Shown: piece by piece, positions 1 through 64,000 of the stretch
Layout: each line of letters opens with the position of its first letter
Position numbering within the stretch: position 1 is the stretch's first letter
DNA from: Oceanibaculum nanhaiense
GTDB taxonomy: Bacteria > Pseudomonadota > Alphaproteobacteria > Oceanibaculales > Oceanibaculaceae
Length of the DNA: 64,000 bases
Assembly (NCBI RefSeq): GCF_002148795.1
Contig: NZ_MPOB01000002.1
Location: 62,001-126,000, forward strand
Reading direction: 5' to 3'
Translations under genes and position numbers: made by a program
Notes under the pieces: model-generated
What the model was told of the DNA's origin: nothing
What the model saw: the letters and a program-made list of their open reading frames with translations, nothing else
The model's database searches: none

Positions 1-2
1 TT

Positions 3-1740
3 CTTGCCGGCCCGATTGCGGCGGCGGGCGGTGGCGCTGCTCTGGCACTGGCCGATATTTCCCACACGCTGCAGATCGGCCGCGAGGCGCTGGACTGCCG
101 CCTCGCCATCGAGGCCGGATCGCTGGCGGTGTTGGCCGCAGGGTTGCGCGCCTGGCTGGACGGGCGCAAGACACATCCCGGCCTGCATGAAGGCAATGCG
201 AAGGCGGACCGTGCCGCACTGGCCGGGCTGCTGGATGCAACGGAGGCGCGGGAACTGGCGGCGCGCTGGCTGGCCGAGGGACGGATCGGCAAGGCGCTTG
301 CGCTCTGGGCCAAGGGGCAGGATATCGACTGGCCGGGCGTGCCGGGCGGGCGCATCGTCTCGCTGCCGACCTATCCCTTCGCGCGCCAGCGCTTCTGGAT
401 ACCCCGTCCGGCCCAGACGGTAGAGGCATCCGTCGCGGCGGCGCTGGCCGGCAGCCCGGCGGGCCGCGCAGCGCTGGAAAGCGGCAATGATCTGCTGGAA
501 CGGCAGATCGCGCCGGTGCTGCGGGAGGTGCTCGACCGGCTGCCGGAAACGGAAATGGTGCCGGAGCTGCGGCGCTGGCGACAGGCCGCCGCGGCGCTGC
601 TGGCTTCGACTCCGGCGGGCGAGGCTGCGGACTGGGACAGCTTCGCGGCGGCACATCGGGAGGACAAGGCGCTGGCCGCCCGCATCGATCTGGCCGGGGC
701 GACGCTGCGCGCCCTGCCGGACATTCTGGCCGGGCGGGTGAAGCCGACCGCCGTGATGTTCCCGGATGGCGGGATGGGGCTGGTCGAGGGCGTCTATAAG
801 GATAATCCGGTGGCCGCACGCTTCAGCGACGGGCTGGCCGGGGCGGCGGCGGCCTTCGTCGCGGCGCGGCTGGCGGCGGCGCCGGATCGCCGCCTGCGCA
901 TTCTGGAAATTGGCGCCGGCACCGGCGGCACCAGCGTGTGCGTGTTCCGGGCGCTGGCCCCGCACCGCGCCGGCATCGCCGAATATCTCTATACCGATGT
1001 GTCGCGCGCCTTCCTGATCCATGCTGAGCGCTCTTACGCCGACAGCGCGCCCAATCTGGCGACCGCTTTGTTCGATGTCGAAAAGCCGCTGGCCGGGCAG
1101 GGGGTGACGCCGCATGGCTATGATCTGGTGATCGCCGCCAATGTGCTGCACGCGACAGCAGACATGCGCCGTACGCTGGCGACGGTGTGTGAGACGCTGG
1201 CGCCAGGCGGGCTGCTGCTGGCGAACGAGACCAGTGCGGCGACCCTGTTCACCCATGTCACCTTCGGCCTGCTGGAGGGCTGGTGGCGCTTCACCGACCC
1301 GGATGTGCGGATTCCGGGCACGCCCAGCCTGACGCCGGCTTCCTGGCGGAAGCTGCTGGAACAGTCCGGGCTGACCTGGGTCGCCGGCTCGCCGGAAGAT
1401 GAGCTGGCGCTCGGTCAGCAGCTGGTCGCCGCGCGGATGCCGGAGGATGCCGTGGTGGCGCCGGCGGCGCCGGTTGCCGCCACGCTGAAAGCGCCGGAAA
1501 AGCCCGTCTCGGTGCAGCCCGCCGGCAGCCTGCGCGATGTGCTGCTGCGGCTGCTGGCGGAGACGCTGAACGTGACGCCGGGCAGCATCGACGTGACCCA
1601 GTCCTTCGCCGATTACGGGCTGGATTCGATCCTCGGCATGGAGTTGGTGCACCGGCTGCGGCGGGCGCTGGATATCGATTTCGAGCAGACACGGCTGTTC
1701 GACTTCGCCAGCGTGGCGCAGCTGGAGGGCTTCATTGCGG
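3..1740 (+). other. PKS module part: post-KS linker, C-methyltransferase, ACP
   Basis: Only the tail of the module's KS is in the window. The cMT carries the SAM-binding EIGAGTGGT motif (E codon at 906), and a second region around 1128-1160 reads LVIAANVLHAT, both typical of PKS methyltransferases. The ACP serine codon is at 1626. The residue six positions after this serine is Leu, so this ACP lacks the beta-branch Trp flag. Prediction: an alpha-methylated, unreduced beta-keto intermediate, since no KR is visible here. Confidence 0.85.
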
Positions 1741-4700
1741 CGGACTATCCGGCGGCGGTCGCTGCCCTCGGCGCGGCCCCGAAGCCGGCATCCAGGGCGG
1801 CACCGGTTGCCGCCGCAAGCCCGGCGGTGCGGCGGGATTCCAAGCAGGAAAAGGGCCGCCAGCCCATCGCCATTATCGGCGCCAGCGGCCGCTTCGCGAA
1901 ATCGCCGGACATGGACGCGCTGTGGGGCCATCTGCTGACCGGCCGCGATCTGGTGGAGCCGGTCAGCCGCTTCGACCTCGACAGCCTGTACAAGGACGCC
2001 GCGCCCGGAACCTATGGCCGGCATGGCAGCTTCATCGACGGGATCGACCAGTTCGACCCGGTGTTCTTCGGCATTTCCGGGCTGGAAGCCACCTATATGG
2101 ACCCGCAGCAGCGGCTGTTCCTGGAGGAGGCGTGGAACACGCTGGAGAATGCCGGCCATGCCGGGGCGGATATCGCCGGGCGGCGCGTCGGCGTGTTCGT
2201 CGGCTGCAGCGCCGGCGACTATCATGACCTGTTCAAGGGCGATGAGGCGCCTGGCCAGGCATTCTGGGGCAACACCATCTCGCTGATTCCCGCGCGCATC
2301 GCCTATCTGCTGGATCTGAAGGGGCCGGCCATCGCCGTCGATACCGCCTGCTCCAGCGCGCTGGTGGCGCTGCATCTCGCCTGCCAGAGCCTGTGGAACG
2401 GCGAGGCGGAGATGGCGCTGGCCGGCGGCGTGTTCGTGCATGCGACGGCGCGCTTCTACCGCTCGGCCAACCAGGCAAAGATGCTGTCGCCGAGCGGACG
2501 CTGTGCCGCCTTCGGCGCCGGTGCCGATGGTATCGTGCCGGGCGAGGCGGTGGGTGCTGTGCTGCTGCGCCCGCTGTCCGACGCGATGGCCGATGGCGAC
2601 ACGATCCTGGGCGTCATCGCCGCCAGCGGCACCAATCAGGATGGGGCGACCAACGGCATCACCGCCCCCAGCGCCGCCTCGCAGGAACGGCTGATCCGCC
2701 AAGTCTATGACGGCTTCGGCATCGACCCCGAAAGCATCGGCATGGTGGAGGCGCACGGCACCGGCACGGTGCTGGGCGACCCCATCGAACATGCGGCGCT
2801 GACCCGCGCCTTCCGCCACTATACCGGCCGCACGGGCTTCTGCGCGCTGGGCTCGGTGAAGTCGAACATCGGCCATGCCACAACGGCGGCGGGCATCGCC
2901 GGGCTGGCGAAGCTGCTGCTGGCGCTGCGTCACCGCACCATCCCGCCGACCATCCATATCGGCAGCGGGAATCCGGCGATCCGCATGGCGGAGAGCCCGT
3001 TCTTCGCCAGCGAGACGCCGCTGGACTGGGCAGCACCGCAACCGGGCGCGCCGCGCCGGGCGGCGATCAGCTCCTTCGGCTTCAGCGGCACCAACGCGCA
3101 TGCGGTGGTGGAGGAAGCGCCCACCCTGCCGCCGCGCGCCGGCTTGCCGAAGGGCGGGCTTATCGTGCTGTCGGCGCGCACGACCGAACAGCTGCGCCGG
3201 CAGGCGGAAAAGCTGCTGGACCATCTCGACACCCAGCCGGAACAGGAACTGGCCGATATCGGCTTCACCCTGCTGGCCGGCCGCCGGCATTTGCATCACC
3301 GGCTGGTGCTGGTCGCTACTGACCGGGCGGACCTCGCAGCACGGCTGCGCCTCTGGCTGGACGGATCGCCAGACTGCGGTGTCGAAACGGCGGAACTGGA
3401 TGAAAAGGACCGCCGCGCCGATCCCGCCCGGCAGGCGGAGGGCGAGGCGTTGATTGCCGCGATCCGCGCCGCCGCCGACCCGATGGCGCTGCTGCCCGCA
3501 CTGGCCCGGCATTATCTGGCCGGCGACGAACTGGAGTATGGCGCGGCATGCCCGGCCGGCGCGCGCCGGGTGCCGCTGCCGACCTATCCGTTCGAGCGCA
3601 AACGCTATTGGGTGAAGGCTGCGGAACAGCCGAAGCCGGCGCTGGTCGCAACTGCCGCATCGCAGCCCGTCGTTGTCTTGCCCAAGCCGGCAGCGATGCC
3701 GCAACCCGTATCTTCATCCGCCACGCCGCCGAAGATCCGGCTGGCACCGCTGACTGCCGCCCTGACTGCCGCCGCACCGGCGGCGGTATCGGCTGCGCCG
3801 GATGGCGCGCTGCGCCGCCTGCCGGATGCGGACGGGGTGCGCCGGCTGGAACTCTCCGGAAGCTGGAGCGATGCGCAGCAGGCGCGGCTGGCCGGCGAAC
3901 TGGCGGCGGCCTCCAGCGACGACTCGGTGCGTGCGGTGCTGGTGATTGGCGATTGGGACGGCACCGCAACGACCGGTGCGGGGCTGAACGCCGCGCTCGA
4001 TTGTGCCGTGCCGGTGGTGGCGGCGCTGGCTGCTTCGGCGCAAGGGGCCGGGCTGCTGGCGGCCCTGCAGGCGGATTTCCTGCTGCTGGCGGCGGATGGC
4101 GCCTATGCCGGCCAGCCGGGACTTGCGCCGCAAAGTGCACTCATGGATCAGCGGCTGGGCCGCGAAGCCGCCCGTCTGATGCTGGCCGAGGGCCGTGCGC
4201 TGACCGGTGCCGAGCTGAGGGCGCGCGGCGTCGGCCTGCAGGTGCTGCCTTCGGCTGATATCGCCCGAACCGCCTCGGCGCTGGCGGTGCAGATCGCCAA
4301 GGCGCCGCGCCTCAGCCTCGTTGAGCTGAAGCGCCATATGCGCCGAGCGCTGCCGCCGCGTGCCGACCTGCCGGCTGGCGATCATCCGCTGCTGGCCGCT
4401 GCCGGGGACGGTGCGGCGGCACCCACTGGCAATCCGCGCCGGGTGGCGCTGGCCAGCCCGGTGGTCGAGCTGGAGATCTGGCCCGATGGCGTGGCGCTGC
4501 TGCGGCTGTGCGAACGGCAGCACAAGAACACCTTCACCCCGGCCTTCATGGACGGCATCCAGGAGGCGTTCACGGCGATTGCCGGCCTGGCGGAGGCGAA
4601 GGTGGTGGTGCTGACCGGGCATGACGGCTATTTCGCCTGCGGCGGCACGCGCGACGGGCTGACCGAGCTGCAGAGCGGCGCCACCCGCTTCACCGACCTG

Positions 4701-7700
4701 AAGATCTACAGCCTGCCACTGGACTGCGAATTGCCGGTGATCACCGCGATGCAGGGCCACGGTATCGGGGCGGGCTGGTCGCTCGGCATGTATTGCGATC
4801 TGGCGCTGTTCGGGGCGGAGAGCGTCTATCACAGCAATTATCTCTGGTTCGGCTTCACGCCGGGTGCTGGCGCGACGCTGATCTTCCCGGAACGGCTGGG
4901 CGACGATCTGGGCCGCGAGGTCTTGTTCACCGCCCGCGAATACAAGGGCCGCGAGCTGGCCACCCGCCGCCCTGGCCTGATGGCGCTGCCGGCGGCCGAG
5001 GTGCTGCCGCGCGCGCTGTCCATGGCGCATGCGCTGGCCGCCCGCCCGCGTGGCTGGCTGGTGGAGGCGAAGGCCGCGCTGGCGAAACCGCTGACCGACC
5101 GGCTGGGGGATGTGCTGGCCCGCGAGGTGGCGATGCATGAGACGACCTTCATCGGCAATGCCCGCGTGGCCGAACGCATCGCCGAGGCCTTCCCGCAGGC
5201 GCCAGCCGCCGAAGCCCCGGAACCGGCGAAGCCTGCCGCTGCCGATGGTGCGGCAAGGCTGGCGCGGGCGCGCGGCGAGATCGTCGCCACCCTGGCCGAG
5301 GAGCTGATGATCGAGGCCTCGGACATCCGCGATTCCTCCGGTTTCCTCGATCTCGGCCTCGATTCGATCCTCGCCGTCACCTGGCTGCGCCGGCTGAACG
5401 GGCTGTTCGGCATCGATCTGCCGGCAACCAGCGTCTATGCCCATCCGACGGTCGGTGATCTGGCCGCGCATGTCGCGAAGCTGCTGCCGGAGGACGCGCT
5501 GGCCCAGCCGGAATCCCCGGCGCAACCCGAGCCGGCACCCGTTGCGGCAGCACCTGTTGTGGCGGCCCCTGTCATCGCGGAACCTGTGGTCGCCGCGCCG
5601 GCAATCCGGCCAACCCCGGAACCGCGCCAGACCCCAGAGGCTCGGGGCGCGGTGGCGGTGATCGGCGCGTCCGGGCAGTTCCCCAAGGCCGATGATCTGG
5701 AAGCCTTCTGGGAGAATATCCGCAGCGGGCGCGACTGCATTGAGGAGGTGCCGGCCGACCGCTGGGACATCGCGCGGCATTACCATCCCGATCCCCACCA
5801 TCCCGACGCGACCTATTGCAAATGGATGGGCGCGCTGTCGGATATCGACCGCTTTGATGCCGGCTTCTTCACCATGACGCCGCGCGAGGCGGAGCTGACG
5901 GACCCGCAGCAGCGGCTGTTCCTGCAGCATGCCTGGCACGCCATCGAGGATGCGGCACTCGACCCGCTGAAGCTGGGCGGGGCGCAGTGCGGCGTGTTCG
6001 TCAGTTCCGGCCCCAGCGGCTATGCCGATCTGATCGCAGAACGCAACGCCTACAGCCTGCTCGGCAGTTCCGGCTCCATCCTGGCGGCGCGTATCGCCCA
6101 TCTGCTGGATCTGCGCGGCCCCAGCCTGTCGATCGATACCGCCTGTTCCAGCTCGCTGGTGGCGATTGCCGAGGCCTGCAACAGCCTGCTGCTGGGCGAC
6201 AGCGACCTGGCGCTGGCCGGGGGCGCCTGCGTGCTGATCGGCCCGTCCATGTTCATCGACACCGCCAAGGTGGGCATGCTGTCGAAGGACGGGCGCTGCT
6301 TCACCTTCGATGCGCGCGCCAACGGTTTCGTGCCGGGCGAGGGCGTCGGCGTGCTGCTGCTGAAGCGGCTGGAAGATGCGCTGGCCGATGGCGACCCTGT
6401 GCGCGCGGTGATCCGCGGCTGGGGCACCAATCAGGACGGAAGGACCAACGGCATCACCGCGCCGAACCCGCAGGCGCAGACAAGGCTGATGCAGTCCGTC
6501 CACCGCAAATTCGGCATCGACCCGGCGAGCATCGGGCTGATCGAATGCCACGGCACCGGCACGGCGCTGGGCGACCCCATCGAGATCGAGGGGCTGTGCG
6601 ACGCCTTCGCCGGCAGCGGCCTGAAGGAAGGGGCCTGCGTCATCGGTTCGGTGAAGTCGAATGTTGGGCATCTGCTGGCCGCCGCCGGTGTGGCCGGCGC
6701 GATGAAGGCGATGCTGGCGCTGGAACATGCCGAGCTGCCGCCAGCCGTGAATTTCCAGACTCTGAACCCGCATATCCGCCTCACCGGCGCACCGTTCCGG
6801 GTGAACAATGCGCTGCGCAACTGGCAGCCCGGCACCGGCCCGCGCCGCGTGGCCGTCAGCTCCTATGGCTTCAGCGGCACCAACGCGCATCTGGTGATGG
6901 AAGAAGCCCCGCCGGCTGAAGCGGGAACGGGCGCGCCCGGCCCCCATCTGTTCGTGCTGTCGGCACGCGACCGCGAGCGGCTGACCGACTATGCCGCCGT
7001 GATGGAGCGCTTCATCGCCGCTGATCCGGCGCTCGATCTCGGCGGTCTGGCGCACACGCTGCGGGTCGCGCGCAGCGCCTTCGCCACCCGGCTGGCCTTC
7101 ACCTTCCGTGACCGGGCGGAGCTGCTGCGGGCACTGTCCTCCATCGCTGCCGGTCAGCCGGCGGAGGGTGTCTGGTTCGACCGCCGCGATGCCGATACGG
7201 CGGATGCCGGCACGCTCGACGGTCTGGCACGGCTATGGGTCGCCGGCCGCGATGTCGATTTCTCAGGATTGCCGCAGGGCCGCCTGCCGGAGGGCCGCCG
7301 CATCCGGCTGCCGGGCTATCCCTTCGCACGCGACCGGCACTGGGTTGCCCCGGCAAAGCTCGTGGCTCCCGCTGTGGCTCCCGCCGGGCATCCGCTGCTG
7401 GAGGAGGTGATTGTGACGGCCGAGGGGCTGCGCGCCGGCCTTACGCTGCGCGCGGAGGAGCCCTGGCTGACCCACCACGCGACCGGCGAGACGCGGCTGT
7501 CGCTCGGCCTGTTCCTGCCGGAACTGGCGCGTGCCTCGCTTGCGCGGCAGACCGGCGGACCTGTGGCCGGGCTGCGCCATCTGGTCTGGGGCCGTCCGGT
7601 CGCGGTGAACGGGCATCCGCGCCGTGTGCGCCTTGCCGTCCGGCAGGATTCGGCCGGGCTGTTCTATCAGGTCACGGCGGACGGGGAGGAAGCGGCCCCC

Positions 7701-8243
7701 TGCCATCTGGGCGAGTTGCTGCCACAGGATGCCGAAGCGTTCCGCGCGCCGACCCTCGATGCCGCCACATTCGCTGCCGGCGCGGATGTGCTGTCCGCCT
7801 TCCGGACCTTCGCCGCGCGCTGCGCCGCCCATTCCGGCCCGCCGGCACCGGAGGCCGCCAATGTACAGGAGGTGCGCCGTGACGCGGGCGGGCTGACCGC
7901 CCGTCTGACGCGGCCCGCCGGTGCGGTGCATGGCATGGTCATCGATCCGCTCTATCTCGATGCCGTCTGGCGGGTGCTGGCTTTTGCTGAGGGCGGGGAG
8001 TCGGGCACCGGCTCGGGCGCGCTGCCCTTCCCCTATGCGATGGAAAGCGTCACGCTGGAACCGGTGGCGCAGGCCGGCCTGCCCGAGGCGCTGTGGCTGC
8101 GGCTGTGGCGGCGTGCGGACGATACCGGCTGGACGCTGTCGCTGCACGATGCCGGGGGGCAGACGCTGCTGACGCTGGATGGCGTGCTGACCGCGCCGCA
8201 CGATGCGCTGGCGGAAATCCGGTTCGAGGAGGAAGCCCTATGA
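3..8243 (+). CDS. trans-AT polyketide synthase, 5'-partial (KS tail-cMT-ACP-KS-ECH-ECH-ACP-KS-DH-like)
   Basis: Modular type I PKS; the reading frame is already open at base 3, so the N-terminus lies outside the window. Domains by position: post-KS linker ending in a YPFARQRFW motif (3-410), SAM-dependent C-methyltransferase with EIGAGTGGT (485-1425), ACP with GLDS (1527-1735), KS with DTACSSA, HGTGT and NIGH (1854-3120), a short ECH-like domain (3800-4380), a full PksI-like ECH (4440-5200), ACP with GLDSILAVTW (5250-5490), a second complete KS (5655-6910) and a C-terminal DH-like fold (7380-8235). There is no AT domain, so extender units must be loaded in trans. The protein ends without an ACP; the gene for the next PKS starts with one. 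The stop overlaps the next gene as ATGA. The family is certain; the product is unknown. Confidence 0.95.
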   Translation, partial: LAGPIAAAGGGAALALADISHTLQIGREALDCRLAIEAGSLAVLAAGLRAWLDGRKTHPGLHEGNAKADRAALAGLLDATEARELAARWLAEGRIGKALALWAKGQDIDWPGVPGGRIVSLPTYPFARQRFWIPRPAQTVEASVAAALAGSPAGRAALESGNDLLERQIAPVLREVLDRLPETEMVPELRRWRQAAAALLASTPAGEAADWDSFAAAHREDKALAARIDLAGATLRALPDILAGRVKPTAVMFPDGGMGLVEGVYKDNPVAARFSDGLAGAAAAFVAARLAAAPDRRLRILEIGAGTGGTSVCVFRALAPHRAGIAEYLYTDVSRAFLIHAERSYADSAPNLATALFDVEKPLAGQGVTPHGYDLVIAANVLHATADMRRTLATVCETLAPGGLLLANETSAATLFTHVTFGLLEGWWRFTDPDVRIPGTPSLTPASWRKLLEQSGLTWVAGSPEDELALGQQLVAARMPEDAVVAPAAPVAATLKAPEKPVSVQPAGSLRDVLLRLLAETLNVTPGSIDVTQSFADYGLDSILGMELVHRLRRALDIDFEQTRLFDFASVAQLEGFIAADYPAAVAALGAAPKPASRAAPVAAASPAVRRDSKQEKGRQPIAIIGASGRFAKSPDMDALWGHLLTGRDLVEPVSRFDLDSLYKDAAPGTYGRHGSFIDGIDQFDPVFFGISGLEATYMDPQQRLFLEEAWNTLENAGHAGADIAGRRVGVFVGCSAGDYHDLFKGDEAPGQAFWGNTISLIPARIAYLLDLKGPAIAVDTACSSALVALHLACQSLWNGEAEMALAGGVFVHATARFYRSANQAKMLSPSGRCAAFGAGADGIVPGEAVGAVLLRPLSDAMADGDTILGVIAASGTNQDGATNGITAPSAASQERLIRQVYDGFGIDPESIGMVEAHGTGTVLGDPIEHAALTRAFRHYTGRTGFCALGSVKSNIGHATTAAGIAGLAKLLLALRHRTIPPTIHIGSGNPAIRMAESPFFASETPLDWAAPQPGAPRRAAISSFGFSGTNAHAVVEEAPTLPPRAGLPKGGLIVLSARTTEQLRRQAEKLLDHLDTQPEQELADIGFTLLAGRRHLHHRLVLVATDRADLAARLRLWLDGSPDCGVETAELDEKDRRADPARQAEGEALIAAIRAAADPMALLPALARHYLAGDELEYGAACPAGARRVPLPTYPFERKRYWVKAAEQPKPALVATAASQPVVVLPKPAAMPQPVSSSATPPKIRLAPLTAALTAAAPAAVSAAPDGALRRLPDADGVRRLELSGSWSDAQQARLAGELAAASSDDSVRAVLVIGDWDGTATTGAGLNAALDCAVPVVAALAASAQGAGLLAALQADFLLLAADGAYAGQPGLAPQSALMDQRLGREAARLMLAEGRALTGAELRARGVGLQVLPSADIARTASALAVQIAKAPRLSLVELKRHMRRALPPRADLPAGDHPLLAAAGDGAAAPTGNPRRVALASPVVELEIWPDGVALLRLCERQHKNTFTPAFMDGIQEAFTAIAGLAEAKVVVLTGHDGYFACGGTRDGLTELQSGATRFTDLKIYSLPLDCELPVITAMQGHGIGAGWSLGMYCDLALFGAESVYHSNYLWFGFTPGAGATLIFPERLGDDLGREVLFTAREYKGRELATRRPGLMALPAAEVLPRALSMAHALAARPRGWLVEAKAALAKPLTDRLGDVLAREVAMHETTFIGNARVAERIAEAFPQAPAAEAPEPAKPAAADGAARLARARGEIVATLAEELMIEASDIRDSSGFLDLGLDSILAVTWLRRLNGLFGIDLPATSVYAHPTVGDLAAHVAKLLPEDALAQPESPAQPEPAPVAAAPVVAAPVIAEPVVAAPAIRPTPEPRQTPEARGAVAVIGASGQFPKADDLEAFWENIRSGRDCIEEVPADRWDIARHYHPDPHHPDATYCKWMGALSDIDRFDAGFFTMTPREAELTDPQQRLFLQHAWHAIEDAALDPLKLGGAQCGVFVSSGPSGYADLIAERNAYSLLGSSGSILAARIAHLLDLRGPSLSIDTACSSSLVAIAEACNSLLLGDSDLALAGGACVLIGPSMFIDTAKVGMLSKDGRCFTFDARANGFVPGEGVGVLLLKRLEDALADGDPVRAVIRGWGTNQDGRTNGITAPNPQAQTRLMQSVHRKFGIDPASIGLIECHGTGTALGDPIEIEGLCDAFAGSGLKEGACVIGSVKSNVGHLLAAAGVAGAMKAMLALEHAELPPAVNFQTLNPHIRLTGAPFRVNNALRNWQPGTGPRRVAVSSYGFSGTNAHLVMEEAPPAEAGTGAPGPHLFVLSARDRERLTDYAAVMERFIAADPALDLGGLAHTLRVARSAFATRLAFTFRDRAELLRALSSIAAGQPAEGVWFDRRDADTADAGTLDGLARLWVAGRDVDFSGLPQGRLPEGRRIRLPGYPFARDRHWVAPAKLVAPAVAPAGHPLLEEVIVTAEGLRAGLTLRAEEPWLTHHATGETRLSLGLFLPELARASLARQTGGPVAGLRHLVWGRPVAVNGHPRRVRLAVRQDSAGLFYQVTADGEEAAPCHLGELLPQDAEAFRAPTLDAATFAAGADVLSAFRTFAARCAAHSGPPAPEAANVQEVRRDAGGLTARLTRPAGAVHGMVIDPLYLDAVWRVLAFAEGGESGTGSGALPFPYAMESVTLEPVAQAGLPEALWLRLWRRADDTGWTLSLHDAGGQTLLTLDGVLTAPHDALAEIRFEEEAL
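1854..5490 (+). other. PKS beta-branching module: KS-ECH-ECH-ACP
   Basis: The KS is complete (catalytic Cys codon at 2349, HGTGT near 2755, NIGH near 2868). The first ECH-like domain is short (about 190 residues) and lacks the stretch that normally holds the first oxyanion-hole Gly and its following helix. The second ECH is full length and closely resembles PksI-type ECH2 enzymes (for example FACGGT, VITAMQGHGIGAG, FTPGAGATLI). The following ACP has DSILAVTW, with Trp (codon 5382-5384) six residues after the phosphopantetheinyl Ser. That is the known flag of ACPs served by HMG-synthase cassettes. The HMG synthase, decarboxylating KS and donor ACP are not in the window. Confidence 0.85.
5655..8240 (+). 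other. Split PKS module, first half: KS and degenerate DH-like domain
   Basis: The KS is intact (TACSSS with Cys codon at 6144, HGTGT near 6552, NVGH near 6660). After a YPFARDRHW linker the protein continues as a double-hotdog DH-like fold. The active HxxxGxxxxP motif is degenerate: the segment reads HHATGETRLSLG, so the His may be retained while the Gly and Pro are lost. The second-hotdog Asp seems kept (DPLYLDAVW). The domain may be inactive or carry out another reaction. The ACP for this module is at the start of the 6489-residue protein. Confidence 0.7.
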
Positions 8244-9573
8244 CGGCGGTGACGAGAAACGCCAAGGTTGCGATCATCGGCGGCGGGCCAACCGGAATCG
8301 GCGTGGCGCGCGAGCTGGTGGCCGGCGGCGTGGAGGTCGAACTCTACGAGGCGGAATCGGATTTCGGCGGTGTGTGGAATGCCGAAGCGGCGTGCGGCCG
8401 CGCCTATGACTCGCTGCATCTGATCTCGCCGAAATTCAACACCCAGGCGCCCGACTTCCCGATGCCGGAGGACTACCCGCCCTATCCGAACCACCGGCTG
8501 ATGCTGCGCTACATCCGCGATTTCGCGCGCGCCTCCGGCCTGTATGAACGCACCCGCTTCGAAGCGCCGGTCTCGCGGCTGGAGCCGGTCGGCGACCAGT
8601 GGCGGCTGGTGACGGCGGCGGGGCATGACGCGCTCTATCCGCTGGTCATCGTGTGCAACGGGCTGCAGCGCGTGCCGCACCTGCCGGACCCGGCCTATCC
8701 CGGCCGCTTCGGGGGCGAGGTGCTGCACACCATGGACTACAAGTCCGGGCGGCAGCTGGCCGGCAAGCGGGTGCTGGTGATCGGCGGCGGCAATTCCGGC
8801 TGCGATGTCGCGGTGGATGCGGTGCATCACGCCGCCTCGGTGCATCACAGCACGCGGCGCGGCTATTACTACCAGCCGAAATTCATCGACGGGAAGCCGA
8901 CCCCGCAATGGATGATGGAGCTGGGCAACCGCTTCCCGCGCAAGGAGGACACGCTGGCCTATATCGCGGAAGTGTTCCGCATGGCCGGCTATGACGGCGC
9001 GGCCTACGGGCTGCCGGCGCCGGATTATCCGCTGGATGCCGCGCATCCGGTGATGAATTCGCAGATCCTCTATCATATCGGCCATGGCGATGTGGTGCCG
9101 AAGGGCGATGTCGCGGCGTTCGAGGGGCGCACTGTGCGCTTTGCCGATGGCAGCACGGCGGAATTCGACGTGATCCTCTACGCCACCGGCTATGAGCGCG
9201 ATTTCCCGTTCCTCGACAAGGGGCTGCTGGAATGGAAGTCGGGCATCCCCGACCTGTTCCTGCATTCGACGCCGCGCAACCACGACAATCTGCTGTTCAT
9301 GGGCTTCATCAACGCCGCCGGCGGGCTGGGCGACGGGCTGAAGACTCAAGGCCTGTACGCGCTGACCTATGCCCGCGCGCTGTTCGGCCGGACGCCGGGG
9401 CTGGAAGCCTTCCTGAAGGCGAAACAGACCGACAATCCCGATATCGGCCAGGGCTATTTCGTGCCGTCCTACCGGCATCTGTGGGAAGCCGATCTGTGGA
9501 AGCTGCTGGCGCAGATGCGGCGCTACCGCGACATGCTGGCCGGTGAGGGTGCCACGCGGGAGGCGCTGGCGTC

Positions 9574-9577
<4 letters not shown>
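8240..9577 (+). CDS. flavin-containing monooxygenase (possible Baeyer-Villiger type) of the PKS cluster
   Basis: A 445-residue class B flavoprotein monooxygenase. Two Rossmann motifs are visible: GGGPTG near residue 14 for FAD and GGGNSG near residue 181 for NADPH. The FMO fingerprint FxGxxxHxxxY is present as FGGEVLHTMDY near residue 157. The start is the ATG that overlaps the upstream PKS stop as ATGA, and its own stop overlaps the next PKS gene in the same way, so all three are translationally coupled. Known relatives in trans-AT clusters (for example OocK of oocydin) insert oxygen into the growing chain. Its position exactly between the two halves of a split module suggests an on-line substrate; that is inference. 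N- or S-oxidation is the alternative. Confidence 0.9.
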
Positions 9578-29043
<19,466 letters not shown>

Positions 29044-29137
29044 GGGCGATTGATGGTTCAGGATCGAGGCTGGCGTCAAAGGGAGGGGCAACGCATAATG
29101 CCGGACACCAAGCGCCGAATGGGAGCAGTCGAGCTAT

Positions 29138-29995
29138 ATGTCTGACGATATTGAAGAAGACTATCTCGAAGAGGCAGACAGCGGCCGCTTCCATCGTCGG
29201 ACAATCGCGGCGTTGCTGCTCATTGCGCTGCTGATCGCCAGTGTGTTGCTGTGGAACCGGATGGTGGTGTCGATCCGGTCCGGCGAATCCGGCGTGCTCT
29301 ATCGCTTCTTCAGCGGTACCGAGATGGAGCAGATCTACGAGGAAGGCGTGCATCTGCTGTGGCCGTGGGACCGGATGTTCATATACGACATGCGCCTGCA
29401 GACCCGGGAGCGGGAATATTCCCTGCTGACCAGCAGCGGCCTGCCGGTGCATCTGAATGTCGCGGTGCGCTATCGCCCGGATATCCGGATGCTGCCGCTG
29501 CTGCATGTCGCCGTCGGCCCGGATTATCTGGAAAAGGTGGTGTTTCCCGAAACCGAGGCGGTACTGCGCCGCGCGGTCGGCCAGTACGGGCCGGAAGAGG
29601 TCTATACCAGCAAGCGCGGTTTCCTCGAATCCATCGTCGTCAGCAGCCTGTCGAAGGTCGAGAGCCGCTATATCCTGATCGACGATGTGCTGGTGAAGTC
29701 GGTCGATCTGCCAGTGCCAGTGCGCGACGCCATCGAACAGAAGCTGGTGCTGGGCGAGCAGGAAAAAGCCTATGAATACCGGCTGGCCATCGAGCGCAAG
29801 GAGGCCGAGCGCAAGAAGATCGAGGCCGGCGGTATCCAGGAATATCAGCGCCGGGTGGGCGAGACCCTGACCCAGGATCTGCTGCGCTGGCAGGGCATTC
29901 AGGCGACGCGCGAGCTGGCGACCTCCAACAATGCCAAGACGGTGGTTATTGGTGCTGGCAAGGATGGCCTGCCGCTCATCCTCGGCGACCGGTAG
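29138..29995 (+). CDS. SPFH/Band 7 (prohibitin-like) membrane protein
   Basis: A 285-residue protein with an acidic N-terminus, one transmembrane helix at about residues 22-44 and an SPFH domain (SGESGVLYRFFSGTEME...GVHLLWPW...). A charged helical stretch rich in Glu/Lys/Arg (about residues 205-250) follows, as in prohibitins. Such proteins form ring-like scaffolds at the membrane. It starts 94 bases after the PKS stop on the same strand and is followed after 5 bases by the periplasmic-binding-like gene, so the three downstream genes probably form one operon. A role in the PKS pathway is not indicated by the domain itself. Confidence 0.85.
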   Translation: MSDDIEEDYLEEADSGRFHRRTIAALLLIALLIASVLLWNRMVVSIRSGESGVLYRFFSGTEMEQIYEEGVHLLWPWDRMFIYDMRLQTREREYSLLTSSGLPVHLNVAVRYRPDIRMLPLLHVAVGPDYLEKVVFPETEAVLRRAVGQYGPEEVYTSKRGFLESIVVSSLSKVESRYILIDDVLVKSVDLPVPVRDAIEQKLVLGEQEKAYEYRLAIERKEAERKKIEAGGIQEYQRRVGETLTQDLLRWQGIQATRELATSNNAKTVVIGAGKDGLPLILGDR

Positions 29996-30000
29996 CGGCA

Positions 30001-31329
30001 ATGCGGCGTATTCGTGCAATAGCCTCCCGCGTGGCTGGCGACTGGACCCTCGCGTCCTGGCTGCTGTCCGGGCTGGTCGTGGCGGCGGTGGCCGGCATGG
30101 CGGCTTTTCTGTATCTCGGCCCGCAGCGCCCACAGCCCGCCCTGGCCGGCGAGCGCTTCAAGATCGTCGTGGTCTATCCCGACGACCCCAGCAGCCGGCA
30201 GTTTCTGGAGGGAGTCCGGCTGGCGGTTGACGAGGTGAATGCCGGGAACGGTATGGCCGGCGCCTATCTCGAAGCGGTCTATGCGCCGGAGGAACGCTTC
30301 ACCGACAAGATGAAGCTGAGCGATGTGGTGGAGCGGACGATGGCGCTGGCGGGGCGCATCGCGCGCGACCCGGACGTCATGGCGGTCGTCGGCCATGGCT
30401 ATTCCGCAACGGCGGTGCCGGCCAGCGCCATCTATAATCGCGAGAACAAGCTGTTTTTTGCCACCCATGCCACGGCGACCTCGCTCAGCAATCTGCAGTT
30501 CAGCAATCTGTTCGCCTTGCAGCCCAACAATGCCGACATTGCGCGCGTGATGGCGCATTTCGCCATGTCGCAGGGCATGCGGCGCTTTGTCGTGCTGTCC
30601 GACAGCAGCGGATACGGCACGGAGACGACGAATCAGTTCCGCAGTTTCATCGCCCAGGAGGGCGGCGAGATCCTGTATCGCGGCGCTCTGTCGGCCGAAG
30701 GGCGCTCCGTCGATGACCTGCTGCTGTTCATTCTGGAAAACAGCCTGTTCACGGCCAACGAGATCGATGCGTTTTTCATCACCACCAATTCGATCGAGGA
30801 TGCCGGCGAATTCATCAGGCGCGCCCGCATGCTGGGCCTCAGCATGCCGATATTGGGGTCGGAGAATCTGTTCGCCCGCGCGCTTGAAGACTCGGTGGGG
30901 CTGGAGAACATGCATGATGTCGCGGCGGTGTCGCTCTATGACGATAATAGCGACAGCGCGATCGCACGGCGTTTCTCAGTGGATTATGAGGTCCGCTATG
31001 GCGAGCGGCCGGACCTGTTTGCCGCCACTGGCTATGATGCGATCAAGCTACTGGATTATGTTGTCGATCTAACCGGCTCGCGCGATGTCGATACGCTGGA
31101 GGACAAGCTGCGGGTGATGCGCTACGAGGTTCCCTTCGAGGGCGCAACCGGCCGAATCTCCTTCGACAGCACCGGTCTGATTACCGACACCGAAACCTTT
31201 ATCGTTTATCATAATGGAAAGAGTTTCGGGACGGTGGCAAAGTACCAAAAGCCTTTCGTGTGGCACGGCTCAAGCGCGCCGTCTCATAGCGGACCGCCAT
31301 CGGCAATCGTCAAGGATTACATGCGATGA
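30001..31329 (+). CDS. membrane-anchored type 1 periplasmic-binding-like protein (LivK family)
   Basis: A 442-residue protein with an N-terminal hydrophobic helix (about 20-40) and no clear signal-peptidase or lipobox site, so it is probably anchored facing the periplasm. The body is a type 1 periplasmic-binding fold: FKIVVVYPDDP, DVMAVVGHGYS, FATHATAT and GTETTNQF are typical of amino-acid-binding ABC receptors. No ABC permease or ATPase is nearby. Together with the SPFH gene upstream and the small membrane protein overlapping its stop, it looks like part of a sensing or scaffold complex rather than an importer. That is inference. Confidence 0.8.
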   Translation: MRRIRAIASRVAGDWTLASWLLSGLVVAAVAGMAAFLYLGPQRPQPALAGERFKIVVVYPDDPSSRQFLEGVRLAVDEVNAGNGMAGAYLEAVYAPEERFTDKMKLSDVVERTMALAGRIARDPDVMAVVGHGYSATAVPASAIYNRENKLFFATHATATSLSNLQFSNLFALQPNNADIARVMAHFAMSQGMRRFVVLSDSSGYGTETTNQFRSFIAQEGGEILYRGALSAEGRSVDDLLLFILENSLFTANEIDAFFITTNSIEDAGEFIRRARMLGLSMPILGSENLFARALEDSVGLENMHDVAAVSLYDDNSDSAIARRFSVDYEVRYGERPDLFAATGYDAIKLLDYVVDLTGSRDVDTLEDKLRVMRYEVPFEGATGRISFDSTGLITDTETFIVYHNGKSFGTVAKYQKPFVWHGSSAPSHSGPPSAIVKDYMR

Positions 31330-31520
31330 CCTTTTTCTTGCATCCCGCAGTGCTTGTAACCTGGATCGGCGCGAGCTGGCTGATCGGCATTCTCGGCCGC
31401 AACAAGCGGTTCGGCTTTCTGGGGAATTTCCTGATCGCGTTCCTGTTCAGCCCGGTGGTCGGCGTGATCGTGCTGCTGGCCTCCGACGACAGGGTCGGTA
31501 AACGGGCAAAGCTGCTCTAG
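31326..31520 (+). CDS. 64-residue membrane protein, third gene of the SPFH operon
   Basis: A small hydrophobic protein with two predicted membrane helices (about 5-23 and 30-52) joined by a basic GRNKRFG loop. It overlaps the upstream binding-protein stop as ATGA. Similar short proteins are common as uncharacterised membrane proteins. It ends just before a bidirectional terminator. Function unknown. Confidence 0.65.
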   Translation: MTFFLHPAVLVTWIGASWLIGILGRNKRFGFLGNFLIAFLFSPVVGVIVLLASDDRVGKRAKLL

Positions 31521-31588
31521 CCTCGCAGCCAGGAGCATTAAGACCGGGGGCGTTAAGCCTTGGAACAACGCTAAGCCTGGGAACGCAA

Positions 31589-31623
31589 AAACGCCGCCGT
31601 CCCTTGCCGGGGCGGCGGCGTTT
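31589..31623. terminator. bidirectional intrinsic terminator
   Basis: An 11-bp perfect stem (31589-31599 with 31613-31623) ends in TTT on the plus strand and TTT on the minus strand. It lies between the convergent SPFH operon and the DUF697 gene and can serve both. Confidence 0.75.
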
Positions 31624-31658
31624 GCCGTTTGGCTGATCGCTGGAAGGCGCGGCCGAAA

Positions 31659-32237
31659 TCAGGCGGCGGGCGCTTCCTCGAAATCGGCTTCGGCGGAGCG
31701 CTTGCGGGCTTCGGCCTTGACCTTGGCGGCCAGCTTCTTGCCCTTCTCGAACTGCTCCTCGTAATAGCCGCGCATGCTCTCGACATCGAAGTCGAAGACC
31801 GTGCCGCCCTCCTCGAAATGCTTCAGATAGGCGCGGCCAACGGCGTAGGTCGAGCCGCCGGCGATAGCCGGCATCGAGACCATGCCCAGCATCCAGCCGA
31901 TGCCCGGGATCGCCTTGGTCATGCTGATCGCGACAGCGGCGCCGACACCATAGCCGAGCACGCCGCCGGCCAGCGCGGTGATGACGTTGCGCACGGCGCG
32001 TTCGGAGAACGGCGTTCCGTAAAGCTGCGAAAGCTTCTGGATCATGCGCAGCTGGATCGCCGTAACGGCGGCGATGTCGAACAGCGGAACCGGCACGATG
32101 GCCGCCGCGACCGAGGCGATCACGTAGCTCTTGATCTTGCTCTCGCCGCTCAGCGCGCGCGCCACGTCGTCGGAGCCGGCAACAGCGGCTGTCTTGGTAT
32201 CGGCGTTGGTGCCGCTTTCGGTGGATTTCGTGGCCAT
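31659..32237 (-). CDS. DUF697 family membrane protein
   Basis: A 192-residue protein with a low-complexity Ser/Thr/Ala N-terminus and the DUF697 hydrophobic core (SYVIASVAAAIVPVPLFDIAA, a second Gly/Ala-rich membrane segment and IPGIGWMLG). The C-terminal 40 residues are charged and helical (YYEEQFEKGKKLAAKVKAEARK). The start is the ATG preceded by a GGGAGAG ribosome site; an upstream in-frame extension has no such site. DUF697 proteins associate with GTPases in some bacteria, but none is next to it here. Function unknown. Confidence 0.8.
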   Translation of the reverse strand: MATKSTESGTNADTKTAAVAGSDDVARALSGESKIKSYVIASVAAAIVPVPLFDIAAVTAIQLRMIQKLSQLYGTPFSERAVRNVITALAGGVLGYGVGAAVAISMTKAIPGIGWMLGMVSMPAIAGGSTYAVGRAYLKHFEEGGTVFDFDVESMRGYYEEQFEKGKKLAAKVKAEARKRSAEADFEEAPAA

Positions 32238-32606
32238 CAGCTCTCTCCCGTTGTTCCCCCGCCCGCCCGAGACGGGCCGGAGGCTGGTTCCAAGATCGGG
32301 GCGGACGGCACAATGCCGGGCAACCCTGTGGGCAACCCCGCCTGGCCAGCGCATCCCGCCCCTTGCCGCCAGCCCGCCTAATTCTTTCCGGCCGCCAAAT
32401 ATTAGCGGACAGATACAGCGGACGGTACCGCTTCGGCGCCGCGATGGAAAGAGGGTAAATGTCCTGATGGCTCTGTTTCATCAATCCTTTACATGCCGTT
32501 TGAGCGATCGCTGGCGGCGGCTTGCCGATCCGTGCCCGCCGTGCGATCCCTGTGGGACGGCCCTGTGCGCGGGCCAAGAGGGCAGACGACAATACGGAAA
32601 AAAGGA
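32238..32606. other. intergenic region upstream of DUF697 and AT-like genes
   Basis: A 369-base divergent region. It must hold the promoters of the two flanking genes. A relatively AT-rich patch lies at 32380-32500, but I see no convincing -35/-10 pair or operator and no RNA gene. An in-frame extension of the AT-like gene to 32493 lacks a ribosome site. Confidence 0.4.
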
Positions 32607-33596
32607 ATGAGTGCCGGCATGACAGACGCCAATTCCAGACGCCCGGTGGTGTTCTGCTTCGCCGGCCAGGGCGCGCAATATTTTCGCATGGCGGCGGATC
32701 TGTACGAGCAGGAGCCGGTGTTCCGCGACTGGATGCGGATCGGAGACGCGCTGCTGCGGGAGCGGTTCGGCTATTCGCTGATTACGGAAATCTACGGGCC
32801 GGACCGCCGCATCGGCGATCCGTTCGACCGGCTGGCGGTCAGCCATCCGGCGCTGTTCCTGGTGCAGTATGCGGCGGCGCGGGCGGTGATGCAGCGCGGG
32901 CTGCGGCCCGACCTGCTGCTGGGTGTCAGCCTGGGTGAATTCGTCGCCATGTGTGTCGCCGGCATGATGCCGTTCGAGGAGGCGCTGCTGCATGTCGCCG
33001 ACCAGCCGGCCCGGTTCGAGGCCAGCTGTCCGCCCGGCGGCATGATCGCGGTGCTGGCGCCGCCTGCGCTGCAGCAGGAGACGCCGGTGCTGGCGCAGAA
33101 CAGCGAGATCGCGGGCATCAGTTCCGACGGGCATTTCGTGCTGTCGGCGCCGGCCGCGGCGCTGGCACCGATCGAGGCGGAACTGCGCGCCCGGGCGGTC
33201 GCCTTCCAGCGCCTGCCGGTGGGCTTCGCCTTTCATTCGCACTGGATCGATCCGGCGGCGGAGTCCTGCCGCGCCGCCTCTGCCGGGCTGCGCTTCGATC
33301 CGCCGTTCTGGCCGTGCTGGTCGAGCTGCCTGGGCGGCCCGCTGGACCCTGCCGCGCTGCCGCCCGACTTCCTGTGGCGCATCGTGCGCGCGCCGATGGA
33401 TCTGAGCGGGTGCTTCACAGCCTTGGAAGAAACGGGCGGGGCGCGCTATGTCGATCTCAGCCCGTCGGGCACGCTGGCCGCGCTGGCACGGCAGAACATG
33501 GCGGCTACATCCGCGTCTCAAACCCTGCCGCTGCTGTCGCCGTTCGGCGGTAATATGAAGCGGCTGGCGGGGCTGGCGGAGATCGCGCAGCTGTGA
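32607..33596 (+). CDS. free-standing acyltransferase-fold protein, probable PKS proofreading acyl hydrolase
   Basis: A 329-residue AT-fold protein with AGQGAQYF at the N-terminus, a GVSLGE nucleophile elbow and FAFHSHW carrying the active-site His. In malonyl-loading ATs a conserved Arg follows the elbow (the RG of VRxRG); here the aligned segment reads HVADQPAR, with Gln-Pro at that spot. Loss of the carboxylate-binding Arg fits the PedC-like acyl hydrolases that clear stalled chains from trans-AT PKSs. It is the only AT-like gene in the window and lies 3.6 kb downstream of the PKS genes. Start chosen at 32607 (CGGA eight bases upstream); 32619 is an alternative. Confidence 0.8.
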   Translation: MSAGMTDANSRRPVVFCFAGQGAQYFRMAADLYEQEPVFRDWMRIGDALLRERFGYSLITEIYGPDRRIGDPFDRLAVSHPALFLVQYAAARAVMQRGLRPDLLLGVSLGEFVAMCVAGMMPFEEALLHVADQPARFEASCPPGGMIAVLAPPALQQETPVLAQNSEIAGISSDGHFVLSAPAAALAPIEAELRARAVAFQRLPVGFAFHSHWIDPAAESCRAASAGLRFDPPFWPCWSSCLGGPLDPAALPPDFLWRIVRAPMDLSGCFTALEETGGARYVDLSPSGTLAALARQNMAATSASQTLPLLSPFGGNMKRLAGLAEIAQL

Positions 33597-33660
33597 CTGC
33601 TCCCGCTGAACGGGAGGCTTGCGGTCTCGGTGCTGTGTGGGGCTGTGCCGTCTGGTGGAA

Positions 33661-33735
<75 letters not shown>

Positions 33736-33941
33736 ATTCCATGCGGCGTTCGGGTCCAAAACGGGCTGGTCCCTGAACGGAGCGAAGCGTTTAGCACCGC
33801 CGCGCCGCCAAGGCAAGCCCGACGAGCGCCCTGCCGCACGGTTTTTCGCAGCATCGTGCCGCGCCCCAGGAACCATTGCCAGAACCGCCCTCCGAAGCTG
33901 GCTGATGACAGACTCTCACCGTCGCCTTATCATCTTTCGCA

Positions 33942-34904
33942 ATGGCACAAGACACGGCTTTTCCTGATCTTCCCGGCAGCGAATGGGGGCTGGGCGATGA
34001 CAGCCTCGCGGCGGAGATCGCGCCGGCGTTCGAGGTCTTGCGCCCGGAGTGCCAGCGCCTGCCGCTGGTCTTCGCCTCGCCGCACAGCGGCAGCGTCTAT
34101 CCGGAATCGCTGAAGGCCGCCTCCCGGCTCACCGATCACGCCCTGCGCAAGTCGGAGGATTGCTTCGTCGACGAGATTGTCGCCGCCGCACCCGGTCTCG
34201 GCGCGCCGCTGATCCGCGCGCTGTTCCCGCGCGTCTATGTCGATCCCAACCGCGAGCCGTTCGAGCTGGACCCGGCGATGTTCGACGGCCAGCTACCGGA
34301 CTACGCCAATGTGCGTTCGCCGCGGGTGTCGGCGGGGCTTGGGACCATCGCGCGCATCGTCGCCGATGGCGAGCCGATCTACCGGGAAAAGCTGCCGGTG
34401 GCGGAGGCGATGCGCCGCATCTCCACCTGCTACCGCCCCTATCATGCGGCGCTGGCCGGGCTGATCGCGGAGACGCGGCAGCGTTTCGGCTTCGCGATCC
34501 TGGTCGATTGCCATTCCATGCCCTCCACCGGCCTGTCGCCGATCGGCAGCGGCCCCTACGAGCGCAAGGGCGGTTTACAGAAGGGCGGGCGTATCGACAC
34601 GGTGCTGGGCGATTGCTTCGGCACCGCCTGCTCGCCGGCGGTGAGCGAGCGCTGCGAGGCGCTGCTGCGCGGGCTGGGCTATTCCGTGGTGCGCAACCAC
34701 CCTTATGCCGGCGGCTACACCACCCGGCATTACGGCCGCCCGCGCGAGGGCGTGCATGCGATCCAGATCGAGATCAACCGGTCGCTCTACATGGATGAGC
34801 GGCAATTGCTCCGCAAGCCGCACCTCACGGTGCTGGCGGATGAGATGCGCACCCTGATCGAGGGGCTGGGCGAGATCAACCTGAACCTGCTGGCTGCCGA
34901 ATGA
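33942..34904 (+). CDS. N-formylglutamate amidohydrolase family protein
   Basis: A 320-residue protein of the N-formylglutamate amidohydrolase family, which hydrolyses N-formylglutamate at the end of one histidine-degradation route. Conserved segments include FASPHSGSVYP, VYVDPNREPFELD, VDCHSMPS and HPYAGGYTTRHYG, with His, Asp and Glu suited to metal binding. No hut genes are adjacent, so a general deformylase role is possible. The acetyltransferase gene downstream starts inside its stop codon (ATGA), so the two are cotranscribed. Confidence 0.88.
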   Translation: MAQDTAFPDLPGSEWGLGDDSLAAEIAPAFEVLRPECQRLPLVFASPHSGSVYPESLKAASRLTDHALRKSEDCFVDEIVAAAPGLGAPLIRALFPRVYVDPNREPFELDPAMFDGQLPDYANVRSPRVSAGLGTIARIVADGEPIYREKLPVAEAMRRISTCYRPYHAALAGLIAETRQRFGFAILVDCHSMPSTGLSPIGSGPYERKGGLQKGGRIDTVLGDCFGTACSPAVSERCEALLRGLGYSVVRNHPYAGGYTTRHYGRPREGVHAIQIEINRSLYMDERQLLRKPHLTVLADEMRTLIEGLGEINLNLLAAE

Positions 34905-35440
34905 ATCTCGATACCGTTGTCGTCCGCGACGCCCTCGACTCCGACATCCCGACGATCCGCGCCATCTATGCCCATCATGTGCTGCACGGTCTGGCCAGCT
35001 TCGAGGAGGAGGCGCCCGACGAGGCCGAGATGCGGCGCCGCTTCCACAGTTACAGGGATGCCGGCTTTCCCTATCTCGCCGCCAAGCTGGGGGGAGATCT
35101 GGTCGGCTATGCCTATGCCGGCCAGTACCGGCCGCGCCCCGGCTACCGCTATTCGGCGGAGGATTCGGTCTATGTGCGCGAGGGGATGGCCGGCAAGGGC
35201 ATCGGCCGTGCCCTGCTGTCGGCGCTGCTGACGCGCTGTACCGAGGCCGGGTTCCGGCAGATGATCGCGATCATCGGCGACAGTGCCAATCATGGCTCCA
35301 TCGGGCTGCACAAGGCGCTGGGCTTCGAGAGGGTGGGCACCATCCGATCGGTCGGCTTCAAGCATGGCCGCTGGGTGGATAGCGTGCTGATGCAGCGCGC
35401 GCTGGGCGAGGGCGATTCCACCCTGCCGCCGCCGCGCTGA
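34901..35440 (+). CDS. GNAT N-acetyltransferase, phosphinothricin acetyltransferase-like
   Basis: A 179-residue GNAT enzyme. The acetyl-CoA-binding motif is seen as VREGMAGKGIGRALLSALL, followed by MIAIIGDSANHGSIGLHKALGF and a FKHGRWVDSVLMQR end, which are typical of Pat/YncA-type enzymes acting on amino-acid-like amines. Coupled by a 4-base overlap to the amidohydrolase gene, so both may act on acylated amino acids. The true substrate cannot be told. Confidence 0.88.
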   Translation: MNLDTVVVRDALDSDIPTIRAIYAHHVLHGLASFEEEAPDEAEMRRRFHSYRDAGFPYLAAKLGGDLVGYAYAGQYRPRPGYRYSAEDSVYVREGMAGKGIGRALLSALLTRCTEAGFRQMIAIIGDSANHGSIGLHKALGFERVGTIRSVGFKHGRWVDSVLMQRALGEGDSTLPPPR

Positions 35441-35461
35441 CAGCGGCTTCTTCGCACATGC

Positions 35462-35491
35462 AAAAAAATGGGCCGTGCGGTTGCACGGCCC
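35462..35491 (-). terminator. Rho-independent terminator of the sRNA
   Basis: A perfect 9-bp stem GGGCCGTGC/GCACGGCCC with a 4-base loop, followed on the minus strand by ATTTTTTT. On the plus strand the hairpin has no T-run, so it works for minus-strand transcription. Confidence 0.85.
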
Positions 35492-35549
35492 AAGTTTAGG
35501 GAGGAAACGCCCAAAAGTGCGTACGACAGAGGACAAGGTCATGTCGCAC
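35462..35549 (-). ncRNA. mmgR: putative trans-acting sRNA, mmgR / alpha-r8-like
   Basis: A complete sRNA unit on the minus strand. After a 5' hairpin (35549 to about 35517) comes a single-stranded TTTCCTCCCT (35507-35498), then a strong 9-bp GC hairpin and seven T's. The 10-mer TTTCCTCCCT between two hairpins is the hallmark I know from the alphaproteobacterial alpha-r8 sRNA MmgR, which limits polyhydroxybutyrate storage in Sinorhizobium. The motif can pair with ribosome-binding sites. A consensus promoter lies at the right distance. No protein is encoded. The 5' end is estimated from the promoter. Confidence 0.78.
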
Positions 35550-35554
35550 TGCAA

Positions 35555-35583
35555 AATATGATCCTCGTCTTTCGGCTTGTCAA
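35555..35583 (-). promoter_or_regulatory. sigma-70 promoter of the sRNA
   Basis: TTGACA (35583-35578), a 17-base spacer and CATATT (35560-35555) on the minus strand. Transcription would start about 35550-35547, just ahead of the first sRNA hairpin. Confidence 0.7.
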
Positions 35584-35927
35584 CGCATTCTCTTGTGAAA
35601 AAAGATAAGAAAATCATGGAATCCATAGCGCGTAATCCTGTGAAAGAATTAACTTTGCATTGCAGCATAATCGGTCGCGTGGTGCGGGGGACTCGGTAAT
35701 CATCATTCGCATTCGCCCCGCCGCCATGATCGGCAGAACGCGTTCCGGCAGAATCCAGGTGGTTGCCTTCGGGCTGCATATGTTATTTTACTGAAGTGCC
35801 GGGCTTGCCTGGCACAGGCCAGAAATAACCAAGAAAACGGGCCCGCAAAATCGACGGCGTCCGCTCCCGCGAAAAGAACGGTTTCATAGGGTATTGCGAC
35901 CCCGCTCAGCCGCGTGGGGTTGCCTTG

Positions 35928-37163
35928 ATGTGGGGTTCGGCGGTGACAGAAAATGGCAAGCAGGCACCTGCGGCGGGGGCAGCCATGCAGGGGGACGTGC
36001 ATGGGGACATGCAGGGAGAGCTGATCGGGCGGGCGCTCGACGCTTCGGATGTCGGGGTGGTGATCTATGATGCGGCGGACCGGCTGGCTTGCTGCAATTC
36101 CGCTTTCCGGCAGTTTTTCCCCGACTGGTCGCCGCATTTCCGGATCGGCCGGTTCCGGCGCGATATCCTGCACGATTGTCTTGCCTCCGGGATGCTGCCG
36201 CCGAAGGGCGTCGAATCGGGCGAGGACTGGATCGACCGGCTGGTGTCCGAACGGCGCCCGCCCTGGACCAATCCGGAGCAGCAGCTGGCCGACGGGCGCT
36301 GGCTGCGCGGCGAACTGAAGCTGCTGGAGGATGGCAGCATCCTCGTCACCCAGGTGGACATCACGGTCGAGAAACAGCGCGAGATGACTCTGCTGCTGCA
36401 GCGCAGCGAGGCGGAGCGGTCCGAGCGCAGCAAGACCGAATTCCTGTCGAACATGACGCATGAGCTGCGCACGCCGCTGAACGCGATCCTGGGCTTTTCC
36501 GAACTGATCATGAGCGAGGTGAACGGGCCGCTGGGCGATCCGCGCTATCGCGCCTATGCCGCCAGCATCCGCGAGAGCGGGGATTATCTGCTGTCGATCA
36601 TCAACGATCTGCTCGACATAGCGAAATTCAATGCCGGCCGTACCCAGCTGGCCGAGGCGCGGGTCGATCTCGCCGGCATCGTCGCGGCGGTGGCGCGTAT
36701 GATCGAGGGGCGGGCCCAGCATGGCGCGATCGATTTCCACGTCGCGCTGGAGCCGCCGACCCCGGACCTGCTGGCCGACGAAAGACAGCTGAAACAGATG
36801 CTGCTGAACCTGGCCTCGAATGCGGTGAAGTTCACGCCACCCGGCGGCGAGGTCCATATCGCCGGCGTGATGACGGAGGAGGGCGGCTACGCGCTGACGG
36901 TCCGCGATACCGGCATTGGCATGGCGGAGGCGGATATCCCGGTGGCGCTGGCGCCGTTCGGGCAGATCGATTCCTCGCTGGCGCGCGGCCATCACGGCAC
37001 CGGGCTTGGCCTGCCGCTGGTGAAATCGATGATCGAAGCGCATGGCGGCCGGCTGCTGCTGGTCAGCCGCCCCGGCACGGGCACCACTGCGACCCTGCTG
37101 TTCCCGGCCCGCCGCGTGCTGACCGACCGCGCCGCCCCCGCCGGCGAACAGACGGCGAAGTAG
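35928..37163 (+). CDS. PAS-domain sensor histidine kinase
   Basis: A 411-residue cytoplasmic kinase: an N-terminal PAS domain (about 30-140, VGVVIYDAADRLACCN), a coiled segment, a HisKA box with MTHELRTPLNAILGFSE (His178) and an HATPase domain with NLASNAVKFTPPGG, VRDTGIGM and GTGLGLPL. No membrane helix is visible, so the signal is probably cytosolic. No response regulator gene is adjacent, making it an orphan. ATG 35928 is taken as start because GGGG lies eight bases upstream; GTG 35943 is possible. The 490-base region upstream contains the sRNA and an AT-rich stretch that probably holds its promoter. Confidence 0.9.
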   Translation: MWGSAVTENGKQAPAAGAAMQGDVHGDMQGELIGRALDASDVGVVIYDAADRLACCNSAFRQFFPDWSPHFRIGRFRRDILHDCLASGMLPPKGVESGEDWIDRLVSERRPPWTNPEQQLADGRWLRGELKLLEDGSILVTQVDITVEKQREMTLLLQRSEAERSERSKTEFLSNMTHELRTPLNAILGFSELIMSEVNGPLGDPRYRAYAASIRESGDYLLSIINDLLDIAKFNAGRTQLAEARVDLAGIVAAVARMIEGRAQHGAIDFHVALEPPTPDLLADERQLKQMLLNLASNAVKFTPPGGEVHIAGVMTEEGGYALTVRDTGIGMAEADIPVALAPFGQIDSSLARGHHGTGLGLPLVKSMIEAHGGRLLLVSRPGTGTTATLLFPARRVLTDRAAPAGEQTAK

Positions 37164-37170
37164 GGGGCTC

Positions 37171-38025
37171 CTACCCGAACGTCGCCTGCGCCTGCATGCC
37201 GAGATAATTGCCCGGCCCGGCGATCCACAGATCGGCGCCGCCGTCCTTCGGCGTGCCGTTCACATGGAAGGGCGCGGTATCGAACACCGGACTCATGCCA
37301 CGGAAAGAGAAGCCGGTCAGGAGCTTCTCCGGTGCCTCGCGGCGCACCAGGTCGAGCAGCAGCGTCGCCATCAGCGGCCCATGCACGATCAGGCCGGGAT
37401 AGCCTTCCACCTGCGTGACATAGGGGTGGTCGTAATGGATGCGGTGGCCATTGAAGGTCAGCGCGGAATAGCGGAACAGCAGCGGCGGCGTCGGCACCAG
37501 CTCGCGTGACCACACGGCCTCCGTGACCGGGGGGGCGGCGGGCGGCTGCTTCGCCTTCTCCGCCTCGCTGGGCCAGCCGCGATAGACGATATCGTGCTCC
37601 TCGACGATGGCGACACCCTCGGCACCGGCGATCTCGTGCTTCACCGTTACGAACACCAGCGGCCCGGTGCGGCCTTCCTTCACGGCAACCGACATCACCT
37701 CGGAGGTGCGTGTGGCACGCTCGCCGATGGCCAGTTTCTTCAGGAACTGCAGCCTGCCGCCGGCCCACATGCGGCGCGGCAGCTCGACCGGCGGCAGGAA
37801 GCCGCCGCGCTGCGGATGGCCGTCCTCGCCGAGCTGGCTGGTGCGCGCCGCCTCGTGGAAGAAGATCCAGTGCGCGCCCGGCGGCAGCGGGTCGCCTTCC
37901 TTCGGCTTCGCGTCGTCACGGTCCAGCGTGGCGTTCCAGGCATGGACGGCCCAGGCGGCGAGGCGCTCGTTCACCTCCTGGCGCTTGCCGATCCAGCCCT
38001 GCAGCTTCTCTGCGTCGATGCTCAT
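37171..38025 (-). CDS. MaoC-like / mesaconyl-C4-CoA hydratase-type dehydratase
   Basis: A 284-residue double-hotdog protein of the HTD2/FAS1-like dehydratase group. The N-terminal half has FFHEAARTSQLGEDGHP and GGFLPPVELPRRMWAGG. The C-terminal half has HYDHPYVTQVEGYPGLIVHGPL, the hydratase region with Asp and His. Such enzymes hydrate branched or C4-dicarboxylyl-CoA esters (mesaconyl-, itaconyl-, citramalyl-CoA). The start overlaps the CoA-transferase stop as ATGA. With the CoA-transferase and acyl-CoA dehydrogenase it forms a three-gene operon for CoA activation, oxidation and hydration of an organic acid. Confidence 0.85.
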   Translation of the reverse strand: MSIDAEKLQGWIGKRQEVNERLAAWAVHAWNATLDRDDAKPKEGDPLPPGAHWIFFHEAARTSQLGEDGHPQRGGFLPPVELPRRMWAGGRLQFLKKLAIGERATRTSEVMSVAVKEGRTGPLVFVTVKHEIAGAEGVAIVEEHDIVYRGWPSEAEKAKQPPAAPPVTEAVWSRELVPTPPLLFRYSALTFNGHRIHYDHPYVTQVEGYPGLIVHGPLMATLLLDLVRREAPEKLLTGFSFRGMSPVFDTAPFHVNGTPKDGGADLWIAGPGNYLGMQAQATFG

Positions 38026-39152
38026 GCGGTGAACTCCTTGCGGATGGCCTCGCTGTGCTGGCCGATGGCGGGCACCGGTTTCAGGCCGGGTGTCATGCCA
38101 TCGGTGATGGCGGCAGGGGCGACGATCTCGACCGGCCCTTCCGGCGTCTCCACCGGCACCAGGCGCAGCGCCGGATGGCCCACCAGGTCGGCCACGCTGT
38201 TGACCGAGGCGAAGGCGATCTTCGCCGCTTTCAGCTTCTCCACCACGGTCGCGCGCGGCAGCGCCTTGAACACGCCTTCGATGGCGGCGCTCAGCGCCGG
38301 CCGGTTGGCGCAGCGCGCGACATTGCTCGAAAAGCGCTCGTCCGTGGCGAGGCCGGGCTGGCCCAGCACCTCGGCGCACAGCCTTGCCCATTCGCGCTCG
38401 TTCTGGATCGCCAGCATCACCTGCCCATCGGCGCAGGCATAGGCGCCATAGGGCTGGATGGTGGCATGGCCGAGGCCGATGCGGGCCGGCGCCGTGCCGC
38501 CATAGGCATATTGCAGATAGGGCACGTTCATCCAGTCGGCGAGGCCATCGAACAGCGACACCTTGATGGCGCTGCCCTTACCCGTCGTGCCGCGCCGAAT
38601 GAGCGCCTCCAGCACGGCGGCATAGGCGTTCATGCCGGCGCCGATATCGCCGACCGACACGCCGACGCGGGCCATGCCCTCGGCCGTGCCGGTGACCGAG
38701 CACAACCCGCTTTCCGCCTGCACCAGCAGATCATAGGCCTTCATCTCGGCCAGCGGGCCGTCCTCGCCATAGCCGCTGATATCGACGGTGATCAGCGACG
38801 GGTGGCGTTTGCGCAATTCCTCCGCGCCGATGCCGGCGCGCGTCGTGGCGCCGGGGGCGAGGTTCTGCACGAACACATCGGCCTTCGCGATCAGCCGTTC
38901 CAGCAACGCCTTGTCGTCCGGGTTCTTGATGTCGAGCGTCAGCGATTCCTTGCCCCGGTTCAGCCAGACGAAATAGCTGGCCTGGCCTTTCACCGCCGCG
39001 TCATAGCCGCGCGCGAAATCGCCCTCGGCGCGTTCGATCTTGATGACCCGCGCCCCGGCATCGGCCAGCTTCGCGGTGCAGAGCGGGGCGGCGACGGCCT
39101 GTTCCAGCGCCACCACCAGCAATCCGTCCAATGCGCCCATCGACCCGCCCAT
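38022..39152 (-). CDS. CaiB/BaiF family class III CoA-transferase
   Basis: A 376-residue class III CoA-transferase. It shows the N-terminal VVALEQAVAAPLCTAKLADAGARVIKIE nucleotide-like fold, SYFVWLNRGKESLTLDIK, and EMKAYDLLVQAESG with the catalytic Asp. These enzymes move CoA from a donor such as succinyl-CoA to a carboxylic acid. Its start overlaps the dehydrogenase stop (TGATG) and its stop overlaps the hydratase start, so the three are coupled. Substrate unknown; itaconate-like or methylsuccinate-like acids are plausible from the neighbours. A start at 39140 is also possible. Confidence 0.9.
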   Translation of the reverse strand: MGGSMGALDGLLVVALEQAVAAPLCTAKLADAGARVIKIERAEGDFARGYDAAVKGQASYFVWLNRGKESLTLDIKNPDDKALLERLIAKADVFVQNLAPGATTRAGIGAEELRKRHPSLITVDISGYGEDGPLAEMKAYDLLVQAESGLCSVTGTAEGMARVGVSVGDIGAGMNAYAAVLEALIRRGTTGKGSAIKVSLFDGLADWMNVPYLQYAYGGTAPARIGLGHATIQPYGAYACADGQVMLAIQNEREWARLCAEVLGQPGLATDERFSSNVARCANRPALSAAIEGVFKALPRATVVEKLKAAKIAFASVNSVADLVGHPALRLVPVETPEGPVEIVAPAAITDGMTPGLKPVPAIGQHSEAIRKEFTA

Positions 39153-40333
39153 CAGTAGGAACGCGGCAGGCCGAGCACATGCTCGGACAGGTAGGCATAG
39201 ATCAGATTGGTGGAGATCGGCGCGATCTGATACAGCCGCGTCTCGCGGAACTTGCGCTCGATATCGTACTCCTCGGCGAAACCGAAGCCGCCATGCGTCT
39301 GCAGGCACATATCGGCGGCGGCCCAGGAGGCATCGGCGGCCAGCAGCTTCGCCATGTTGGCTTCCTTGCCGCAGGGAATCTTGCCGTCATACATCTGCGC
39401 CGCGCGCTCGACCATCAGCGCCGCTGCTTCCGACTGCGCATAGGCCTTGGCGATCGGGAACTGGATGCCCTGATTCTGCCCGATCGGGCGGTTGAACACC
39501 TTGCGCTCATTGGCGTAGTCGGTGGCCTTGGCGATGAACCAGCGGGCATCGCCGATACATTCCGAGGCGATCAGGATACGCTCCGCATTCATTCCATCCA
39601 GGATGTAGCGGAAGCCCTTGCCCTCCTCGCCGATCAGGTTCTCGGCGGGGACTTCCAGATCGTCGAGGAAGATTTCCGTGGTGGCGTGGTTCAGCATGGT
39701 GCGGATCGGACGGATGGTCAGCCCCTTGCCCAGCGCCTTCTTCATATCCACCAGGAAGACCGACAGGCCTTCGGTCTTCTTCGTCACCTGATCCTTCGGG
39801 GTGGTGCGGGCCAGCAGGATCATCAGGTCGGAATGTTCGGCCCGGCTGGTCCAGACCTTCTGGCCGTTCACGATGTATTTGTCGCCCTCGCGCACCGCCA
39901 CGGTGCGGATCGAGGTGGTGTCGGTGCCCGCCGTCGGCTCGGTCACGCCGAAAGCCTGCAGGCGCAACTCGCCGGTGGCGATCTTCGGCAGGTACTGCTG
40001 CTTCTGCGCTTCATTGCCGTGCCGCAGCAGCGTGCCCATCGTGTACATCTGCGCGTGGCAGGCGGCGCCATTGCAGCCGGCCTTGTGGATTTCCTCCAGG
40101 ATCGCCGCCGCTGCCTCGATGCCAAGGCCGCTGCCGCCAAACTCCTCCGGGATCAGCACGGAGAGGTAGCCGGCTTCGGTCAGCGCCTGCACGAACTCGG
40201 TCGGATAGGCGCGCTCGCGGTCCTTCTCGCGCCAGTATTCGCCGGGAAAACCGGCGCAGAGCTGGCGCACGGCCTCGCGGATTTCGGGGAAGCTCTCTTG
40301 CGTGGTGGCGTTGGCGGCTGAGCTGGTGGACAT
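39152..40333 (-). CDS. acyl-CoA dehydrogenase family protein
   Basis: A 393-residue FAD-dependent acyl-CoA dehydrogenase. Typical segments are LQAFGVTEPTAGTDTTSIRT (FAD binding), YIVNGQKVWTSRAEHSD, NAERILIASECIG and QTHGGFGFAEEYDIER. At the usual catalytic-base position the IYEGTSEI-like segment is replaced by IAPISTNLI, so the base Glu at that site is missing; some families place it elsewhere. First gene of the operon with the CoA-transferase and hydratase. The start at 40333 is preceded by GAGGAAAC at suitable distance; an upstream extension is of non-coding type. Confidence 0.88.
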   Translation of the reverse strand: MSTSSAANATTQESFPEIREAVRQLCAGFPGEYWREKDRERAYPTEFVQALTEAGYLSVLIPEEFGGSGLGIEAAAAILEEIHKAGCNGAACHAQMYTMGTLLRHGNEAQKQQYLPKIATGELRLQAFGVTEPTAGTDTTSIRTVAVREGDKYIVNGQKVWTSRAEHSDLMILLARTTPKDQVTKKTEGLSVFLVDMKKALGKGLTIRPIRTMLNHATTEIFLDDLEVPAENLIGEEGKGFRYILDGMNAERILIASECIGDARWFIAKATDYANERKVFNRPIGQNQGIQFPIAKAYAQSEAAALMVERAAQMYDGKIPCGKEANMAKLLAADASWAAADMCLQTHGGFGFAEEYDIERKFRETRLYQIAPISTNLIYAYLSEHVLGLPRSY

Positions 40334-40476
40334 GGGGGGCGTTTCCTCTTTATCGGGCTTTGTCGGACAAATAGGCCGCCCGCACGATAAAGAAACGCTG
40401 TTGCCATGCAATATGAAACCGCCTTCCGCGCCAATCCGGGGGCGGGCCATGCGCGCAAGGCATGGCGGGGGGCATA

Positions 40477-40588
40477 CCCCCCTCACCCGGTTCGCTTTGC
40501 TCACCACCCTCTCCCGCGAAGGGAGAGGGTTAAGTAAGCCACCTCAATATTTCCCTCTCCCCTGCGAGGCGGAGCTGGGTGAGGGGGA
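40477..40588. repeat. nested inverted-repeat element (REP-like)
   Basis: The outer arms CCCCCTCACCC (40478-40488) and GGGTGAGGGGG (40577-40587) are perfect inverse repeats of 11 bp. They enclose CCCTCTCCC/GGGAGAGGG (around 40508-40529) as an inner hairpin. It has the look of the CCCTCTCCC-type intergenic repeats found widely in proteobacteria. It sits between the end of the glycosylation operon and the start of the acyl-CoA dehydrogenase operon, and could end transcripts. Confidence 0.7.
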
Positions 40589-40598
40589 TTTGTAGCCC

Positions 40599-41171
40599 TC
40601 AGAACGCGGAATTCGGCTGGGTGAGGAAGGTCTTTTCCTCCTCCGTCATCTCGCGGCCCAGCGCCGTGTTGCGGTGGGGGAAGCGTCCGAAGCAGGCGAT
40701 GATGTCGCGGTGCAGGACGGCGTAATGGTGCCAGCTGGGATCGTCGGTCTCCTGGCTCAGCTTCTCGAACAGCGCGACGGAGCGGTCCTGGTCGGCCAGA
40801 TCCTCGCTGTGTTCGAGGGGCAGGTAGAGGAACAGCCGCTGCAGGGGCAGCAGCTTGCGGTCATAGCCTTCGGCCAGCGCCATTTTCGCCAGTTCCAGCG
40901 CGCGCATGTCGCCATCGAAGGCGCGCGCCGTGCCCCGGAACAGATTGCGCGGGAACTGGTCGAGCAGGATGATGAGGGCGAGGCAGCCCTCCGGCTCGCC
41001 CTCCCAGGTGGAGAGGCCGCCTTCCAGCGCATCCTCCACCAGCGGCAGGAAGCGCTCGCGGATTTCCTCGTCAAAATCCTCGTTCTTCTCGAACCAGATT
41101 TGCCGTTTCTCGCTATAGGACGGTGCGTCCGGCTTGCCGAACCAGAAATCCAGAATGTCGCGCGGGGTCAT
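40599..41171 (-). CDS. DUF924 family protein
   Basis: A 190-residue all-helical DUF924 (TPR-like) protein. The family signature is seen in ILDFWFGK at the start, LALIILLDQFPRNLFRGTARAFDGD in the middle and HHYAVLHRDIIACFGRFPHRN. Function is not established for the family. It is the last gene of the minus-strand glycosyltransferase operon, coupled to it by TGATG. The start at 41171 has GGAG six bases upstream; ATG 41183 would overlap more. Confidence 0.92.
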   Translation of the reverse strand: MTPRDILDFWFGKPDAPSYSEKRQIWFEKNEDFDEEIRERFLPLVEDALEGGLSTWEGEPEGCLALIILLDQFPRNLFRGTARAFDGDMRALELAKMALAEGYDRKLLPLQRLFLYLPLEHSEDLADQDRSVALFEKLSQETDDPSWHHYAVLHRDIIACFGRFPHRNTALGREMTEEEKTFLTQPNSAF

Positions 41172-42889
41172 CAGGGTCTCCATCGATTTTCCGCGATCAT
41201 AGCCGACAGCGCGGCGTCGAGCGAGCGGGCGAAACCGGCCCCGTCCAGAAACGGGGCACCGGGCAGCGCCTGGCGGATCGTCGTACCGATAGTCCGCCTT
41301 TCCGCAGGATCGCCGATCAGCCGCAAGGCGATGCGCCGATACTCTCCGGTGTTTTTGGCGACAAGAGGGCCGAGTCCCAGCGGGTCCAGCCCAAGTGGGT
41401 CCAGCATTGCCGCCGCTTGGTTGCCGCGCTGGCTCACCCCCCGCATCGTGACGATGGGCAGGCCGGCGGCCAGCGGGTCCAGCAGGCTGGTGCAGCCGGC
41501 ATAGGGGAAGGCATCGAGACAGAGGTCGGCCAGCCCGGCCAGTGCCGCGAGACTGCCGGCATCGGCGAACGGGCCGGCCAGCCGCACCCGCCAGCGTGCG
41601 ACGCCATGCGCCAGTGCGCGGTCCTCGACATGCTGGCGGAAGCGCGCGACGGGCGGGTCGCCGCCGGCCCAGAACGGGTTAAAGGGGCTGAGCAGCAGCA
41701 CACTGTTTTCCGTCTCCGCCAGCAGGCTAAGCCAGCATTCGAGCGCTTCATCCGTCAGCTTCATCAGATTGGCGGTGGAGAGCAGGAGGATCGCCTCCGC
41801 CGGGATGCCGAGATCGGCCCGGTTCAGCGCTGGCGCCTCCTGCGCCAGTCCGGGGGCGAAGCAGCAGAAGGGCCGGCCGAGCCGGGCTGGCTGTTCGGTG
41901 TACTGGTCATCGGCCTGCGGCGGTGTCTCGCTGCCGATCAACACATGCGTCATGCCGGGCAGGCCGGTGGTGACCGGGCTGGATGCCAGCGCGACCTGCA
42001 CGGGGGCCAGGCGGTGTGCCGCCAGCCGGGCCAGCGGGTCCATCGCCGCCGCCACATTGCCGCCGATCAGCAGCACATCCAGCCGGTCGTTACGGAGCGC
42101 GGCCACCCGCGCCGCCAGGCTCAACCCGTCCAGCCGTTTCACTTGTCCTATTCTGAGCCGCGCCAGCGCCGCCATGTCGTCCTCATCGCCCGCCAGCGCA
42201 TAGCCGGTGACGGCAAAACGATCGCGGTCCAGCCCGGCGACATGCGGCAGCAGGAAGCGCGTGTTCGGCCTGTCGTCCAGCCGCATCGCCAGCAGGCCGA
42301 GGCGGATCGGCCCGTTGCCGCGCCTCGGCGGTGTCCATTCTTCCGCCCTGGCAAAGCGCGCGATCAGCTTTCCGCGCCGCTGCATCAGGGGCTTGAGGTC
42401 GCCGGTCCCGGCGAAAGCGGCATGCAGGCGGAGATCGTCCAGCAGCGCGAAACCATCATCCTGCCGCTCCGGCGGTGCGGTCTCGATGGCCTGCAGCAGA
42501 GTTTCCGCCCAGCGTGCCCAGCGGTCCGGGTCGCCCGGTTCGCGGAAGAAATCCGGCCCGCGTGCCAGCGTGCGGAACAGCGCCGGCCCCAGCCAGTAGG
42601 GCAGGTCGGATATCGGATCGAGCGGCGGCAGGCGGTACGGCTCGGTCAGCAGCAGCCCTGCCAGCAGGGGCGCGGGGTGGTCGGCGGGGCTTGCGGCATG
42701 GCGCAGCCTCGCAACAGCCTCGTCCAGCAGATCCGGCGCTTCCGGCCAGCGCAGCGGCGGGGTGTCCAGCGCGGCGAGCAGCGGCTTTCCTTCCGGTCCA
42801 AGGAACGCCGCCTCCGCCTCGGAAGGGCTGCGGGCCAGCCAGCGCCTTGCCAGCGCGATGCGGCGGAAAGCGGGCAGGGTCGCGCTCAT
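41171..42889 (-). CDS. SPINDLY/OGT-like (GT41) glycosyltransferase
   Basis: A 572-residue protein whose C-terminal half matches GT41: QVALASSPVTTGLPGMTHVL, then LLLSTANLMKLTDEALECW, and LDAFPYAGCTSLLDPLAAGLPIVT for donor binding. These enzymes transfer a sugar, often from UDP-GlcNAc, to Ser/Thr or Asn of cytoplasmic proteins. The N-terminal 170 residues are helical with no clear TPR consensus, so target recognition may differ from eukaryotic OGT. Its start overlaps the sulfotransferase-like gene stop by 4 bases. Acceptor unknown; the RTX protein nearby is a candidate. Confidence 0.85.
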   Translation of the reverse strand: MSATLPAFRRIALARRWLARSPSEAEAAFLGPEGKPLLAALDTPPLRWPEAPDLLDEAVARLRHAASPADHPAPLLAGLLLTEPYRLPPLDPISDLPYWLGPALFRTLARGPDFFREPGDPDRWARWAETLLQAIETAPPERQDDGFALLDDLRLHAAFAGTGDLKPLMQRRGKLIARFARAEEWTPPRRGNGPIRLGLLAMRLDDRPNTRFLLPHVAGLDRDRFAVTGYALAGDEDDMAALARLRIGQVKRLDGLSLAARVAALRNDRLDVLLIGGNVAAAMDPLARLAAHRLAPVQVALASSPVTTGLPGMTHVLIGSETPPQADDQYTEQPARLGRPFCCFAPGLAQEAPALNRADLGIPAEAILLLSTANLMKLTDEALECWLSLLAETENSVLLLSPFNPFWAGGDPPVARFRQHVEDRALAHGVARWRVRLAGPFADAGSLAALAGLADLCLDAFPYAGCTSLLDPLAAGLPIVTMRGVSQRGNQAAAMLDPLGLDPLGLGPLVAKNTGEYRRIALRLIGDPAERRTIGTTIRQALPGAPFLDGAGFARSLDAALSAMIAENRWRP

Positions 42890-43665
42890 TCTCGCACCTC
42901 ATAGCCCAACAGGTCGAGCGCCTGCCGGTAACGCCGGTCGCGGTTCAGCCGGTGCAGGATATGCGGCGGTGCCGGGCGCGGCTCCAGCCGCTCTATTTCC
43001 GCCGAGGATGCCGCCCGCCCCGGCACGCCGCCGGTGCTGAACTGCGTAGTCTCGCGCCAGCCCTCCAGCCGCGCGGGATCGAAGGCAAGGTCCAGTTTCC
43101 GGCACAGCTCTTCCATGCCGCCGGCCGGATCGGCGGCAATATCCTCATAGCGCACGAAGCCGATTGCCGCCGCCATCACCGCGAAACCTTCGATGCCGTC
43201 CAGCCAGGCTTCCAGCTCGGCCTGACGGGGCGGGCGGCCCTCGGCGGCCAGCATGGCGGCGAGGCTCAGCCACTGGTCGAGCGGATGGCGGACGGTGGCG
43301 GTGCGGATCAGCGTGAACCGTCCGGCCAGCGCCTCCACCTGTGCCGACGTCAGCGCCGGTTTCAGCCCCAGGCCCAGCGGCATGAAGTCGAGATGGCTCC
43401 AGTCACGGATCAGCAGGGGCCGTCTTTTGCGCCGGGCGTTGGCGGCGGTCAGCGCGAGGGCGTCGGTGTAGGGCAGCGCGTCACGTCCCAACAGATCGTC
43501 CGCGCCGATCAGGCCGAACCAGTCGCGCGCCTGTGCCAGCGGGTCGAGAGTGGCCCAGCCCAGCGGATGCACTTCGCTCAGCACCGCCACGCCCTGCGCC
43601 AGCATCAGCCGGTTGACCAGCGTGCCGCCGCTGCGCGCCAGTTGGTGCAGGAGCCGCAGTTTCAT
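42886..43665 (-). CDS. sulfotransferase-like P-loop protein
   Basis: A 259-residue protein beginning LLHQLARSGGTLVNRLMLAQ, which fits the 5'-phosphosulfate-binding loop of PAPS-dependent sulfotransferases. A second motif TATVRHPLDQWLSLA matches the 3'-phosphate-binding region (RxPxxxxxS), and RYEDIAADP is also typical. It would sulfate a carbohydrate or protein, plausible in an operon of glycosyltransferases. Overlaps neighbours by 4 bases at both ends. Whether it uses PAPS is not shown by the sequence alone. Confidence 0.75.
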   Translation of the reverse strand: MKLRLLHQLARSGGTLVNRLMLAQGVAVLSEVHPLGWATLDPLAQARDWFGLIGADDLLGRDALPYTDALALTAANARRKRRPLLIRDWSHLDFMPLGLGLKPALTSAQVEALAGRFTLIRTATVRHPLDQWLSLAAMLAAEGRPPRQAELEAWLDGIEGFAVMAAAIGFVRYEDIAADPAGGMEELCRKLDLAFDPARLEGWRETTQFSTGGVPGRAASSAEIERLEPRPAPPHILHRLNRDRRYRQALDLLGYEVRE

Positions 43666-46160
43666 AGAATCACCGGCGACAGGGTGAAGCCGGCCAGTGA
43701 CAGGCCGCTGTCGGCGGTCAGCGCGATGCGGTCGCAGGGCGGCAGATAGGCAATGCCGTCGCGCAACGCGATATCCTGTCCGCCGGCGATGAGGCGCGGC
43801 GGTGCCTCCGCCTGCATGCCGTCCAGAACCAGCAGATGCCGGCCCGCCAGCGGCTGGCGCAGGAAGATCGTCCCGGCCCGGCGCGGCGTCAGGCGGAACA
43901 ACCCGTCTGCGATCTCCCAGCCGGTTGCCAGCAGCGGCGACGCGGCGTCGATACGGATCGTGCCCGCCGCCGGATGCAGGGCGAAGCGCGACAGCGCCAC
44001 GCCCAGCGGGCGCGGATCGCCGGGGGCCATGTGCGGCGGCGCATACAGGGCGATATCGGCAAGGCCGCCGGCCAGCAAAGCCTCCGGGACCGCCGCGCGC
44101 AGCAGCGCGGCCTCGGCCGGATCGGGCGCCAGCAACAGACGGTGCGGGACGGGCCTGCCGCCGATCTCAAGGCGCAGCCCCTCCCGCGTGCCGGGCGGCA
44201 GATGGCGCAGCGCCAGCTCCAGCACCCCCGGCCCGGCGAAGGGTACGGGCAGGGCAAGCCGCGCCGCTTCCCCGCCCACCGACCAGCGCCAACCGGCCGC
44301 CTCCGTCGCGTGCCAGCCTTCGCCGAAGCCCTCCGACCGGGCATCGCCGCGCAGTGCCTCCGCCGCCAGCGGATCGGCCTGCGCCTCCTCCTCCATGATC
44401 TCGCGGAACAGCATGTCCCAGCAGGCGGCGGCGCGCCGTCCGAAATCCGCCGGATCGAGGAAGGGGGCCGCCTCGATGCGCGCCAGGATGCGGCTGCGCC
44501 AGCGTTCCCGCGCCCCGGAATCGCCCGCCAGCGCCACTGCGATATCGGCGTAAGCTGCCGGATCGCTTGCCACCAGCTCGTCAAGCCCGCCCAGCCCTAA
44601 GGGCCGCAGCAGCGCCGCCCCCTGCTTTTCCTTCTGTGCCGCGCCGTCCAGCGCCACCACCGGCGTGCCGGCGCGCAGCGGGTCGATCAGGCTGGCGCAG
44701 CCGGCATAGGGGAAGGAATCGAGGAAGATATCGGCCCGCCGCGCCAGATGGGCGAGTGCCGCCCGCTCGCGGAACGGCCCGGCCACGGCAATGCGGCGCG
44801 GGTCGAGGCCGTGCGCCACCGCCGCGTCGCGCATCCAGTGCAGCATCGCGCGGCCCGCCACCGGCACCGACCAGCCGGGATTGCCGGGCAGCAGCATCAG
44901 TATCGTGCCGGGCGCGCGCTCCAGGATCGACAGCCAGCACTCGCGCAAGACGGGGTTCAGCTTGGCCGCATGCGCCGCCGCCAGCAGCAGGGTCGCGGAG
45001 CCGGCAACTGCCCGGCGCAGGTCGGCCACCTGCCGGTCGATCAGATCGGCCTCGGGCGGGCGGTTGACGGGCAAAGGCGGTTCGACGAAACAGACCGGCA
45101 GCCCTTCCATTAGCAGCGGTTTTTCGCTGTAGCGCCCGGCGATATCGCCCGCCTCCGCTTCCGCCGAGGTCAGGAACCGGTCGATCCCCGGCAGGCCGGT
45201 GCTGGCCGGGCTGGCGATGGTGGCCACCTGCCGCCGGGCGAGGCGCTGGCAGGCCAGACGCGGATAGGTGCCGGCGCGGCCCAGCAGATTGTTGGCGAAG
45301 ACCAGAATATCGAGGTCGAAACCGCGAATGTAGTCCGCTCGTTCCGGCTCCGGAACGCCCGACAGGTCGAGGATGCGCTCCGCCATGCCGGCATGGGCGC
45401 GCGCCGCGTCTGAGCGGATGCCATGCAGCAGGATCAGGAAGCTTTCCGTGCGGGTGCGGTCCAGCCCGGCGAGGAAGGGCAGCAGCGCCCGGGTCTCGGT
45501 ACGGTCCCCGGCATCCAGCGCGATGAAGCCCAGCCGCATCCGCCCCGGCTTTCGCGGGTGTAGCGTTGGCCCGGCGATGCCAGCCGCCAGCGCCAGCAAC
45601 CGGCCGCGTCGCGTCAGGGTCTCCCGGTCGGTACGGCTGCGGAAATGGGCGAGGAAGTTGCTGCCCTCCAGAAAGGCGCGCAGCAGCGCGCGGGCCTCGG
45701 GATGCTGTGGGTTGTCCAGCACGCGCGTCTCTATCCAGCGGATCAGATCGACGAACCAGGCCTCGCGCCGCGCGGTTTCGGCCTCGTCTTCGTCCAGCGG
45801 CAGGCCGGTATCGAGCAGGGCGCGGGTGACCGGCTCCAGCAAGGGCGGCGGGCAGGCCTCCAGCGCAGCCAAATCGGGCAGGCAGCGATGCGGCCAGTCA
45901 TAGAGCAGCCGGGCCAGCAGGCCGGGCCAGAAGCGCGCATCGGCGGGCATCGGGAGATCGGGCGGCGGATCGTCCTCCCCCGGCAGGGCACGCAGATTCT
46001 GCGCGGCCACCTGCCGGTACAGCGCCCCCAGCTCGCCGCGCAATGCGGTCGCCAGCCCGAGGGGCGGGATGTCGGGCAGGATGAGCGCCAGCCGCCGCCG
46101 TGCCTCTTGCCAGGCGGCTTCGGTCACGTCGTCGGGCAGAGGCCGCAGCGCCGGGATCAT
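43662..46160 (-). CDS. large SPINDLY/OGT-like (GT41) glycosyltransferase with C-terminal extension
   Basis: An 832-residue paralog of the other GT41-like protein. The GT core is at about residues 205-600 with QVATIASPASTGLPGIDRFL, LLAAAHAAKLNPVLRECWLS and LDSFPYAGCASLIDPLRAGTPVVALDG. About 220 residues follow that look like a beta-rich binding domain (LEIGGRPVPHRLLL, GTIFLRQPLAGRHLLVLDGM), not usual in GT41. The N-terminal 190 residues are helical. Coupled by 4-base overlaps with the GT2 gene upstream and the sulfotransferase gene downstream. Confidence 0.82.
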   Translation of the reverse strand: MIPALRPLPDDVTEAAWQEARRRLALILPDIPPLGLATALRGELGALYRQVAAQNLRALPGEDDPPPDLPMPADARFWPGLLARLLYDWPHRCLPDLAALEACPPPLLEPVTRALLDTGLPLDEDEAETARREAWFVDLIRWIETRVLDNPQHPEARALLRAFLEGSNFLAHFRSRTDRETLTRRGRLLALAAGIAGPTLHPRKPGRMRLGFIALDAGDRTETRALLPFLAGLDRTRTESFLILLHGIRSDAARAHAGMAERILDLSGVPEPERADYIRGFDLDILVFANNLLGRAGTYPRLACQRLARRQVATIASPASTGLPGIDRFLTSAEAEAGDIAGRYSEKPLLMEGLPVCFVEPPLPVNRPPEADLIDRQVADLRRAVAGSATLLLAAAHAAKLNPVLRECWLSILERAPGTILMLLPGNPGWSVPVAGRAMLHWMRDAAVAHGLDPRRIAVAGPFRERAALAHLARRADIFLDSFPYAGCASLIDPLRAGTPVVALDGAAQKEKQGAALLRPLGLGGLDELVASDPAAYADIAVALAGDSGARERWRSRILARIEAAPFLDPADFGRRAAACWDMLFREIMEEEAQADPLAAEALRGDARSEGFGEGWHATEAAGWRWSVGGEAARLALPVPFAGPGVLELALRHLPPGTREGLRLEIGGRPVPHRLLLAPDPAEAALLRAAVPEALLAGGLADIALYAPPHMAPGDPRPLGVALSRFALHPAAGTIRIDAASPLLATGWEIADGLFRLTPRRAGTIFLRQPLAGRHLLVLDGMQAEAPPRLIAGGQDIALRDGIAYLPPCDRIALTADSGLSLAGFTLSPVIL

Positions 46161-46894
46161 GCCGGCACCTCCGCCCCGAAAAGCGCGCGGTTGCGTGCCC
46201 GCACTTCCGCCTGCCAGCGTTCATGCACGCCCGGCGGCGCATCGGACAGGCCGCCGCCCTGCCGGCGGTAGCGCGTGCCGATCATCCCGGAATGCCGCCA
46301 CACGGCGGCAAGGGCGGATAGCCGCAGCTTGAAATCCCAATCCTCATAGAGCGGCAGATCGTGGGCGAAGCCGCCAGCCTCCAGATAGAGTGCCTTCGGC
46401 AGCAGCAGGTCGCGCGGGATCGGCGCGGTGCGGCGGGCGAACCAGCCGCTGCGCTCCGCCCTGTCCAGCGCGCCATAGAGCGACAGCGACCAGCGCCCGG
46501 TTTCGGCTCCCCAGGCATCGGTCAGTGCCACGTCGGAAAAGCCGATGGCGGGCGCCCGGCCCGCGAAGGGCGCCACCGCCGCCCATTCCGCCGCATGCTT
46601 GCCTGCTGGCATGACATCGTCGCCATCCAGCGTGACGATCCAGTCCGATTTGGTGTCACGGATGGCAAGGTCGCGGTTCGCGCCCGGCCCCAGCCGGCGC
46701 TCGCGCAAGATCGGGCGGATGCGCTTGTCTTCCGCCGCGCGGCTGCGGATCAGATCGCGCGAGCCATCGGTAGAGGCGTCGTCGGCGACCACGATCACCT
46801 CGAAGGGCAGGCTCTGCGCCTGCGCCGAGGCGATGGCCTGCGCCAGATAGGGGGCGTTGTCGCAGGAGGCCAGGATGCAGGCGCGGATGCTCAT
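46157..46894 (-). CDS. family 2 glycosyltransferase
   Basis: A 245-residue GT-A enzyme: VIVVADDASTDGSRDLI for nucleotide-sugar binding and VTLDGDDVM with the DxD-type motif, then YEDWDFKLRL as the usual acceptor-side Asp/Glu. No membrane helices, so it acts in the cytosol. First gene of the minus-strand operon running to the DUF924 gene. It lies only 47 bases from another GT2 gene on the opposite strand, so promoters must be very compact or overlap. Confidence 0.9.
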   Translation of the reverse strand: MSIRACILASCDNAPYLAQAIASAQAQSLPFEVIVVADDASTDGSRDLIRSRAAEDKRIRPILRERRLGPGANRDLAIRDTKSDWIVTLDGDDVMPAGKHAAEWAAVAPFAGRAPAIGFSDVALTDAWGAETGRWSLSLYGALDRAERSGWFARRTAPIPRDLLLPKALYLEAGGFAHDLPLYEDWDFKLRLSALAAVWRHSGMIGTRYRRQGGGLSDAPPGVHERWQAEVRARNRALFGAEVPA

Positions 46895-46941
46895 GCGCGC
46901 CTCCCCGTTTCTTGCGATTTGGTTCCGTGCGATCCTGAATC

Positions 46942-47856
46942 ATGCGGATCAGCCTCGTCATGCCCTCCTTCAATCAGGGCCGTTTCATCGGTCAGGCGCT
47001 CGCCAGTGTGCTGCCCGGGCTGGGGGACCAGCCGAACGCGGCCGATGAGCTGATCGTCCTCGACAATCTCTCGACCGACGGCACGGCGGATGTGCTGACC
47101 GGCCTCAATGCCCGCTATCCGGACCGGCTGACCGTATTGCGCACGGCCGATGGCGGGCAGGCCGAGGCGCTGAACCGGGGTTTCGCGCTCACCAGCGGCG
47201 ATCTTGTGGGCTGGCTGAATGCCGATGATGCGCTGGCCGATGGCGCGCTCGCCCGCATGCGTGCGCTGTTTGCTGCCCGGCCCGATCTCGCGCTGGCGCA
47301 TGGGGCGGCGCGCTGGATCGACGCGGAAGGTCGCGATCTCGGCGCCTATCCGGTGCGGCCGGACGGGCAGACATACGATTTCCGCGAAGGCTGCTTCGTC
47401 TGCCAGCCGAGTGTGCTGCTGCGCCGCGCCGCCTTGCAGGCGCTGGGGCCGCCAGCGGGGATACTCGATGAGGGGCTGGAAACCGCGATGGACCTCGATC
47501 TCTGGTTGCGGGCGTGGGCGCGCTATCCGGGGAAGATCGGCTTCGTGCCAGAGGTGCAGGCCCTGCAACGCCTGCATGGCGGGGCCAAGACCGAGCGGCT
47601 GCGCGCTCTCGTTTTTGTGGAATCGATGCAAGTGCTGCACCGGCACGGGCTGGGCGTGCCGGAACGCTGGCCGCTCTCCTATGCCGAGGAGGTGGCGGCG
47701 GGCACCGCGCCGGCAGACGGCTGGTCCGCGGTGCGCGCGGCCTATGGCGCCGCCGCCGGCCCGGATGCGTTGGCGGCACTCGATTCGCGGATCACTGCCA
47801 ATCCGGCGTTCGCGGCGCTTTACAGCCATCCCAGCTCCTCCAGCCTGGCGCGATAG
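46942..47856 (+). CDS. family 2 glycosyltransferase
   Basis: A 304-residue GT-A enzyme. ELIVLDNLSTDGTADVL binds the nucleotide, GQAEALNRGFALTSGDLVGWLNADDAL holds the NADD metal motif, and AMDLDLWLRAW is the catalytic-loop region. This type uses few membrane contacts and decorates surface glycans or proteins. It is divergent from the other GT2 gene and its 3' end overlaps the convergent GT4 gene by 37 bases, an unusual tail-to-tail overlap. Confidence 0.9.
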   Translation: MRISLVMPSFNQGRFIGQALASVLPGLGDQPNAADELIVLDNLSTDGTADVLTGLNARYPDRLTVLRTADGGQAEALNRGFALTSGDLVGWLNADDALADGALARMRALFAARPDLALAHGAARWIDAEGRDLGAYPVRPDGQTYDFREGCFVCQPSVLLRRAALQALGPPAGILDEGLETAMDLDLWLRAWARYPGKIGFVPEVQALQRLHGGAKTERLRALVFVESMQVLHRHGLGVPERWPLSYAEEVAAGTAPADGWSAVRAAYGAAAGPDALAALDSRITANPAFAALYSHPSSSSLAR

Positions 47857-49685
47857 CGGCGGCCGGCGGCTTCGGGGCTGTAATCCCGCCGGATCCGCGC
47901 CTGCCCGCGCGCGGCGACGGCACGCGCTGTAACCGGATCGTCCGCCACCTGCCGCATCAGGCAGGCGGCATGGGCGATATCCGGTTCCGCCCAGTGCTGG
48001 CCCTCGGCAAAGGGATAGGCGCCGGGCGGCACGGGAATGAGGGTGTATTCGACGGGAAAGCCGGTCTCCGTCGTCAGGTAATCCGCCGTGCCGGACCAGT
48101 CGGTGGCGATGACCGGCAGGCCCAGCGCGAGGGCTTCCGCCGGGATACGCCCGAACCCCTCGGCCCGGTGCAGCGAGAGATGCGCGTCGCAACAGGCCAG
48201 TAGCGCCTCGGTGTGCGCGCGGGGCAGGCGGCGGTCCATCAGCCGGATACGTGGATCGCCGGCGATGGCGTCATGCAGTTCCGACTCAGGAGGTAAATTC
48301 ATCGCCTTCAACACCAGGCCGACATCCGGTCGCGTCGCAGGAAAGGCGGCCTGAAACGCCGCGATGGCGCCCAGCGGATTCTTGCGCGCCAGCGTGGAAT
48401 TTCCGTCGAAGCCGGCATGGAACAGGAAGGTATCTTCCGGCAGGCCGAAATCGGCGCGGGAGAGATTGGCAGGGGAAACCGATACGGCAGGCGGCAGATG
48501 CCGCACCGGCACCGGCGCATCGTTATAGGAGTCGGCGGTGAAGGCGCTGGCGGCCCAGAGTTCCCCGACCAGATCGGCGGCGGCGGCGAACCGGTCTGGC
48601 CAGCGCGGCAGCTCCCATGGCCACAAACCAATGACATTACGCCCCTCCCAGAGAGCCGCGCCTTCGCGGGCGAACAGCTCCAGGCTGGCAAAGCCGGTCA
48701 GGCACAGCAGGGTCGCCGCATAGGGCGGGGCGTCGCTCAGCAGGCCGCGCAGGCTGTCATCCGCCGCATCGCCTGGCACCGGCACGTCCAGCACCGCGAC
48801 CGGCACCCCGGCGGTCTGCAGCGCGCGGACCGCCATCCGGCAATCCTCACCGATGCCGAGCGCGCCGCGCGCATGGCCGACGATGGTGACGCCGCCCTTG
48901 CGCAGGCGGAAAGGTGCGCGCCGGACGGACGGCGCCGCCAGCGCCGGCACCTCGTCCGCGCCGTGGGTGCGGCACCAATTCTCGAACGCTGCGCCATCGG
49001 GATCGGCGAAGGCGGCCTGCAAATCGGGCCGCGCTGCATGCACCGCCCGGCGCAGCGCCGGCCCGTGCCAGTCCGGGTTTCCGCGCAGGGCGGCATAGTC
49101 GCGGCTTCCGTCCAGCAGGCACCAGGCCAGGAAGTCGCTGGCAGCCGGATGGCGGGCCGTCACATCGGGACGCAGTTGCCGCAGCGCTGTCATCAGCCGG
49201 GTGAGGGGCAGGACGGTATCTTGCGGCTGGTCCGGTTCCGGGTCGTGCAGCCTGTGCCAGCGGGGTGGCGCTTCGCCGCGCAGCAGGTCGGCCAGCGCTT
49301 GCTCCGCTGACAGGAAGCGAGTCACCAGCGGTAGCCATTCTGCCGGCAGATGCCGGCCCAGCTCGGATAGCGGGTGCAGGGCGGAGGGGGCGATGTCGGT
49401 CACGTTCTCATCGCGTGCCGTCAGACGGAGGAGCGTGGCCGCTTCGCCAGTTTCCAGCAGCACCACCCAGCAAGGCAGGCCGGCGGCACGGGCCGCCACA
49501 TCCAGATGGTTGCGCAGCCGCCAGGACCGCGCCGGGCTGCCATCCAGCAGCGGCGGCTGGCGCGTCTCCATCGGCCGGTCGCTTTTGAAACAATGCAGAA
49601 TGCCGCCGCCGGCCAGCGCGAAGCCGGTGCAGGGCAGCGCAGAGGCTTGTGCTTCCGGCTTGCGCAGCGGCAGCGCGCTGCTCAT
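47820..49685 (-). CDS. family 4 (GT-B) glycosyltransferase with N-terminal extension
   Basis: A 621-residue protein. The C-terminal 350 residues are GT-B of family 4: [18 protein letters not shown] at the start of the domain, [18 protein letters not shown], and [27 protein letters not shown] with the Glu-x7-Glu-like donor site. The first 250 residues are a poorly conserved helical region, perhaps for acceptor recognition. Its start overlaps the RTX gene stop by 4 bases, so both are made together, which suggests that the RTX protein is a substrate or that both serve one surface structure. Confidence 0.85.
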
Positions 49686-50521
49686 CCCAGAACCAGAAAA
49701 TGATCGAGGGTCAGCGCGGCGGGATCGATTCCGGCCAGGGTGATCTGGGTGTCGTGGCCGAGGTCGATAACGGCATTGCCGTCGCTGTCTGTGCCGATCC
49801 GCGCCAGTGCCATGGCGGCATCCAGCCCCAGATCGCCGGCCAGCAGGATCACATCCTCGGCGAGGTCGAAATCGAGGACCAGAGTCTCCTCATCCCCGGC
49901 CTTGAAGTGGAAGCTGTCGGCGCCGTCGCCGCCGGCCAGCGTGTCGCTGCCCTTGCCGGCATGGATGGTGTCGTCGCCGATGCCGCCGCGGATCGAATCG
50001 CTGTCCTTGCCGCCGCGCAGCAGATCGCCGTCCGCGCCACCGAGAATGGTGTCGCCACCGCGATTGCCCTGCAATTCGTTGCGGCCAATGCTGGTGATCA
50101 GCAGATCGTCGCCCAGCCCGCCGAACAGCGTGTCGTCGCCGGCACCGCCTTCCAGCCGGTCATTGCCTTTGCCGCCGCCCAGCAGGTCGCTGCCGGTGCC
50201 GCCCAGCAGCGTATCGTCGCCCTGTTGGCCCAGCACCGTGTCCGCACCCAGCCCGCCAACGACGAGATTGCCGAGGGCGTTGGCGGCCAGCGAGACGCCA
50301 TCGGTACCGGTGATCTCCACCGCCTCCACCGCATCGGGCAGGGCCGCGATGGTGAAATCCAGCAGCAGCAGATCGTATCCGTCGCTGCCGGCGCTTATCA
50401 GATCGGCGGGATGGGCAGGGCGGGCGACCGTATCGAAGCTGGGCAGCCCGTCCAGCGCAGCCAGCTCGGAGGGGGACAGCGCCGGATTCTCCGCGAAATG
50501 CACCGAGGGCACCGTCGCCAT
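49682..50521 (-). CDS. RTX (hemolysin-type calcium-binding repeat) protein
   Basis: A 279-residue protein with about eleven RTX nonapeptides (GGxGxDxLx: [27 protein letters not shown] and others) between residues 85 and 205. The last 75 residues are a typical C-terminal RTX end ([16 protein letters not shown]...[10 protein letters not shown]) that carries the type I secretion signal region. No ABC exporter is in the window. No enzymatic domain is evident, so it may be a surface or matrix protein. Start at 50521 chosen for GGAG six bases upstream; a 22-residue extension lacks one. Coupled to the GT4 gene. Confidence 0.88.
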
Positions 50522-50693
50522 CCGCCGCTCCGATGATGGTGTGGTTTCGTAAATTTCACCATCTTTGCGCGTGCCATACAATGGCATGCTGGAACGTTCG
50601 GGAAGAAAAATGCGGCGACGGATGAATTTTATAGGGGATTCAAATGCTTACTCCGTCACCCGGTTTTCCGGGTTTGCATCTTGTCCGCCCCCT

Positions 50694-51443
50694 TCACCCC
50701 AGCGAAAGCATCTCCGCGTCGCGCAGGATCGCCTCGGCGTTTGCTGTGAAGCCGCCTTGCCTGGCGTGCAGCAGCAGACCGGGTGACAGCACCAGCGGTG
50801 CCCGGCCACCCTGCGCGGCGCGCACCAGCACGCGCTTCGCCGGTGTCTCCAGGCGGGGCCAGAGCGGAAAGATCACAACGCTGCCGAACCGGGCGCTGTC
50901 CAGTGCCGCCAGCAATTCCGTCAACCGGTCGGCGCGGTGGATCAGCGTCAGCGTGCCGCGATGCGGCAGCGATTTTGCGGCGAACCGCGTCCAGGCGGGC
51001 AGGTCGGCCTCGCCCTCGACATGGGCCAGCGCCCTGGAGGCGTCGGGCGGTGCGTTGCCGCGCGTGGCCGGCAGGAAGGGCGGGTTGCTCATTGCCATGT
51101 CGAAGCGCGCGTCCGGTTGCAGAGTGGCGATGTCGCCCTCGATCACCCGGAAGCGGTCGGAAACACCGTTCAGCGCCGCATTCTCGCGGGCAAGGGCGGC
51201 GAGGCCGGGCTGGATCTCGATGCCGGTGACGGCAAGGTCCGGCCGCCGTGCCAGCAGGCACAGCGCCGCAGCTCCAACGCCGCAGCCGATATCCAGCACA
51301 TGCTGGCCCGGTTTCGGGTCGAGGGCGGCGGCCAGCAGCACCGGGTCGATGGCGGCGCGGTAGCCGACCTTCGGCTGGCGCAGGAGAACGCGCCCGCCCA
51401 GCAGCCGGTCTTCCGTTACACTGGGGGTAACGTCAGGGCTCAT
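50694..51443 (-). CDS. tRNA1(Val) (adenine(37)-N6)-methyltransferase family protein
   Basis: A 249-residue class I SAM methyltransferase of the TrmN6 type: VLDIGCGVGAAALCLLAR binds SAM, TGIEIQPGLAALARENAALN follows, and MSNPPF is the NPPF motif of N6-adenine and related methylases. TrmN6 methylates A37 of tRNA-Val1. The start at 51443 lies within the end of the DUF2007 gene (11-base overlap), so the two are cotranscribed. A tRNA-Val(GAC) gene is elsewhere in the window, but this is probably coincidence. Confidence 0.85.
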   Translation of the reverse strand: MSPDVTPSVTEDRLLGGRVLLRQPKVGYRAAIDPVLLAAALDPKPGQHVLDIGCGVGAAALCLLARRPDLAVTGIEIQPGLAALARENAALNGVSDRFRVIEGDIATLQPDARFDMAMSNPPFLPATRGNAPPDASRALAHVEGEADLPAWTRFAAKSLPHRGTLTLIHRADRLTELLAALDSARFGSVVIFPLWPRLETPAKRVLVRAAQGGRAPLVLSPGLLLHARQGGFTANAEAILRDAEMLSLG

Positions 51444-51651
51444 ACGGCTCCTCGCCGGCGTCGCGCAGCAACCGGCAGGCCGATTCATAGCTGTCGTCGG
51501 TCACCATCAGCCGGCGCGGCAGCACGCCGAGGCTGCCTTCCAGGATGCTGGTATGGGTGTCGAACACCAGCGCGTCGATGCCGGAATCGGCCAGCAGCGA
51601 GACCAGCCAGGACAGTTTCACCGTGTCGTTGGTGCGCATCAGCTCGCGCAA
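51433..51651 (-). CDS. DUF2007 family small protein
   Basis: A 72-residue protein (LRELMRTNDTVKLSWLVSLLADSGI..., VTDDSYESACRLLRDAGEE) of the DUF2007 family, small single-domain proteins called putative signal transducers. The TTG at 51651 is chosen as start because AAGGAG lies six bases upstream and the family usually begins with M-[RK]-E-L-[LM]-R-T-N-D. Upstream neighbour of the TrmN6-like gene. Molecular role unknown. Confidence 0.85.
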   Translation of the reverse strand: MRELMRTNDTVKLSWLVSLLADSGIDALVFDTHTSILEGSLGVLPRRLMVTDDSYESACRLLRDAGEEPYEP

Positions 51652-51763
51652 TGGCTTCTCCTTGCTTGCGGCATTCGGTTGCACTTGACCGATGGTGCGC
51701 CGGTCTTATGCTCGCTGTCGTTGCGGGCAGGCGTCAAGCCGGGCCGCTGAAGCCAATAGAGCC

Positions 51764-51804
51764 CAACCGACCATAGCCAACCGACCATAGTCAACCGACC
51801 ATAG
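51764..51804. repeat. three 14-bp tandem repeats upstream of the polyprenyl synthase gene
   Basis: CAACCGACCATAG occurs at 51764-51776, 51778-51790 and 51792-51804 with a period of 14. It ends 10 bases before the GTG start of the polyprenyl diphosphate synthase gene, so it lies in the 5' untranslated or promoter region. It may be an operator array or a slippage product. Confidence 0.85.
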
Positions 51805-51813
51805 GGTGTATCC

Positions 51814-52836
51814 GTGGCTACAGCCACCAGCGTATCAGAGGACAGCAAGCGCGCGAACCGCAGCGCGCTCGACCGGCTGAGCGGCTTCGTCGCCGCCGAT
51901 ATGGAGCAGGTGAACCGGCTGATCGTCGAGCGCATGGCCAGCCCGGTGGCGCTGATCCCGCAGCTTGCCAGCCATATCGTCGCCGCCGGTGGCAAGCGCA
52001 TGCGCCCGATGATGACGCTGGCCGCCGCCCAGTTGCTGGGCTATCGCGGCATCGAGCATGTGAAGCTGGCGACGGCGGTGGAGTTCATCCATACCGCGAC
52101 CCTGCTGCATGACGATGTGGTGGACGAAAGCGATCTGCGCCGCGGCGTGGACAGCGCCAACGCGATCTGGGGCAACAAGCCCTCCGTGCTGGTCGGGGAT
52201 TTCCTGTTCAGCCGCGCCTTCCAGCTGATGGTCGATGCCGGCTCGCTGAAGGTGCTGGGCATCCTGTCCAACGCCTCGGCCGTCATCGCCGAGGGCGAGG
52301 TGCAGCAGCTCATCACCGCCAACGACATCTCGACCGACGAGACCGCCTATCTGCAGGTGATCCAGGCCAAGACGGCGCAGCTGTTCGCCGCCGCCGCGCA
52401 GGTCGGTGCGGTGGTCGCCGGCGCCACGCCGGAGCAGGAAGCGGCGCTGGCCTCCTACGGGCTTAATCTCGGCATCGCCTTCCAGCTGACCGACGATGTG
52501 CTGGATTATTCAGCGAAGCAGGCGGAACTCGGCAAGACGGTCGGCGACGATTTCCGCGACGGCAAGATCACCCTGCCGATCATCCTGGCGGTCGCGCGCG
52601 GCGATGCGGAGGAACGCGGCTTCTGGCAGCGCACGCTGGAAGAGCAGGATATCCGCGACGGCGACCTCGAGCAGGCCATGGCGCTGATGGTGAAGCACGG
52701 CACGCTGACGGATGCGCTGGAGCGCGCGCGCGACTACGGCAAGGCGGCGCGCGAGGCGCTGCATGTGACGCCGGCCTCACCGCTGCGCGACGCGCTGGAA
52801 GAGCTCATCGACTTCACTGTCGAACGCGCCTTCTGA
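51814..52836 (+). CDS. ispB: polyprenyl (octa/decaprenyl) diphosphate synthase
   Basis: A 340-residue trans-isoprenyl diphosphate synthase. The first Asp-rich motif is LLHDDVVDESDLRRG and the second is LTDDVLDY, both binding Mg-diphosphate. It extends farnesyl diphosphate to the side chain of ubiquinone. GKRMRPMMTLAAAQLLGY is the N-terminal KR substrate-binding segment. The start is GTG. Divergent from the DUF2007-trmN6 pair, a gene order I know from other alphaproteobacteria. Chain length cannot be read with confidence. Confidence 0.92.
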   Translation: MATATSVSEDSKRANRSALDRLSGFVAADMEQVNRLIVERMASPVALIPQLASHIVAAGGKRMRPMMTLAAAQLLGYRGIEHVKLATAVEFIHTATLLHDDVVDESDLRRGVDSANAIWGNKPSVLVGDFLFSRAFQLMVDAGSLKVLGILSNASAVIAEGEVQQLITANDISTDETAYLQVIQAKTAQLFAAAAQVGAVVAGATPEQEAALASYGLNLGIAFQLTDDVLDYSAKQAELGKTVGDDFRDGKITLPIILAVARGDAEERGFWQRTLEEQDIRDGDLEQAMALMVKHGTLTDALERARDYGKAAREALHVTPASPLRDALEELIDFTVERAF

Positions 52837-52903
52837 TTCTGGTTGAACGCGCGCCTTTACCCTTGCGGGCGGGGAGTTGGGGCGCTATAAGCACGCCCTC
52901 GGT

Positions 52904-52980
52904 CGGAGCATAGCTCAGCCTGGTAGAGCACTGTCTTCGGGAGGCAGGGGTCGCAGGTTCAAATCCTGCTGCTCCGACCA
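52904..52980 (+). tRNA. tRNA-Pro(CGG)
   Basis: A 77-nt cloverleaf: acceptor CGGAGCA/TGCTCCG, anticodon stem CTGTC/GGCAG with loop TTCGGGA (anticodon CGG), T arm GCAGG-TTCAAAT-CCTGC, encoded CCA. Confidence 0.97.
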
Positions 52981-52995
52981 AAGAATTTCAAAAAG

Positions 52996-53022
52996 CCCAG
53001 CCCTCACCGGCTGGGTTTTTTG
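52996..53022 (+). terminator. Rho-independent terminator after tRNA-Pro
   Basis: A 7-bp stem CCCAGCC/GGCTGGG with a short loop followed by TTTTTTGTTTT, 15 bases after the tRNA. Confidence 0.9.
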
Positions 53023-53070
53023 TTTTGGTGGGTCTCTTGAAGAATTGTAGCTCACAGGCTACATTTCGGT

Positions 53071-53366
53071 ATGATCGAACTCCGCCAGACAGAAGCTTTC
53101 GCAAGCTGGTTCGAACGTCTGAAGGACCGCGATGCGAAGGCGCGGATCGCGATCCGGTTGCGGCGCCTCTCGCTGGGTAATCCGGGTGACGTGAAGCCTG
53201 CGGTGGCGGCGTCAGCGAATTGCGGGTCGATCACGGACCGGGCTATCGCGTGTATTTCTGCCAGCGTGGCCCCGTTCTCGTGATTCTGCTGTGCGGCGGC
53301 GACAAGCGCACGCAGCGCCGCGATATCGAGCAGGCGAGGGCGCTGGCCATGGAACTGGAGGAATAG
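53071..53366 (+). pseudogene. HigB/RelE-type toxin gene with a frameshift
   Basis: The first 42 residues (MIELRQTEAFASWFERLKD...LSLGNPGDVKP) match HigB-like addiction-module killer proteins. The continuing family match (GGGVSELRVDHGPGYRVYFC, LVILLCGGDKRTQRRDI) is in the next frame and ends in TAG at 53364-53366. The frame changes at about 53199-53210 in a GC-rich run, consistent with one missing base. Translation in the first frame stops at 53283 with an unrelated tail. The natural protein would be about 98 residues, an mRNA interferase. The intact antitoxin gene follows after 4 bases. A sequencing error is possible. Confidence 0.85.
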
Positions 53367-53370
53367 ATCG

Positions 53371-53655
53371 ATGCCGGTGAACACTCGTCTCTGGGACGCT
53401 TCCGAGCATCTGGACAGTCCGGAAGCGATAGCCGCCTATCTGGATGCGGCCATGGAAGATGGCGACCCGGCGGTGATCGCCGCCGCGCTGGGCGATGTCG
53501 CCCGTGCCCGGGGCATGACCCAGATCGCCCGGGAGACCGGCCTGGCGCGTGAATCGCTCTATCGTGCGCTCAGCGCCGACGGAAAGCCGGAATTCGGCAC
53601 GGTGCTGAAGGTGCTGAAGAGCTTCGGCGTGCGCCTGTCCGCCACGCCGGTATAG
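53371..53655 (+). CDS. HigA-type addiction module antitoxin
   Basis: A 94-residue antidote protein with an N-terminal toxin-binding part (LWDASEHLDSPEAIAAYLDAAME) and a helix-turn-helix of the Xre type (GMTQIARETGLARESLYRALS, PEFGTVLKVLKSFGV). It represses its own operon and neutralises the HigB-type toxin encoded directly upstream. With the toxin frame broken it may persist as a free repressor. Confidence 0.88.
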   Translation: MPVNTRLWDASEHLDSPEAIAAYLDAAMEDGDPAVIAAALGDVARARGMTQIARETGLARESLYRALSADGKPEFGTVLKVLKSFGVRLSATPV

Positions 53656-53664
53656 CCCGCCCCC

Positions 53665-54525
53665 CTAAACCGCCGCCGGCCTGCCGCGCGTGACAAGGAA
53701 CACGAAGGCGAGTGCGGTGCCGAACATCATCAGGCTGTAGATCGCCGCCGGAATGGCGTAGAGCGTCTCGTGGAACAGGGTGGCGGCCACGGCGATCGCC
53801 AGCGTGCCATTCTGCAGCCCGCATTCCAGCGCGATGGCGATGCGCTGCGGGCGGCGCATGCCAAGCCAGACGGCGCCATAGAAGGCAATCGCCATCATCG
53901 CGATGTTCAGGGTCAGGGTGATCGCCCCGGCCTGCGCGAAATAGCTGCCGATATTGGCGCGCTCGGCATAGATCGCCCCCACCATCACCAGCACGAACAG
54001 CGCCGCCGAAATCCGCCGCGCCAGCGGCTCGAAGCGCTGGGCAAAGCCGGGCATCCGGTGGCGCACCGCCAGCCCGGCCAGCACCGGCACGGTGACGATC
54101 GCGAAAATCTTCAGCACCGCCCCGGCCACGGTCAGGTCGCCGGCATCGGCGCCGACGAAATGCTGGTGCGCCGTCACCACGATCAGCGGCACGGTGACGA
54201 CGCTGAGCAGGCTGGTGATCGCGGTCAGCGAGACCGACAGCGCCACATCGCCGCGCGCGAACAGGGTCAGCAGGTTGGAGGTCACGCCGCCGGGTGCGGC
54301 GGCGATGATCATCACGCCGACCGCCAGCACCGGCTCGATCCGCCAGGCGGTGACCAGCAGGAAGGCGACCAGCGGCAGCACGATGATCTGGCTCACGGCA
54401 CCGATCAGGAAATCCCTTGGCTGCGCCGCCACCCGCCGGAAATCGCCGATGGTCAGCGTCAGCCCGATGGAAAACATGATGAAGGCCAGCGAAACCGGCA
54501 GCACGATGTCGGTGATCACGCCCAT
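53665..54525 (-). CDS. bile acid:sodium symporter (BASS/SBF) family transporter
   Basis: A 286-residue integral membrane protein with about nine hydrophobic segments. ITDIVLPVSLAFIMFSIGLTLT at the start and the conserved VMIIAAAPGGVTSNLLTLFARGDVALSVSLT and ECGLQNGTLAIAVA segments identify the SBF family; the last two are the crossover and sodium-site regions. The family moves organic anions with Na+. It is divergent from the TPP riboswitch and thiC, and no pathway link is evident beyond that; in some bacteria SBF proteins move thiamine precursors or pantoate, so a vitamin substrate is possible. Confidence 0.88.
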   Translation of the reverse strand: MGVITDIVLPVSLAFIMFSIGLTLTIGDFRRVAAQPRDFLIGAVSQIIVLPLVAFLLVTAWRIEPVLAVGVMIIAAAPGGVTSNLLTLFARGDVALSVSLTAITSLLSVVTVPLIVVTAHQHFVGADAGDLTVAGAVLKIFAIVTVPVLAGLAVRHRMPGFAQRFEPLARRISAALFVLVMVGAIYAERANIGSYFAQAGAITLTLNIAMMAIAFYGAVWLGMRRPQRIAIALECGLQNGTLAIAVAATLFHETLYAIPAAIYSLMMFGTALAFVFLVTRGRPAAV

Positions 54526-54636
54526 GGATAGCCTCTCCCCCGCGTTCTTGGTGCCGGCACTCTACGCGCTGCGGCGGGGCGAGGGTAGCGCCCTCACGCC
54601 GGTTGACACCGCCAATCCTCTGACGCCATCATGCCG

Positions 54637-56626
<1,990 letters not shown>

Positions 56627-56655
56627 CAGGCGCCCGGAGGAGGGCTGGGGGCGGC

Positions 56656-57129
56656 TCAGTTCCGGCTGGAGAGCAGCCGGGAGCCGCCCTTGGACGGTGG
56701 ATCGACGAGGGTATAGAGCCCGACCATGACCCGGTCCACCGTCACGCCGTCATCGGCCAGCGGCAGCAGCAGCCGGTCGAGTTCGCGCCAGGGCTGGGTG
56801 TCGTCGGTATAGTGCTGATGGACCGCCTGCCGGGTTTCCACGACTTCCCGGTAGCTGTCCAGCACGATGTCGCGATAGCGCGGGCTCAGCCCGTCTTCCA
56901 GGTAACGGCCGGTCAGGTTGCTGCCGGTCAGCAGGGTGAAATGGCCGCCATGCACGAGGAAGCGGAAGCGCAGGGGATCGCGCTCCACCTCCAGCAGGCT
57001 GATATGGCCGATCCAGGGGGCGAGATGCTCGGCCAGGAAATCATGGCGCGCCGGCAGCCGCCCGTCTTTCGACAGGGCAAGCCAGAAGCGATGCAGCGCA
57101 GCCAGTTCTTCGTGCTGAATTGAGAGCAT
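56656..57129 (-). CDS. PAS_5-type domain protein
   Basis: A 157-residue cytoplasmic protein that matches the alphaproteobacterial PAS_5 group: LAALHRFWLAL, LAPWIGHISLLEVERDPLRFRFLVHG, YLEDGLSPRYRDIVLDSY and PLADDGVTVDRVMVGLY. Typical members are single PAS domains of unknown ligand. The start at 57129 follows GGAAAG. About 110 bases downstream of a paralogous gene in the same orientation; both may come from a duplication. Ligand and partner unknown. Confidence 0.8.
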   Translation of the reverse strand: MLSIQHEELAALHRFWLALSKDGRLPARHDFLAEHLAPWIGHISLLEVERDPLRFRFLVHGGHFTLLTGSNLTGRYLEDGLSPRYRDIVLDSYREVVETRQAVHQHYTDDTQPWRELDRLLLPLADDGVTVDRVMVGLYTLVDPPSKGGSRLLSSRN

Positions 57130-57241
57130 GTTTCTTTCCGGAAAAGGCACGGCACGATCAGCAGAATGATCGGTAAACGATTAATAAAGTTCTAAAATTT
57201 TATCGATATCCGGCTATGGAGCCGGCTGTGGAGAAACGGCG

Positions 57242-57730
57242 TCACTGTCCTTCCGGGGCGCAGGGGCGCGATGGCGTGACCGCCATGTAGAGGCCGGTCA
57301 TCAGCAGATCGACGCTGTGGCCATCGCTGGCGAAGGGCAGGACCAGCCGGTCGATGCGCTTCCAGGATTTGGCCTCGTCGATCTGGATGCGATAGACCGG
57401 CATGCTGGTAGCCGCCGCCTCGCTGTGCTGCGCCAGGATCAGGTCGCGGTATTTTGTGTGCAGCGTCTCATCGAGATAGAGCGAGGGTCGCCCATTGCCG
57501 GTCAGCCGCGCCAGATGCTCGCCCTGCAGCCGGATGCGGAAGCGGAAGGGCACGCCCGGCCGACCGCCGCGTTCGACATCCACCATCCCGATATGGCCGA
57601 TCCAGGGCCAGATATCCTCGGCGTTGAAATGCTGGCGGCCCGGCAGCAGATCGGGCGCCGGGCGCAGCGACTCCCAGAAACGATGCAGGGCGCGCAGCTT
57701 GCCGTGCGCGATTTCAACAGGTGCGGTCAT
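57242..57730 (-). CDS. PAS_5-type domain protein (paralog)
   Basis: A 162-residue paralog of the neighbouring PAS_5 protein, with the same pattern (LRALHRFWESL, IWPWIGHIGMVDVERGG, YLDETLHTKYRDLILAQ, PFASDGHSVDLLMTGLYM). The sequences are clearly diverged, so the duplication is not recent. Start 57730 is chosen because conservation begins there; a longer frame to 57784 is possible. No regulatory output domain is attached. Confidence 0.78.
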   Translation of the reverse strand: MTAPVEIAHGKLRALHRFWESLRPAPDLLPGRQHFNAEDIWPWIGHIGMVDVERGGRPGVPFRFRIRLQGEHLARLTGNGRPSLYLDETLHTKYRDLILAQHSEAAATSMPVYRIQIDEAKSWKRIDRLVLPFASDGHSVDLLMTGLYMAVTPSRPCAPEGQ

Positions 57731-57820
57731 GCGATGGTCGAGTCCCGATTCCGGTTCGCGGCAGATTGCGGCCACGCCTCGCAATTATCAGTCGGTTTTT
57801 ACGTCAATAAACTTAAGATT

Positions 57821-58486
57821 TTATGAAGTGCCGGTCACGCTATCGGCTGGATGGGCCGGGTGGATGGGCGCGGGATGGAGGATGAGGAAGCAATCGACCG
57901 CATGGTCCACGGCGGCATTCAGCTCCGCCGGGGGTGGTGGCGGCTCCAGCCCCAGCACGCGCTTCAGATGGCGCGGCCCGATCAGCATGCCGAGGAATAG
58001 TTCGGTGGCCCGCACCGGGTCATCGAGGCGGATCAGCCCGCGTGCCGATGCCCGCTCCAGATAACGCGCGATGCGGCCGCGCGTGTTCTGCGGCCCGGCG
58101 GCATAGAAGCGCCGGCCAAGATCGGGGAAGCGCGGCGCCTCGGACACCACCACGCGATAGATCGCCTGGGTGTCGGGACTGAGCAGGAAGCTGAGGAACT
58201 GCCGGCCGATCTGGGTCAGCGCCGCGCGCACCGGCAGCCCTTCCAGGGTTTCCTCGGCCAGGCTTTCGGCGATGCGCCGGCAGTTGGTCGCGACCATCGC
58301 CGCGAACAGCTCTTCCTTGCTGCCGAAATGGGCATAGACCGTGGCCTTGGAGACGCCGGCCACGCGCGCGATCTTGTCCATGTTGGTGGCGGCGAAGCCA
58401 TGGCGCAGGAATTCCGCGCGGGCGGCGGCCAGCACCTGCGCCGGCTTGGAGCCGGCCGCCGGTTCCGCCATCGTGGTGTCGGGCAT
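57821..58486 (-). CDS. TetR family transcriptional regulator
   Basis: A 221-residue TetR repressor. The HTH is at about residues 20-65 (RAEFLRHGFAATNMDKIARVAGVSKATVYAHFGSKEELFAAM) and the C-terminal part is a ligand-binding helical bundle of the AcrR/TetR_C type. Divergent from the efflux adaptor gene, with a perfect palindrome in the intergenic region, so it probably represses the efflux pair and itself. The inducer is unknown. Start at 58486 or 58471 is possible; the longer frame overlaps the promoter region. Confidence 0.9.
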   Translation of the reverse strand: MPDTTMAEPAAGSKPAQVLAAARAEFLRHGFAATNMDKIARVAGVSKATVYAHFGSKEELFAAMVATNCRRIAESLAEETLEGLPVRAALTQIGRQFLSFLLSPDTQAIYRVVVSEAPRFPDLGRRFYAAGPQNTRGRIARYLERASARGLIRLDDPVRATELFLGMLIGPRHLKRVLGLEPPPPPAELNAAVDHAVDCFLILHPAPIHPAHPADSVTGTS

Positions 58487-58596
58487 CTCGCTGTCGAGCA
58501 GGGGTATGTCCACCCGATACACTTTCCCGTCCGGTTTGCGATGCGTGGCCAATATTGACGGACTATGAAGCCGGGCGTAGCGTGCAGGCAAGGGTA

Positions 58597-58613
58597 AACT
58601 GAACCGTTCAGTT
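58597..58613. promoter_or_regulatory. palindromic operator between tetR and the efflux genes
   Basis: AACTGAAC-C-GTTCAGTT, two perfect 8-bp half-sites about one central base. Lies 36 bases upstream of the efflux adaptor start, the usual place for a TetR operator. Confidence 0.75.
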
Positions 58614-58648
58614 CAGCTGTTGAAGACCGAAGAAGAGGCGGGGACGGA

Positions 58649-59680
58649 ATGCGCAAGCTGGTGCTGATGCTGGCCGTGGCCGGGCTGTTGTCGGCTGCGC
58701 TCTATGCCGGCTGGCAATGGCAGCATGAATGGCGCTTCGTCGAGAAGACCGACAATGCCTATGTGCATGCCGATATCTCGGTCATCAGCCCGACCGTGCC
58801 CGGCTATGTGGACAGCGTGCGGGTCGCCGACAACCAGCCGGTCAGGGCGGGCGACGTGCTGGTTACGCTGGTCGATAGTGACTATGCCGCGCGCGTCGCC
58901 GAGGCGGCGGCCAATGTGGTGTCGGCGCAGGCGGCGATCATCGGCATCGACAGCCGCCTGCTGCTGCAGCTCTCGCTGATCGAGCAGGCGGAGGCGGCGG
59001 CCGCCGGGGCGCAGGCCGAGCTGACCCGCAGCCGGCGCGATTACGAGCGGTTGCAGGCACTGCGCCGTGACGATGTGGTCAGCCGGCAGCGGCTGGAGAC
59101 GGTGGAGGCCGATTTCGCCAAGGCGACGGCATTGATGGCCAGCGCCCGGGCCGCGGTGGCGGCGGAGCGCCAGCGCCTCGACGTGCTGCAGAGCGAACGC
59201 GTGCTTGCCGATGCCAAGGTGGCGGAGGCCCGCGCGGTCCAGAGCGTCGCCGAGGTCGATCTCGCCAACACGGTGATCCGCGCGCCGGTCGATGGCGTGG
59301 TCGGCAATCGCGGTGTGCAGGCCGGGCATTATGTGCGCGCCGGCACCAATCTTCTGTCCGTCGTGCCGCTGCCCGCCGTGTATCTGGTGGCGAATTTCAA
59401 GGAGACCCAGATCGGCCGCATGCGCACCGGCTAGCGGGTGCGCATCGCCATCGACGCCTTTCCGGACACGCCGCTCGAAGGCCGCATCGACAGCGTCGCC
59501 CCGGCCAGCGGCGCTCGGTTCAGCCTGCTGCCGCCGGAAAACGCCAGCGGCAATTTCACCAAGGTGGTGCAGCGCATCCCGGTCAGGATCGCCCTACCGC
59601 AGGATCATCCGCTGAAGGGACGGCTGCGCCCCGGCCTGTCGGCCGTGGTCTCGGTGGATATCCGCGATTCCGGAGAATGA
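58649..59680 (+). pseudogene. EmrA/HlyD-type efflux membrane fusion protein gene with in-frame amber stop
   Basis: The frame encodes an EmrA-type adaptor: N-terminal anchor (about 4-24), FVEKTDNAYVHADISVISPTVPGYV, a helical hairpin and VIRAPVDGVVGNRGVQAGHYV. At residue 262 the frame has TAG (59432-59434) in place of the expected Gln of the MRxGQxV motif, then continues in the same frame with VRIAIDAFPDTPLEGRIDSVAP to the normal C-terminus. One base change, C to T, would explain it. The result is a truncated adaptor lacking the last barrel part unless the codon is read through. Coupled to the DHA2 transporter by ATGA. Confidence 0.85.
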
Positions 59681-61269
59681 GCAGCACACCCGCCCCAGCC
59701 CCGGCCCCCGCCCCGGTCCCAGCCCCGGCTATCGCCGACCGGCCGCCACCGACCTTTCGCCAGAAGGCCGGATTCTTCGCCATGATCTTTGGCATGTTCA
59801 TGGCGATCCTGGATGTCCAGATCGTCGCCAGCTCGCTGGCCGATATCCAGGCAGGATTGTCGGCCAGCATCGAGGAAATCAGCTGGGTCCAGACCTCCTA
59901 CCTGATCGCCGAGGTGGTGATGATCCCGCTGTCCGGCACGCTGGCGCGCATCCTCTCGACGCGCGTGCTGTTCAGCCTGGCGGCGCTGGGCTTCACGGTG
60001 ATGAGCTTCGCCTGCTCGCTGGCCACCAGCCTGGAGGCGATGATCCTGGCGCGCTCGCTGCAGGGTTTCTTCGCCGGGGCGATGATCCCGTCGATCTTCT
60101 CCACCGCCTACACCATGTTCCCGCGCCGGAGCATGGGGAAGGTCTCGGTCGTCATCGGGCTGGTCGCCACCATGGGACCGACCATCGGGCCGACGCTGGG
60201 CGGCTTCATCACCCAGGCCCTGGGCTGGCACTGGCTGTTCAACATCAACATCATCCCCGGCCTGATCGTCGCCGCGACGGTGTGGAGCTGCATCGATATC
60301 GACCAGCCGGAGCCGGCCTATCTGCGTGGCCTCGACGTGTCCGGCCTGGTGGCGCTGGCGACCGCGCTGGGCACGCTGAACTATGTGCTGGAGGAGGGGC
60401 CGCGGAACGACTGGTTTGAGGATCAGACGATCTTCCGGCTGGCCTTGCTGTCCGCTGCCTCTGGCTGCGTGTTCTTCTGGCGCGCCTTCACCTACCGCCA
60501 GCCGATTGTCGATCTGCGCGCCTTCAGCGACCGTAATTTTGCGCTGGGCTGCTTCTTCAGCTTCGTGGTCGGCATCGGCCTGTTCGGCTCGGTCTATATG
60601 ACGCCGCTGTTCCTTGCCCAGGTGCGCGACTACAACGCCCTCGACATCGGCATTATCATGATGGTTACCGGCGCCTTCCAGTTCTCCGTCGCGCCGCTGG
60701 TCGGCACGCTGTCGGGCCGGATGGATCTGCGGCTGATGCTGGCGTTCGGCTTCTCGCTGTTCTGCTTCGCGCTCTATCTGAACAGTTTCCTGACGGCGGA
60801 ATCGAGCTATTGGGAATTCTTTGTGCCGCAGGCGGTGCGCGGCGTGTCGCTGATGTTCTGCTTCGTGCCGGTGAACCGGCTGGCGCTGGGCACACTGGCG
60901 CCCGACAAGCTGAAGAACGGCGCCGGCCTCTATAATCTGATGCGCAATCTGGGCGGCGCGCTGGGCCTCGCGGTCATCAACACGCTGCTGGTGGAGCGCG
61001 GCGCCCACCATCTGTCCTACCTGAGCGAGAATCTGACGCTCAGCCGGCCGGAGGTGCAGGCCTATATCGACCGGCTGGCCGAGCGGCTGGGCGACAGCCT
61101 CGCCGGGGGCGTGGCGGGCGATCCCGAACTGGCGGCGATGAAGCTGCTGTTCCAGCTCGCCCAGCGCGAGGCGCTGGTGATGAGCTTCAATGACTGCCTG
61201 CTGCTGATCGGCCTCACCTTCGGGGCCGCGCTGATCGTCATGCCGCTGGTGAAGAAGCGGCGCGACTGA
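59677..61269 (+). CDS. DHA2 family multidrug MFS transporter (EmrB/QacA-like)
   Basis: A 530-residue 14-helix MFS protein. Near the start FFAMIFGMFMAILDVQIVASSLADIQ matches the DHA2 motif with the membrane Asp, and GPTIGPTLGGFI is motif C of drug:H+ antiporters. A Pro/Ala-rich N-terminal tail of about 25 residues precedes it. With an EmrA-like adaptor it would form a pump across both membranes. The adaptor gene is interrupted, so pump function is uncertain. Probably controlled by the divergent TetR regulator. Confidence 0.93.
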   Translation: MSSTPAPAPAPAPVPAPAIADRPPPTFRQKAGFFAMIFGMFMAILDVQIVASSLADIQAGLSASIEEISWVQTSYLIAEVVMIPLSGTLARILSTRVLFSLAALGFTVMSFACSLATSLEAMILARSLQGFFAGAMIPSIFSTAYTMFPRRSMGKVSVVIGLVATMGPTIGPTLGGFITQALGWHWLFNINIIPGLIVAATVWSCIDIDQPEPAYLRGLDVSGLVALATALGTLNYVLEEGPRNDWFEDQTIFRLALLSAASGCVFFWRAFTYRQPIVDLRAFSDRNFALGCFFSFVVGIGLFGSVYMTPLFLAQVRDYNALDIGIIMMVTGAFQFSVAPLVGTLSGRMDLRLMLAFGFSLFCFALYLNSFLTAESSYWEFFVPQAVRGVSLMFCFVPVNRLALGTLAPDKLKNGAGLYNLMRNLGGALGLAVINTLLVERGAHHLSYLSENLTLSRPEVQAYIDRLAERLGDSLAGGVAGDPELAAMKLLFQLAQREALVMSFNDCLLLIGLTFGAALIVMPLVKKRRD

Positions 61270-61330
61270 CGGCGGGTTTAACGGCAGCGGCACGGACGGT
61301 TTATTGCGCCGAGCTGCCAATTACTCTGTC

Positions 61331-61430
61331 GTCATTCCCGCACTTGTTGCGGGAATCCAGGGTTCAGCTTTCTCGACAAACATCCAGTCAGCCGAGGCCT
61401 GGACCCCCGCAATAAATGCGGGGGTGACGG
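61331..61430. repeat. REP-like imperfect inverted repeat
   Basis: CGTCATTCCCGCACTTGTTGCGGGAA at the left and CCCCCGCAATAAATGCGGGGGTGACG at the right form two GC hairpins in inverted arrangement, the usual form of intergenic CGTCATTCCCGC-type repeats. It lies between the efflux gene and the TRAP operon. Confidence 0.65.
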
Positions 61431-61523
61431 GTGGCAGGGATGGCGGGAGAGGGGGATACGGCAGCCTTGCGGGCAGCCGTAAGGAAAGCTGTTTTCGTGG
61501 CTTTTCGACACTTACAGACTGTA

Positions 61524-61545
61524 ATTGTTCCAAACAAGAAACAAT
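61524..61545. promoter_or_regulatory. possible operator upstream of the TRAP operon
   Basis: ATTGTT (61524-61529) and AACAAT (61540-61545) form a 6-bp inverted repeat with a 10-base spacer, 160 bases upstream of the TRAP binding-protein start. AT-rich, unlike its surroundings. Tentative. Confidence 0.3.
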
Positions 61546-61595
61546 CTTGCCGCGCATAGCAATTGCGGTTAGGCTCGCCACACAATAACGAATGA

Positions 61596-61620
61596 GAGGG
61601 TTGCGAATATGTCAACCCTC
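61596..61620 (+). promoter_or_regulatory. hairpin in the leader of the TRAP operon
   Basis: GAGGGTTG (61596-61603) pairs with CAACCCTC (61613-61620) across a 9-base loop. It may lie in the 5' untranslated region of the binding-protein gene, 86 bases ahead of its start. No T-run follows, so it is not a terminator. Confidence 0.5.
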
Positions 61621-61705
61621 CTTACAGGGAGCGACCGTGTCCGGCCCCAGCCGGATACGTAAAAAACCAACAAGAACAAATAAACGAACCTAGGGAGACG
61701 ATGGG

Positions 61706-62761
61706 ATGATTCTAAGCAAAATTCTGAAGACCGCCACCATCGCGGGCCTTGCCTGCGGCATCCTGGCGATGGGCGTCGGCGATGCCGAGGCGCAAAAGCG
61801 CATCCGCTGGAAGATGGGCTCCACCTATCCGGGCTCGCTGACCCAGCTCGGCACGCTGGCCAAGCGCGTCGATGCCCAGATCGATCTGGTCTCGGGCGGC
61901 AACATCCAGATCAAATTCTTCGAGCCGGGCGCCCTGGTGCCGGCGCTGGAAGTGTTCGACGCGGTGGCGCAGGGCTCGATCGATACCGCCTTCTCGACGC
62001 CGGGCTACTGGGCCGGCAAGGTGCCGGCGCTGCAGCTGTTCGCGGCGGTGCCGTTCGGGCCGAATGCCGGCGAATATCTCGCCTGGTTCTATTTCGGCGG
62101 CGGCAAGGAAATCTTCGACGACATCTACCACAAGAACGGCATCCATTCGGTGATGTGCGCCATCATCGCGCCGGAGGCGTCGGGCTGGTTCCGCAAGGAG
62201 ATCAAGACCGCCGAGGATCTGAAGGGCCTGAAGATGCGCTTCTTCGGCCTGGGCGCCAAGGTGATGGAGAAGATGGGCGTCTCGACGCAGCTGCTGGCGG
62301 CGGGCGACATCTATCCGGCGCTGGAGCTGGGCACCATCGACGCCACCGAATTCTCTATGCCCGCCATCGACCTGAAGCTGGGCTTCCATCAGGTTTCCAA
62401 GCATTACTACTTCCCCGGCTGGCATCAGCAATCGACGTTGTTCGACCTGATGATCAACAAGGAGAAGTGGGACGCGCTGGACAAGACCCAGAAGGCGCAG
62501 ATCGAGGCGGTGTGCGGCGACAATATCCGCCATGGCTTCGCCGAGGGCGAGGCGATCCAGTTCGGCGCGCTGAAGGAGCTGAAGGCCAAGGGCGTGAACA
62601 TCCACACCTGGTCGCCGGAGATTCTGAATCAGCTGGAAGCCGCCTGGCAGGAAGTGGCCAAGGAACAGGCTGCCGATCCGGACTTCAAGCGGGCCTGGGA
62701 GTCACTGCAGAGCTTCCGCGAGGATTACGCGCTCTGGAAGGAAGTCGGTTATCTGAAGTAA
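61706..62761 (+). CDS. TRAP transporter solute-binding protein (TakP-like, DctP family)
   Basis: A 351-residue periplasmic protein with a signal peptide (about 1-29, ends GDAEAQ). The domain matches TakP-type receptors for 2-oxo acids: WKMGSTYPGS, MRFFGLGAKVMEKMG (with the conserved Arg that binds the carboxylate) and DATEFSMPAIDLKLGF...YYFPGWHQ. It captures an organic acid for the membrane subunits encoded next. GGGAG lies nine bases upstream of the start. First gene of the operon; a hairpin terminator follows, so it is probably made in excess over the membrane parts. Confidence 0.93.
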   Translation: MILSKILKTATIAGLACGILAMGVGDAEAQKRIRWKMGSTYPGSLTQLGTLAKRVDAQIDLVSGGNIQIKFFEPGALVPALEVFDAVAQGSIDTAFSTPGYWAGKVPALQLFAAVPFGPNAGEYLAWFYFGGGKEIFDDIYHKNGIHSVMCAIIAPEASGWFRKEIKTAEDLKGLKMRFFGLGAKVMEKMGVSTQLLAAGDIYPALELGTIDATEFSMPAIDLKLGFHQVSKHYYFPGWHQQSTLFDLMINKEKWDALDKTQKAQIEAVCGDNIRHGFAEGEAIQFGALKELKAKGVNIHTWSPEILNQLEAAWQEVAKEQAADPDFKRAWESLQSFREDYALWKEVGYLK

Positions 62762-62785
62762 GCCGCGGCTGACCGCGTAACGGCG

Positions 62786-62820
62786 AACGGCCAGGATTAT
62801 CCCGATATCCTGGCCGTTTT
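62786..62820 (+). terminator. terminator-like hairpin between the TRAP binding-protein and small-subunit genes
   Basis: A perfect 12-bp stem (62786-62797 with 62807-62818), 9-base loop, then TTCCCTTT. Probably partial termination that lowers transcription of the membrane subunits. Confidence 0.75.
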
Positions 62821-62907
62821 CCCTTTCCCCCGGCGCCTGATGCCCCAGCGCTTGATATCCCAGCCTGATGTTCCGGGTTGGCCGTATGTGACTCTCAAGG
62901 ACGGATT

Positions 62908-63495
62908 ATGGATACCCTGATCAAGGTCAGCGACGCGTTGAACCGCTTCGTGATCGCCGTCGGCAAGCTGGCCGCCTGGCTGGCCATCCCGCTGATGCTG
63001 GTCATCATCTTCGATGTCGTCAGCCGGCGCTTCTTCGTGCTGGGCTCGACCAAGCTGCAGGAGCTGGAATGGCATCTGCACGCGGTGCTGTTCCTACTTT
63101 GCTTCGCCTTCGCCTATGTAAAGGACAGCCATGTCCGCATCGAACTGCTGCGCGAACGGTTCAGCGGCCGCACCAGGGCCTGGATCGAGATTTTCGGGAT
63201 GGTCTTCTTCCTCGCCCCCTATTGCTACATCATCCTGTATTTCGGCTATGATTTCGTGCTCCGCTCCTACCTGTCGCACGAGGTTTCCTCGGCGCTGACC
63301 GGCCTTACCCACCGCTGGATCATCAAGGCCTTCGTGCCGCTGGGCTTTGCCCTGCTGGCGCTGGCCGGGCTCTCCTCGATCCTGCGCAACCTGGTCTATC
63401 TGTTCGGCCCCGAGCGGCTGCGCGAACGCGCGTCGCTGCATCTCTTTGCGACCAGCGAGATGGAGATGCCGGACAAGCCGCCCGTCACCAGCTGA
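62908..63495 (+). CDS. dctQ: TRAP transporter small membrane subunit (DctQ)
   Basis: A 195-residue membrane protein with four hydrophobic segments. IPLMLVIIFDVVSRRFF, QELEWHLHAVLFLLCFAFAYVKDSHVRIELL and the later FGPERL are typical of DctQ, the small partner of the TRAP permease. Start at 62908 is preceded by AAGGA; an upstream extension starts in the intergenic region. Follows the binding-protein gene after a hairpin. Confidence 0.92.
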   Translation: MDTLIKVSDALNRFVIAVGKLAAWLAIPLMLVIIFDVVSRRFFVLGSTKLQELEWHLHAVLFLLCFAFAYVKDSHVRIELLRERFSGRTRAWIEIFGMVFFLAPYCYIILYFGYDFVLRSYLSHEVSSALTGLTHRWIIKAFVPLGFALLALAGLSSILRNLVYLFGPERLRERASLHLFATSEMEMPDKPPVTS

Positions 63496-63580
63496 GCCAT
63501 TGCCTGACGCCGTCTTCCCGGCCGCCAACCGCCCAACCGTCTAACGCCGAAAACGCCTAACGCCGAAACGGACATTCTCC

Positions 63581-64000
63581 ATGGATTTCTATATCGAAGA
63601 TTATTTTCCGGTGCTGATGTTCGTGGCGCTGGCCCTGCTGCTGTTCTCCGGATTGCCGGTCGCCATCGTACTGGGCGGCATCGGCCTCGCCTTCGGCGCG
63701 CTGGGCGTGGTCTTCGACGTGTTCTCGCCGATCGAGTTCTTCAACATCATCTCGCGCATCTTCGGCGGTATCGTGGAAAGCCTGGTGCTGGTCGCGGTGC
63801 CGATGTTCATCTTCATGGGCACGATGCTGGAGAAATCCGGTGTGGCGAAGGATCTGCTGCACGCGCTGCAGGTGCTGCTGCGCCGGGTGCCGGGCGGGCT
63901 TGCCCTCTCAGTCACGCTGATGGGCACGGTGATGGCGGCGACCACCGGCATCATCGGCGCCTCGGTGGTGATGATGACGCTGCTGGCCCTGCCGGTCATG
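63581..64000 (+). CDS. dctM: TRAP transporter large permease subunit (DctM), 3'-partial
   Basis: The first 140 residues of the 12-helix TRAP permease. YFPVLMFVALALLLFSGLPVAIVLGGIGLAFG, VAVPMFIFMGTMLEKSGVAKDLL and MAATTGIIGASVVMMTLLALP are the family's N-terminal region. It uses a Na+ gradient for uptake of the acid delivered by the binding protein. Runs off the right edge. Confidence 0.92.
   Translation, partial: MDFYIEDYFPVLMFVALALLLFSGLPVAIVLGGIGLAFGALGVVFDVFSPIEFFNIISRIFGGIVESLVLVAVPMFIFMGTMLEKSGVAKDLLHALQVLLRRVPGGLALSVTLMGTVMAATTGIIGASVVMMTLLALPVM

Follow-up and report, generated by a model that had tools for sequence, protein, structure and literature searches.

An FGase-linked alpha-r8 (MmgR/SisA-type) small RNA gene in Oceanibaculum nanhaiense and its candidate targets

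Introduction

What is encoded in the gap that separates a GNAT acetyltransferase gene from a PAS/histidine kinase gene in Oceanibaculum nanhaiense, and what would its product regulate? The window, the whole stretch of 64,000 nucleotides that was analysed, carries in this gap an mmgR-like unit on the minus strand (35583-35462). The reading favoured here, with a probability of about 0.86, is that the unit encodes a trans-acting small RNA (sRNA) of the alpha-r8 family (MmgR/SisA type), linked to an N-formylglutamate amidohydrolase (FGase) gene, which would repress nutrient uptake and catabolic genes through its seed.

Anatomy of the unit

The promoter, 5' hairpin, 10-mer and strong terminator described in the initial annotation were all found, and its coordinates and elements are correct (Table 1). 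The ends of the RNA, about 88 nt apart, are placed by the promoter and the terminator. The 88-nt RNA folds at -38.5 kcal/mol vs -20.1 in shuffles. When both strands were searched, TTTCCTCCCT at 35507-35498 was the single copy in the window. Judged by its sequence, the unit is a real, well-conserved and hitherto unannotated alpha-r8/mmgR sRNA gene that is presumably transcribed.

Table 1. Coordinates of the sRNA unit, its parts and the neighbouring genes in the window
Feature	Position	Strand	Evidence
FGase gene	33942-34904	+	PF05013, E 2.5e-77
GNAT acetyltransferase gene, between FGase and sRNA, convergent with sRNA	34901-35440	+	PF13420/PF00583
Rho-independent terminator, seven U	35462-35492	-	terminator scan; stem of 10 pairs (35492-35469), then seven T
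alpha-r8/mmgR small RNA, ~88 nt	35462-35549	-	RF00519 match; fold z -5.9
10-mer UUUCCUCCCU, anti-Shine-Dalgarno seed	35498-35507	-	sequence
5' hairpin GUGCGACAU...GUCGUACGCAC	35517-35549	-	predicted fold
sigma-70-type promoter TTGACA-17-CATATT, near-consensus	35555-35583	-	consensus scan, 10/12 bases; TTGACA 35583-35578, 17-nt spacer, CATATT 35560-35555
PAS/histidine kinase gene	35925-37163	+	

The sRNA is overlapped by a 330-codon minus-strand ORF (35779-34787), so the unit might be taken for a leader or a small ORF instead of a trans-acting RNA. That ORF, however, crosses the GNAT gene in antisense and stems from mechanical listing. The RNA ends in a strong terminator with a covarying stem, and its family has been characterised as non-coding. 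Reading the unit as a leader or small ORF is therefore highly improbable.

Family assignment

A search of the whole window with the covariance model RF00519 gave a match at 35541-35455 with 54.5 bits (E 1.9e-8; gathering score 41), and the family 10-mer UUUCCUCCCU is matched exactly within it. The alpha-r8/MmgR identity that had been proposed for the unit is thus borne out: the covariance-model match, whose absence would have spoken against it, is present and lies above the curated cut-off. RF00519 goes by suhB in Rfam, where its description reads Makes More Granules Regulator RNA. Elsewhere in the window, a TPP riboswitch was seen at 54634-54742 (78.6 bits vs a cut-off of 54.3).

Three known RNAs invite comparison. 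With MmgR of Sinorhizobium meliloti (RF00519, formerly suhB), the RNA of the window shares one family by covariance model, the 10-mer, the hairpin and the terminator, but MmgR is 77 nt long and the window's RNA, by its deduced ends, ~88 nt. NtrC/AniA control has been reported for MmgR of this species. With SisA of Caulobacter crescentus, also alpha-r8, it shares the FGase-linked locus, UUUCCUCCCU, the intrinsic terminator, an Hfq-bearing host and extra covariance-model matches in the genome; unlike SisA, it has a longer 5' hairpin replacing the weak proximal one. AbcR1 and AbcR2 (alpha-r15) are alike in action, with anti-Shine-Dalgarno seeds and predicted targets rich in transporter solute-binding proteins, but they form a separate family of ~114-120 nt with two seed motifs and tandem copies beside lsrB. 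The locus of the window has one copy and one seed, and its neighbours are FGase, GNAT and histidine kinase genes.

Gene linkage and conservation

The FGase gene is one gene away from the sRNA. FGase linkage is a reported signature of the alpha-r8 family, usual but not universal (PMC12559287); of 59 homologue loci, each covering ~3 kb and biased towards the best scorers, 37 have an FGase gene within ~1.5 kb. The order FGase-GNAT-sRNA recurs at three loci of the genus and at L009, L018, L125, L128, L129, L137 and L150, which include several other families.

The unit is also present in the three other genomes of the genus, so that 4/4 carry the gene. These four genomes do not differ in promoter hexamers, 5' hairpin or 10-mer, while the promoter spacer and the sequence farther upstream have diverged. 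A genome of another family (G031) keeps the outer stem of the 5' hairpin with an altered inner stem. The 10-mer is invariant in 34/34 aligned homologues, nearly all FGase-linked, in a hand-picked set whose members were mostly found or selected with a model that rewards the 10-mer and the structure. Across these 34 homologues the terminator stem covaries, with both-side changes in 6 of 9 pairs and 96.5% of cells paired vs 81% in shuffles.

These data also bear on a simpler reading, in which the hairpin does no more than terminate the convergent GNAT gene and the 10-mer lies on the opposite strand by chance. Located 29 nt beyond the stop codon of GNAT, the hairpin could serve as the end of both transcripts. 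The T-run, however, is confined to the minus strand, the promoter, 5' hairpin and 10-mer are conserved, and in other genomes the sRNA gene stands beside FGase without GNAT. On the conservation of the elements and the strand of the T-run this reading was rejected, its chance of being right being very small.

The 5' hairpin and access to the seed

In most homologues a GCCC-loop-GGGC hairpin directly precedes the 10-mer. In the genus the left arm reads GCAC and stands at the foot of a 5' hairpin that is longer and farther upstream than that of the family. By the predicted folds, the small GCCC/GGGC hairpin appears eroded, with the longer upstream hairpin in its place. Folding predicts that the GGG thus set free pairs with the CCC of the 10-mer; in the full-length RNA the unpaired probability of CCCU is 0.15, and the UUUCCU part is predicted to be free (0.94). 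For the other homologues, whose folds began at the Rfam start and lacked their upstream portions, the CCCU value is mostly >0.9; in the same shortened form the genus RNA gives 0.74-0.76. The seed is accordingly predicted, from energy parameters alone, to be partly self-paired in the genus.

Taxonomic range and further copies

The initial annotation expected the unit to widen the range of the family. This fails because alpha-r8 has been published as present across all Alphaproteobacteria but Rickettsiales, and the host genus is itself alphaproteobacterial. Of 289 genomes sampled evenly from the class to which the window belongs, 126 reach the curated RF00519 score and 159 match at E 0.001 or better; both are lower bounds, since strict filters were applied and at most 15 candidates were scored per genome.

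The window's genome (G000) holds three more RF00519 matches, all below the cut-off. One (L002, 1501-1577; G000:C4:415234-415310) scores 39.8 bits, has GATTCCTCCCTAAACTTGGGCCG and is kept in a sister genome, G003 (L032, 41 bits). Its sequence makes it a credible sibling and a probable second alpha-r8 copy. Another terminator-like hairpin precedes it. In Caulobacter there are four siblings, SisA-D (PMC12559287).

The two weakest matches in the genome, L003 and L004, are without an intact 10-mer, and L003 falls within the 3' end of a gene. At L003 (1501-1574; G000:C3:45272-45345), just after a stop codon, a CTTTTCCTCCTGAAA-like stretch occurs twice ahead of a strong terminator; this may be a CUCC-motif RNA derived from a 3'UTR.

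Candidate targets

Exact AGGGAGGAAA occurs at 12 sites in the genome. One is the antisense strand of the sRNA gene itself; among the rest, six precede an ATG by 2 to 5 nt. When GGGAGGAA followed by ATG within 2-8 nt was sought, 30 sites and 24 ORFs of >=75 codons were found. Solute-binding proteins, as named by Pfam, account for 8 of these 24 genes vs 1 of 34 controls (p 0.0025), a trend already noticed in the first six sites before the enrichment test was made in G000; the controls are genes with one of two other strong Shine-Dalgarno patterns before the start, found by pattern searches. In two sister genomes (G001 and G003) the counts are 14/62 vs 0/17 (p 0.023), a repeat that is not independent of G000 because orthologues are shared. 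These 14 are the ones that resemble the eight solute-binding proteins of G000, and the counts by Pfam family suggest a few more. As GGGAGGAA is also a good ribosome-binding sequence, the enrichment may have its source in the strong translation of abundant binding proteins and could arise without the sRNA.

In each of the two sister genomes, three GGGAGGAA start sites lie within ~4 kb (L164, L168 and L172 on G003:C1; L323, L324 and L325 on G001:C7). This cluster, which includes a branched-chain-type solute-binding protein and a permease, was not seen in the window's genome.

A sponge of the CrfA type, known for SisA, was sought for the window's sRNA among the exact AGGGAGGAAA sites and none was identified. 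The single site in a strong hairpin, L120, was rejected because this hairpin, read on the other strand, terminates a short gene and carries UUUCCUCCCU in its loop. There (L120, 1501; G000:C8:90610-90619) TTTCCTCCCT occupies the loop of a strong terminator hairpin immediately 3' of the short ORF, whose sequence resembles, by eye, that of a DUF1127 protein. The arrangement recalls the CcsR RNAs of Rhodobacter, which lie downstream of the DUF1127 gene ccaF1. Other CUCC-bearing RNAs of the genome could use the same target sites.

Proposed mechanism

The sRNA would be transcribed from its own sigma-70 promoter and stop at the intrinsic terminator, whose U-tail very likely binds Hfq. The 10-mer UUUCCUCCCU would then pair, probably with the help of Hfq, with Shine-Dalgarno regions of the GGGAGGAA type, and the pairing would block translation and speed mRNA decay. 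With periplasmic solute-binding proteins and catabolic enzymes as its likely targets, the RNA would act as a brake on nutrient uptake.

In Caulobacter, SisA represses its targets through the 10-mer, compensatory mutants in a heterologous reporter confirm the pairing, and Hfq helps SisA to anneal to its sponge CrfA (PMC12559287). In Sinorhizobium, MmgR depends on Hfq and restricts PHB granules, an effect for which the 10-mer matters (PMC7143759, PMC12559287). Both an Hfq gene and PhaC genes are present in 4/4 genomes of the genus. Repression by SisA through the 10-mer, the Hfq dependence of MmgR and these genes together make the same mechanism the default inference. Control by anti-Shine-Dalgarno pairing, as predicted in the initial annotation, is thus a sound expectation for this RNA, shown by experiment for its homologue SisA (PMC12559287).

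The granule phenotype of MmgR and the PhaC genes of the genus also suggest another division of labour, in which the gene is a real alpha-r8 gene with its main role in carbon storage (PHB) and the solute-binding genes are not targets. Yet no pha gene is found among the Pfam-named genes of G000 preceded by GGGAGGAA, and a direct target of MmgR is not known. A main role in PHB storage is considered unlikely; it would nevertheless be compatible with the FGase-linked uptake regulator preferred here, as both concern carbon use.

Significance

The value of these results is mainly that of annotation: a regulatory RNA that has been studied well is located in a marine genus of Alphaproteobacteria. They also provide a short, conserved list of candidate targets, the solute-binding proteins of TRAP, ABC and tripartite tricarboxylate transporters. 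A more specific proposal, put forward tentatively and with doubt prevailing, is that the alpha-r8 RNA of the genus combines a remodelled 5' half (a strong distal hairpin, a lost proximal hairpin and a partly self-masked seed) with service as a dedicated solute-binding-protein brake. If so, it would do the job that in Rhizobiales belongs to the AbcR (alpha-r15) RNAs.
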